NCBI GenBank assembly: GCA_944322375.1
Contig: CALUOX010000006.1
Span: 1 to 46,249, forward strand
Length of the DNA stretch: 46,249 bases
Source of the DNA: an uncultured Alistipes sp.
GTDB lineage: Bacteria; Bacteroidota; Bacteroidia; Bacteroidales; Rikenellaceae
Reading direction: 5' to 3'
This document shows positions 1 through 46,249 of this stretch, in pieces; the first letter of the stretch is position 1; every line of letters starts with the position of its first letter. Under the pieces are notes generated by a model. The model made no database searches and was not told the origin of the DNA. It saw nothing but the letters and a program-made list of their open reading frames with translations. The translations under genes and the position numbers were made by a program.

Positions 1-689
1 AGATCCTGTTCGCCCAATCCCTGCACCACGGACTCCAGCGTCGGCATGTCGATCCGCGGCACCGAAATCTCCTGCGTCCGCGAAAGAATCGTCTGCAACA
101 ATCGATCCGGGGCCTCGCTGACCAGCAGGAACACCGTTTTGTCCCACGGCTCCTCAAGAATCTTCAGGATCTTGTTCGACGCCTCCTCGCTCATCGTCTC
201 GGGCAGCCAGACCAGCACGATCTTGTACTCCGCCTCGTAGCTCTTGAACGAAAGTTTCCGGATGATCTCGTCCGCCTCACGCGCCGAGATGGCACCCCGC
301 AACGTCTTGCCCAGATCGAGCGCGTCATACCACTCCTGCGGCGAGAAATATCCTCCGCTGCGGGAGAAGAGCGTCCGGAAGAGCGGAAGAAAGGCGTCCG
401 ACGTAACGATCTCGCCCGATTTCTTTCCCTGTTTGTTGACCGGAAAGACCAGATGCAGATCGGGATGCGCCAGAGCCGCCATCTGCTGGCAGTCGGGACA
501 CTCGCCGCACGAATCGCCGTCGTGCCGATGCCGGCAGTTCAGATACTGCGCATAGGCCAGCGCCAGCGGCAGAGTACCCGCACCCGGCATGCCCGTAAAG
601 AGTTGTGCATGGCTCACCCGTCCTGCCGCGACACTTGCGACAAGCTGCCGTTTGAGCTCCTCCTGTCCGATGACATCCCTGAACCGCAT
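1..689 (-). CDS. holB: DNA polymerase III subunit delta' (partial, C-terminus outside window)
   Basis: This is the clamp-loader delta' subunit, which helps load the sliding clamp on primed DNA. The gene enters from the left edge; about 229 codons are visible and the C-terminus lies outside. The protein begins MRFRDVIGQEELKRQL, the usual start of the AAA+ clamp-loader fold. A degenerate Walker A (GMPGAGT, without the GK[ST] of an active ATPase) fits delta'. A cysteine cluster follows (C..CGECPDC, about residues 52-67), as in the zinc module of this family, and a sensor-like segment KILEEPWDKTVFLLVSEAPD with SRTQEI comes later. It is the third gene of a minus-strand run after the flippase and a small membrane protein. 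The start at 689 is the first ATG that gives the conserved N-terminus. Confidence 0.9.
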   Translation of the reverse strand, partial: MRFRDVIGQEELKRQLVASVAAGRVSHAQLFTGMPGAGTLPLALAYAQYLNCRHRHDGDSCGECPDCQQMAALAHPDLHLVFPVNKQGKKSGEIVTSDAFLPLFRTLFSRSGGYFSPQEWYDALDLGKTLRGAISAREADEIIRKLSFKSYEAEYKIVLVWLPETMSEEASNKILKILEEPWDKTVFLLVSEAPDRLLQTILSRTQEISVPRIDMPTLESVVQGLGEQD

Positions 690-727
690 GGTTCCTTTTT
701 ACTTCTTCTGAACGTTTTAACGTTTTT

Positions 728-922
728 TCATCTCAACTTGTTGCGATCCCCGTTGCGAAAGAGCCGCACCGTGCGCCCGATCGCCAGCAGGATCAGTCCG
801 GCAAAGGCTCCGGCAAGCACCAACCGGCGGATACGCCCCTCCAGGAGGTACAGCGCAACGACACCGGCGACAAAAAGTGCAAAAGCCGCACCCAGAACGA
901 ATAGCTTCTCCCGCACAGCCAC
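728..922 (-). CDS. Small two-helix membrane protein, function unknown
   Basis: A 64-residue product with two hydrophobic stretches (KLFVLGAAFALFVAGVVALYLL and LVLAGAFAGLILLAIG) separated by a short basic segment, and a basic tail NGDRNKLR. This suggests a small inner-membrane protein. No ATG lies between the flippase stop (933) and the first helix, so a GTG start at 922 (or 916) is assumed. The open frame extends upstream into the flippase gene, but that part looks like out-of-frame flippase coding sequence. It sits between the flippase and holB on the same strand. I do not recognise the family. Confidence 0.5.
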   Translation of the reverse strand: MAVREKLFVLGAAFALFVAGVVALYLLEGRIRRLVLAGAFAGLILLAIGRTVRLFRNGDRNKLR

Positions 923-932
923 GACGTCCGGT

Positions 933-2432
933 TCAACGTTTGACGATCGACCGCAGCAGCCGAACCACATCGATCCGCTCGCGCCGCACGGCATATAGTG
1001 CGAACAGCACGAACAGCACGACATTCACCCCATACTCCGCCGCACGCCAGGGCACCTGCCGCGCGAATACGGCGCTGACAAAAAACAGTCCGAGGCCCAC
1101 CACGACATATTCCCCGATACGCCGCCAGTCATACGGCGTCGGGAAATAGCGCCGGTTGAGCCACCAGCTCACCGCGACCATCGCCGCTTCGCTGGCCAGA
1201 CGGGCCCATGCCGCGCCCACGTACCCCATCGTCGGGACGAGAGCCACATTCATCACCACCGTAAAGAACAGCCCGGTAAAGGTGACCCACATGGCCAGCT
1301 GCGTCCGCTCCTCGCGTTTGTACCAGAACGACAGGTTGAGCCATACGCCGCTCAGGACATTGGCCCCGAGTACAACGGGCAGGATGAAGATCCCCTCACG
1401 AAAATCCGCACCCACGATCAGCGCAAAGAGATCCTTGAAGAGCGCGATGCCCAGGAAGATGAACATCGAGGCCATCACGTAGTATTTCAACGCGGCGGCG
1501 TTCATCGCCACAAAGTCGCTCTTTTTGTAGTCGGCGAGGAAAAACGGTTCGGCCGCCAGCCGGTACATCTGGGTGAAAAGCACCATCACCACCGCAATCT
1601 TCGTGATGGCTCCATAGATTCCCAACTGAGCCATGGCGCCCGCGGGGACCAGATATTTGATCATCTGCCGGTCAATGAACTCGTTGGCCGTTCCCGCCAC
1701 ACCGCTCACAAGCAGCGGCAGCGAATAGACCAGCAACGCAGCCAGCAGACGCCGGTCCACATGCGGAACGGTACGGTCGGTGGTAAGCAGGATCATGCAC
1801 AGGGTCAGGACACTGGCGATGAAATTGGCGACAAACACCCATCCGACACCGAACGGCGTATCATACAGCCCCGCCAGTCCGAATCCGAAAGCGAGCGACA
1901 CGTTGACCACGACGCTCAACGCCTTGATTCCGACAAAGGTCGTTGCACGTCCCTGTTCCCGCAGCCGCGAGAAGGGGATACAGGATGCAACGTCGAACCA
2001 CACGATGGCCGCGACCCATACGACATATTCGGGATGCGCCACATAGGCTTCGCCCATCCAGAATGATATGCGGTTGTGCCCCAGCGCCACCAACAGGAAG
2101 AAGAGCGACGCCGCCAACAGGGTTACCCCCCATGTTGTGGCAAACAGCCGTCGTTTGGCCGCCCGGGCCCGTGTTGCAATCTCCGAGGCCGTACCACCCT
2201 CGGCGGCAGCCTGGCTGTCGGCATGCCCCGCAAAGCGGAAATAGGCCGATTCAAGGCCCATCGTAAGGACTACCAGTGCAAAGGGAATCAGCGCATAGAC
2301 ATCCGTAACGATACCGTAGGTCTCCTGTCCGAACACCCGGGTATAAAAGGGTGTGAGCAGGTAGCTCAGGAACCGCACGACGATTGTACTGACGCCGTAA
2401 ACGGCTGTTTGTTTGGCTAATTTCTCCAGCAT
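933..2432 (-). CDS. Polysaccharide flippase (Wzx/MVF-type, MOP superfamily)
   Basis: A 499-residue multi-helix membrane protein that begins MLEKLAKQTAVYGVSTIVVRF and continues with the LLTPFYTRVFGQETYGIVTD signature of oligosaccharide flippases. The remainder alternates about 12-14 hydrophobic segments with short loops, as in lipid-linked sugar translocases of the inner membrane. Such proteins move polyprenyl-linked O-antigen, capsule or other glycan units outward; the substrate cannot be told from sequence. The length is normal for the family. No glycosyltransferases adjoin it, which is unusual for a Wzx in a sugar locus. It is the first gene after the promoter at 2471-2502 and is followed by the small membrane gene and holB. 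Confidence 0.87.
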   Translation of the reverse strand: MLEKLAKQTAVYGVSTIVVRFLSYLLTPFYTRVFGQETYGIVTDVYALIPFALVVLTMGLESAYFRFAGHADSQAAAEGGTASEIATRARAAKRRLFATTWGVTLLAASLFFLLVALGHNRISFWMGEAYVAHPEYVVWVAAIVWFDVASCIPFSRLREQGRATTFVGIKALSVVVNVSLAFGFGLAGLYDTPFGVGWVFVANFIASVLTLCMILLTTDRTVPHVDRRLLAALLVYSLPLLVSGVAGTANEFIDRQMIKYLVPAGAMAQLGIYGAITKIAVVMVLFTQMYRLAAEPFFLADYKKSDFVAMNAAALKYYVMASMFIFLGIALFKDLFALIVGADFREGIFILPVVLGANVLSGVWLNLSFWYKREERTQLAMWVTFTGLFFTVVMNVALVPTMGYVGAAWARLASEAAMVAVSWWLNRRYFPTPYDWRRIGEYVVVGLGLFFVSAVFARQVPWRAAEYGVNVVLFVLFALYAVRRERIDVVRLLRSIVKR

Positions 2433-2470
2433 ATTCTCCGTTTCCGCCCGTGATCGGGAAGTTTATCGGG

Positions 2471-2502
2471 CAAAGATACGAAAAGTCGAGCGCAGAGACA
2501 AA
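2471..2502 (-). promoter_or_regulatory. Bacteroidetes promoter for the flippase-holB run
   Basis: On the minus strand, TTTG (2502-2499) is followed after 20 bases by TATCTTTG (2478-2471). This matches the TTTG / TAnnTTTG consensus of the Bacteroidetes primary sigma factor. Transcription would start near 2463, about 30 bases before the flippase ATG. The -33 element and spacer lie inside the first unit of the tandem repeat array. Confidence 0.7.
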
Positions 2503-2905
2503 TGAAAACTCTGTTTTCAATTTGGCTGTGCCGAGACGGAGTATCTTCGACGAAGTCAAAGTACAAAAAGTCGAGCGCAGCGGCAAATGAAATCTCTGTT
2601 TTCAATTTGGCTATGCCGGGACGGAGTATTTTCGATGAAGTCAAAGTTCGAAAATCGAGCAAAGCGGCATATGAAACCACTGCTTCCAATCTGGCTGTGC
2701 CGGAACGGAGTATCTTCGACGAAGTCAAAGTTCGAAAAGCCGAGCGCTGCGGCATATGAAACCACTGCTTTCAATCTGGCTGTGCCGGAACGGAGTATCT
2801 TCGACGAAGTCAAAGCTCGAAAAAGTCGAGCAAGCGGCAAATGAAAACGCTGTCTTCAATTTGGCTGTGCCGGGACGCGGTATCTTCGACAAAATCCAAG
2901 ATCAC
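2481..2905. repeat. Five-copy tandem repeat, unit about 85 bases
   Basis: The motif CGAGC recurs at about 2487, 2572, 2656, 2741 and 2827, giving spacings of 85, 84, 85 and 86 bases. Each unit carries a purine-rich stretch (CGAGCG..GCGGCAAATGAAA), a middle part (TTCAATTTGGCTGTGCCGG) and an end with the dyad CTTCG-A-CGAAG followed by TCAAAG. The last unit decays after about 2890. The units differ by scattered substitutions and one-base indels, so the array is old or recombining. Both strands stay open in several frames, but unit lengths are not constant multiples of three, so a repeated protein is unlikely. Confidence 0.9.
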
Positions 2906-3340
2906 AAGATCATGAAAAAACAGGCCCGACGGCAAACGACACAGAGACAAAATCTTCAGCCCGGACTGTACAAGGCATTGAATTCAAATCAAAAAACACT
3001 GACATACAAAGATATACGCAGAAAATCACGAAAGACAGATCTTTTCGACTCGGTCTCCACCAGGGAGGAACAGTCCGGATGGAACAAAAAATCACAAAAT
3101 CGGACCTGCGGAAAATAAAAAAACACGGTCCGCGGAGCAGCCATGACCCCGCCGAACTGAGAAGGCTCCGGAAACGGCAGGAATCACAAAAAGGCGGGTC
3201 CCAGTGGTGTGAAATCCCTTTTGACGGAGTGTGTCGGGACTCAAAACATCGACAAGACGACTCCCCGAAACACCGATTTCAACACGCGGCTTCATCCCTC
3301 TTCGGGCAGGACTCCCGACAGCGATTTTTATGCCGGTCGG
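2906..3340. other. Intergenic stretch with no recognised gene
   Basis: This lies between the repeat array and the lipA promoter. Short open frames occur on both strands, but none has a recognisable product, a supported start or codon use like the neighbouring genes. Nothing else was found. Confidence 0.5.
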
Positions 3341-3370
3341 TTGAACGTATCGTTTTTTTGTGTATATTTG
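3341..3370 (+). promoter_or_regulatory. Promoter for lipA-lipB-recJ
   Basis: TTG at 3341-3343 is followed after 19 bases by TATATTTG at 3363-3370, a match to the Bacteroidetes consensus. Transcription would begin about 20 bases before the lipA ATG at 3397. No other promoter match was noticed before recJ. Confidence 0.7.
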
Positions 3371-3396
3371 CGTCAATTGGAAAATAATGAACTTAA

Positions 3397-4281
3397 ATGC
3401 CGAAGTTGTATGACAACAAGGTAGTCGTTACGCAAAAACCCGACTGGCTGAAGATCCGGCTCCACCGCACGGCGCAATTCGCCGAAGTGGACCGTATCGT
3501 CCGGACACACGCCCTGCATACGATCTGCAGCAGCGGAATGTGCCCCAACAAGGCCGAATGCTGGAGCCGACGGACCGCTACCTTCATGATCCTTGGCGAT
3601 GTATGCACACGAAGCTGCCGCTTCTGCGCTACGCGGACCGGAAGACCGGCTCCGCCCGACAACGCAGAACCCCGACAGCTCGCTCTCAGCGTACGGCTCA
3701 TGGGCCTTCGGCACGTTGTCGTAACATCCGTTACACGTGATGATTTGGCCGACGGCGGAGCCCGGCACTGGGCCGCAACCGTCGAAGCCATCCGTAAAGA
3801 GAATCACGACGCAACAATTGAGCTCCTTATTCCAGATTTCGACGCCCGTCCCGAACTGTTGGATATCGTGACGGCATCGAAGCCCGACATCATCGGGCAC
3901 AACATCGAAACCGTCGAACGTCTCACCCCGCAGGTGCGTTCACGCGCCCGCTATGCCACAAGCCTCGCTACATTGCGATACCTTACAGCAGCCGGCGCCG
4001 CAACGAAAAGCGGACTGATGGTGGGTCTCGGCGAAACCGATGACGAGGTGTTGCAGACGCTGCACGACCTGCGTGAAGCCGGTGTGCGCATCGTCACCCT
4101 CGGCCAGTATCTTCGACCTACACTGGAGCACTGTCCCGTTGCGGAATACATCACTCCGGAAAAATTCGAATGGTACCGGCAGCAAGCGCTCCGAATGGGG
4201 TTCGATTACTGCGCAAGCGCACCGATGGTGCGTTCGTCGTATCGGGCACAGGAGGCGCTCGCAGCAATTGGCAAACGGTAG
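3397..4281 (+). CDS. lipA: Lipoyl synthase
   Basis: A radical SAM enzyme that inserts two sulfur atoms into protein-bound octanoyl groups to make lipoyl cofactor. The 294-residue protein has both iron-sulfur sites: the auxiliary cluster cysteines C44, C49 and C55 (CSSGMCPNKAEC) and the radical SAM motif C70-x3-C74-x2-C77 (CTRSCRFC). The C-terminal RSSY supplies the serine that ligates the auxiliary cluster in this family. Further family sequences are VVVTSVTRDDLADGGA and GLMVGLGETDDEV. It is followed by lipB, which makes its octanoyl substrate, so the pair covers de novo lipoylation of 2-oxoacid dehydrogenases and glycine-cleavage H protein. Confidence 0.97.
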   Translation: MPKLYDNKVVVTQKPDWLKIRLHRTAQFAEVDRIVRTHALHTICSSGMCPNKAECWSRRTATFMILGDVCTRSCRFCATRTGRPAPPDNAEPRQLALSVRLMGLRHVVVTSVTRDDLADGGARHWAATVEAIRKENHDATIELLIPDFDARPELLDIVTASKPDIIGHNIETVERLTPQVRSRARYATSLATLRYLTAAGAATKSGLMVGLGETDDEVLQTLHDLREAGVRIVTLGQYLRPTLEHCPVAEYITPEKFEWYRQQALRMGFDYCASAPMVRSSYRAQEALAAIGKR

Positions 4282-4367
4282 TCCGCGGCCATCCCCGTTC
4301 CGCCCGCAACCGGCGGAAACGACCGGCGCACGGCTTGCCGAGACGTTTAATCAGCGACTGGAGTGTC

Positions 4368-5045
4368 ATGACCGTTCGTTTTCTCGATCTGGGGCGCATG
4401 CCCTATCTGCGTTGCTGGGGATACCAGCGGCGACTCTTCGATGTGCTCACGGCACATCGCGACGAGCCGTCGGAGAATGCCGGATGGATCCTGACCGTCG
4501 AACACCCGCCCGTCTATACGCTCGGAAAAAGCGGCAAGGGAACGAATCTTCTTGTCAGCGAAGCTTTCCTGCGCTCGAAAGGTGCGGAATATTACCATAT
4601 CGATCGGGGCGGCGACATCACCTTCCATGGACCCGGACAGGTGGTCTGCTATCCGATCCTCGACCTGGCGCGGCTGAAGCTCGGGCTGCGCGACTACATC
4701 GATACGCTCGAAGAAGCCGTCATCGACACGGTGGCAGAGTACGGGATTCAGGGCGGACGCATCGCAGGCGCTTCAGGCGTGTGGATTGTCGGGAACGACA
4801 CCCCGCCGCGCAAGATCTGCGCAATAGGCGTGCGGGCGTCACGTTTCATTACCATGCACGGTCTGGCACTCAACGTCTCGACCGACCTCGACTGGTTCGG
4901 ATACATCAACCCCTGCGGATTCGTCGATCGCGGCGTCACCTCGATTGCGCGCGAGACGGGGCGAACGGTCGGAATGGATGAGGTGAAGCAACAGCTTGTC
5001 AAACACTTAAGCGAAAAATTAAATGTTGAAATATATAATAATTAA
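4368..5045 (+). CDS. lipB: Octanoyl-ACP:protein octanoyltransferase
   Basis: Transfers octanoate from acyl carrier protein to lipoyl domains, the step before LipA. The 225-residue product has the family blocks EHPPVYTLGKSG (45-56), RGGDITFHGPGQ (80-91), the catalytic lysine in RKICAIGV (K149) and the catalytic cysteine in NPCGF (C183). The start at 4368 is chosen because MTVRFLDLGRM aligns with the normal N-terminus; the longer open frame reaching back to 4170 overlaps lipA out of frame. recJ begins 5 bases after its stop, so the genes are probably co-transcribed. Confidence 0.96.
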   Translation: MTVRFLDLGRMPYLRCWGYQRRLFDVLTAHRDEPSENAGWILTVEHPPVYTLGKSGKGTNLLVSEAFLRSKGAEYYHIDRGGDITFHGPGQVVCYPILDLARLKLGLRDYIDTLEEAVIDTVAEYGIQGGRIAGASGVWIVGNDTPPRKICAIGVRASRFITMHGLALNVSTDLDWFGYINPCGFVDRGVTSIARETGRTVGMDEVKQQLVKHLSEKLNVEIYNN

Positions 5046-5050
5046 ACCGT

Positions 5051-6817
5051 ATGCCCATAGAAAAAAGATGGGTGGTCAAACCGCAAGGAGACCCCGCGAT
5101 CGTGGAGGCGCTGTCCACGAGGCTGCGGATCCCCCCGGTGTTGGCTAACCTGCTCGTACAAAGAGGCATAGACACGGAAGAGAAGGCGCACACGTTTTTC
5201 AATCCCCAGTTGTCGGATCTCCATGACCCCTTCCTGATGAAGGACATGGACCGCGCTGTGGATCGCGTCGAGAAAGCCGTCGAGGGCCATGAGAAGATCA
5301 TGGTCTATGGCGACTACGACGTGGACGGTACGACCGCCGTGGCGCTCGTTTTCAAGTTCCTGCGCCACATCGGACATCGCAACCTGCTCTTCTACATACC
5401 GGACCGCTACACGGAAGGGTACGGTATCTCCGTCAAGGGCATCGATTACGCCGCCCGCAAGGGTGTGACGCTGATCATTGCGCTGGACTGCGGCATCAAA
5501 GCCATGGAGAAAGTCGCCTATGCCAAGACAAAAGGCGTGGATTTCATCATCTGCGACCATCATCTTCCTGCCGAGGAGATTCCTCAGGCAGTAGCCGTTC
5601 TCGATCCCAAGCGCAACGACTGCACCTACCCCTTCGACGAACTGTCGGGTTGCGGCGTAGGGTTCAAGCTCGTTCAGGCCTATGCCCAACGCAAGGGGAT
5701 GAATTTTGACGAATCCGTCAAGCCGCTGCTCGATCTGCTGGTCGTGAGCATCGCGTCGGACATCGTGCCGCTGACGGGCGAAAACCGTATTCTGGCCCAC
5801 TACGGACTGGAGCTGCTCAATCGCGCACCGTCGAAGGGGCTGCTCTCGATCATCAAGATCTGCGGGTTGAACAAACACGCAATTTCGATCGATGACATCG
5901 TCTTCAAGATCGGACCGCGCATCAATGCCGCAGGCCGCATGCGGATGGACGAACACGATGAAAATGCCGCTCCTTCGGGCGGTTATGCCGCCGTGAACCT
6001 GCTGGTGGAGAACAATGAAAGCGATGCCGAAGATTACGGCTCGATCATCGACGCCTTCAACCAGGACCGCAAGTCGATCGACCGGCATGTCACGCAGGAG
6101 GCGCACGAGATCATCGAAAGCAATCCCGAGCTCAAACAACGCAAAAGTACGGTCATCTACAACCCCCGCTGGATGAAGGGAATCGTCGGAATCGTCGCGT
6201 CGCGTCTGATCGAGACCTACTACCGGCCGACGGTCGTTCTGACCCAAAGCAACGGATTCGCAACCGGTTCGGCACGTTCCGTTCCGGGGTTCGACCTCTA
6301 TCAGGCCGTCGAGTCCTGCGCCGACCTGCTGGAGAACTTCGGCGGGCACATGTATGCGGCCGGTCTGACGATGAAGACCGAGAATGTCGAGGAGTTCACC
6401 CGCCGGTTCAACGCCTATGTCGAGGAGAACATCGATCCGCAGATGCTCATTCCGCAGGTCGATATCGATGCCGAGCTGCTCTTCTCGGACATCACGCCGG
6501 CCTTCCGTCGGGAGCTGAAACGCTTCGAGCCGTTCGGACCGGGCAATACCGCTCCGGTCTTCATGACACGCGGCGTCAGCAACCGGGGTGATGCCAAACT
6601 TGTGGGTGCCGAGTGCGAACACCTGCGCATGGATCTCACGCAGCGACAGAAGCCCTGCACGACCCTGCAGTGCATCGCCTTCCAGCAACCGGAACACTAT
6701 GAATGGATCCGTTCGGGACGACCGGTGGATATCTGTTACCAGATCGTGGAGAACCACTATCGCGGAACGGTCTCGACCCAGTTGCGGATCAAGGATATCA
6801 AGACGGTGGAGCGATAA
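5051..6817 (+). CDS. recJ: Single-stranded-DNA-specific exonuclease RecJ
   Basis: A 5'-3' single-strand DNA exonuclease used in recombination and mismatch or excision repair. The 588-residue protein carries the DHH phosphoesterase motifs: GDYDVDGT (87-94), an aspartate in ALDCG, CDHH (168-171) and SIASDIVPL. The DHHA1 domain has FGGHMYAAGL, and the C-terminal part resembles the OB-fold of RecJ (FEPFGPGNTAPVF). Length is normal for the family. It closes the lipA-lipB-recJ run; a perfect 17-base-pair hairpin follows. Confidence 0.96.
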   Translation: MPIEKRWVVKPQGDPAIVEALSTRLRIPPVLANLLVQRGIDTEEKAHTFFNPQLSDLHDPFLMKDMDRAVDRVEKAVEGHEKIMVYGDYDVDGTTAVALVFKFLRHIGHRNLLFYIPDRYTEGYGISVKGIDYAARKGVTLIIALDCGIKAMEKVAYAKTKGVDFIICDHHLPAEEIPQAVAVLDPKRNDCTYPFDELSGCGVGFKLVQAYAQRKGMNFDESVKPLLDLLVVSIASDIVPLTGENRILAHYGLELLNRAPSKGLLSIIKICGLNKHAISIDDIVFKIGPRINAAGRMRMDEHDENAAPSGGYAAVNLLVENNESDAEDYGSIIDAFNQDRKSIDRHVTQEAHEIIESNPELKQRKSTVIYNPRWMKGIVGIVASRLIETYYRPTVVLTQSNGFATGSARSVPGFDLYQAVESCADLLENFGGHMYAAGLTMKTENVEEFTRRFNAYVEENIDPQMLIPQVDIDAELLFSDITPAFRRELKRFEPFGPGNTAPVFMTRGVSNRGDAKLVGAECEHLRMDLTQRQKPCTTLQCIAFQQPEHYEWIRSGRPVDICYQIVENHYRGTVSTQLRIKDIKTVER

Positions 6818-6836
6818 CCGCGCAAGGCAGAAAACG

Positions 6837-6876
6837 GACAGGGAGGGACACGCACAAGAGCGTGTCCCTCCCTGTC
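6837..6876. terminator. Strong hairpin between recJ and the invertase gene
   Basis: A perfect 17-base stem (6837-6853 with 6860-6876) and a six-base loop ACAAGA. It lies between the convergent ends of recJ (stop 6817) and the invertase gene (stop 6969). On the minus strand the stem is followed within a few bases by TTTT; on the plus strand there is no clear T tract. It probably serves both directions. Confidence 0.75.
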
Positions 6877-6968
6877 TGCGTTAGGTCTTCCGTGTCGCAT
6901 GCGCATTATGATACGGCCGCCTGCAGATCGGCCGTCCAGCCGTTCTCACCAAACGGGACAGGGGGCCT

Positions 6969-7697
6969 TCAACCTGAAGACTGCCCCTGCATACTGCATT
7001 CGGCGCGTTCGGACAACTGCCGGGCACAATCGCGATCCCGAGCCGAACCCTCTTTCTCGCGGTGAAGCCGACGGAGCTCCTTGGCTTCGATCGCATCCCG
7101 GACCAAAGGACAGGCCCGCCGGAACTTGTCGAAGGTATCGCGCGAAAGATCATAATGGCGGCATATGGCGGCGATGGATCTGCCCTCCTCCAACATGCGG
7201 ATAATGACCTCCCTGTTTTCAATCAATATGTTATACTTCGTGCAGGAGCCCTTTCGCCGGCCGAGGATCTTGCCTTCGCCCCGGCGAAGCGCAAGAGCCT
7301 CCTTGGTACGCATCGAGATCAGGCTGTGTTCGATCTCAGCCACAAGGCCGAAGGCAAAACACAGCACCTTGCTGTTGATGGAATTATCGAATGTATATCC
7401 CTCCTTGGTCGTATAGAGCCGAATCCCCTTTTTCAGACATTTTCCCATAATCGTCATCACCTCCGTAAGCGTACGGCTCAGCCGCGATATCTCCGTGACG
7501 ATCAGCGTATCGCCCTGTTTCATCCGGCGGAGCAGTGCTCCGAGCTTGCGGTCCCGCTCGCTCTTTTTCCCGCTGGCGACCTCCGTCACCCAGCCGTCGA
7601 TCGTCCAATTCCGGCTCGCAGCAAAGCGTTTGATTTCGTCCTGCTGATTTGCAGGATGCTGTTTTCCTGTACTGACGCGTAAATAACCTATTGTCAT
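6969..7697 (-). CDS. Serine site-specific DNA invertase (Mpi-like)
   Basis: A resolvase/invertase-family serine recombinase. The N-terminal catalytic domain begins MTIGYLRVSTGKQ with nucleophile S9, and contains TEISRLSRTLTEVMTIMG and FAFGLVAEIEHSLISMRTKEAL. A C-terminal helix-turn-helix (IAAICRHYDLSRDTFDKFRR) would bind the site. From memory it closely resembles the Bacteroides fragilis master invertase Mpi, which flips many promoters. At 242 residues it is about 40 longer than typical invertases of about 200, with a charged tail. It lies about 800 bases from a pair of Mpi-type inverted repeats (8496-8662), its likely substrate. An alternative role as a transposon resolvase is less likely, since no transposase is nearby. 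Confidence 0.9.
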   Translation of the reverse strand: MTIGYLRVSTGKQHPANQQDEIKRFAASRNWTIDGWVTEVASGKKSERDRKLGALLRRMKQGDTLIVTEISRLSRTLTEVMTIMGKCLKKGIRLYTTKEGYTFDNSINSKVLCFAFGLVAEIEHSLISMRTKEALALRRGEGKILGRRKGSCTKYNILIENREVIIRMLEEGRSIAAICRHYDLSRDTFDKFRRACPLVRDAIEAKELRRLHREKEGSARDRDCARQLSERAECSMQGQSSG

Positions 7698-8487
7698 GAT
7701 ACATTTGATTTAAATAAAGGCACCGTTGCCTCGCGATAAAGGTAACCGGAGCTTTTCAGTTCATAGAGGCCTGTTCCGAAATCATACGTGAACGGGAGCA
7801 GATCCGGCCATATTGCCCTTCTACGCACATTCTGCACCGATCTTCATCAGCATTTCAAAAACCAAAGGAGTCTCGCAGGAATAAAACCCATCCCCATTTT
7901 GAAGGCCGCAAAATACCCCGTTACACGAACGACCGTAAGGCACGGTTCTTGCAAGAGCGTTGAAACAACCGCAACGAACCCGACGAAGACCCCCGACAAT
8001 CAATCCCATGTGCCTCATGAATAAAATCTCCTCTCACGACCGCCCGCCGTGAAACGGTCCGTATCCATCTGCATCACACGATTTACGACTTTCCCTGAGA
8101 TCATCGGTCGGCTTCCGTGAGATCACGAAGATTGTGCAATGACTGCATTCCCGATCTTTCATCATGGGAATCCGCTCAATAATTCGGATCCCGCTCCGGA
8201 GTACCGTTTCCGGGAATTAGCCAAGAAACAACAGGCCCACAAGATCCGAACGCGGCGGGAGAATAGGAACAATCATCTTATAATCAAATGTATATAGAGG
8301 AATATTCACATGTTGTTTCGCAACGACACGCTGCGTGAGCGACCTTTTTGATGCCGGCAATAAAGAGATAATCCGGGCCATATTGATTCTTTTCGGTTGC
8401 ATGTAAAAAAGGAAAAATGTTGCTGATTTGTCTAACGGGTCGATTCACCGAAGAAATGGCGGACCACTCCTGAGCGGGCACAAAAGA
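7698..8487. other. Long leader/intergenic region between invertase and invertible promoter
   Basis: Eight hundred bases with no recognisable gene. Near the invertase start a weak minus-strand promoter is possible (TACCTTTA, 7744-7737, without a good -33). Another minus-strand TACATTTG (8292-8285) also lacks a proper -33. No convincing hairpin with a T tract was seen, so transcription entering from the invertible promoter on the minus strand could reach the invertase gene. Confidence 0.5.
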
Positions 8488-8490
8488 CAA

Positions 8491-8514
8491 CGTTAAAACG
8501 TTCGTTAAAACGTT
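8491..8514. repeat. Tandem 12-base repeat carrying the left recombination site
   Basis: CGTTAAAACGTT occurs twice back to back (8491-8502, 8503-8514). The recombination core AAACGTTCGTT spans the junction of the two copies. An outer dyad, CAACGTT (8488-8494) and AACGTTG (8509-8515), surrounds the core. Confidence 0.85.
8496..8506 (+). repeat. Left inverted repeat of invertible segment
   Basis: AAACGTTCGTT, exactly inverted at 8652-8662. The first ten bases fit ARACGTWCGT, the core I recall for Mpi-controlled invertible promoters of Bacteroides fragilis. Confidence 0.85.
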
Positions 8515-8526
8515 GGTGTTCACCGT

Positions 8527-8558
8527 CAAAGGTAGAAAGATATTTTCAGACTTCCAAA
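8527..8558 (-). promoter_or_regulatory. Promoter inside the invertible segment, now facing the invertase
   Basis: On the minus strand, TTTG (8558-8555), 20 bases, then TACCTTTG (8534-8527): a full match to the Bacteroidetes consensus. In the present orientation transcription leaves leftwards, away from the fimbrial genes. Confidence 0.8.
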
Positions 8559-8651
8559 AAAAAGGAATTTTATTGTTTCAAATCGCCTCTGGAGGCCTTT
8601 CTAAGGCTATTGTGCTGTTTTATAAGAACCTTTAATCAAATGACAGATATA

Positions 8652-8662
8652 AACGAACGTTT
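8652..8662 (-). repeat. Right inverted repeat of invertible segment
   Basis: AACGAACGTTT, the exact reverse complement of 8496-8506. The flanking bases are not repeated as on the left side. Confidence 0.85.
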
Positions 8663-8761
8663 AAAACCAAAACTTTCGAACCGGATGCAACATCATAAAA
8701 CCATAAAACCTTACCCGGAAATCCCTATTGATTTCTCTCTTCCCCCACAAAAAGATGTCGG

Positions 8762-10315
8762 ATGAAAAGGCTGCAAGTATCATATAAAATATGGGTCTGC
8801 TCGGTCGTCGCCCTGCTGAGCATCGCCCTCCCCGTTCGGGCAATCCCCCGGATCGACTCCGCACGGATCCATTTCCGCCGCGGTTACGCGGTCTGGGATC
8901 CTGCGTACCGCAACAACAAGGAGACGCTCGACAGATTTGTCGAACAGTTCGAGAACAGCCAAACCGATCCGGCCTCCCGTCGCATCAGGATCCATATCGA
9001 GGGAAAGAGTTCACCAGACGGTTTGGCGACCGCCAACAAACGGCTCTCCGAAAAACGCGCACGGACAATTTCAGCTCTGCTCCGCGAACGGCTGCAGCTG
9101 CCCGACTCGCTCGTCCGCATTACCGCCGGAGGGATCGACTGGGATGGTCTGACGCGGCTGGTGGAGGCCGATTCCGCATGTCCTGCCCGCAGAGAGGTCC
9201 TGCAGATCCTGCGCAACACGCCCGAATGGATTCGGGACGGCCAAAACCGGATCGTGGACGGCCGGAAGAAGCAACTGATGGATCTTCGTGGCGGCGTTCC
9301 CTACAACTACCTGTTGAAGACGCTCTTCCCCGATCTGCGCAACACCAGCATAACATTGTATGGCGAGATCATCGGAACGGAGTCTCCGGAGGAGAGCGGA
9401 CAGGTCGATACCCCGAAGGGGCAAAAGCCCCTTGCGGAAGCCGAAACTCCCGCCTCGGGCCAGACATCGGAGCAATCACACCGACAGGCGGCCGCACAGG
9501 CAGGCACCGCCGACACGGCCCGCCCGGCCACTGCGCCGGAACAGGCACCCGCACAGGCTTCCGCGACGGCAACCACAGCGGCAACCGTTCAGTCGCTCAC
9601 ACCATCAGAGCTCCCGACAGCCGTTCAGAATCGGGTCGTAACCGGCACGAACGACACTCCGGACGTCAATCCGGACAATGCCCCGACGAATGAAAGTCCG
9701 ACACACAGACCGGCACGACAATTGACGGATGACGGTCTCCGGACAACTGCAACGGGAGAGCAGGCTGCAAGCGCATCCGATCCTGTCGGTTCATCTCCGC
9801 TGCACCGGCTTGCCATCAAGACCAATCTGCTTTACGACGCCATTCTGATGCCCGACCTGGAGGTCGAATACCGTATCGACGACCGCTGGTCGGTGGCGGT
9901 CGAGGGGAGTGTCGCCTGGTGGAAACGGGACAGCCGGCACAAATACTATCAGATAGCGACGATCGTTCCCGAAGGCCGTTACTGGTTCCATACCAAAGGT
10001 CCCTGGCATGGACACTACGCGGGACTCTTCGCCGGAGGCAGCTGGTACGACCTCGAGAACGGCAATCGCGGATACAAGGGAGAGTTCTTCATGACGGGCA
10101 TCAGTTACGGATACATGTTCCCCGTCGGACGTTGCGTCTCCCTCGAAGCGGGGATCGGCGTGGGATTTCTGCACACCGTGTATGAAGAGTACCTGCCCAT
10201 CGACGGGCACTATGTCTATCAACAGACCAGCCGGACAAACTGGATCGGACCGGTAAAAATCAAGTTCGCCGTCGTTTGGCGGCTCTGGGATCAGAAGAAA
10301 GGAGGTGCGCGATGA
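8762..10315 (+). CDS. OmpA-like/DUF3575 outer-membrane protein of the fimbrial operon
   Basis: First gene of the fimbrial operon, 517 residues. A signal peptide ends near VRA (residue 27). An OmpA-like domain follows (about 30-150; IEGKSSPDG, NKRLSEKRARTI), then an Ala/Thr/Pro-rich linker (about 215-345) and a C-terminal DUF3575 domain (KTNLLYDAILMPDLEVEYRI, then beta-strand-like repeats with aromatic residues). DUF3575 proteins often open Bacteroidetes fimbrial operons and are thought to anchor or assemble the structure at the outer membrane; that role is inferred. The ATG at 8762 lies about 100 bases beyond the right inverted repeat, and no promoter is visible in between. Its stop overlaps the next start (ATGA). 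Confidence 0.88.
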   Translation: MKRLQVSYKIWVCSVVALLSIALPVRAIPRIDSARIHFRRGYAVWDPAYRNNKETLDRFVEQFENSQTDPASRRIRIHIEGKSSPDGLATANKRLSEKRARTISALLRERLQLPDSLVRITAGGIDWDGLTRLVEADSACPARREVLQILRNTPEWIRDGQNRIVDGRKKQLMDLRGGVPYNYLLKTLFPDLRNTSITLYGEIIGTESPEESGQVDTPKGQKPLAEAETPASGQTSEQSHRQAAAQAGTADTARPATAPEQAPAQASATATTAATVQSLTPSELPTAVQNRVVTGTNDTPDVNPDNAPTNESPTHRPARQLTDDGLRTTATGEQAASASDPVGSSPLHRLAIKTNLLYDAILMPDLEVEYRIDDRWSVAVEGSVAWWKRDSRHKYYQIATIVPEGRYWFHTKGPWHGHYAGLFAGGSWYDLENGNRGYKGEFFMTGISYGYMFPVGRCVSLEAGIGVGFLHTVYEEYLPIDGHYVYQQTSRTNWIGPVKIKFAVVWRLWDQKKGGAR

Positions 10316-11322
10316 ACAAGAGCCGCATTTTCGCCCTGTTACTGACACTCTGTCTCGCCGGATCGGGCGGTTGCCGCAAGGATCTCTGCTACGACCACGA
10401 CCGGCATGGACTGACCACACGCGCCTGGCTCTATCCGCAGTGGGAGCAGGAGTGGGAGCGTGACTACGGAATGGCCTGGGAAGAGAACTGGCCCGACAAG
10501 TACGGAATCGAGTACGACCTGCTTCGTCCCGACATTGCAACGGGCATCGCAACGGCCGTCTATCATGACGACGGATCCCGCACCGAGCGGCATCTTCCGG
10601 CCGAAGGCGGCGAACTGCCGATGTCCGAAGGCGAAAAGTCGATTCTGCTCTACAACAACGATACGCGGTACATCCTCTTCAGCGACCTCGGATCGTCCGC
10701 CATGGCTTCGGCTTCGACCCGCACCCGGCTCCGAACGCTCTACAACTCGACCCATGCCGAAGAGCGAACCGTCAACGCCCCCGACATGCTGTACGGAGCC
10801 TGGATCGAAAGCTATACGGCCGCGCCGACTGCAGAACCCGACTCCCTCGGCGTCGTCCTGCGACCGCTGGTATATACCTACCTGATCCGCTACGAGTTCG
10901 ATTCAGGACTGGAACACGTGACCCTCGCACGCGGCGCACTGTCGGGAATGGCACAGTCGGTGTACCTCCAGGACGGACGTACAAGCGAAGATACCGCAAC
11001 GATCCTCTTCGACTGCGAACTGAAGGATTACGGGGCGGAGACGCAGCTTACCTCGTTCGGCGTCCCGGGATTCGCCTCGGAACACTACACGCAGAGAGCC
11101 TCGCAACAGCAGACGCTGAATCTGGAGGTCCTGCTCAAGAACGGAAAGCTCAAGACCTTCGAGACCGATGTCACCGATCAGCTCACTACCCAGCCCCGCG
11201 GCGGAGTAATCACGGTCAGCGGACTCACCGTAACGGATGACGAGGCGGGAGGAGATGCCGGATTCGATGTCGATGTGGAAGGATGGGGTGAATATGAAGA
11301 TATCGTACTGCCTCTGGATTAA
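10312..11322 (+). CDS. DUF5119 lipoprotein of the fimbrial operon
   Basis: A 336-residue lipoprotein with lipobox cysteine C21 (GSGGC) followed by RKDLCYDHDRHG, the characteristic start of DUF5119 proteins, which sit in FimB/Mfa2-like positions of fimbrial operons and probably form an anchor or assembly part at the cell surface. The start at 10312 overlaps the previous stop as ATGA and has a rare clear Shine-Dalgarno sequence (AGGAGGT about six bases upstream), so it decides against the ATG at 10276. A 73-base A/C-rich leader separates it from the first fimbrillin. Confidence 0.88.
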   Translation: MNKSRIFALLLTLCLAGSGGCRKDLCYDHDRHGLTTRAWLYPQWEQEWERDYGMAWEENWPDKYGIEYDLLRPDIATGIATAVYHDDGSRTERHLPAEGGELPMSEGEKSILLYNNDTRYILFSDLGSSAMASASTRTRLRTLYNSTHAEERTVNAPDMLYGAWIESYTAAPTAEPDSLGVVLRPLVYTYLIRYEFDSGLEHVTLARGALSGMAQSVYLQDGRTSEDTATILFDCELKDYGAETQLTSFGVPGFASEHYTQRASQQQTLNLEVLLKNGKLKTFETDVTDQLTTQPRGGVITVSGLTVTDDEAGGDAGFDVDVEGWGEYEDIVLPLD

Positions 11323-11395
11323 AGACCGGACATTCACGAATAACACAAACACAACAAACACATACAAACATTATTAACCACTCAAAAATCATGTA

Positions 11396-12427
11396 ATGAT
11401 GAAAGGAAAGATCCTCTTTTTGGCCGTCATGGCCGCAGCATGGACCGGCTGCAGCACGACGGAAACGATCGACCAGCCAGAAGGACAGAAGATCGGCTTT
11501 ACAAGCGCCCACATCGGCAATCCGGTCGATACGAGGGCCGTCAGCGTAATCGAGAAGGCGAACATCAACGAGTTCATCGTCTATGGCGGGTACAACGACA
11601 TGACCCATGTTTTCGACGGCGTGTCGGTAACGGGTACGCCCAATGCGGATGACTGGACATATTCGACGACCCGCTACTGGGTTGCAGGCAAGACGTACAA
11701 ATTTGCCGCCTATGCGCCGAGCGCCATCAAAGGCAACGGAACGATTGAAACGGACTTCGCGACCGGCAGTCTGAATTTCAAGGGATACACGTCGGACGCC
11801 TCCAACCAGCACGACCTGATCTATGCTACGGCTACCGAGACGACGCAGGATCCGCTGGAGCAGGCGCCTGCAAAGGTTCAGCTGAAGTTCAGCCACCTGC
11901 TGTCGCTGATCAAGTTCACCTTCATCAGCGGTTTCGGCAACGACATCACGGTTACGGTGAAGAATCTGAACGTATCGGGCATGATCTCGCAGGGCGACTA
12001 TACCGGCAGCACGAACAGCTGGACATTGGGCTCCGCTACCGCAGCCTTTACGGAAATCGCAAGCGCAACGGCCGTCAACAAGACCTCAGGTCAGACAAAG
12101 GCATCGAGCGTGGATTTCGCAGTTCTCCCGCAAACGATCGTAGCAGAGGGAACGGCCGAGGGGACGAAAGTGACCGTTTCGTTCGATGTTACGGTACAGG
12201 ATAATCAGAACGAGTACATCGTCGGCAGTGCCGAGGCCGGTGTCACCGTATCGGCTACACTGCCCGCATACACATGGGTTGCCGGCAACCGCTACAACTA
12301 CAACGTAACGATTGCGGGTGAAAATGTCGATCTCTTCCCCATCGAATTCGGTACACCGGATGTAACGCCGATCACCGATGCACAGTTCGACGACAGCGAC
12401 GAGATCATTCTCCCGACAAACAACTGA
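11396..12427 (+). CDS. Fimbrillin family protein, probable major subunit
   Basis: A 343-residue Mfa1/FimA-like fimbrillin precursor (Mfa_like_1 type). A lipoprotein signal ends at C19 (TGCS). The family motif KFSHLLSLIKFTF lies about residues 164-176. VDTRAV (R47) could be the arginine site at which trypsin-like proteases release the N-terminal strand in type V pili. The C-terminus (EFGTPDVTPITDAQFDDSDE) is acidic, as in related subunits. Two ATGs (11396, 11399) are possible starts, and a tiny ATG-TAA frame just precedes them at 11391. It is judged the major subunit because a hairpin (12497-12548) follows it within the operon and would reduce downstream expression. Confidence 0.88.
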   Translation: MMKGKILFLAVMAAAWTGCSTTETIDQPEGQKIGFTSAHIGNPVDTRAVSVIEKANINEFIVYGGYNDMTHVFDGVSVTGTPNADDWTYSTTRYWVAGKTYKFAAYAPSAIKGNGTIETDFATGSLNFKGYTSDASNQHDLIYATATETTQDPLEQAPAKVQLKFSHLLSLIKFTFISGFGNDITVTVKNLNVSGMISQGDYTGSTNSWTLGSATAAFTEIASATAVNKTSGQTKASSVDFAVLPQTIVAEGTAEGTKVTVSFDVTVQDNQNEYIVGSAEAGVTVSATLPAYTWVAGNRYNYNVTIAGENVDLFPIEFGTPDVTPITDAQFDDSDEIILPTNN

Positions 12428-12496
12428 TCGGCGATTTCGGTACCGGCAGCCGCAATGCGGCCGGTGCCAATCGTCCCGAAACCTGACCAATGATCC

Positions 12497-12548
12497 GGAG
12501 GAGGTTCTCCATCCGCCCGATGCGAATCGGGGAACCTCCTCCTTCTTT
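12497..12548 (+). terminator. Intra-operon terminator or attenuator after the first fimbrillin
   Basis: An 11-base stem (12497-12507 with 12532-12542) continues on one side into a 6-base stem CCCGAT/ATCGGG (12516-12521, 12526-12531) capped by a GCGA tetraloop; TTCTTT follows. It lies in the 148-base gap between the first and second fimbrillin genes. It probably terminates part of the transcripts or protects the upstream mRNA end. Confidence 0.75.
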
Positions 12549-12575
12549 GAATCGAACGACTTGTAAAACGACACG

Positions 12576-13556
12576 ATGGAAATGAAAGGTATTGTCCGGT
12601 CAATCGGAACGGGATTGGCGGGTCTGACATGGCTCCTGGCCGTTACGGGCTGCACCCGCAACGGCGAGGAGCAGGTCTGTCCGGAACAGCACCACGCCAT
12701 CGATTTCACGCCGCACGTCACGCGTGCGGCCGTCACATCGCTGGGGGAGGGGGACTCGTTCGCCGCATGGGCCCGCAAAAGCCGCGACGGCGAATCCCGG
12801 GTGATTCTCACACAGGAAGAGGTATATTGTACGGGCGGAACGTGGAGTTACGACCACATATGCTATTGGGAGCGCGAAGCGGTCTATGATTTTTACGCGC
12901 TCTATCCGCACGATACGCCGAATGCCGAACTGCGGGAGAGCGGCACGGGAGGGAACCCGCGACTCTCCGTCACGGATTTCGACACGCGCGACGGCCGCGA
13001 CCTGATGTGCGCCGAGCAGACCGGCATCCGTTACGAGGGCTCTCCCGCTCCGGTAAAGTTCACCTTCCGGCACCTGCTCTCGAAGGTTGAGATCGTCGGC
13101 CGCATCGATCCGGCACTCGCTGCCGGCGGCGTTTCGGCAAGGATCGTCTCCGCAAAACTCTTCGGGCTGCCTGCAACGGGGAGCTGTACGGTCGCTGCCG
13201 GCAGCGACGCATCGTGGGAGCCCGGCACCCCCACGACAGCCGATGCCCCGTTCCGTTCTGCCGCAGAGACGGCACTCTCCACGACCGGGGTATCCCTTTT
13301 CGGTGAATTGCTGCCACTCCCCCAGACCATAGACGGCGGGGTCACGTTGGAGATCGTCTATGAATATGCCGATACGAACCATACGGAAAACCGCTTCACG
13401 AAGACGATCCGGCTGGCCGACACGGGGCTGACCGCATGGGAACCGGGCACCGGCTACCGTTACGGCTTTACCGTCGGAAGCGATTACATCCTCTTCGGGA
13501 CTCCGGAAGTCGTACCCTGGAGATCGGCGTCGGGAGGCTCCGTCACCGTAGAATAA
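12576..13556 (+). CDS. Fimbrillin family protein, probable minor subunit
   Basis: A 326-residue fimbrillin-like lipoprotein. The lipobox cysteine is C26 (LLAVTGC), and a possible arginine processing site is at R50 (VTRAAV). The conserved fimbrillin block is FTFRHLLSKVEIVG, and the C-terminal block GYRYGFTVGSDYILFGTPEV resembles the end of the other subunits. It probably forms an accessory or adapter part of the pilus. The start MEMKG at 12576 is used; MKG at 12582 is equally possible. The next gene starts 16 bases after its stop. Confidence 0.85.
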   Translation: MEMKGIVRSIGTGLAGLTWLLAVTGCTRNGEEQVCPEQHHAIDFTPHVTRAAVTSLGEGDSFAAWARKSRDGESRVILTQEEVYCTGGTWSYDHICYWEREAVYDFYALYPHDTPNAELRESGTGGNPRLSVTDFDTRDGRDLMCAEQTGIRYEGSPAPVKFTFRHLLSKVEIVGRIDPALAAGGVSARIVSAKLFGLPATGSCTVAAGSDASWEPGTPTTADAPFRSAAETALSTTGVSLFGELLPLPQTIDGGVTLEIVYEYADTNHTENRFTKTIRLADTGLTAWEPGTGYRYGFTVGSDYILFGTPEVVPWRSASGGSVTVE

Positions 13557-13572
13557 ACCAATTGCACGCGAC

Positions 13573-14673
13573 ATGAGAACACACATATTGCATCTGCTCA
13601 CGGCGGCATTCATATTGATGGCCGCCTGCCGGAAGGGCGAAGAGCCGGCGGTTGCTCCGATGTCGGCGGATCCGATCCGTTTCGCCGTGCCGTCGGTAGC
13701 CTGCACCGTCGAGACAACCCCCTTTACACGGACTCCGACCAATCTTTTTCCGTCGGGCGGATCGTTCGGCGTTTTGGGCTATTGCCTGGCCTATTACGCA
13801 GGCACGACCGAAGTCGATCCGACAACCGGGCCGGCATCGTGGGATTCGAAGGCCGTTCTCAGCGCCCCGACGCTCTTTTACAAGCAGGAGGTAAAGTTCA
13901 ACGGCGACGAGTGTTACTACACAGGCGTACAACAACGATGGTACGAACCGGCGGATTATCTCTATACGTTCTTCGCCTACTACCCCTACAGCGACACCTT
14001 CTACACCGTCGAACCCGCTACCCCGACGGGAATCGGCAACCCCGCACTCACCTACACCATGCCGTTTTCAGGCGGAGAGATCGCCACGCCGCGCAACCTC
14101 GACGACATTCCCGACGCCATGGCCGCAGCGACGGTCGATGCCTCACGCCATGGCGGGCATGTGGCCCTGCAGTTCAACCATCTGCTCACGGGCATCGACT
14201 TCACGATAAACAACTACAACGAAAGGAACGACCTCACGATTCACGGGCTGCGCGTATCGGGGAATTTCTACCGTTCGCTGCGGATCAGGATGAATGAAGG
14301 GCTGGACTACTTCCCGGAAACCTTTGCCGGCACATTTACATTTCTGGACGGAAGCGACGACACGGACGACATTCGGGTCGAACACAACAAATCGCAGGCA
14401 AAGGTTGCCGGCAAGACCCTGCTGTTGGTCTCCAATCTGGAGGCCGGCCCCAATTACATAGGGACCGACATATCCATCCATATCGACTATACGTTCATGG
14501 GGCGGCGTATCACCGACAAACAGATTGCGCTGCCCACCGGCTATCTCCCGCAGGGCGGGACGATCTACACCATAGAAGCGAACTTCATCGGAGACGCCTT
14601 CATCCTGAATTTCATTGTCGGGAACAATCAAGTGTGGGAAGACGGCGGCGACAGCAACATTCAATTCGATTAA
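13573..14673 (+). CDS. Fimbrillin family protein, probable minor subunit
   Basis: A 366-residue fimbrillin-like lipoprotein with lipobox cysteine C19 (LMAAC), a possible arginine processing site at R53 (FTRTPT), and the family block LQFNHLLTGIDFTINNYN. An aromatic region (EPADYLYTFFAYYPYSD) corresponds to the segment before the first beta-sandwich in relatives. The C-terminal end is FIVGNNQVWEDGGDSNIQFD. It lies 16 bases after the previous fimbrillin and 9 before the DUF4906 gene, so it is in the same transcript. Its exact place in the pilus cannot be told. Confidence 0.85.
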   Translation: MRTHILHLLTAAFILMAACRKGEEPAVAPMSADPIRFAVPSVACTVETTPFTRTPTNLFPSGGSFGVLGYCLAYYAGTTEVDPTTGPASWDSKAVLSAPTLFYKQEVKFNGDECYYTGVQQRWYEPADYLYTFFAYYPYSDTFYTVEPATPTGIGNPALTYTMPFSGGEIATPRNLDDIPDAMAAATVDASRHGGHVALQFNHLLTGIDFTINNYNERNDLTIHGLRVSGNFYRSLRIRMNEGLDYFPETFAGTFTFLDGSDDTDDIRVEHNKSQAKVAGKTLLLVSNLEAGPNYIGTDISIHIDYTFMGRRITDKQIALPTGYLPQGGTIYTIEANFIGDAFILNFIVGNNQVWEDGGDSNIQFD

Positions 14674-14682
14674 GAGAGAGTC

Positions 14683-17076
14683 ATGAAACGAAGTGAAAGA
14701 ATCTGTCATCAACTGCTCGTTGCAGCACTCTGCGTTCTGCTGCTTGGCTGTACAAAGCAGGAAGAGCTGAGCGACATGGCGGCTCCCGGAGGGAAATTCA
14801 CCCTTTCGACCGTCGCCGAAGGCATGTCGATCCGCACACTCGCAACCCGTGCCTCCGACCCCAAGGAGCAGGCGGAGCGCGAGATCCGTTCGCTGCATGT
14901 TTTCCTCTTCGGTTCGGACAGGAACTACCTCTCCGCGAAGGACGGATCGCATATTTATCAGGGATACCAATACATCGGATCCTCCACGCTGCACATCGAC
15001 AGTGAAGGTTTCGCAAATCCGGATGCCGCCTCCCACGCGACGATCTACGTCGTGGCAAATGTCGAGGCGGGAGCCTTCGGGACCCTCACGGCCGAGGGAT
15101 ATCCCGAAAAGATCCGCAACCAGGACGACTTCGAGGCGTACTACTACCGGCCGACGAAACGGGAGTCCCCGACAGCCCTGCCCGACACGGGAATGCCGAT
15201 GGTCGGAACGGCTGCGGACGTCAACCTGACACAATCCAACGGTTCGGTCGTCATCGAGCTGAAGGCGCTGATGGCCCGCATTGACTTTACCTTCCACATC
15301 AACTCCTCGCTGGGGACGATCGGAGGACTACCTTCGCTGCTGCTTACCGAATGCGAGATCCGCAATGCCGCTACGGCCGTCCGACTGCGGGATGTCGCCG
15401 ACGGCGAGGAGAGCGATCTCGATCTGGACAATGACGGCGTTGCAGAGACTGTCACGAATCTGCAGCTCTATCTGAACCCCGCTTCAAGCGCCCTGTACAA
15501 CCAGAAGAACGAAGCGAACTTCTCGTTCTATGTCTATGAGAACCGCCGCAACCCGGGTTATGACGGTTATCCCGCCGACTATGAATATCCGGCCGATGCC
15601 GACCCCGCACTCTACCAGCGTTACAAGCCCCTGCTGGCCATCAACGGCTCCAACGATACGATCCCGGCCACACGGGTCATCTTCCGGGGCATGTTTACCG
15701 ACGCGGACGACATCGACTACAATGCGACCTGCACGATCTTCCTGGGCGGAAATCCGGAGAACGATTTCAATGTCAAGCGCAACCACCAATACCGCAATGA
15801 CGTAACCATATCGGGCATTACCGCCACCGGCAATACGCCGACCGACGTCGTAACGTTCGATGCGCGTATCGATATGGAGCATACCAGCCCCTATTACATT
15901 TCGATATTGCGGCACAAGGATCTGGATGCCCATTTCAATATCATCCCGCTGGATTGCTACCTTTTCGACGATACGGTCGCCGGTGAAATCGACATCCGGG
16001 TCGATGCGCCGGAAACGAACGGCTGGTTCCGGATCGAACGGGTACCGGCAGAAGTAATGGCAAGCGGCAACGCCGCCGCAAACCAGATCAGCCATCCGGG
16101 CGAAGCCTTTGCCGCCGGCACGGGAAAACGGAAATTCTTCACACGGGATCTGGTCACGGATCCGGCCCAGTTAGGCAGCTCGACGTCGGCGACGTTGAAA
16201 AATCGGGACCGTCTCTACATCTATGTGGATGAGAACATCAGCGTCAATGGGCGCCAGGCCGATCTGGTTCTGGAGTACAAGGAGAATGGCGCGGTAAAGG
16301 ATACCCGCACGATTACACTTGTTCAGCACGGGCTGAGACCCGTGAGGGTGGAAGACGGCGGCGTGTACCAATATACGATCTATGTGGAGGCCTGCGAAGA
16401 GTATCGGAACCACTATGACCCGCTTTCGCAGTGGGGCTCCGAACAGGTTTACGACGGGTTGCCCTGGGGGCCGGCCAACATGGGAGAGATCAATACGGGT
16501 TTACTCACCGGTTATCTGCCAAAGGACGATGCGATAGAGAACTATTTCAAAGGGAAGAGGGGGACTATCGCCATTCTGATGAAAACCGGAATTTTCAAGA
16601 CCAACTGGCTCGGCACACAACCCAACGGGCCGGCGCGTGCCATGATTCTGGACGAGGTACCGCAAACGGCGGCAGAGTACTGTTATCGAAAGAACAAGAC
16701 CGACTCGGATGGAATGATCTCGGAAGAGAATACCTGCTGGTATCTTCCGGCCATCCGCGAGCTGGAGAATACGCTTACGACCTACTACCCCGTTTACAAG
16801 GAGTTTCAGGAAAGTTTCTACTGGTCGTCGGCAGCTGCGGCACAAGAGAGATGGGACTCCCCTGAAGCAAGGGAGTACGCACGAGCCACGATGGCCTATG
16901 TCAACGCGTCGGGGCAGATCGTTCACAAGCCAAGCGGAGCCAGCCAGTATTATGACCCCGATTTAGGGCCGGGAAGCCCATACGGCAAGGCGTTGCGGAC
17001 GCAATCTCTCCGCATACGGGCGGTGTATCGGCCGGCAGACGGCGGATTGATCGACGGCGACAACTATCAACCTTAA
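14683..17076 (+). CDS. DUF4906 fimbrial protein, probable tip adhesin
   Basis: Last and largest gene of the fimbrial operon, 797 residues. A lipoprotein signal ends at C23 (LLLGC), and a possible processing arginine is R56 (LATRAS). The N-terminal half is fimbrillin-like (EIRSLHVFLFGSD; VIELKALMARIDFTFHI), followed by a DUF4906-type middle region with beta-sandwich character. The last 200 residues have WYLPAIRELENT, FYWSSAAAAQ and SLRIRAVYRP, the pattern of FISUMP/DUF1566-like domains that may bind ligands. Large multi-domain proteins at the operon end usually form the pilus tip; that role is inferred. A strong terminator follows. Confidence 0.85.
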   Translation: MKRSERICHQLLVAALCVLLLGCTKQEELSDMAAPGGKFTLSTVAEGMSIRTLATRASDPKEQAEREIRSLHVFLFGSDRNYLSAKDGSHIYQGYQYIGSSTLHIDSEGFANPDAASHATIYVVANVEAGAFGTLTAEGYPEKIRNQDDFEAYYYRPTKRESPTALPDTGMPMVGTAADVNLTQSNGSVVIELKALMARIDFTFHINSSLGTIGGLPSLLLTECEIRNAATAVRLRDVADGEESDLDLDNDGVAETVTNLQLYLNPASSALYNQKNEANFSFYVYENRRNPGYDGYPADYEYPADADPALYQRYKPLLAINGSNDTIPATRVIFRGMFTDADDIDYNATCTIFLGGNPENDFNVKRNHQYRNDVTISGITATGNTPTDVVTFDARIDMEHTSPYYISILRHKDLDAHFNIIPLDCYLFDDTVAGEIDIRVDAPETNGWFRIERVPAEVMASGNAAANQISHPGEAFAAGTGKRKFFTRDLVTDPAQLGSSTSATLKNRDRLYIYVDENISVNGRQADLVLEYKENGAVKDTRTITLVQHGLRPVRVEDGGVYQYTIYVEACEEYRNHYDPLSQWGSEQVYDGLPWGPANMGEINTGLLTGYLPKDDAIENYFKGKRGTIAILMKTGIFKTNWLGTQPNGPARAMILDEVPQTAAEYCYRKNKTDSDGMISEENTCWYLPAIRELENTLTTYYPVYKEFQESFYWSSAAAAQERWDSPEAREYARATMAYVNASGQIVHKPSGASQYYDPDLGPGSPYGKALRTQSLRIRAVYRPADGGLIDGDNYQP

Positions 17077-17099
17077 ACCAACCCTCTCTTTATATGGTG

Positions 17100-17133
17100 G
17101 GGGTGCGGCTCGACAACGAGCTGCACCCCTTTT
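17100..17133 (+). terminator. Terminator of the fimbrial operon
   Basis: A 13-base stem with one G-T wobble (17100-17112 with 17117-17129), loop ACAA, followed by TTTT. It lies 23 bases after the DUF4906 stop and is a classic intrinsic terminator. Confidence 0.88.
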
Positions 17134-17543
17134 GTTCACGCCCGCAGGAAGGGACGAAACAGCCCTGTTCCGCTACACCGGAAAGGAATCGCCACGCCTC
17201 GCTCAACCGGCTGCGCCACCCGCCGATAACACTACCGCAACGAGAGCCGCGATCCGGCGACAGCCTGCGCAAAGACCCTCCGTACCTCTGAGAATCCAGC
17301 CACCCGATCGCCTCTCCGGGAGAGAGGCACCATCGTCGGCAGAAAGACAAAACGAGGGGAGTGATTGCATGGATTCCGGATCATAAGCATGTCATCGTGG
17401 GAGGTCGGACAAGGTCCGTCAAAGCTCTCCGGTTCTCCGCTTCGCCCGACATCGCTGCGACAGGCCAGACAAAAGAGTCCGGTATCGTGCGGATATAAGA
17501 AAAGCAACGCAGATGCAGCTGCGGCATGGACGCGGACAAAGTT
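17134..17543. other. Intergenic stretch with no recognised gene
   Basis: Four hundred bases between two terminators. Overlapping open frames on both strands have no recognisable product, and I see no promoter match. Confidence 0.5.
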
Positions 17544-17572
17544 CGGGCGGGGAAGACACGCTTCCCCGCCCG
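17544..17572 (-). terminator. Hairpin ending the minus-strand small-gene operon
   Basis: A perfect 12-base stem (17544-17555 with 17561-17572) and five-base loop, 25 bases beyond the stop of the gene at 17598. The minus-strand tail is only moderately T-rich (AACTTTG). Confidence 0.7.
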
Positions 17573-17597
17573 TTATCAATCATGGAGCATGGCGGAA

Positions 17598-17834
17598 TCA
17601 CTCCTTGGTGAGGTGCGCCTGCTCCTTCTGCTCACGCTCTATTTGCAGCAGGCGCGGCCTCAGATAAAAACGGTAGAACAATACATCGAACAGCAACAAT
17701 ACAAGCGCTGTAACCAACGTCCAGACGAGCGACAGCCGCCCGTCGGGCCGCTGAGATTCCGACGGCAGAAGGGTCATCAGCCAGAAAAAAGTAACCATTT
17801 CACGACCCGTGAGAACGAACGGACTCCGCAACAC
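17598..17834 (-). CDS. Small membrane protein, function unknown
   Basis: A 78-residue product with two hydrophobic helices (MVTFFWLMTLLP and LVWTLVTALVLLLFDVLFYRFYL) and a charged C-terminus (QIEREQKEQAHLTKE). The second helix and the motif LLFDVLFYRFYLRPR resemble LLDLLDYHFCLNRW in the next upstream gene, so the two may be paralogues. The true start may be the methionine at residue 13. It is the last gene of the minus-strand operon that begins with the broken lipoprotein gene. Confidence 0.6.
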   Translation of the reverse strand: MLRSPFVLTGREMVTFFWLMTLLPSESQRPDGRLSLVWTLVTALVLLLFDVLFYRFYLRPRLLQIEREQKEQAHLTKE

Positions 17835-17858
17835 TCATCTGCCGCAGTGGGCGGAAGT

Positions 17859-18101
17859 TTATACCCCGCGCTTCCCCTTCTCCGAATCGCCACTCTTCTT
17901 ACCGTACCAACGGTTTAGACAGAAATGGTAATCCAACAGATCGAGCATCGTCAGTGCCAGTACAACAAAGAGCGTCGCTAACAGGCACCGTCCGAGCGGA
18001 AAAGGCGTGACACCATAGTTCTGGTAGGCATAAAACAGGAAGAACATGACGAAGGCGATAATATTCTTCACAATCAATCTGTTAATATTACTCCTGTCCA
18101 T
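17859..18101 (-). CDS. Small membrane protein, function unknown
   Basis: An 80-residue product with two predicted helices (IVKNIIAFVMFFLFYAY and LLATLFVVLALTMLDLLDYHF) and a basic tail (GKKSGDSEKGKRGV). It starts 8 bases after the end of the broken lipoprotein gene and ends 25 bases before the start of the similar small gene downstream. The pair may work with the lipoprotein, for example as membrane partners or as protection against its product; this is only a guess from position. The family is not recognised. Confidence 0.65.
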   Translation of the reverse strand: MDRSNINRLIVKNIIAFVMFFLFYAYQNYGVTPFPLGRCLLATLFVVLALTMLDLLDYHFCLNRWYGKKSGDSEKGKRGV

Positions 18102-18108
18102 AAGCGAA

Positions 18109-19116
18109 CTAATTATTGGGTGTTACAGGTGAAATAGCAATCGATCCAAGCAAAAAATCTTTCCGCAACTCATACAATGTTGCATCATACGCATAATCAA
18201 CCAACGTGTTTACAATGGAAACTGAATAACCACTATTTGCCCCATATTGATATATCAAATCAGACAATGAGGCAAAAGCCGCTCCACCCGCAGTTGCAAT
18301 AGCGACCGCTTTCCAGCCGGCAGGCCCCAAAAACCTACAAGCACCACAAAATTTTCCTGTACCCGTAGTCAAGCCTCCAACCAAATCCGCTACTCCTGCC
18401 TGCTTCCAATTATATCCTAACCAACCTCGCGTTTGTGAATGATTTACCAAAGGCGCGGATAGCCGTTCGGAATCGATTATTGGAGGCAAAACAAGACCTA
18501 AAGAATCACAAATGCGATCGATATTGTCATGCCAGTATCGAAGAGAATTTTGCGCCACTGAAGCACCCATTAAAATTGCCTGCCTTTCAACATCATCCTC
18601 AATATCTTCTGCCGACTGTTTGACAGCATCAATTTGCTGACACAGAGAGTTCAAATCATAATATTATAGATTCCAATCGTGCTTTATGGGTCAAATACTG
18701 ATTCGTCGGCTCAAATACAGCAGTCGTATCAATTTTTCCCGATAAACAATCTGCATGCACTTGTGAAATAGTCTTTTTGATTTCAACTTTTTCACTCTCC
18801 GGAATTGTCAACAAATCGATACAATCAAATATCTTGTAATCAATGAATATAGGCTTAATAGGATCGTTTGGCCCAATAGGATCAATAGGTAGGAAAGGAT
18901 CCGTCACATTGCTTCGGCTCGAAGGCATCTGCCGAAATATTTCGTCGAACATCCGATCCATTATCAAGTTATGATCCGCTCCGACCTGATCGCACATTGC
19001 ATCTTGAGAATCGATACGATCTACATCTACACCTCCTCCATTAGAAGAGCATGAAACAATAAAGGAAACAGTCAATATAAATACGACTGATCCGAGAGAG
19101 AGAGAATTTTTTTCAT
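18109..19116 (-). pseudogene. Lipoprotein gene broken by two frameshifts
   Basis: Three frames join into one plausible lipoprotein of about 335 residues. From ATG at 19116, MKKILSLS runs into a stop at 19074-19072; dropping one TC from the (TC)6 tract instead gives MKKILSLGSVVFILTVSFIV then SCSSN, an ideal signal and lipobox that reads into the 18656-19075 frame. A second shift near 18660 joins ...ARLESII to YDLNSLCQQ, opening the 18109-18654 frame. The last third has a Gly/Ala-rich hydrophobic stretch (VGGLTTGTGKFCGA to AGGAAFASL). Base composition is much more AT-rich than its neighbours, suggesting transfer. Read as separate genes, both fragments would need TTG starts. Sequencing error is the other possibility. 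The family is unknown. Confidence 0.7.
19094..19105 (-). repeat. (TC)6 dinucleotide tract next to an A7 run in a signal-peptide coding region
   Basis: On the minus strand ATG is followed by seven A, TT and six TC units at codons 4-8 of the broken lipoprotein gene. Loss of one TC unit restores the frame. Confidence 0.85.
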
Positions 19117-19174
19117 AATTTGTCTGTGTTTAAAATTATTTCGATGTAAGAGAGGCGCCATAAACATCGTTTCG

Positions 19175-19205
19175 CAAATATAGGAAACTTGTTACACGAT
19201 TCAAA
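19175..19205 (-). promoter_or_regulatory. Promoter of the lipoprotein/small membrane gene operon
   Basis: On the minus strand TTTG (19205-19202), 19 bases, then TATATTTG (19182-19175), a full consensus match. Transcription would start near 19168, about 50 bases before the ATG at 19116. An intact promoter suggests the frameshifts are recent. Confidence 0.75.
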
Positions 19206-19430
19206 ATATTTTTAATAATATTTTAAATATCTTATCATTTGCTTTTAATTTAGAATTATTCAATAATAAACACGAACACATACATAAAAAAAACGAGAGT
19301 TTATACTTTCGTATTATAATACTACTCTCCTGTTAAACTAACTTTATCAAATAATATATGCCTTTAATAGCATCTAATCCTTTAAAATAAACTCAACAAA
19401 GAGACTGCATACCAGTACTTTGCAACAAAT
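19206..19430. other. AT-rich intergenic stretch
   Basis: Very AT-rich, with no gene. A short palindrome GTATTATAATAC is near 19310. Nothing else was recognised. Confidence 0.5.
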
Positions 19431-19471
19431 AAAAAAAACATCCCGACCTACAAAAATTGTAGATCGAGATG
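19431..19471 (-). terminator. Intrinsic terminator of mdh
   Basis: On the minus strand CATCTCGA-T-CTACAA pairs with TTGTAG-G-TCGGGATG around a TTT loop (19471-19439), allowing two G-T pairs. Eight T follow (19438-19431). It lies 73 bases beyond the mdh stop. Confidence 0.88.
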
Positions 19472-19543
19472 CAATAAATACACTTGTTATCGAAGAGAAC
19501 CGACTCCGTAATGCCTTACGGATAAATCCGGCCGCTCCTCCGA

Positions 19544-20536
19544 TCAGAGATTGGGATTGATCTTCGTCCACTCCGATACGGGCGGTACGATGTTCAACGT
19601 TACCAGCTCGTCACGCATCTTGCAGAGGTGCTCGTAGCTGGCGTCGAGGCTTGCAAGCTCGTCGGCCGTACCCGTCGGCATCTCGTAATGACATCCCGTT
19701 GCGTCGATCGTGGTCTTCATGGCCATCATGATGCACTTGTACTTTTCGTTGTTCACGAACGTACCGGCCGGCCAGCGGAAAGGCTCGCCGCCCATGGCCG
19801 AACGGATCATCTCGACCGAAAGGTAGGCCGGACTCTGGAACGACGAACGGCCGCGCAGCTCGATGATCTTCGCACCGCCCTTCGTTACATCCTGCTGCAT
19901 CTGCTTCCACTCCTCAACGGGGAAGGCAGGCGTACCGATAATCCCGCTCAGCGGTTTGCCGGCAACCTTCACGGCGCTGCCGAATACGGCCATCTGCTCG
20001 CCGTGGCCGCCATACGTTGCGCAACCCGTGATCTGGTTCTGCATCACACCGAACTTCTTGGCCAGAGCGCTCTGCAGACGTGTCGAGTCGAGAGCTGCAA
20101 GCGTCGTCACCTGCGAAGGTTTCAGACCCGAATAGAGCAACGTCACCAGACCCGTCAAATCGGCCGGATTGAAGATGATCACCACGTGTTTTACATCGGG
20201 GCAGTAGGTCTTGATGTCCTTGCCCAGCTGCTCGGCGATCTCGCAGTTGCCCTTGAGCAGGTCCTCACGCGTCATGCCGGCCTTACGGGGTGCACCACCC
20301 GAAGAGATGATATACTTGGCGCCGGTAAACGCCTCTTTCACGTCGGTCGTGGCCGTGATGTTCACGCCATCGAAACCGCTCTGACGCATCTCCTCGGCAA
20401 CACCCTCCGGAGAAAAGACATCATACAGACACAGATTGGGTGTCAACCCCATCATCAGCGCCGTCTGCGCCATGTTCGAACCGATCATGCCGGCTGCGCC
20501 GACGATCGTCAATTTCTCGTTTGTCAGAAAAGCCAT
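19544..20536 (-). CDS. mdh: Malate dehydrogenase
   Basis: NAD-dependent interconversion of malate and oxaloacetate in central metabolism. The 330-residue protein starts MAFLTNEKLTIVGAAGMIGS, with the GAAGMIG nucleotide-binding loop at 13-19. Further family elements are the SSGGAPRKAGMTREDLL loop (substrate arginine), FNPADL, TRLQSALA and YGGHGEQM with the catalytic histidine. The start at 20536 gives the usual N-terminus; the frame continues upstream to 20674, but that part would lie before the likely promoter. It is a single gene with its own terminator, divergent from the YeiH gene. Confidence 0.94.
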   Translation of the reverse strand: MAFLTNEKLTIVGAAGMIGSNMAQTALMMGLTPNLCLYDVFSPEGVAEEMRQSGFDGVNITATTDVKEAFTGAKYIISSGGAPRKAGMTREDLLKGNCEIAEQLGKDIKTYCPDVKHVVIIFNPADLTGLVTLLYSGLKPSQVTTLAALDSTRLQSALAKKFGVMQNQITGCATYGGHGEQMAVFGSAVKVAGKPLSGIIGTPAFPVEEWKQMQQDVTKGGAKIIELRGRSSFQSPAYLSVEMIRSAMGGEPFRWPAGTFVNNEKYKCIMMAMKTTIDATGCHYEMPTGTADELASLDASYEHLCKMRDELVTLNIVPPVSEWTKINPNL

Positions 20537-20583
20537 ACTACAATTACTATTTATTGTTAATAAACTAACAGTTCTTCGACCTA

Positions 20584-20591
20584 CAAAAGTA
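20584..20591 (-). promoter_or_regulatory. Candidate -7 element for mdh
   Basis: Minus-strand TACTTTTG fits TAnnTTTG. No good -33 TTTG is found 19-21 bases upstream, so this is tentative. It lies about 48 bases before the mdh start. Confidence 0.45.
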
Positions 20592-20652
20592 ATGTTTTTT
20601 TTCGATTGTTCGTCATGATTCTTAGAATTTGTTCGCATTTTGCAGCGATTTC

Positions 20653-20683
20653 TTCGGATTCCCAACAAGAACAACTACCTTTG
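20653..20683 (+). promoter_or_regulatory. Promoter for the YeiH-family gene
   Basis: TTCG (20653-20656), 19 bases, then TACCTTTG (20676-20683). The -7 element is perfect and the -33 is off by one. Transcription would begin near 20690, giving a very short leader. Confidence 0.6.
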
Positions 20684-20708
20684 CGCCGCCATTAAAATGA
20701 CAAGACTC

Positions 20709-21719
20709 ATGAAACTTTCAGAAAAACAGGGAAATGTCCTGCACGGCATCCTGCTCGTCACACTCTTCTCCTGCGCCGCATTCTATCTGGCCGACACGGA
20801 GATCGCACGGCAGCTCTCCTTCAGCCCCCTCATCATCGGCATCCTCCTGGGCATGCTCTACGCAAACAGCCTGCGCAACCGCCTGCCCGAGACCTGGGTG
20901 CCGGGGATTCTCTTCTGTTCGAAACAGGTGCTCCGCGCCGGCATCGTACTCTACGGCTTCCGGCTCACGTTCCAAAGCGTGGCCGCCATCGGTGCTCCCG
21001 CCATCGGGATCGATGCCGTCGTGGTTGTCGGGACACTCCTGCTGGGAATAATTCTGGGCCGCCTGCTCAAGATGGACGGCGATCTGGCGCTTCTGACCTC
21101 GACCGGCAGCGCCATCTGCGGTGCCGCGGCCGTGTTGGGAGCCGAACCCGTCGTCAAGGGCGAACCGCACAAGACGGCCGTTGCCGTCTCGACCGTCGTC
21201 ATCTTCGGCACCGTCTCGATGTTCCTCTACCCCGCTCTGTGGCGCGCCGGCGTGCTCGACCTCACACCCGAACAGATGGGACTCTACACCGGCGCCACGC
21301 TCCATGAAGTGGCACACGTCGTAGGCGCAGGAAACGCCATGGGCGAGACGATTGCCGACAGTGCCGTCATCGTCAAGATGATCCGCGTGATGATGCTCGC
21401 GCCCGTTCTGTTGGTCATGGGACTGCTGCTGGCCCGCAGAAAAGGGGCTCAGCGAGGAACGAAGGTGACGATTCCCTGGTTTGCATTCGGATTTCTGGCA
21501 GTCATCGGGTTCAATTCGTTCAACCTGCTTCCGGCGTCCGTCGTCAACGGAATCAACTCGTTCGACACCTTCCTGCTCACAATGGCCATGACGGCCCTCG
21601 GCACCGAAACCAGTTTCGAGAAGTTCAAACGGGCCGGCTTCAAGCCCTTCCTGCTTGCCGCACTGCTTTACATCTGGTTGTTGGGCGGAGGCTATCTGCT
21701 TGCAAAGTGGTTCTTATAG
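20709..21719 (+). CDS. YeiH family putative sulfate exporter
   Basis: A 336-residue membrane protein of the YeiH/UPF0324 family, annotated elsewhere as putative sulfate exporter; the function is not well established. About ten hydrophobic segments are seen, with family blocks GILLGMLYANSLRN, VLRAGIVLYGFRLTFQ, TSTGSAICGAAAVLG and LYTGATLHEVAHVVGAG. The ATG at 20709 (MKLSEKQG) is preferred; 20697 (MTRLMKL) is possible, and 20640 lies before the -7 element and is unlikely. Its stop overlaps the stop of the convergent acyltransferase gene by 6 bases. Confidence 0.87.
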   Translation: MKLSEKQGNVLHGILLVTLFSCAAFYLADTEIARQLSFSPLIIGILLGMLYANSLRNRLPETWVPGILFCSKQVLRAGIVLYGFRLTFQSVAAIGAPAIGIDAVVVVGTLLLGIILGRLLKMDGDLALLTSTGSAICGAAAVLGAEPVVKGEPHKTAVAVSTVVIFGTVSMFLYPALWRAGVLDLTPEQMGLYTGATLHEVAHVVGAGNAMGETIADSAVIVKMIRVMMLAPVLLVMGLLLARRKGAQRGTKVTIPWFAFGFLAVIGFNSFNLLPASVVNGINSFDTFLLTMAMTALGTETSFEKFKRAGFKPFLLAALLYIWLLGGGYLLAKWFL

Positions 21720-22748
21720 TCCGAGCAGGCGGAGCAGCAGACGGTTCGCGCCCTTCGACGGCGTGACAAACCGCTGTACGATCCGGCCCACGGCCCAGGG
21801 AAGGAGGACGCCCGACAGGAACAGGAGGACCGAGAAGAGCCGCGGATCGACCGACAAGCGGGGATAGAGGAGTCCGCGCAGCAGGCCGACAGGCACCACG
21901 TGCAGCAGATAGATCGTAAAGGTGTATTTGCGCAGGTCGCGGACAAACGGCAGGCGCATCTCTCTGCTGCCGGCCACAGCGCCGCAGGAGGCGACAAACA
22001 AAATCCCGGCCAGGGCATAGAGCGGTGCCGCAACATGCGACGGAAGCCACAGCGTCACCAGCGACGCAGCGCCCCAAAAAAGCACCGCCGACATTCGGGA
22101 CAAAAACGGCCAGAAGCGGTTCCGACAATCGCATGCCACCATTCCCAGCAGGAAAAAGGCCGTGTACCAGAGGACGTCGGGCAGCATCAGCAACTCCCGG
22201 CCCGTGGGAGCAATCAGGCGATTGACGACGATGCAGACGACCGCAACCGCAACGAGCAGACGCTTTCGTCCGCCGCTCCAGCGATCGACAAGATACCCGA
22301 CGATACTCACCTCGAACAACACCTCCAGAAACCAGAAGGGACGGATGGGATTGTCGGCCGGATAGAGGAAAGCGTGCAGATAGGCCGCAACGCTCAACTC
22401 CGAAGGCCGCATCGCATAGGCGCTCAGCAATCCCTTGGGGACAAAGACCAGCGTGGTCCAGACCCACAGCGGAAAGAGCAGCCGCCAGCCACGGCGCCGG
22501 ACAAATTGCGGCAGCGTAACACGTCCGCTCCCGCCGCCGTAACGGAACAGATAGCCCGAAAGAGCAAAGAATAACGGCATGTGAAATGCGTAGATCCAAC
22601 GGAACAGTGCCGTTGAATTGAACCGGACATCCGCACCCGAATGGCCCGCCACGACCAACAGAATGCCGATCACATAGCAGAGGTCGATCCGACGGTCGCG
22701 CGGCCGCGACTCCCGGAAAACGGTACTTGCGGGCGGGTTACTTCTCAT
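21714..22748 (-). CDS. Membrane acyltransferase (acyltransferase 3 / OafA-like)
   Basis: A 344-residue protein with about ten membrane segments. It has the acyltransferase-3 hallmarks RRIDLCYVIGILLVVAGHSG (first helix with the family Arg/Asp and histidine) and FHMPLFFALSGYLF. Such enzymes add acetyl or other acyl groups to surface sugars or peptidoglycan. It overlaps the ftsW end by 11 bases and so is probably co-transcribed with the dcw cluster, which hints at cell-wall modification but does not prove it. The start at 22748 is used; 22787 would overlap ftsW more. No terminator is visible after it. Confidence 0.83.
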   Translation of the reverse strand: MRSNPPASTVFRESRPRDRRIDLCYVIGILLVVAGHSGADVRFNSTALFRWIYAFHMPLFFALSGYLFRYGGGSGRVTLPQFVRRRGWRLLFPLWVWTTLVFVPKGLLSAYAMRPSELSVAAYLHAFLYPADNPIRPFWFLEVLFEVSIVGYLVDRWSGGRKRLLVAVAVVCIVVNRLIAPTGRELLMLPDVLWYTAFFLLGMVACDCRNRFWPFLSRMSAVLFWGAASLVTLWLPSHVAAPLYALAGILFVASCGAVAGSREMRLPFVRDLRKYTFTIYLLHVVPVGLLRGLLYPRLSVDPRLFSVLLFLSGVLLPWAVGRIVQRFVTPSKGANRLLLRLLGL

Positions 22749-24048
22749 AGATCGACTCCGAACGGGGCGTATCGTGGGAATGTTCATCGTTTTGACGGCT
22801 TACGCTCAGGATCATCCCCAGGGCGATGGTCGTAAAGAGCACCGACGAACCGCCGCGCGAGATGAGCGGCAGCGTCTGACCCGTTTCGGGCATCAGATTG
22901 ACCGTCACCATCACATGCAGCAGCGCCTGACAGGTGATCATCATCGCCAGTCCCAGCACCAGCAGTCCCGGGAATGCCGTCCCGCACCGCACGAAGATCT
23001 CCCTCGCGCGGAAGAAGATCCAGAGATAGAGAATCAACAGCACGGCGGCCAGCAGGATACCATACTCCTCGACAAAAAAGGCATAGGCGTAGTCGCTCTC
23101 GGGATGGATCATCTCCACACGCATGGCGCTCTGTCCGGCACCTTCGCCCAACAGCCCGCCGTTGTGGATGGCGATCATTGACCGCTCGGTATCGGTCAGT
23201 TCGTCGATCGGCTTCTCGACCTGCGACGACGTCCAGAGGTCGATCCACGTGCTGAGACGTCCCGAAGCCGTCTCGCTGCGGCCCAGATTGAGCAGTCCCG
23301 CAAGCAGCAGGGCGCAGAGAGCCAGTCCCAGCAGTTTCAACAACTCCCTCATCTGCACGCGGCCGATCAGCATCATGACCAGCGAGGTCAGAAAAACCAG
23401 CAGCGCCGAGGAGGTGTGGGCCGGAAAGATCACGACACACGACAATCCCACCGGCAGCAGAATGGGGATCGTTCCTTCCCGCCAGATCTTTCGCTGGGCG
23501 GGAGTACGCCATTTGAAAGGGTTGAGCGACGGCACAAGCCGGATACGGTCGATCCGGCTCTGACGCGACGCCAGCTGCCGCGCAAGCAGCAGGATCGTCG
23601 CCACCTTCAGCGCCTCGGAGGGCTGAAACTGAAAACCAAAGATCGGGATCCAGCGGGCCGCACCATTGGTCGTCGCACCGATGAAATAGACGGCCAACGT
23701 AAGCGACAGGCTGATGACGTAGGCCGGAAGGGCAAGCCGGTTGTAAACGCGGCAGTTGATCTTGTGGACCACGAGGATGACCGGGAAACAGAGGAGCAGA
23801 ATGGCCAGTTGCTGACTCAGGAAGTGTGACGTGGAGCGCACCGTACGGGTATCATAAGCCATCTTGGCTGTCGAGGAATAGACGACCAGAATGGATATGA
23901 CGGCCAGGGCCAGAATGATGATCCACAATACGCGGTCACCGGTAAAAACAGACCTCAATATCGCCCGAAGCCCGCCCGGATTCTCCGCAGCCGCGGACTC
24001 TTCCTGTTGCATGTCATCCATCTTCCGCATGTTCATCCACCGTTTCAT
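22738..24048 (-). CDS. ftsW: FtsW/RodA/SpoVE-family peptidoglycan polymerase, dcw cluster copy
   Basis: A SEDS-family glycosyltransferase of the division machinery that polymerises lipid II with its partner PBP. The 436-residue protein has about ten helices, with STSHFLSQQLA, GAARWIPIFGFQFQPSE, IHNGGLLGEGAGQS and MPETGQTLPLISRGGSS, all standard blocks. The N-terminal 40 residues are polar and variable. Position after murD in a dcw cluster supports FtsW rather than RodA. The start at 24048 is followed by several other methionines, so it is uncertain. About 100 bases separate it from murD. Confidence 0.93.
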   Translation of the reverse strand: MKRWMNMRKMDDMQQEESAAAENPGGLRAILRSVFTGDRVLWIIILALAVISILVVYSSTAKMAYDTRTVRSTSHFLSQQLAILLLCFPVILVVHKINCRVYNRLALPAYVISLSLTLAVYFIGATTNGAARWIPIFGFQFQPSEALKVATILLLARQLASRQSRIDRIRLVPSLNPFKWRTPAQRKIWREGTIPILLPVGLSCVVIFPAHTSSALLVFLTSLVMMLIGRVQMRELLKLLGLALCALLLAGLLNLGRSETASGRLSTWIDLWTSSQVEKPIDELTDTERSMIAIHNGGLLGEGAGQSAMRVEMIHPESDYAYAFFVEEYGILLAAVLLILYLWIFFRAREIFVRCGTAFPGLLVLGLAMMITCQALLHVMVTVNLMPETGQTLPLISRGGSSVLFTTIALGMILSVSRQNDEHSHDTPRSESIYEK

Positions 24049-24147
24049 TCACATTTTCATCCTTCAAACACAAGTCGCAACGACGCTCCTCCCCTCCACA
24101 CGGCAGACAACGGCCGCATCAAGGACAAGGCGTCTCTGCAATCCCGT

Positions 24148-25500
24148 TCAGAGCCGTTCGTTCACCCACCGTTTGAAAAGCTCGCCCCGCTGTTCGTAGT
24201 TCTTGAACAGGTCGAAACTGGCACATGCCGGCGAGAGCAGGACAACGTCACCCGGACGGGCCGCATCACGGGCCGCCGTCATCGCTTCATCGAGCGACGA
24301 CGTGGAGATCACCTCCGGAACGACACCGGTGAAGCTGTCGATCAGTTTGCGGTTATCCACTCCCATGCAGACAAGCGTATGCACCTTCTCCCGTGCAAAG
24401 GCCTTGAGCGGTTCATAATCGTTGCCCTTGTCCGTACCGCCGGCGATCCAGACCGTCGGGCGCTTCATGCTTTCGAGCGCATACCATACCGAATCGACAT
24501 TCGTAGCCTTTGAGTCGTTGATCCACAGGACACCGCCGACCTCCCGAACCGGTTCGAGCCGATGCTCGACCGGCGCAAATGCATAGATCGACCGACGGAT
24601 CCGGTCGGGTGCCACGCCGGCCGCCAGTGCCGCCAGCGCCGCCGCCATTGCATTGTAGGCATTGTGCAGGCCGCTGATCCGCATGCGGCGCGTATCGATC
24701 GTGACGGAGCGTTCGCCGACCGTCGCCGTAAAACGGCCGTTTCCGCTCAGGAACGCATCGCCGTCGCCGCCCGCGACAACCGTCTTCGCCGCAAACGGAA
24801 GCCGGTGCATCGGAAGCCGATAGTCCGGCAGCAGGGAACAGATCGTCTCGTCGTCCGCCGAATAGATGAAATAGTCCGCGGGCCGCTGGTTCTGCGTGAT
24901 GCGCATCTTTGCAGCGGCATACTTGGCAAAGGAGTGGTCGTAACGGTCCAGATGGTCGGGCGTGATGTTCGTCAGCACACCGATATCGGCCCGGAAGCGG
25001 TACATGCCGTCCAGCTGGAACGAACTGAGCTCCAGAACATACCAGTCATAGTGGCCCGTCGCCACCGAATAGGCGAAACTCTCGCCGATGTTGCCGCCCA
25101 GAGCCACCTTGTAACCGGCATCGTGCAGGATCTTGTAGATGAGCGACGTGGTCGTGGTCTTGCCGTTCGAACCGGTGATGCAGATCGTCTTCGCTCCGTC
25201 GAGGTAACGGCCCGCAAACTCGATCTCCGAGATGACCGGCACACCCCGTTCACGCAACTTGCGCACAAGCGGCGCCGTTTCGGGAATGCCCGGAGACTTG
25301 ATTACCTCCGATGCCGCAAGCACACGCTTCTCCGTATGACCACCCTCCTCGTAGGGCACGCCCCACGCCTCGAGTTTCATTCTGAAGCGGTCGGCAAGAC
25401 GTCCGCTGTCCGACAAAAACACATCGAATCCCATCTTACGGGCCAGAATCGCCGAGCCGTAGCCGCTGATTCCACCGCCCAAAACCACAATCTTTTTCAT
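24148..25500 (-). CDS. murD: UDP-N-acetylmuramoyl-L-alanine--D-glutamate ligase
   Basis: Adds D-glutamate to UDP-MurNAc-L-alanine in the cytoplasm, using ATP. The 450-residue protein has an N-terminal Rossmann start (KKIVVLGGGISGYGSA), the Mur ligase ATP loop GSNGKTT (110-116), SSFQLDG, ITPDHLDRYDH, and HRLEPV with NDSKATN later. SPACASFDLFKNYEQRG near the C-terminus is typical for MurD. It lies between mraY and ftsW. Confidence 0.96.
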   Translation of the reverse strand: MKKIVVLGGGISGYGSAILARKMGFDVFLSDSGRLADRFRMKLEAWGVPYEEGGHTEKRVLAASEVIKSPGIPETAPLVRKLRERGVPVISEIEFAGRYLDGAKTICITGSNGKTTTTSLIYKILHDAGYKVALGGNIGESFAYSVATGHYDWYVLELSSFQLDGMYRFRADIGVLTNITPDHLDRYDHSFAKYAAAKMRITQNQRPADYFIYSADDETICSLLPDYRLPMHRLPFAAKTVVAGGDGDAFLSGNGRFTATVGERSVTIDTRRMRISGLHNAYNAMAAALAALAAGVAPDRIRRSIYAFAPVEHRLEPVREVGGVLWINDSKATNVDSVWYALESMKRPTVWIAGGTDKGNDYEPLKAFAREKVHTLVCMGVDNRKLIDSFTGVVPEVISTSSLDEAMTAARDAARPGDVVLLSPACASFDLFKNYEQRGELFKRWVNERL

Positions 25501-25637
25501 GCTCTATCGAATCTTTTGTTCTTCATTTTCCATTCTCACATCGTGCGGTATCCGCATCAGGTCCCGCACGTCTCATGCGGTGGAATACCGTCGTCCGCCC
25601 CTTCCGTATCGTGGCGCAGAGCGTCCGGCTCCTCCCG

Positions 25638-26885
25638 TCAGCGGACCTTGAGTGTCGCCAGCGCCGTCAGTGACAGCAACAGGCTGATGATCCAGAACCG
25701 CGTAACGATCTTCGTCTCGAAAAGCCCCTTCTTCTGGTAGTGATGGTGGATCGGCGCCATCAGGAACAGCCGCCGACCCTCGCCGTAACGACGCTTTGTA
25801 TATTTGAAGTAGGAGACCTGCAGCATGACCGAAACGCTCTCTACCAGAAAGACTCCGCAAAGAATGGGCAGCAGCAGCTCCTTGCGGATGCAAAGCGCAA
25901 AGACGGCGATGATGCCGCCGATAGCCAGCGATCCCGTATCACCCATGAAGGTCTGTGCCGGGAAGGAGTTGTACCACAGGAAGCCGATGAGCGCACCGGC
26001 AAAGGCAGCGGCAAAGACCACCAGTTCGCCCGAGCCGGGAATGTACATGATATTGAGGTAGTCGGCATAAACGATGTGGCCCGACAGATAGGCCAGAATT
26101 CCCAAAACAGCCACAATCGGCACCGAAACACCCGAAACCAGTCCGTCGAGTCCGTCGGTCAGGTTGGCGCCGTTCGATACGGCCGTGACGACGAAGATCG
26201 CTACCAGCACGTACAGGATCCAGGTCGCAACACGGTTGCCGCCCGTAAACCAGGCGTAGTCGAATTCATTGTCCTTGACGAAGGGGATGGTCGTCTGCGT
26301 GGTCTTGACACTCTCGGTGCTCAACACCACACGGTTCGTGCTCACACGGTCGATGACCGTTCCGTCATCATCGACAACAAGCTGCTCGACCGGCTCCGAG
26401 ATCTTGTCCCGCACCACCACATCGGGCGACGCACACATGATTGTTCCCACGATAATGCCGATGCCCACCTGGCCGACGATCTTGAACTTGCCCTTCAGCC
26501 CCTCCTTGTTGTGGCGGAAGACCTTGATGTAATCGTCCAGGAAGCCCAGCAGCCCCAGCCAGACAGTCGAGACCAGCATCATCTGAACATAGACGTTGTC
26601 CAGCCGTCCGAAGAGCAGCATGGGGATCAGGATGGCCAGCAGAATCATCACGCCCCCCATCGTCGGGGTGCCGCGTTTCTGCAACTGCCCTTCAAGTCCG
26701 AGGTTGCGGATCTCTTCGCCGATCTGACGGCGCTGCATGAAACGGATGACGTACTGTCCGAACGTGATCGTGATCAGCAGGGCAAGAATGACAGCCAGTG
26801 CCGAGCGGAACGAAATGTATTGGAACATACCGGCACCGGGCAGGTCGTAATGCGAATCAAGGTATTGAAAAAGATGATACAACAT
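25638..26885 (-). CDS. mraY: Phospho-N-acetylmuramoyl-pentapeptide transferase
   Basis: Makes lipid I from UDP-MurNAc-pentapeptide and undecaprenyl phosphate at the inner membrane. The 415-residue protein carries TPTMGGV, FLDDYIKVFRHNKEGLKGK, ANLTDGLDGL, NSFPAQTFMGDTGSLA and the histidine-rich APIHHHYQKKG. It has an extra loop of about 60 residues after CASPDVVVRD, typical of Bacteroidetes MraY and making it longer than the usual 360. The start at 26885 (MLYHLFQYL) matches relatives; 26909 is an upstream alternative. It lies 74 bases after murE. Confidence 0.96.
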   Translation of the reverse strand: MLYHLFQYLDSHYDLPGAGMFQYISFRSALAVILALLITITFGQYVIRFMQRRQIGEEIRNLGLEGQLQKRGTPTMGGVMILLAILIPMLLFGRLDNVYVQMMLVSTVWLGLLGFLDDYIKVFRHNKEGLKGKFKIVGQVGIGIIVGTIMCASPDVVVRDKISEPVEQLVVDDDGTVIDRVSTNRVVLSTESVKTTQTTIPFVKDNEFDYAWFTGGNRVATWILYVLVAIFVVTAVSNGANLTDGLDGLVSGVSVPIVAVLGILAYLSGHIVYADYLNIMYIPGSGELVVFAAAFAGALIGFLWYNSFPAQTFMGDTGSLAIGGIIAVFALCIRKELLLPILCGVFLVESVSVMLQVSYFKYTKRRYGEGRRLFLMAPIHHHYQKKGLFETKIVTRFWIISLLLSLTALATLKVR

Positions 26886-26959
26886 ATTGGCAACAACTGT
26901 TTTCTGCACTGAGGGACCCTGTCGCGGAAGGGCCGGCAGCGCTTCGTTGAGGAATTCGG

Positions 26960-28420
26960 TTAACAGTGCCGGTTCGATTTGAAGCGGTTGACGATCTCTT
27001 CGCGGTCATCGAAATGGCGACGTTCGTCACCCACGATCTGGTAGGTCTCATGCCCCTTGCCGGCCAGCAGCACGATATCGCCCGGACGGGCAAGCATCGC
27101 CGCCGTGCGGATCGCCTCGGCCCGATCCGTAATCCGAAGATAACGCGCATCCGGATCCAGACCTGCAACCATCTCGTCAAGAATCGCCTCGGGGTCTTCA
27201 TGCCGCGGATTGTCGGAGGTAAAGATTGCCGTCGTGGCATATTTCACGGCAATCTGCGCCATCTCCGGACGTTTCGTGCGGTCCCGGTCACCGCCGCAGC
27301 CGCAGACGATAATCAGCTGTGCATCGCCGCTGCGCAGTTCGTTCAGCGTCCGCAGGACGTTCTCCAGGGCGTCGGGTGTATGGGCATAGTCGATCACGGC
27401 CGTACGACCGTCGTCCGCACGCACGAACTCCAGACGTCCGCGCACGGGGGTCAGACGGCTCATCGCCGTCAATACCTCATCGCGTCCGGCTCCCAGCAAC
27501 ACTGCGGCGCCATACACGGCCAGCAGGTTACAGGCATTGAACCGTCCGAGAAACCGCACCCAGACCTCGTTCCCGTCCATGCGCAGCAGCATGCCGTCGA
27601 GGTGCTGCTCCAGCACCCGGCACGTGAAGTCGGCTGCCGACTGCATCGAACAGGTCGCAACCTTCGCCCGCGTATTCTGCACCATGACACGGCCGTTGCG
27701 GTCGTCGATGTTGACCAGTGCGAAGGCATCGGCCGGCAGTTGATCGAAAAATCGTTTTTTCGCCTGAATATAAGCCGCAAAAGTCTTGTGGTAGTCGAGG
27801 TGGTCGTGCGTGATGTTCGTGAAGATCCCGCCGGCAAAGTGCAATCCCCGGATACGGTCCTGAACGATGGCATGCGACGACACCTCCATGAAGCAATATC
27901 CGCATCCGGCATCGGCCATCTGACGCAACAGGCCATACAGATGGATGGCGTCGGGCGTCGTGTGTGTCGATGCAATCCGGCGTTCGCCCACCCGATAGAC
28001 GACCGTCGAGATCAGACCGGCCTCGTATCCCAATGCGCGGAACAGATCGTAGAGCAGCGTGGCGACCGTCGTCTTTCCGTTGGTCCCCGTAACCCCCACC
28101 AACCGCAATGCACGGTCGGGGTGATCATAGAAGGCGGCGGCCAGATCCGCCATCGCCGCATGCATATCGTTCACCACCACATAGCAGACTCCCTCCGTCA
28201 ACGTTTCGGGTAACGTCTGGCAGACAACCGCTGTCGCACCCGCCGCAACGGCCTGCGGAATGAAACGATGGCCGTCGATCGCCGTTCCCGGAACGGCAAA
28301 GAAACAGCAGCCCGGAGTCACCTCCCGCGAATCACACGTCAAAGCCGATATCGACCGGCCTGCGGCACCGCAAACCCGTACGACATCGGTCGAGCCGATC
28401 AACTCTTCAATTCTCTTCAT
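26960..28420 (-). CDS. murE: UDP-N-acetylmuramoyl-L-alanyl-D-glutamate--2,6-diaminopimelate ligase
   Basis: Adds the third residue of the peptidoglycan stem. The 486-residue protein has an ATP loop TGTNGKTT (111-118), ITHDHLDYHKTF, RGRLEFV, DYAHTPDALENVL and the DNPR motif at 403-406, which in this family signals meso-diaminopimelate rather than lysine. AGKGHE lies near the C-terminus. The start at 28420 (MKRIEELIG) is chosen over 28483, since the longer form adds a low-complexity basic segment absent from MurE. Confidence 0.96.
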   Translation of the reverse strand: MKRIEELIGSTDVVRVCGAAGRSISALTCDSREVTPGCCFFAVPGTAIDGHRFIPQAVAAGATAVVCQTLPETLTEGVCYVVVNDMHAAMADLAAAFYDHPDRALRLVGVTGTNGKTTVATLLYDLFRALGYEAGLISTVVYRVGERRIASTHTTPDAIHLYGLLRQMADAGCGYCFMEVSSHAIVQDRIRGLHFAGGIFTNITHDHLDYHKTFAAYIQAKKRFFDQLPADAFALVNIDDRNGRVMVQNTRAKVATCSMQSAADFTCRVLEQHLDGMLLRMDGNEVWVRFLGRFNACNLLAVYGAAVLLGAGRDEVLTAMSRLTPVRGRLEFVRADDGRTAVIDYAHTPDALENVLRTLNELRSGDAQLIIVCGCGGDRDRTKRPEMAQIAVKYATTAIFTSDNPRHEDPEAILDEMVAGLDPDARYLRITDRAEAIRTAAMLARPGDIVLLAGKGHETYQIVGDERRHFDDREEIVNRFKSNRHC

Positions 28421-28498
28421 ATCTCGATTCCTTTTTGTTCTCTCTTCTGTTCTTATCCTATCCGCAGCCACCCGCCGCACCATTCGTCCGACCCGGAA

Positions 28499-30763
28499 TC
28501 ACCGCAATCTCAGCGACACCGCCTCGCCGCGCCGGATCTTCCGTCCCGGCGGCAGGCTCTGCTCCCGAACGGCGCCCTTACCGGTAAAAGAGACGCGCAA
28601 CCCTCTGCTTTCAAGCAGGAACAACGCCTCCTTCAGCCCCATGCCCCGCACATCGGGCATCGAATGCAGGTCCTCATCAAGCGCCGTGACCGTAACACGT
28701 CCCGTTGAGTCGACCTGCGTGCGACCCCAACCCGAACGTTTGTCGCTCTGTACGCGCGGCATCAACTCTCCGGCCGACTCCCGGATCTGCGCAATGTCCC
28801 CGCCCTTGACCGTATGGGCATAGCTGGCTTCATCCGCCTCCTCGACACGGCCGTACCACTCCTGCTGCCGGTTATAGATGTAGTTGACGATCTGCTGTTC
28901 CACAGGCCCCGACAGCCCCGCGCCGTAATAGGTTGTTCCCAGTCCCCGCCGCGTAAACATTGCGGTAAGAACCGTATATTTCGGTTTGTCGGCCGGGAAA
29001 TAGAGCACCATTGTTCCGAGATAGTACCCGTCCGAATACTTGATGCCGCCCTGGGCGTATTGTGCCGTACCGGTCTTGCCGGCAATCTTGAAGAGTGTCG
29101 TATCGCGGAAAAACTGTTTGGCCGTACCCGTCGTACCGACCTCCTCGAGGCATTCGCGCACCTTGCGCAGCGAAGACGACGAACAGATCCGATCGACCAG
29201 AACGCGCGGTTCGTTCCGTGCAACCACCTTGTCGCCGCGACGGATCTCGCGGATCAGGCGCGGCGCAACCATGCAGCCGTCATTGGCGACGGCATTGTAG
29301 AGCGTCAGCGTATGCAGCGGCGTCAACTCGATGGCGTAACCGTAGCCCATATAGACCAATGTTACGTCGGGATACCAGATCTTCATGCCCGGCATCGGAA
29401 AGATCGGCGCCACGGAGCCGAACTCTTCCAGCCCCACCGTACGGTCGAGATGTAGATGCCGCAGGTACTCCACATAGCGTTCGGGATGATCCTTGTAGGA
29501 TTCATAGACCGCACGCGCAAAGAAGACATTCGACGAATGGGCCACCGCATCCTTCAGATTGAGCGGCGGCAGGCCGTGCGAATCCTGCACCGTTGTCCGC
29601 CCCACCTTGACCCGCGCGCCATTGCCCGTATCGAAGGTCGCATCGAGATCCATCCCCGCATCGTCCACCAAAGCCAGCAGGGCCGCAAGCTTGAAGGTCG
29701 ATCCCGGTTCCATACGGGCGGACAACGCCCGGTTCGTCGTCTCGGCATACCCGCCGGACCGCGTGCGCGACAGATTGGCCATTGCCAACAGATCGCCCGT
29801 CTCCACCTCCATGACCAGCGCCGTACCCCACAGCGCATGCTCCCGTTCAAGCTGGCGCCGCAACGCCCGGTCGGCGACGTCCTGCATCTCCACATCGAGG
29901 GTCGTCACGACATCCAGACCGTTCTCCGGCTCCTGATTCTCCCCGTCCACGATGCGCCCCGAGAATCCCCGGGCGATACGCTGCCGGCGTGCCAGTCCGG
30001 GCCGTCCCGCCAGCGTGTCACGGAATACATACTCCACGCCGTAATTGCCCTGGTCTCCCATTTTGCCGATCGTTCGCCGCGCCAGTTCCCCCTGCGGATA
30101 GATCCGTTCGTCCCGTTCGCGCAGGTGGTAGGTCATGCCCATGTTCCAGTTCAGAATCGGATAATGGCGCAGCGTCTGCCACTCGGTATAGTCGATCTCG
30201 CGCGGAAACAACGGAACCGGCGTATGGTCGCGCAGCGTATCGTAGAGCTTCTCGGTGCGGAACTCCTCGCCACGCAGGCGGTCCCACCAACGGGCCAGGC
30301 GCCCTTCGGAGCGCGGAACGAGCGTATCTTTCCGGTAAACGACACGATAACGGCGCTCGTGTTCGCGCTGCATCATCCGGGCATAGGCCGAAGCCGGTTT
30401 GTCCTTGAAATAGAGAGCCAGCAGCTTCGCCAGCGAATCGCTCTGTTCGCGGAACGTCCGCAGCGAATCGAACCCTTCGCTGCCGTAATCCACCTCCACC
30501 TGATAACGGAACAACGACGTGGCAAGCGGCTCGCCGTTGCGGGCAAGGATGTTGCCGCGACGCGCCGGAAGGATCTCCTCGGAGAAGATCCGTCCCGCAA
30601 GACGTTCGGCGTTGTAGGCCACCTCCGTCGAAAAGAGCTGGACCCAGATCAAACGTGCAAAGACCAGCGCCGCAATGAGAATGAATGCGGCGTACAACAG
30701 ATGCACGCGAAAGAGAATGTCGCGTTTGATCGGAGAGTTTTCCTTCGGCTGCGGCATGGTCAC
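28499..30763 (-). CDS. ftsI: Penicillin-binding protein (FtsI-type transpeptidase with PASTA domain)
   Basis: Class B transpeptidase for septal peptidoglycan. The 754-residue protein has one N-terminal membrane helix (about 20-44), a dimerisation domain, and the transpeptidase motifs STFK (355-358, catalytic S355), SSN (409-411) and KTGT (562-565). A C-terminal PASTA-like domain contains MPDVRGMGLKEALFLLESRGL. The length is greater than E. coli FtsI (588) because of that domain and a long segment around 125-200. Its ATG overlaps the stop of the FtsL-like gene as ATGA, so they are translationally coupled. Confidence 0.95.
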   Translation of the reverse strand: MTMPQPKENSPIKRDILFRVHLLYAAFILIAALVFARLIWVQLFSTEVAYNAERLAGRIFSEEILPARRGNILARNGEPLATSLFRYQVEVDYGSEGFDSLRTFREQSDSLAKLLALYFKDKPASAYARMMQREHERRYRVVYRKDTLVPRSEGRLARWWDRLRGEEFRTEKLYDTLRDHTPVPLFPREIDYTEWQTLRHYPILNWNMGMTYHLRERDERIYPQGELARRTIGKMGDQGNYGVEYVFRDTLAGRPGLARRQRIARGFSGRIVDGENQEPENGLDVVTTLDVEMQDVADRALRRQLEREHALWGTALVMEVETGDLLAMANLSRTRSGGYAETTNRALSARMEPGSTFKLAALLALVDDAGMDLDATFDTGNGARVKVGRTTVQDSHGLPPLNLKDAVAHSSNVFFARAVYESYKDHPERYVEYLRHLHLDRTVGLEEFGSVAPIFPMPGMKIWYPDVTLVYMGYGYAIELTPLHTLTLYNAVANDGCMVAPRLIREIRRGDKVVARNEPRVLVDRICSSSSLRKVRECLEEVGTTGTAKQFFRDTTLFKIAGKTGTAQYAQGGIKYSDGYYLGTMVLYFPADKPKYTVLTAMFTRRGLGTTYYGAGLSGPVEQQIVNYIYNRQQEWYGRVEEADEASYAHTVKGGDIAQIRESAGELMPRVQSDKRSGWGRTQVDSTGRVTVTALDEDLHSMPDVRGMGLKEALFLLESRGLRVSFTGKGAVREQSLPPGRKIRRGEAVSLRLR

Positions 30764-31278
30764 TCTTCAATGATTTCGCCCGGAGAGTCCGGATCATACA
30801 ACGGGATGTTTCGTTCGGCAAGGGCCCGCACGACGGCCGAATGCGAGGTCTCGCTGAAACGCCGCTCCTGCAAACGCACCGACCGCTCCTGCAACAGCTG
30901 TACTTCCCGTTCCAGCCGGGAATATTTCATGTCAAGGTGCAATGCGGTGAACATGACCGTGATGCTCAGGAAAAAGGCCACGGCCATCCATGCCAGATAA
31001 CGGTAATACCCCGAGAAGCTCTTGCGAACCAGGATGTTGCCCGAGAAGAGCTGCCAGATCACGCTCGACTTGCGACGTCGTTCGAGACGGGCCGCACGCT
31101 CTTCGGCCTCCCGCTCCTCGGCTTCCGCCTCCCGGTCGGCACGCAGATCCTCCTCCGCCTCACCGCTCTGCACGCGCAACACCTCGCGACGAATGCGCCG
31201 CGCCAGTTCGGCATCACGCGCCGCAGCCTCACGCTCGGCATCGGTAACGGGATTGAATTCGTGATCCTGGTAACTCAT
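30760..31278 (-). CDS. FtsL-like cell division protein
   Basis: A 172-residue protein with a highly charged N-terminal cytoplasmic part (about 1-90, rich in E, R, A), one membrane helix (YLAWMAVAFFLSITVMFTAL) and a short periplasmic coiled coil (RLEREVQLLQERSVRLQERR). This layout, and the place between rsmH and ftsI, fit the FtsL-like protein of Bacteroidetes dcw clusters; sequence similarity to E. coli FtsL is low. The charged N-terminus is longer than in classic FtsL. Confidence 0.82.
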   Translation of the reverse strand: MSYQDHEFNPVTDAEREAAARDAELARRIRREVLRVQSGEAEEDLRADREAEAEEREAEERAARLERRRKSSVIWQLFSGNILVRKSFSGYYRYLAWMAVAFFLSITVMFTALHLDMKYSRLEREVQLLQERSVRLQERRFSETSHSAVVRALAERNIPLYDPDSPGEIIEE

Positions 31279-31302
31279 CGTCTATCGGATTGTTTGCTCG
31301 CT

Positions 31303-32244
31303 TCAACTTGTTCGACCCTCACGGATGCCGTCCTCATCGGCACACTTCACTGCAGCCCGCAATTTTGCCGAACGCGAACGCGGATTGCGGGACAGCTCCT
31401 CCGCCGAAGGGGTGACGGCCTTGCGCATAAGAAGCGTAAAGGGGATCCGGGTCCGTCCATAAAAATCCTGATCCACGTGTCCCTCGAAATTGCCGCTCCG
31501 CAGAAAATTCTTCACCAGCCGGTCCTCGAGCGAATGGTAGGAGATGACCACCAGACGACCGCCCGGGCGCAGTACCTTGAGGCTCTGTTCAAGAGCCATC
31601 TTCAATGCCTCCAGCTCGCCGTTGACCTCGATACGCAGAGCCTGAAAGAGTTTCGTCAGGAACTTCGCCTCCTCCTTCTTCGGAGTGCACGGAGCTACGG
31701 CCGCAACCAGCGCATCGGTCGTCGTGATCGGAGCCGTCTCGCGTGCCCGGATGATGCAGTGCGCCACCTTCCAGGGTGTTGTCAATTCGCCCCAGTCGCC
31801 CAGCACGTGCGTCAGCGACGCCTCATCATAGCCGTTGACGACATCGGCTGCCGTCAGATGGCCCCGACGGTTCATGCGCATGTCGAGCGGAGCGGATCCC
31901 CGGAACGAAAAGCCGCGCTCCGGCACGTCGAAATGGTGCGACGAAACGCCCAGATCGGCCAGAATGCCGTCCACCTCGACAACCCCGCGCAGTCGCAGCG
32001 CTCCGCGCAAAAAGCGGAAATTGCTCTCCACATAGTGGAACCGGGAATCCCGGGGAACATTCTCCAGCGTATCGCGGTCCTGATCAAATCCGTACAAACG
32101 TCCCTCCGGACCCAACATCGACAGAATGCGGCGCGAATGGCCGCCCCCGCCAAAGGTCAGATCCACATACGTTCCCGACGGCTCGACGCCAAGCAGCCCG
32201 ACGGACTCTTCAAGCAGCACCGGAATATGGTAGTTTTGCTCCAT
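31303..32244 (-). CDS. rsmH: 16S rRNA (cytosine(1402)-N4)-methyltransferase
   Basis: Methylates C1402 of 16S rRNA using S-adenosylmethionine. The 313-residue protein starts MEQNYHIPVLLEESV and has the SAM-binding block VDLTFGGGGHSRRIL, plus DLGVSSHHFDVPERGFSFR, LRIEVNGELEAL and YHSLEDRLVKNF. The start at 32244 gives the standard beginning; 32262 (MPIAVS) is in frame and possible. It is the first gene of this dcw cluster; the usual preceding mraZ is absent. Confidence 0.96.
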   Translation of the reverse strand: MEQNYHIPVLLEESVGLLGVEPSGTYVDLTFGGGGHSRRILSMLGPEGRLYGFDQDRDTLENVPRDSRFHYVESNFRFLRGALRLRGVVEVDGILADLGVSSHHFDVPERGFSFRGSAPLDMRMNRRGHLTAADVVNGYDEASLTHVLGDWGELTTPWKVAHCIIRARETAPITTTDALVAAVAPCTPKKEEAKFLTKLFQALRIEVNGELEALKMALEQSLKVLRPGGRLVVISYHSLEDRLVKNFLRSGNFEGHVDQDFYGRTRIPFTLLMRKAVTPSAEELSRNPRSRSAKLRAAVKCADEDGIREGRTS

Positions 32245-32280
32245 GCTGACGGCAATAGGCATAAAGACGTAATTTGGGCG

Positions 32281-32312
32281 TAAAGTTACCGATAATAAAA
32301 AAATTTTCCCAA
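32281..32312 (-). promoter_or_regulatory. Candidate promoter of the dcw cluster
   Basis: On the minus strand TTG (32312-32310), 21 bases, then TAACTTTA (32288-32281), one base off the -7 consensus. It lies about 40 bases before the rsmH start. Confidence 0.45.
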
Positions 32313-32320
32313 CAAAATCG

Positions 32321-32328
32321 TATATTTG
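32321..32328 (+). promoter_or_regulatory. Candidate -7 element for the glycine-lipid pair
   Basis: TATATTTG fits TAnnTTTG and lies 25 bases before the ATG at 32354. The -33 region is A/T-rich, without a clear TTTG. Confidence 0.55.
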
Positions 32329-32353
32329 CATAACGATTCCTGCGACCCTTTCC

Positions 32354-33172
32354 ATGCTTAGAATAGATATCGATGAGGTGTTGCGCGAGAAGATGCCTCG
32401 CCACGAAAAATACATCCCCCGCTTTGTGCGACAGTGGCTTCGGCGCACCATCCACGAAGAGGAGTTGAACCGCATTCTGGAAGAGGGGCAAACGGCCTCG
32501 CCCCGCGAATTCATCCGGATCGCCCTGCATTACATGCGGGTGGATTATACGGTCGAGGGATTGGAACGGCTCGATACGCAGGAGCGTTATCTCTTCGTGG
32601 CAAACCACCCCTTCGGCGGCATGGACGGAATGATGATCGCCGCAGCGCTGATCGACCGTTTCGGCGATGTGCGCGTGGTGATCAACGATCTGCTCATGCA
32701 CGTCGAACCCCTGCGACCCATCTGGCTCCCCGTCAACAAGCACGGCCGACAAACGCCCGAATACGTCCGACAGTACGACGATGCCTTTTATGGCGATGTT
32801 CCGCTGCTGACATTCCCTGCCGGTCTCTGCTCCCGCCGCAAGAACGGCGTGGTGAGCGACACCGAGTGGCGGTTGAACTTCATCAAGCGTGCTCATGCCG
32901 CACGTCGGAAGATCGTTCCGATCTATGTCGAGGGGCAACTGTCGAACTTCTTTTACCGTCTGGCCCGTCTGCGCGAAGGGCTCGGAATACGATTCAACAT
33001 CGAGATGCTGTGGCTGCCCGACGAGATGTTCCGTCAAAGCGGCAGCAGGCTGCGAATCATCGCCGGAGAACCGATCGCACCGGAAAACCTTACCGGAACG
33101 TTGAGACAACAGGCCGATACCGTACGTGAGGCGGTTTACCGGCTCAAAGACCGATTGCCATGTCTGCAATAA
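32354..33172 (+). CDS. glsA: Lysophospholipid/glycine-lipid O-acyltransferase (PlsC family)
   Basis: A 272-residue PlsC-type acyltransferase with the catalytic NHxxxxD motif (NHPFGGMDG, about residues 84-92) and the substrate block FPAGLCSRRKNG. Next to a GNAT-type N-acyltransferase, this matches the GlsA/GlsB pair of Bacteroides, in which GlsB N-acylates glycine with a 3-hydroxy fatty acid and GlsA O-acylates the product. The gene name rests on that pairing. The next gene overlaps its end by 13 bases. It starts divergently from rsmH. Confidence 0.8.
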   Translation: MLRIDIDEVLREKMPRHEKYIPRFVRQWLRRTIHEEELNRILEEGQTASPREFIRIALHYMRVDYTVEGLERLDTQERYLFVANHPFGGMDGMMIAAALIDRFGDVRVVINDLLMHVEPLRPIWLPVNKHGRQTPEYVRQYDDAFYGDVPLLTFPAGLCSRRKNGVVSDTEWRLNFIKRAHAARRKIVPIYVEGQLSNFFYRLARLREGLGIRFNIEMLWLPDEMFRQSGSRLRIIAGEPIAPENLTGTLRQQADTVREAVYRLKDRLPCLQ

Positions 33173-34155
33173 AACCCATCATCGATCCCCTGCCCCGCGA
33201 AACGCTGCTGCGGGAACTGACGCCGGAACGCAAAGTCCGCGACACGCGGCGCGCCGGCAATGAGATCTATGTCTTTACGGCAGCCGAATGCCCCGCACTG
33301 ATGCGGGAGGTGGGCCGGTTGCGGGAGATCGCATTCCGCACGGCCGGCGGCGGAACGGGCGACGAGGTGGATATCGACGCCGAGGACCGTGCCAGCGGCG
33401 GGTATCACCAGCTCATCGTGTGGGATCCCGCAGCGCAGGAGGTTGTAGGCGGCTACCGGTTTATCGTCTGCACCTCGCCGTTCCAGCAACATCTCTCGAC
33501 GGAGCACTATTTTCACTTCAGCGATCTGTTCCGCCGCCGCTACCTGCCGCATACCATCGAACTGGGACGGTCGTTCATACAGCCCTCCTATCAGGCCCGG
33601 GGAAATTCGAAAAGCATCTATGCCCTTGACAACCTGTGGGACGGACTCGGCGCACTGATCGTCCTCAATCCCAAGGCGAAATACCTCTTCGGGAAGGTGA
33701 CGATGTACACCTCCTACCAGACGATGGCCCGCAATACGCTCATCTATTTCCTGCGCAAATATTTCCCCGACCGGGACCGGCTGGTGACAGGGCGGCATCC
33801 GCTCGACCTGAAACTCGACGATCCCCGTTACGAAGAGATCTTCACCGGCGAGAACTATGTGGAAAATTACCATATCCTGATTCAGCGCATCCGCGAACTG
33901 AACGAGAACATTCCGCCGCTGATCAACTCTTACATGAATCTGTCGCCGACGATGCGGGTTTTCGACACGGTGGCAAACCCCGACTTCGGCGGTGTGGAAG
34001 AGACCGGAATACTTCTGTCCATCAAGGACATCTATCTTGAAAAGCGGGAACGCTACACCCGGTGGGACGGATGGAGGGCCAATCTGCGGGCCCGCCGCGT
34101 CGCCTTTGCCGAACGGCTCCGCGCGCATCTTGAGGAGATCAAACAGAAACGGTAA
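33160..34155 (+). CDS. glsB: GNAT-fold glycine N-acyltransferase (hemolysin/OlsB-like)
   Basis: A 331-residue protein of the OlsB-like GNAT family. Family elements are LREIAFRTAGGGTGDEVDIDAED, QEVVGGYRFI, ELGRSFIQPSYQ and LWDGLGALIVLNPKAKYLFGKVTM. In Bacteroides the relative GlsB joins 3-hydroxyacyl chains to glycine to start glycine-lipid synthesis. The start at 33160 is inside the end of glsA, so the two are translationally linked. An ornithine-lipid role is a less likely alternative. Confidence 0.8.
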   Translation: MSAIKPIIDPLPRETLLRELTPERKVRDTRRAGNEIYVFTAAECPALMREVGRLREIAFRTAGGGTGDEVDIDAEDRASGGYHQLIVWDPAAQEVVGGYRFIVCTSPFQQHLSTEHYFHFSDLFRRRYLPHTIELGRSFIQPSYQARGNSKSIYALDNLWDGLGALIVLNPKAKYLFGKVTMYTSYQTMARNTLIYFLRKYFPDRDRLVTGRHPLDLKLDDPRYEEIFTGENYVENYHILIQRIRELNENIPPLINSYMNLSPTMRVFDTVANPDFGGVEETGILLSIKDIYLEKRERYTRWDGWRANLRARRVAFAERLRAHLEEIKQKR

Positions 34156-34529
34156 TACCATCGGCTGCGCCTCTTTCTCCCCTCCGGAGAGTCGTGTACA
34201 GACCCGTCGGACGACTCCGAGGATAGGACCCGCAATGCCGTGCAAGAGCTGCGGTGCCCATCTGCCGGGAGGGCTTCCGGGAGATCGGTCTGTCTGCGCT
34301 TCGGCCGAACCGGTGCAGGTGCAGGTGCGCAATACGCACACAGCAGACGGGAAAGGCGCGAAGAGACAGGCAGACAAGAGAGTGAGTGGGTAAAGGAAGG
34401 AAGGGAAGCGAAGCGTGGAAGCGAGGTGGAAGAAAAGCAAGAAACGGAGAAAAGAGGTTCAGCCCCTCCCGGTACGATATTGTCGGGAAGAGCCTCTCAC
34501 CGTTCGGAACAACCGCTCCGATTCATCCG
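34156..34529. other. Intergenic stretch between convergent genes
   Basis: About 370 bases, the second half unusually purine-rich on the plus strand (around 34360-34460). Short GC-rich complementary runs exist, such as GAGG/CCTC near 34455-34497, but no clear intrinsic terminator. Open frames on either strand are not recognisable. Confidence 0.5.
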
Positions 34530-35081
34530 TCACTCCGGGTCGGCCGTCGTATAACGGTCCACGAGCCCATGCACAAACGTGCGGAACGATGCAAACTCCG
34601 CAGGCGTAAGCGCCGTCGGATAGCTCATTACCATCAGTCGATGGGGGTGCGGCGGGAGCTGATAGGAGGGATGAAAATAGTCGTAGTCGTTATATACGAA
34701 TCCGTTGCGCTCGTAGAACTTCCGGCGGCGGCACGAGATCTCGTCCTCGGGAGGATCGATCTCCAGCCACACACGGCCGCTCCGCGCACAGAGTTCGTGC
34801 AGAATCCGCGCGCCGTAGTTCCTGCCGCGCAGGGCCGGATCGACGGCCAGATGTTCGAGATAGACATAACCCTCGTCGGCAAGCCACCAAAAGACCAGCC
34901 CCACGAAACAATCTCCGTCCCAGACCGATTCGGCATGCAGGCGTTCGTCACACAGCGCCGCGGCATAATCCCGCTCGCTGCGTTGCTCGCATCGCGGGAA
35001 CGACTGCTCGTAAAGACGGTAAACGACCGGCCACGACGGATCCGAAATCGACGTAAATCTTTTACAGGTCAAATGCTCCAT
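34530..35081 (-). CDS. GNAT family N-acetyltransferase
   Basis: A 183-residue acetyltransferase. The acetyl-CoA binding motif is LAVDPALRGRNYGARIL, and the C-terminal FYERNGFVYNDYDYF is typical of GNAT enzymes. The substrate cannot be predicted. The start at 35081 (MEHLTCKRF) is preferred over 35165, whose extra residues come from the promoter region of the divergent transporter. It is a single gene converging on glsB. Confidence 0.87.
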   Translation of the reverse strand: MEHLTCKRFTSISDPSWPVVYRLYEQSFPRCEQRSERDYAAALCDERLHAESVWDGDCFVGLVFWWLADEGYVYLEHLAVDPALRGRNYGARILHELCARSGRVWLEIDPPEDEISCRRRKFYERNGFVYNDYDYFHPSYQLPPHPHRLMVMSYPTALTPAEFASFRTFVHGLVDRYTTADPE

Positions 35082-35125
35082 AACGGGCTCCAAGATACGA
35101 CATTTTCTCCCGAAAACGGCGGTTT

Positions 35126-35156
35126 TTAGAAAGATTGCGACTTTTTCGTACCTTTG
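35126..35156 (+). promoter_or_regulatory. Promoter for the AspT/YidE-type transporter gene
   Basis: TACCTTTG (35149-35156) is a perfect -7 element 20 bases before the ATG at 35177. The -33 is only a weak TTAG at 35126, 19 bases upstream. Confidence 0.6.
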
Positions 35157-35176
35157 TCCCACCAAACAGCATCACA

Positions 35177-36838
35177 ATGACGTGGTTCAACGCCCTTTTC
35201 ATCGAACATTCGGCCCTCCAGGCCGTCGTGGTCATCGCTCTGATCTGTGCCGCAGGCATGGTGTTAGGCAAGATCCGCATCGGCGGGATCTCGCTCGGCG
35301 TAACCTTCGTCTTCTTCATCGGCATCCTCGCCGGGCACCTCGGGCTCTCGATCGATGCCCGGATGCTCGAATATGCCGAAAGCTTCGGACTCGTTCTCTT
35401 CGTCTATTCCCTCGGCCTGCAGGTCGGGCCCGGATTCTTCAGCTCCTTCCATGAGGGCGGCGTGCGGCTCAATCTTCTCGGACTCGGCGTCGTCGGGATC
35501 GGAATCGCCCTGGCCGTACTGCTGAGCCGATTCACTCCCGTAGCCCTGCCCGAAATGATGGGCGTCATGTGCGGCGCCACGACCAACACGCCGGCTCTCG
35601 GTGCCGCACAACAGACCCTCAACCAGCTGAATCTACCCTCCGACGGCGCAGCCCTGAGCTGTGCCGTGACCTATCCTCTCGGCGTTCTGGGCGTCATTCT
35701 CGCCATTCTGGTCATGCGCCGTCTCTGGGTACGGCCCGGAGATCTCGCCGCCGCAGAGCCGAACGACACGCACAACACCTTCATTGCGGCCTTTCAGGTG
35801 CACAATCCCGGCATCTTCGGAATGAGCATCCAGCAGATTGCACGTATCAGCCACATCCCCTTCGTCATCTCGCGCATCTGGCACGACGGAAAGGTCTCCA
35901 TCCCCACCTCCGACACACAGGTGCAGGAGGGTGACCGACTGCTGGTCGTTACCGCCGAGAAAAACGTCGAAACACTCGCGGCACTCTTCGGAAAGGAGGA
36001 GCAGACCGGCTGGAACAAGAGCGACGTGGACTGGAATGCCATCGACAGCAAACTCGTTTCACAATCTATCGTCATTACGCGGCCGGAGATCAACGGCAAG
36101 AAACTCGGGACATTGAGATTGCGGAACAGTTACGGCATAAACATCAGCCGGGTCTATCGCAGCGGCGTGCCGCTACTGGCCACACCGAGTCTGGTGCTGC
36201 AGATCGGCGACCGCGTCATCGTCGTCGGCGAAGCACCCGCCGTGCACAACGTCGAGAAGGTGCTCGGAAATGCCGAAAAGAACCTCAACGAACCCAACAT
36301 CGCGGCGATTTTCATCGGCATCATTCTCGGACTCGCACTCGGTGCAATTCCGCTCCACCTGCCCGGCATCTCGGCGCCCGTACGACTCGGGCTCGCCGGC
36401 GGACCGATCATCGTCGGCATTCTCATCGGCACCTTCGGCCCGCGGCTGCACATGGTTACATATACCACGCTGAGTGCAAACCTGATGCTGCGCGGAATCG
36501 GACTCTCGATGTATCTGGCCTGTCTGGGACTCGATGCCGGAGCCCATTTCTTCGAAACCGTCGTAAGGCCGGAAGGCGCGATGTGGGTCGGACTCGGATT
36601 CCTTGTCACGCTGCTGCCGGTACTCCTCATGGGGTGGATCGCGTTGCGGTGGGCTCATCTCGACTTCGGTTCGACCTGCGGCATGCTCTGCGGCGCAATG
36701 GCCAATCCCATGGCCCTGAACTATGCCAACGATACCATCGAGGGCGACAATCCGTCGGTCAGCTATGCCACCGTCTATCCGCTCTCGATGTTCGTACGGG
36801 TCATTCTCGTACAGGTCGTCCTGCTCTTCTTCCTCTGA
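35177..36838 (+). CDS. AspT/YidE/YbjL family putative transporter
   Basis: A 553-residue membrane protein with two homologous membrane halves flanking two TrkA-C (RCK-C) domains. The N-terminal half has GKIRIGGISLGVTFVFFIGI and GLVLFVYSLGLQVGPGFF; the repeat signature GVMCGATTNTPALGAA is mirrored by GMLCGAMANPMALNYA in the C-terminal half. The TrkA-C parts contain SDTQVQEGDRLLVV and LQIGDRVIVVGE. Members exchange small acids such as aspartate and alanine; the substrate here is unknown. The start at 35177 is chosen because 35135 would precede the promoter. Confidence 0.9.
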   Translation: MTWFNALFIEHSALQAVVVIALICAAGMVLGKIRIGGISLGVTFVFFIGILAGHLGLSIDARMLEYAESFGLVLFVYSLGLQVGPGFFSSFHEGGVRLNLLGLGVVGIGIALAVLLSRFTPVALPEMMGVMCGATTNTPALGAAQQTLNQLNLPSDGAALSCAVTYPLGVLGVILAILVMRRLWVRPGDLAAAEPNDTHNTFIAAFQVHNPGIFGMSIQQIARISHIPFVISRIWHDGKVSIPTSDTQVQEGDRLLVVTAEKNVETLAALFGKEEQTGWNKSDVDWNAIDSKLVSQSIVITRPEINGKKLGTLRLRNSYGINISRVYRSGVPLLATPSLVLQIGDRVIVVGEAPAVHNVEKVLGNAEKNLNEPNIAAIFIGIILGLALGAIPLHLPGISAPVRLGLAGGPIIVGILIGTFGPRLHMVTYTTLSANLMLRGIGLSMYLACLGLDAGAHFFETVVRPEGAMWVGLGFLVTLLPVLLMGWIALRWAHLDFGSTCGMLCGAMANPMALNYANDTIEGDNPSVSYATVYPLSMFVRVILVQVVLLFFL

Positions 36839-37104
36839 CGCCACGGAAGCGCGGCCATTTTCCGCCGGCCATCCCTTCGACATAAGAGACCTTCATCCGC
36901 CGGAAATCACCGGAGGCTGGTGCTTCGGATTGATCGGATCGATCGGGTTCGACGCCTGCATTTTTCGATGGAACAGACTTCCCGACGGAACGGCTGCTGC
37001 ATCCGTCGGCTGCAGCAGAGCTATCCCGTCCGCACGGAAAGATGCAAGAAGGAGCGCAAAACCGATATTGCCGGTCAAGGAACAAATCAACGTCCCGAAG
37101 AACG
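36839..37104. other. Short intergenic stretch, no gene recognised
   Basis: It follows the transporter gene. Open frames here seem accidental. Just after the transporter stop there is a weak GCGG/CCGC pairing around TTTT (about 36850-36866), but no convincing terminator. Confidence 0.45.
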
Positions 37105-37107
37105 AAT

Positions 37108-37130
37108 AAAAAAGCCCCTCCGGGAGGGGC
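37108..37130 (-). terminator. Intrinsic terminator of the mqnA-kdsC run
   Basis: The stem GCCCCTC/GAGGGGC (37114-37120, 37124-37130) is followed on the minus strand by six T (37113-37108). It lies 33 bases beyond the kdsC stop and could also stop plus-strand transcripts in part. Confidence 0.8.
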
Positions 37131-37162
37131 GTTCCGTCATGTGGTTCCCGACGGAAAAGAGA

Positions 37163-37705
37163 TCAGTTCGACTGCACGTCGGTCGTACAGTTGACCCCCT
37201 TGGCATGAAGCGCCCACTCGCCGCGCGCACGTAGCACCTGCTCGATGATGTCGCGCACGCAACCTCGCCCCCCCGGGTACTCCGAGACGTAACGCGCCGC
37301 CTCAAGGATCTCCGTCGCAGCATCGGCCGGCGCCACCGGAATACCGACAGCCCGCATGCACTCCAGATCGGGAATGTCATCCCCCATGAAGATCACGTTG
37401 CGCGCATCGAGTCCGTATTCATCCAGGAACTCACGCAGGGCCGCGATCTTGTCGGCACAGTCGATATAGATCTTCGTGGCATGGAGCCGCTCGAAGCGCT
37501 CCTGAAGCCACTTGCCGCGGCCCCCCGAAATGATGCAGATCCTGTATCCCATCCGTGCCGCATACGAAACGGCATATCCGTCCTTGGCATAATAGCGACG
37601 GATGAAATCGTCGCCGAAAGGCGTAATCCCGCCATCGGTAAACACGCCGTCCACGTCGAAGACGAACGCTTCCGTCTTTACAATGTCTTCTTTGAAGTTT
37701 CCCAT
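37163..37705 (-). CDS. kdsC: KdsC-like HAD phosphatase (3-deoxy-D-manno-octulosonate 8-phosphate phosphatase)
   Basis: A 180-residue HAD-family phosphatase without a cap, of the YrbI/KdsC type, which releases phosphate from KDO 8-phosphate for lipopolysaccharide core synthesis. Motif I is FDVDGVFTDG (nucleophile D17, D19), motif II is IISGG, and motif IV is MGDDIPDLECM. Related enzymes act on other nonulosonic acid phosphates, so the exact substrate is inferred. The start at 37705 (MGNFKED) overlaps the end of the upstream gene by 28 bases; 37738 is a less likely start. Confidence 0.87.
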   Translation of the reverse strand: MGNFKEDIVKTEAFVFDVDGVFTDGGITPFGDDFIRRYYAKDGYAVSYAARMGYRICIISGGRGKWLQERFERLHATKIYIDCADKIAALREFLDEYGLDARNVIFMGDDIPDLECMRAVGIPVAPADAATEILEAARYVSEYPGGRGCVRDIIEQVLRARGEWALHAKGVNCTTDVQSN

Positions 37706-38469
37706 ATGTTTTGCGATATCAGTCGATAAATGGCACACAATCGTTCATCCCCCGCCAACAGGCGCAGATGCCGCTCCTCGGTCGGCAGGTCGTTCCGCAC
37801 CGCCGGGCCCGTCTGCACCTCGGCCGGCGACGTCGCGGCAAGCGCCTTGGCCGTCATTTCGCCGATCAACGGCCGCAGCAGATCGAATGACAGTCCCGCC
37901 TGCCGCAGTACCTCGGCTCCCAGTTCGAAACAGTGATTGGCGAAATTGCTGGCAAAGACTCCGGCAAGGTGCACCTTGCCGCGTAAAGCCGAATCGGCAT
38001 ACAGCACCGTATGGCTCAACGTCCGGGCAAAAGCCATCATCTCCGGCCGCAAAGCCGGAGTCGCCGTCTCGATCAGAATCGGAATTTGGGAGAAATCCAC
38101 CGCACGACCCTTCGTAAAGGTCTGGAATGGATAAAAGACGGCCCGCCGCTCGAAACGTCCCGGCAAGGCATCGACAGCAACGCTGCCGGCCGTATGGGCC
38201 ACGACGGCCGAAGAGGGGATTGGCAACGACGAGGCGACCTCGGAAACCGCTCGATCGCTGACGGCAATCAGATAGATGTCCGCCGCGGCCAATTGTGCAG
38301 GATCGTCCGCCCCGTCGCATCCCGCGAGAGCCGAAACGGCTGCCACCCGGTCGCGGTTACGACCGAAAACCTGTCGCAGATCGAGCGACGATGTGGCGAT
38401 GGACCGAGCCAGCGCCTCGGCAAGGTTGCCGCTGCCGATGATGACGACCGAACGAATCAAACGAATCAT
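37678..38469 (-). CDS. Rossmann-fold DUF2520 protein
   Basis: A 263-residue protein with an N-terminal NAD(P)-binding segment (VVIIGSGNLAEALARSI) like that of ProC and 6-phosphogluconate dehydrogenase relatives, and a C-terminal helical DUF2520 domain (LRGKVHLAGVFASNFANHCFELG). HTAGSVAVDAL and RRAVFYPFQTFTKG are family blocks. The reaction is unknown. In Bacteroidetes it often lies beside kdsC, as here, with a 28-base overlap; the link is unexplained. Confidence 0.85.
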   Translation of the reverse strand: MIRLIRSVVIIGSGNLAEALARSIATSSLDLRQVFGRNRDRVAAVSALAGCDGADDPAQLAAADIYLIAVSDRAVSEVASSLPIPSSAVVAHTAGSVAVDALPGRFERRAVFYPFQTFTKGRAVDFSQIPILIETATPALRPEMMAFARTLSHTVLYADSALRGKVHLAGVFASNFANHCFELGAEVLRQAGLSFDLLRPLIGEMTAKALAATSPAEVQTGPAVRNDLPTEERHLRLLAGDERLCAIYRLISQNIWETSKKTL

Positions 38470-38508
38470 GATAAAAAACGCTTGTGCATGTATGATAAAA
38501 ACATCGAA

Positions 38509-39816
38509 TCAAATATCAATCAACAAAACATTGGCCGGCGATCGCCGCGCCGCAGCCCGGATGTCGGCCAACAGCTCGCCCACACGCTCCATCTCGGGCG
38601 ATTCCCGGAAATCAAGCTGCGTACACCCGTAATCCTCCACCTTCTCCAGCACATCGTAAAGCGTAAGCGTATGGATATCCACGGCCGGCGAGAAGAGCGC
38701 CTCGCGTTCGTCCGCATCGCTGCGCACCGTAAGCAGCAGGTGCGCCGTGACCAGCGAATAGAGCACATCGTTGACAATGCGCGTAGGCAACCGCAGCTCG
38801 GTATGGATATCGGTAGCAGAAACGGGACCTCCTCCCTTGCGGAAGTTGCGGGCAATGAGCAGCATGACGGCCAATGTCACCTGCCGGCGGTGATCGTAAC
38901 TGATATGCAGCGATTCCCGCTCCTCGGCAAACCGCGCAATGTTCTGGTAGGCAAAGGCCAGCTCCCCGCCGAAGAGCAGGATCTGCCACGACCACTGCAC
39001 CCAGATGAGGAACAGCGGCAACGCGGCAAAACTGCCGTAGATGGCGTTGTACGACGTCATGTATCCCTGCAGCCAGACATACCCCCATTGGAAACAGAGG
39101 AACAGTGTCCCCGCCACGATGCCGGCCATGATCGCACAGCCGGGTTTTACGCGCGTATTGGGGACAACAACGTAGATGAAGGAGAACATCGTCCAGATAA
39201 CCAGCAGCGACACCGCAACCGACAACAGCGAATAGAGTACGCCGATCGACTCGATACCCAACAGCTCGCCCGCATAGCGTCCCACCGTACTGGCAATGAC
39301 CCACAGGATCGGGGCTACGACGACCACCGCCACATAATCGGAGAACTGTCGCGACAGACTTCGCGAGACCTTGACCTCCCAAATGTTGTTGAAAGCATCC
39401 TCAACGGAGCCGAAAACCCGCATCACGGCCCAAAACAGCATGGCAATACCCACAACGGCCACCACGCCGCCCTGCGCACTCACGAGGGCCTTGTCGGCAA
39501 ACGCCACGATGTAATCGACCACTTCACGATTCTGAGGGAAGAGCGAATAGAGGTTTTGCATCAATCCCTCGGCCAAGCCAAACCCCTTGACCACCGCAAA
39601 GACCAATGCCGCAATGGGAACGATCGACATGAGCGTATAGAAGGTCAGGGCCGCACTGCGTATCAGCGTGCCGTGCTCGTTGAGCCCCCGCGCCGTATAA
39701 AACAACAGTTTGTATTGACGAACCGCCCAACGGATAAAACCGTTGCGGTAGTTCCGCTCGTCCTTCAGGAAGATCGTCTCCGTAAAGAACGTAAAGAGAT
39801 TTCTGAATGAAGCCAT
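38509..39816 (-). CDS. YihY/BrkB family inner-membrane protein
   Basis: A 435-residue protein with six or so hydrophobic helices in the first 300 residues. Family elements are HGTLIRSAALTFYTLMSIVPIAALVFA, FSYIYVVVPNTRVKPG and AIYGSFAALPLFLIWVQWSW. The last 130 residues are a soluble winged-helix-like region. The family was once labelled ribonuclease BN and its function is unclear. It lies between corA and the DUF2520 gene on the same strand. Confidence 0.88.
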   Translation of the reverse strand: MASFRNLFTFFTETIFLKDERNYRNGFIRWAVRQYKLLFYTARGLNEHGTLIRSAALTFYTLMSIVPIAALVFAVVKGFGLAEGLMQNLYSLFPQNREVVDYIVAFADKALVSAQGGVVAVVGIAMLFWAVMRVFGSVEDAFNNIWEVKVSRSLSRQFSDYVAVVVVAPILWVIASTVGRYAGELLGIESIGVLYSLLSVAVSLLVIWTMFSFIYVVVPNTRVKPGCAIMAGIVAGTLFLCFQWGYVWLQGYMTSYNAIYGSFAALPLFLIWVQWSWQILLFGGELAFAYQNIARFAEERESLHISYDHRRQVTLAVMLLIARNFRKGGGPVSATDIHTELRLPTRIVNDVLYSLVTAHLLLTVRSDADEREALFSPAVDIHTLTLYDVLEKVEDYGCTQLDFRESPEMERVGELLADIRAAARRSPANVLLIDI

Positions 39817-39867
39817 AACCTCTGAAACTTGCTGTCGATCGGGAACATCCCGACGGCCGACATCCCT

Positions 39868-40848
39868 CTACAACCACTTTTTGTACCGGAAATACCAGAT
39901 CGTGCCCGCCGAGCAGAGAATCATCAGTCCGATGGCAAACAGATAGCCCACCGGAATCACCCACCCGTTCGGCAGCGTATAACTCCAGTCCAGTTCGGGA
40001 ATGTGGAAGTTCATGCCGTAGATACTCGCAACAAGCGTCGCCGGCATGAAGATCACGGCCGCCACCGAAAAGATCTTCACGATCTCGTTCTGTTCGATGT
40101 TGATCAGACCCAGGGCCGCATCCTGGATGTAGTCCAGTCGCTGGAAGCTGAAGTCGGCATGGTTGATCAGCGAATTGACGTCCTTGATCATCAGCTGCAA
40201 CCGGGGATAGATGTCGTTCGGAAAGCGTTCCGACCGCAGAATGCCCGACAGAACCCGCTGCCGGTCGAAAATATTCTCCCGCAGCAACATCGTACTCTCC
40301 AGAAGGGCGTTGATGCGGTGGATGATCTTCTTGTCGATCGAATCTTCCGAATTGATATCCTTCGAAAGCGCCGCAACCTGTTTGGCGATCATCTCCACGA
40401 GGTCGGCATCGTAGTCGATGCGCACCTCGAGCAACGAAATAAAGAGATGATAACCCGTCGAATAGCTCCGCGAGTTCATCTGCAGCCGCTTCTCGGTCTC
40501 ACGAAAGGTCCGGAACTCCGCATTGCGCACCGACACCAGCACACCTTCGTTCGAGATGATGAACGACACCGGCTCCACGACGAACGAATCGCCCGTCGGC
40601 ACAAAAAAGTTCGAGTTGGAGATGATGGCATTCTCCGTCTCCGAGTATTTCGAGGTCGATTCGATCTCTTCGACCTGCTGCTTGGTCTGAAGACTGATCT
40701 CCATGAAGTTTTCCACGGCCTTCTGCTCCTTGATCGACGGCCGAAGCAGATCGATCCACAGAATATCGTCGTAGCCCAACTCGTCGAAGAGTTTGGGATC
40801 CGCATTGCGAATGATTTTGTTGTACTGCTTGAGGTAAATCGTAATCAT
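39868..40848 (-). CDS. corA: CorA family magnesium/cobalt transporter
   Basis: A pentameric divalent-cation channel of the inner membrane. The 326-residue protein has a long cytoplasmic N-terminal domain and two C-terminal helices. The signature YGMNFHIPELDW (GMN at 278-280) ends the first helix and forms the pore entrance. The start at 40848 (MITIYLKQYN) is preferred over 40902. It follows mqnA after about 100 bases. Metal preference (Mg, Co, Ni or Zn) cannot be told. Confidence 0.93.
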   Translation of the reverse strand: MITIYLKQYNKIIRNADPKLFDELGYDDILWIDLLRPSIKEQKAVENFMEISLQTKQQVEEIESTSKYSETENAIISNSNFFVPTGDSFVVEPVSFIISNEGVLVSVRNAEFRTFRETEKRLQMNSRSYSTGYHLFISLLEVRIDYDADLVEMIAKQVAALSKDINSEDSIDKKIIHRINALLESTMLLRENIFDRQRVLSGILRSERFPNDIYPRLQLMIKDVNSLINHADFSFQRLDYIQDAALGLINIEQNEIVKIFSVAAVIFMPATLVASIYGMNFHIPELDWSYTLPNGWVIPVGYLFAIGLMILCSAGTIWYFRYKKWL

Positions 40849-40951
40849 AAGCACCCTGTTTCTGTCCGGCGCCCCATCCGAAGGCGACCGGTCGGTTGTC
40901 ACTCGTGTAAACGTCCGAAGGTGCTGCGCCGGAGCGCGGCGATTATCCTCT

Positions 40952-41725
40952 TCAGCCCGGTTCGACCCGAGGCGTCACCTTGATGCCCGAGGTCCAGAAT
41001 TTTTGAAGGGCCTTGTGTTTTTCGTTGTCGAAAAGAAAATCGACCGTCTGTGTCAGATGATCGTAGGCATAGGGGCGGTCACGATAGTCGCTCTCGACGA
41101 TCGCCTCGTAGATCCGCTCCACGCCGAACGTAAGCGACTGCTGCAGAGCATCGGTCACCTCATAGGGGGTGCCGCGGCGAGCAACCCACACGGCAAAGGC
41201 AAACGGCATTCCCGTCGCTTCGTGCCATGCGGCAGCAAGATCATACGTATAGATGAATTCGTCTTCGTGTTCGAGGGCCTTGTCGCCCACCAGCAGAAAG
41301 GCATCGCCGTCGCGGGGCGTATCGAGAACCGAGCTGCCCGGCAGGAGAAGCCACTCCGGGGTGATTTTCCACACTTTGGAGGCAAGATAGCCCGTCAGCT
41401 GCACCGACGTGCAGGCATCCGGATCAAGCCAGATACGGCGAACCTCCTCGATCGGCGTATTCGACACGACCTGTTCCGTCCGCACCATCGATTCGGCTCC
41501 GATGCAGTAGTCCGTGACGATCTCCGCACTCTTGAGTTGCGGCACGACCGACGACGGCACCAGGGCGATATCCGCATCGCCGTCGATAAAGTGCTGTGCG
41601 CAAAGGGCCGGAGTTGTAGATAACAGAAGATCCGCACGCAGATTACCTTCGTGCCGGATACCGTAAATGAAAGGTATCGTATTGAGATACGATACGGCTG
41701 CTATTCGCGGGGTAAGAGCCATCAT
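40952..41725 (-). CDS. mqnA: Chorismate dehydratase-like menaquinone biosynthesis protein (MqnA family)
   Basis: A 257-residue protein of the MqnA/MqnD family, with a periplasmic-binding-like fold but no signal peptide. Family features are RIAAVSYLNTIPFIYGI at the start, DADIALVPSSVV, and PYEVTDALQQSLTFGVERI near the C-terminus. MqnA converts chorismate to 3-[(1-carboxyvinyl)oxy]benzoate, the first step of the futalosine route to menaquinone. MqnD is the alternative, but the N-terminal pattern fits MqnA better. Two adjacent ATGs exist (41725, 41722). Confidence 0.85.
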   Translation of the reverse strand: MMALTPRIAAVSYLNTIPFIYGIRHEGNLRADLLLSTTPALCAQHFIDGDADIALVPSSVVPQLKSAEIVTDYCIGAESMVRTEQVVSNTPIEEVRRIWLDPDACTSVQLTGYLASKVWKITPEWLLLPGSSVLDTPRDGDAFLLVGDKALEHEDEFIYTYDLAAAWHEATGMPFAFAVWVARRGTPYEVTDALQQSLTFGVERIYEAIVESDYRDRPYAYDHLTQTVDFLFDNEKHKALQKFWTSGIKVTPRVEPG

Positions 41726-41818
41726 CCATACGTTTTAACCTTTCGTTCGACAAATTTTCCGCAACGGTACCTCCGCGCTGCCGACGACAGATTGAGGCGG
41801 AATACCGCAAATTCATCG

Positions 41819-41849
41819 CAAAGGTAACTTTTTTTCGGGAAACGGACAA
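41819..41849 (-). promoter_or_regulatory. Promoter for mqnA and following genes
   Basis: On the minus strand TTG (41849-41847), 20 bases, then TACCTTTG (41826-41819), a full -7 match. The start of transcription near 41812 leaves an 87-base leader. The genes mqnA to kdsC may share it. Confidence 0.7.
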
Positions 41850-41956
41850 CATGGCTGCAGATTATTTTCATCGGCGCCCAAGCGTGCACACGGTTCGGGC
41901 ACAGCACCATACCGGATTCCTCCATGAAAAAGTTTTTCTAAAACGTGTGAAAAGAC

Positions 41957-41988
41957 TTGACAACGGGGGTCGGCATGTCGTATATTTG
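41957..41988 (+). promoter_or_regulatory. Promoter for the tail-like gene cluster
   Basis: TTG (41957-41959), 21 bases, then TATATTTG (41981-41988). It is divergent from the mqnA promoter. A leader of about 150 bases precedes the ATG at 42144; I see no riboswitch in it. Confidence 0.65.
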
Positions 41989-42143
41989 TTCCGTCGATCG
42001 ACCGAAAACCGGAAGTTATCAACAAATCCAATCCGGAGGTTTCCCCTGTTTTGAACATTCCGAATTGCCGGTTCATCTTGATCCCGGCCTCTTTCCAACG
42101 GGGAATTTCATCTTATCAACAGTTTATCAAAACTTTTTTCAAC

Positions 42144-42548
42144 ATGTCCTACATCTATCTCTCGCAACAGCTGCGGGACCTGGTGAACGCGCGCGGATAC
42201 ACTTTCTTCACCGCACCCGAACAATACATGTCCTCCGAACTCTGCTACTATCCCGCCGCATGGCTCGTCCCCCCGAAACTGCTGGAGATCGAAGGCCGAC
42301 GGCACGGCCGAAGAGTCTATGACGTAGAGCTCCACCTGCTCTGTCCGGCGCTCAAACTCTCCCTCCCCGAACGGGCCGTAAAGCTCAACGAAATGGAACA
42401 GGATCTCCTCGAGATCTTTACAAGCCTGAGTCTCTCCGAGAAGGTCATCGCCATCGAGGAGCTCATGCTTCAACCGCGCAGCCACGCCCTTACCAACCAT
42501 GGCGAGATCTCGCAGAGTGCATCGGCACACGTCATCGTCTGGTTCTGA
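42144..42548 (+). CDS. Uncharacterised protein, first gene of a phage-tail-like cluster
   Basis: A 134-residue product without a signal peptide or membrane helix: MSYIYLSQQLRDLVNARG, then EQYMSSELCYYPAAWLVPPKLL and ALKLSLPERAVKLNEMEQDLLEIF. I do not recognise the family. The size, the mixed alpha/beta look and the place before three overlapping genes that resemble phage structural genes would suit a tail-completion protein, but this is inference. The start at 42144 is the first ATG that removes the odd N-terminal extension reaching back to 42051. Base composition is like the core genome. Confidence 0.6.
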   Translation: MSYIYLSQQLRDLVNARGYTFFTAPEQYMSSELCYYPAAWLVPPKLLEIEGRRHGRRVYDVELHLLCPALKLSLPERAVKLNEMEQDLLEIFTSLSLSEKVIAIEELMLQPRSHALTNHGEISQSASAHVIVWF

Positions 42549-42671
42549 CGCCGCATCGCCCCGCTGCTCCGCAGATCCGGCAGGCGGAACATCCGCCGCA
42601 TGCATCGAAATTACCGGCCCGTCTCACGGTGCAGCGCACACACTTCAATTCACAACCTAAAATTCCAGCCC

Positions 42672-43634
42672 ATGAGTTTTCTTACGATTCCACAAAACTA
42701 TGCTCCGGGATTCGCACCGCAACACTACACGTACATCAACGACTCGGCCGCCGGACAGCTCACGGCCCAACTGTCCGACACGCTTACCGGAGAGGAGGTC
42801 GCATCGCTGGCCCTGAACGATCTCTGGATGCCGGATATCGAGGTCTCGACCTTCCTTCGGAGAATGGCCGACCCCGCACCCTTCGAGACCGGAACAACCG
42901 GACTCCACGTTCCGGAGCAACGCACCATCGGACTCTCGATGAAGATCGGGGCCGACGCCGCAGCCGATCGGATCTTCCTCCCGGCATCGGTTTCGACCGG
43001 GGAAGGAGAACCGCTCACCGCGCTGCCGGCCGCAAGGCTCATCGGTGCGGACGAAACCGACGAGATCAGTTTCAACTGTCGCTCGCAGGCCTCGGCAACT
43101 CTCGCCGTAACGACCGCGGCAGGTCGTACCGAGACCTCTTTCGACGCAACGGCTGCAGGGGTCGTTCTGTTCCGTCTCGACGCCTCCGCGTTTCCCGAAG
43201 CCGAAGCCTTTGACCTGACGGTCGAGATTGCCGGGCACACGACCGAACTGCACTATGAGGTGACACGATCGTCGCTGGTGGGGTGCAGAGCGGCCTGGCT
43301 CAACGACAAGGGCGGGATCGACCGCTACACGTTCCCGCTGGTCGAACAGCGCCTCTTCGAGATCGAACGCAAACGATGCCGTCTGGCCGAAAGCGGATAC
43401 GTACAGTCCGACGTACGGTGCGAAGAGCATCTGTCGCTCGGTTCGGCCTACGAACCGACAGCCGTACTCGAAGCGCTCGCACGGCTTGCGGCAGCACCGG
43501 CTGTCTGGGTCGCCTCGGACCAGTCCTGGATTCCGGTCGATGTCGTCACCGATTCGGTCCGGATCGAACGTCAGGGATTGTTGCAACAGCTTTCGCTGGA
43601 GGTAAGGCCCCGGCAGAAAGGAGTGCGGCTATGA
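42672..43634 (+). CDS. Uncharacterised protein, likely phage-tail-type structural protein
   Basis: A 320-residue soluble, beta-rich protein starting MSFLTIPQNYAPGF. The last third (LNDKGGIDRYTFPLVEQ, then SLGSAYEPTAVLEALARLAA, PAVWVASDQSWIPVDVVTD) resembles, from memory, tail-module proteins in Bacteroidetes prophages, in which a GGIDYFTF-like block precedes a VWV..D..WIPV..V block. The middle has Ig-like strands. The next gene starts at its stop (ATGA). The ATG at 42672 is preferred over 42600. Confidence 0.6.
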   Translation: MSFLTIPQNYAPGFAPQHYTYINDSAAGQLTAQLSDTLTGEEVASLALNDLWMPDIEVSTFLRRMADPAPFETGTTGLHVPEQRTIGLSMKIGADAAADRIFLPASVSTGEGEPLTALPAARLIGADETDEISFNCRSQASATLAVTTAAGRTETSFDATAAGVVLFRLDASAFPEAEAFDLTVEIAGHTTELHYEVTRSSLVGCRAAWLNDKGGIDRYTFPLVEQRLFEIERKRCRLAESGYVQSDVRCEEHLSLGSAYEPTAVLEALARLAAAPAVWVASDQSWIPVDVVTDSVRIERQGLLQQLSLEVRPRQKGVRL

Positions 43635-46006
43635 TCCGGATATTGATCGACTCGAAGGCCTGCGAGCCCATCGACGGACAAAAGATCGAGCTCTCCTTCG
43701 ATGCACGGACGATGGCCGATCCCGAAGCCGGCAGAAGCGGCGCCTCGCTGACGCTGGAGATCCTTTCAACACCGGAGGCCGATGCGGTGTTCGGCGCCGA
43801 ACGCCACCTCTACGGCGCCGGAGCCTTCAACGCATCGCTCCACTCGGGAGAGATTCAGTCCGACGGAGTCTGCGTCTTCAACGGATCCGTGCGGTTGCTG
43901 GAGGTCCTGCGCGACGGTGAAGAGTGTCGTTACCGGGTGGAATTCCGAAGCGGCGGCTACGAATGGGCCAAAGCGGCCGCGCTGGAATGGTTCGACGAAC
44001 TCGACATCGACTACTCGGCCGCACTGCTTCCGACAACCATCGCTGCAAGCTGGAGCGACGACACTCCCGTAAAGTTCTTCCCGGTACATCGCGACCAGTA
44101 CGTTTCCGATACCGGCTCGACCGGGATCGAGGCTCCCGAACAGGTGTTGCTGACGGATGATTATCACCCGTTCCTCTCGCTTCACGAACTCGTTCACGCG
44201 ATTTTCCGCAAGGCCGGATACACCGTCGAGAGTGAATTCCTGGAGAGCGACCTCTTCCGATCGCTCTACATGAGCGGGGCCTACCCTTCGCACAACACGG
44301 TTGCTCTCGAGCAAAAGGCGGGATTCTTCGCCCGGCGCAAGGGAGAGACCGGCACAACGGCCAATTCATTGGGACGCGTCGAAGCAAATCCCTTTGTGAC
44401 GCTCAATTCGGTCGGCAATTTCGTCGATGCCTTCTCGCCGCAGGATGTCAACGACATCGGCGCAACGCTCACCGACGCCTACAGCGCCAACGGCTGTCTG
44501 CGCATGGAGGATGGAGCATTGTGCTATCGTCCGCTGACACAGATGGACGTCGGATTCGAATACGGCATCCGATACGTGACGGGCTACCGCATCCTCTCAC
44601 GGACCCGTCTCGCAGGATTCGATTCGATATGGCTGGGCACGGATGCCGACATGCATTTCGAACTGGCGAACCGCTTCACGGATCATCGCAACGACCTTCA
44701 CGGCGGGTATCAGTACCGCATCGTCGTCTTCGACCATACGGACGACGACGGCTGGTCGCTGAAGGCGATGGTGGACGGCACCCGGACCGAAATCATGGCA
44801 TTCCCTTCGCGCAGCGTACTCGTCACGATGCCCGAAGCCGAGCAGATCGTCGATGCACAGCTCTACCGGAACGGCTCGACAACTCCATACACCGGAGACT
44901 GGGCGCTTTACGACGGATATGTCGAAGAGACCGGAACGACCGAGGTCCAACTGACCGCACGCACCTCGCCCGAACGGATCACCCCCACGGCACCGAAATA
45001 TTTCCGGCAGATCAGCTTTTACGGAGCCGAACCCGGCATGGAGTTCACGCTCAGCAGAGAGTGCACCCTGCGGCCCTGTTTCTCCTCCGTACCGGGATAT
45101 GGCGCACAGCTCGCCTTCGACACCGTCGCACAGCACTCCATCCGTCAAATGGAGTTGCTGCAGGCTCTTGCCCACCTCTTCGACCTGCGGTTCTTCACCG
45201 ACAAGCGGCTCCGGAAAATCCGGATCGAGCCCGCCTGCAGCTTCTACGATACCGCTACGCCCCATGACTGGACCGACCGGATTGTCGGAGATGCCGCCTT
45301 CACGAACGCTGACCGGGCGCCGGAGATTCATGAAACCAGGACGTGGGGGTACACCGACGACGGTGTCGTAAGCCGTTACAATACGGCCAACGACACGATG
45401 TTCGGACGCTGGAGCCACACCTCCGCATCGAAGGCCGCCAAAGAGGGTGCGGATGTCTCGCTGAATCCGCTCTTCTCGGCGACGATCTCGGAAGCGGGCG
45501 GTTACCTCAATGCTCCGTCGGCCTTCATCCTGCAGGTCGGTGACCGCGACGATGCCACAAACGACAACCCTGCGGCCTTCACGCCGCGCATCGTCCGCTA
45601 CGCCGGATTACGGGAGCTGCCCGCCGGCGAACGTTGGGGCTATCCGCTCAACGAGGAGCGGTATCCGCTGGCTGCCTTTCATTTTGCGGGAGACGGCCGG
45701 ACCGAAGGCTTCACACTCTGCTTCGAAGACCGCGATGCGCTACAGGGCCTGCACGGCTACCGCGATGCCCGGCTCGCGGCCGACGACTCGCTGCAAAGGC
45801 TGACGGTCCAGCTGCGGATCCCGGCCGACGAATATGCCGCACTCTTCCGGTTGGACGAAACCTCCTCGCCGTCGCTGCGTTCCTGCTTCCGCTTCCGGAT
45901 CGCCGGCGGGACGGCCTGCTACACGCTGACAGCCATAGAATCCTACGATCTCCGGACCGGAATCGCCCGCTGTCTTTTCGACCGACTTGCAAGCGACCGT
46001 CCATGA
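43631..46006 (+). CDS. Large uncharacterised protein, likely phage tail hub/fibre-type
   Basis: A 791-residue soluble protein beginning MIRILIDSKACEPIDGQKIE. It looks modular: an N-terminal beta domain (about 1-125), a region with LHELVHAIFRKAGYTVESEFL, beta-rich central parts, and LLQALAHLFDLRFFTDKRLRKIRIEP (about 510-540). The HAIFRKAGY and ALAHLFDLRF segments recall tail-associated baseplate or hub proteins of Bacteroidetes phages, which is the best guess. HELVH is HExxH-like only in part, so a metalloprotease is not claimed. It overlaps both neighbours by ATGA junctions. Confidence 0.55.
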   Translation: MIRILIDSKACEPIDGQKIELSFDARTMADPEAGRSGASLTLEILSTPEADAVFGAERHLYGAGAFNASLHSGEIQSDGVCVFNGSVRLLEVLRDGEECRYRVEFRSGGYEWAKAAALEWFDELDIDYSAALLPTTIAASWSDDTPVKFFPVHRDQYVSDTGSTGIEAPEQVLLTDDYHPFLSLHELVHAIFRKAGYTVESEFLESDLFRSLYMSGAYPSHNTVALEQKAGFFARRKGETGTTANSLGRVEANPFVTLNSVGNFVDAFSPQDVNDIGATLTDAYSANGCLRMEDGALCYRPLTQMDVGFEYGIRYVTGYRILSRTRLAGFDSIWLGTDADMHFELANRFTDHRNDLHGGYQYRIVVFDHTDDDGWSLKAMVDGTRTEIMAFPSRSVLVTMPEAEQIVDAQLYRNGSTTPYTGDWALYDGYVEETGTTEVQLTARTSPERITPTAPKYFRQISFYGAEPGMEFTLSRECTLRPCFSSVPGYGAQLAFDTVAQHSIRQMELLQALAHLFDLRFFTDKRLRKIRIEPACSFYDTATPHDWTDRIVGDAAFTNADRAPEIHETRTWGYTDDGVVSRYNTANDTMFGRWSHTSASKAAKEGADVSLNPLFSATISEAGGYLNAPSAFILQVGDRDDATNDNPAAFTPRIVRYAGLRELPAGERWGYPLNEERYPLAAFHFAGDGRTEGFTLCFEDRDALQGLHGYRDARLAADDSLQRLTVQLRIPADEYAALFRLDETSSPSLRSCFRFRIAGGTACYTLTAIESYDLRTGIARCLFDRLASDRP

Positions 46007-46249
46007 GCAGTACCTATCGCCAACGGCTGCACGACGAACTGTGCTCCGCCGTCCGGGGACTCTCCGTCCCGGAACTGCTCGACTACCTGCTCCGCGAAGG
46101 AATCATCGACGAACGGAGACTCGAAGCGTGCGCCATCCGGCACGAAGTGGCGCGCCGCATGGCGGCGGGCGAGAAAAAGTGTTACGCCATGGGGGAAACG
46201 GCCCATGAATATTGCTGCTCGTATGAGAAAGTCCGGGGAATTATCTACC
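46003..46249 (+). CDS. Small protein with HTH-like segment (partial, C-terminus outside window)
   Basis: Eighty-two codons are visible: MSSTYRQRLHDELCSAVRG, then LLDYLLREGIIDERRLEACA and a helical end KCYAMGETAHEYCCSYEKVRGII. The last segment looks like a helix-turn-helix, so DNA binding is possible. The start overlaps the previous stop as ATGA. The gene runs off the window's right end. Confidence 0.6.
   Translation, partial: MSSTYRQRLHDELCSAVRGLSVPELLDYLLREGIIDERRLEACAIRHEVARRMAAGEKKCYAMGETAHEYCCSYEKVRGIIY

Follow-up and report, generated by a model that had tools for sequence, protein, structure and literature searches.

In an uncultured Alistipes sp., a 167-bp promoter segment lying before a pilus operon very probably serves as a phase-variation switch that is flipped by the neighbouring invertase, a sister of Mpi. 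The locus lies in a 46,249-nt stretch of DNA, here called the window, from a 2.5-Mb genome (GCA_944322375.1, contig CALUOX010000006.1; G000 in our sample). An earlier note on this DNA had proposed an invertase-driven pilus switch captured in the OFF state. That proposal is upheld by the co-occurrence of sites and invertase across genomes, the absence of the site pair where the invertase is absent, a near-constant -7 box spacing and an orthologous locus assembled ON in the relative G019. Overall, a flipping-promoter pilus switch is probably real here and of a kind already known. The invertase gene (6969-7697, minus strand) is followed by the predicted invertible segment (8496-8662) and a six-gene pilus-like operon (8762-17076, plus strand), with the following features.

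6837..6876, minus strand: terminator-like hairpin that follows the invertase gene (17-pair stem and T tail; consensus match only)
6969..7697, minus strand: serine recombinase (resolvase/invertase type) of 242 aa, Mpi-sister subfamily, probable switch invertase (Pfam Resolvase)
8496..8662, no strand: predicted invertible segment, 167 bp, assembled OFF with its promoter directed away from the pilus operon
8496..8507, plus strand: left arm, outer putative recombination site AAACGTTCGTTA (11/12 to AAACGTTSGTTT)
8508..8519, plus strand: left arm, inner tandem site AAACGTTGGTGT (11/12; 7 bp from the -7 box)
8527..8558, minus strand: Bacteroidetes promoter TTTG-N20-TACCTTTG (consensus match)
8651..8662, minus strand: right arm, putative recombination site AAACGTTCGTTT (12/12)
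8762..10315, plus strand: gene 1, OmpA-like and DUF3575 protein (Pfam DUF3575, 2.7e-36)
10312..11322, plus strand: gene 2, DUF5119 lipoprotein, possible anchor by inferred role (Pfam DUF5119, 1e-30)
11396..12427, plus strand: gene 3, fimbrillin-like, Mfa_like_1 (Pfam, 3.5e-27)
12576..13556, plus strand: gene 4, fimbrillin-like, Mfa_like_1 (Pfam, 5.4e-25)
13573..14673, plus strand: gene 5, fimbrillin-like, Mfa_like_1 (Pfam, 2.8e-07)
14683..17076, plus strand: gene 6, large protein resembling FimA/FimD, candidate tip adhesin (P_gingi_FimA, 3.8e-05)
17099..17130, plus strand: terminator-like hairpin closing the pilus operon (14-pair stem and T tail; consensus match only)

According to the proposed mechanism, the small serine recombinase encoded next door would recombine two inverted sites with the core AAACG-TT-SGTTT and flip the intervening segment, which holds the sole consensus promoter found for the downstream type V-pilus-like operon. 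In the ON orientation this promoter would drive the operon; in the OFF orientation, which is the one assembled, it faces the invertase gene.

The 11-base inverted repeats reported in the earlier note (8496-8506 and 8652-8662) are perfect, and both arms contain an exact ARACGTWCGT, which we take to be the Bacteroides fragilis Mpi site consensus; the window holds no further exact match. The complete minus-strand promoter claimed between them is present at 8527-8558, facing the invertase gene and away from the pilus operon as assembled. Flipping the segment in silico reproduced the predicted move of this promoter to plus-strand positions 8600-8631, with a plus-strand TAnnTTTG arising at 8624. Also as claimed, no other promoter match was found before the operon; the single plus-strand TAnnTTTG within 7698-8761 lies at 7700, beside the invertase start and 1 kb from the operon. 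The arrangement is that of a promoter inverton, with inverted repeats flanking a promoter that adjoins a surface operon. A detail absent from the earlier description is that the left arm comprises two sites in tandem, at 8496-8507 and 8508-8519. Separately, a -7-like box at 8285 could by itself serve the invertase.

We dropped the 11-bp repeat as stand-alone evidence, its frequency being at chance level: 11 exact inverted repeats of at least 11 bases with loops of 60-450 were listed, some of them nested, versus a simulated mean of 7.4 (first-order Markov). A full promoter inside such a repeat occurs once in the window and arose in 1 case in total across 100 simulations; site pair and promoter are jointly beyond chance. 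None of 300 letter shuffles equalled the score of the site pair before the operon, with the caveat that the relaxed site was defined with these upstream regions already in view, which makes same-locus scores and spacing counts partly circular. The genome has a single strict pair (spacer 132-162). Individual ARACGTWCGT sites show no enrichment (the genome holds 25, against 37 matches to the reversed control), and these 25 exact sites yielded no further in-facing pair within 10 kb. One other relaxed pair, at C33:16764-16921, is without TAnnTTTG. Counts of ARACGTWCGT with one mismatch were rejected as evidence at chance level (14 versus 9.8 expected), as was the relaxed core pair CGTTSGTT..AACSAACG across the genus, with 15 matches versus 25 for its reversed control. 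Combining a site with the -7 box gave 16 matches in 15 of 180 genus genomes, the reversed control giving 6, five of them in one genome; the partner region of one match (L176) runs off its contig, and of the 15 with a testable partner region, a convincing partner arm was seen only in G066, G002, G000 and G019. Rfam yielded no match anywhere in the window, and no close DNA was found in plasmids.

The serine invertase said to lie next door is indeed encoded there, with a Resolvase domain (PF00239, 6.4e-34) and a PDB match to the DNA-invertase 4m6f (6.9e-13). The Ser of its YLRVS motif is invariant across 7 aligned homologues, as are the R columns, and a C-terminal HTH_7 match scored 23.7 bits, slightly below the cut-off of 23.8. 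Catalytic domain, N-terminal Ser, arginines and C-terminal HTH together place the protein in the serine invertase/resolvase family. The enzyme, described earlier as Mpi-like, is a serine recombinase but not Mpi itself, as its score to NCBIfam Mpi NF009949 (240.9 bits, or 243.0 in the genome search) lies below the curated cut-off of 272 and a tree places it on a separate branch from the cut-off-passing homologues of G002 (346 bits) and G284 (321 bits). Judged by score and tree, the enzyme is a sister of Mpi rather than Mpi. The genome has one known strict site pair, and the label of master regulator is therefore withheld.

The target is fimbrial, as had been suggested, and three Mfa_like_1 genes together with a FimA match identify fimbrillin subunits of the type V pilus kind. 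The DUF5119 protein (gene 2) is the candidate anchor and the FimD-like protein (gene 6) the candidate tip, the latter with a FimD_tip_adhes score of 44.3 bits, under the cut-off of 170. Inspection of the translations by eye revealed a lipobox-like Cys in genes 2-6. A model of gene 3 (mean pLDDT 63) matched Bacteroidales fimbrial folds such as 4qb7 and 3ufi with a low TM of ~0.28, the predicted structure of gene 2 (pLDDT 38) was too poor for use, and sequence searches of the PDB with genes 3, 4 and 6 gave no match at E<=0.01. Hairpins in the region, in total, are not above shuffles (9 versus 10.3).

Comparison across 180 genomes of the genus connects the sites, the invertase and the operon. The strict site pair was found in 3/180 and the reversed control pattern in 0/180; an invertase homologue (E<=1e-30) was found in 19/180, including all 3 strict-pair genomes (hypergeometric P 0.001), and was present in 9 of the 11 genomes with a gene-1 orthologue (E<=3.2e-89; the source genome among them) versus 10 of 169 others (Fisher 1e-8), both statistics ignoring shared ancestry. 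Two genomes in the 9/11 count (G187 and G169) have contigs that begin inside gene 1 and lie outside the 12 loci used for spacing below. The six-gene operon is complete and in the same order in 7/7 relatives examined, of 10 with the gene-1 orthologue. G203 and G172 possess operon orthologues without the invertase, and the site pair, looked for upstream, was absent from both; G203 has instead a plus-strand promoter match ~109 bp upstream of the operon. No significant pair was found at the gene-1 homologue of G075 (L092), though that genome has the invertase. A wider sample of the order gave a strict-type pair in 2/295 genomes and the control in 1/295, and scanning 27 invertase loci or neighbourhoods with the spacing rule identified a promoter-bearing pair in 5.

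Both arms, in the relaxed form AAACGTT[C/G]GTTT, surround a promoter in G000, G002, G019, G061, G168, G066, L058, L059, L060 and L073, where G061 stands for L056, L086 and L111 too, all one genome and counted once, and the nearly identical L059 and L060 are counted as two. These ten loci lie before pilus-type or related operons, the genes downstream of L058-L060 (DUF3575 and DUF6562) having a putative link to pili only. Nine are assembled OFF and one, G019, ON. Single-arm loci add G063, which is OFF with a poor site match in the right arm, and G163, which is ON at a contig end. Both orientations thus occur among relatives, as in an inverton. In 10 of 12 invertase-bearing loci the -7 box and the nearer site are separated by 6-8 bp, which held for 0/2800 shuffled regions, a partly circular count; the exceptions are L058, with a gap of 19, and L073, with a gap of 11 and a site score of 9. 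At L060 the highest-scoring pair is without a promoter, and a different pair bears one.

Which recombinase would act on these sites is suggested by their form. Small serine invertases typically use a 12-bp imperfect palindrome with a central TT, and the site here is of that kind. Together with the match of its core to the B. fragilis Mpi consensus, the co-occurrence of site and invertase, and the presence of a single invertase of the Mpi-related family in the source genome, this argues against flipping by another recombinase (for example, a tyrosine recombinase) while the serine invertase acts elsewhere. We regard such an arrangement as improbable, even though G002 encodes three Mpi-type invertases, the B. 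fragilis fimbria-like locus is switched by tyrosine recombinases (PMC12632263), and the G019 pair is distant from its invertase, which lies on a different contig and would therefore act in trans.

A flipped copy of the segment was sought in the source genome and in G163, giving the known copies only, one of them in the source genome, so inversion in the source strain is predicted rather than observed. Slightly less probable than action by another recombinase is a fossil switch, formerly flipping and now locked OFF in this genome: the single copy is OFF, the outer left site has A, not T, as its last base, and the inner left site is imperfect, but the right arm is perfect, the promoter is present, the operon frames are open and the invertase frame is open over 242 codons. 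Very improbable is that the repeats are a regulator's operator around a fixed minus-strand invertase promoter, for although the source genome displays a single orientation and this promoter, the sole full consensus match between invertase and operon, faces the invertase, such a reading leaves the pilus operon without a consensus promoter and conflicts with the operon-directed promoter in G019 and at the G163 contig end, with promoters facing the invertase 3′ end in G061, L058, L059 and L060, and with the missing pair in the invertase-lacking genomes G203 and G172.

Building on the invertase-driven switch, a broader but tentative reading is that the Mpi-sister subfamily may constitute a dedicated local pilus switch in Alistipes and other Bacteroidales, with divergent loci acting as two-output switches. 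In its first part, the site would be broadened to AAACGTT[C/G]GTTT, sometimes doubled within one arm at a distance of 12 bp, and a -7 box held 6-8 bp away might place the transcription start in the crossover site or directly at it. In its second part, the OFF promoter at divergent loci reads towards the invertase, so that OFF cells might make invertase and ON cells pili. Counting against the two-output part, the divergent loci (the window, G002 and L073) are all assembled OFF, the tandem loci G061 and L058-L060 do not have this layout, and a -7-like box is present at 8285.

If correct, the switch would link type V pili, which are adhesion fibres of gut Bacteroidota, with a subfamily of serine invertases in a compact system of one enzyme, one segment and one operon, and pilus phase variation would be measurable by counting orientations in metagenome reads. 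The site and spacing rule offer a means of seeking such switches in other genomes. A search of CC-licensed literature by title and abstract opening found no description of a serine-invertase switch of Alistipes type V pili.

Like B. fragilis Mpi, the window combines a Resolvase-class serine recombinase, ARACGTWCGT sites and a Bacteroidetes promoter within a short, predicted invertible segment, with a surface structure as target. Unlike Mpi, which acts on invertible capsule promoters, the target here is a pilus operon, the genome has one strict pair, and the enzyme falls below the NF009949 cut-off, being 41% identical to a cut-off-passing Mpi homologue (47% over the matched stretch). The Escherichia coli fim switch differs in pilus type and recombinase class, which are unrelated to those of the window, and is alike in controlling fimbriae by promoter inversion. 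Inversion there turns type 1 fimbriae on and off (a reference title in PMC11892184). Fimbrial genes as inverton targets are prior knowledge (PMC11892184, PMC12632263). The B. fragilis fimbria-like locus is phase-variable via tyrosine recombinases (Weinacht 2004, as cited in PMC12632263), and the window would share with it the invertible control of a Bacteroidales surface-protein locus but has a serine invertase. For the hCom2 gut community, the main text of PMC11892184, which mentions neither Alistipes nor serine, describes fimbrillin-family genes as enriched among regulatable genes beside invertons, and such genes adjoin the predicted inverton here as well. According to the same text, an inverton promoter is generally unable to regulate invertases near it; in the window, by contrast, the OFF promoter faces the invertase.

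The repeats, promoter, invertase and fimbrial operon claimed in the earlier note were all found where it had placed them. In window coordinates, the features are:

6969-7697, minus strand: serine recombinase gene (the invertase; Pfam Resolvase 6.4e-34)
8496-8662: predicted invertible segment (inverton) of 167 bp, with the sites AAACGTTCGTTA and AAACGTTCGTTT facing inwards at its two ends
Inside 8496-8662, minus strand: promoter TTTG-N20-TACCTTTG, directed away from the operon starting at 8762
8762-17076: six-gene pilus operon encoding OmpA/DUF3575 (gene 1), DUF5119, three Mfa_like_1 fimbrillins and a FimA/FimD-like protein of 797 amino acids
17099-17130: 14-pair hairpin at the operon end, in a region where hairpin number is not above that of shuffles

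The combination of repeat and full promoter exceeds chance. Exact inverted repeats of at least 11 bases with loops of 60-450 bases are by themselves at chance level (11 in the window, some nested, versus an average of 7.4 over 100 windows simulated with a Markov model). Of these 11, only 8496-8662 encloses a full promoter, and all 100 simulations together yielded one such case. The site-pair score was never reached by 300 letter-shuffled versions of the upstream region. A strict pair, meaning in-facing sites of the ARACGTWCGT type (the Bacteroides fragilis consensus) with a spacer of 132-162, occurs once in the 2.5 Mb genome of 139 contigs, of which the window is one complete contig (G000:C6); single sites are not enriched in that genome (25 versus 37 for the reversed control). 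The left arm comprises two tandem sites, outer 8496-8507 and inner 8508-8519. Between invertase and inverton, we also observed a perfect 12-bp inverted repeat (ATACATTTGATT, 7699-7710 and 8282-8293) with arms 571 bp apart, each containing a -7-like TACATTTG.

Small serine invertases typically recombine at a 12-bp imperfect palindrome with TT at its centre. The system most likely works by invertase-driven promoter inversion that switches the operon ON: the enzyme would join one left site and the right site via the central TT, and the inverted promoter would then face the operon. Flipping the segment in silico moves the promoter to 8600-8631 on the plus strand, ~130 bp ahead of the first start codon, and we infer that inversion occurs in the source organism.

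Orientation among relatives was examined with a relaxed site, AAACGTT[C/G]GTTT, which was devised after viewing the same upstream regions, making evidence from it partly circular. Both relaxed arms and an enclosed promoter precede gene-1 homologues in the window genome, in G002, G019, G061, G168 and G066, and at the fetched loci L058, L059, L060 and L073. G019 is the only one of these ten in the ON orientation; the other nine are OFF. The G019 invertase lies on a separate contig, so any action on that pair would be in trans. Only one good arm was found in G063 (OFF) and G163 (ON, with a contig end falling inside the segment). Pilus-type genes lie downstream of the pair in the window genome and five genus relatives, and OmpA/DUF3575 and DUF5119 genes follow the L073 pair; L058 has DUF3575 and DUF6562 proteins, with a comparable gene run in L059 and L060; a pilus role for the genes of these three loci is putative.

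Among 12 loci that have the invertase, 10 show a gap of 6-8 bp between the end of the -7 box and the closer site, a result obtained in 0 of 2800 shuffled regions; the gap is 19 bp in L058 and 11 bp in L073. The window's 7-bp gap runs to the inner tandem site, with the outer one 12 bp beyond; the site is doubled in the same way in G063, where the two gaps are 7 and 19. Separately, 6 of 18 loci checked (L047 of G002, L088 of G019, L099, L102, L105 and L107) have a G or C run of 7-10 bases no more than 400 bp ahead of the gene-1 homologue, falling within the inverton in G002 and G019. These runs are possibly a source of slippage-type variation or a binding site; for comparison, the fetched sequence as a whole (896 kb, overlaps counted) contains 50 runs of at least 8.

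The OFF promoter faces the invertase gene at a distance of 829 bp in the window, ~100 bp in G002 and ~125-136 bp in L073. This layout is not general, since the invertase genes of G061 and L058-L060 sit ahead of the operon and are read in the same direction as it. The three divergent loci (the window, G002 and L073) were all assembled OFF, at odds with a simple scheme whereby invertase made in OFF cells quickly turns them ON.

The nearest solved structure to the invertase is a DNA-invertase, 4m6f. The earlier description of it as Mpi-like, after the B. fragilis master DNA invertase, holds insofar as Mpi is its best NCBIfam family, but at 240.9 bits (243.0 in the genome search) it falls below the curated cut-off of 272 and sits apart from cut-off-passing homologues in a 44-row tree (42 different rows). 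There it joins a G175 homologue (95/87), with G061, L058, L059 and L060 attached less firmly, and a separate long branch (99/99) of three rows includes the only two passing the cut-off, G002 (346 bits) and G284 (321 bits); 23 of 39 forks are open, the bootstrap is unsettled and adjoining long branches triggered a warning from the program.

The genome belongs to Alistipes as GTDB defines that genus. Strict pairs occur in 3 of 180 genus genomes (reversed control, 0 of 180) and, in an order-wide sample, in 2 of 295 (G000 and G284; control, 1 of 295). Gene-1 matches at E<=3.2e-89 mark 11 of the 180, G000 included, the next genome's best being 2.1e-40. All three site-pair genomes are among the 19 of 180 with an invertase homologue at E<=1e-30 (P 0.001), and the invertase is present in 9 of the 11 gene-1-orthologue genomes versus 10 of 169 others (Fisher 1e-8), both figures being inflated by shared ancestry. 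G203 and G172 are the two genomes with an orthologous operon but no invertase: neither operon has a site pair upstream, and a search at E<=0.001 found no Mpi-family member in either genome, although at 92 and 88 per cent completeness a missed gene is possible.

A scan of invertase loci and neighbourhoods by the spacing rule found a promoter-bearing pair in 5 of 27, so many homologues must have targets in other places, use different sites, or do something other than switch promoters. A further pair, AAACGTTGGTTT / AATCCTTGGTTT, lies at 6677-6831 of L061 (G002:C4) and has a -7 box on either strand; one box ends up 7 bp away from a site and is directed away from a 74-76% identical invertase. This locus has no homologue of genes 1-6. 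In L074, from a Muribaculaceae MAG, a perfect AAACGTTGGTTT pair sits within an 18-bp inverted repeat (11955-12186), with a -7 box between the arms, 21 bp off one arm, and an invertase homologue 5.4 kb away. In another family, L129 (G284:C91:4451-4625) has a TA-centred pair (AAACGTACGTTT) ahead of an open frame with a signal-peptide-like start, judged by eye; the above-cut-off Mpi homologue of G284 is on a different contig.

Of the ten relatives with a gene-1 orthologue, seven were fetched (G168, G066, G203, G063, G019, G061 and G172), and each has all six operon genes in an unchanged order. For the gene 3 model (mean pLDDT 63), the first 17 fold matches are Bacteroides and Parabacteroides proteins with a fimbrial or putative adhesion role, with low TM-scores of only ~0.28. 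In L159 (G168:C11:80000-97000), a pair of type V pilus-like operons diverge from each other back to back, and the homologues of genes 1-3 in the second operon are more distant. Elsewhere in the window, a small minus-strand open frame (2417-2755) contains a repeated FRTLTSSKILR stretch.

This kind of switch is already known. Fimbrillin genes are enriched beside invertons in gut bacteria (PMC11892184), and the 13 regions that Mpi inverts in B. fragilis include seven capsule promoters (PMC4747536), whereas the target in the window would be a pilus operon. A fimbria-like phase-variable locus of B. fragilis involves tyrosine recombinases (PMC12632263), in contrast to the serine invertase here. What is added is the association between an Mpi-sister-subfamily serine invertase and a pilus operon, together with a broadened site, a tandem arm and a spacing rule; in a partial, mostly title-level literature search, we found no published report of these.
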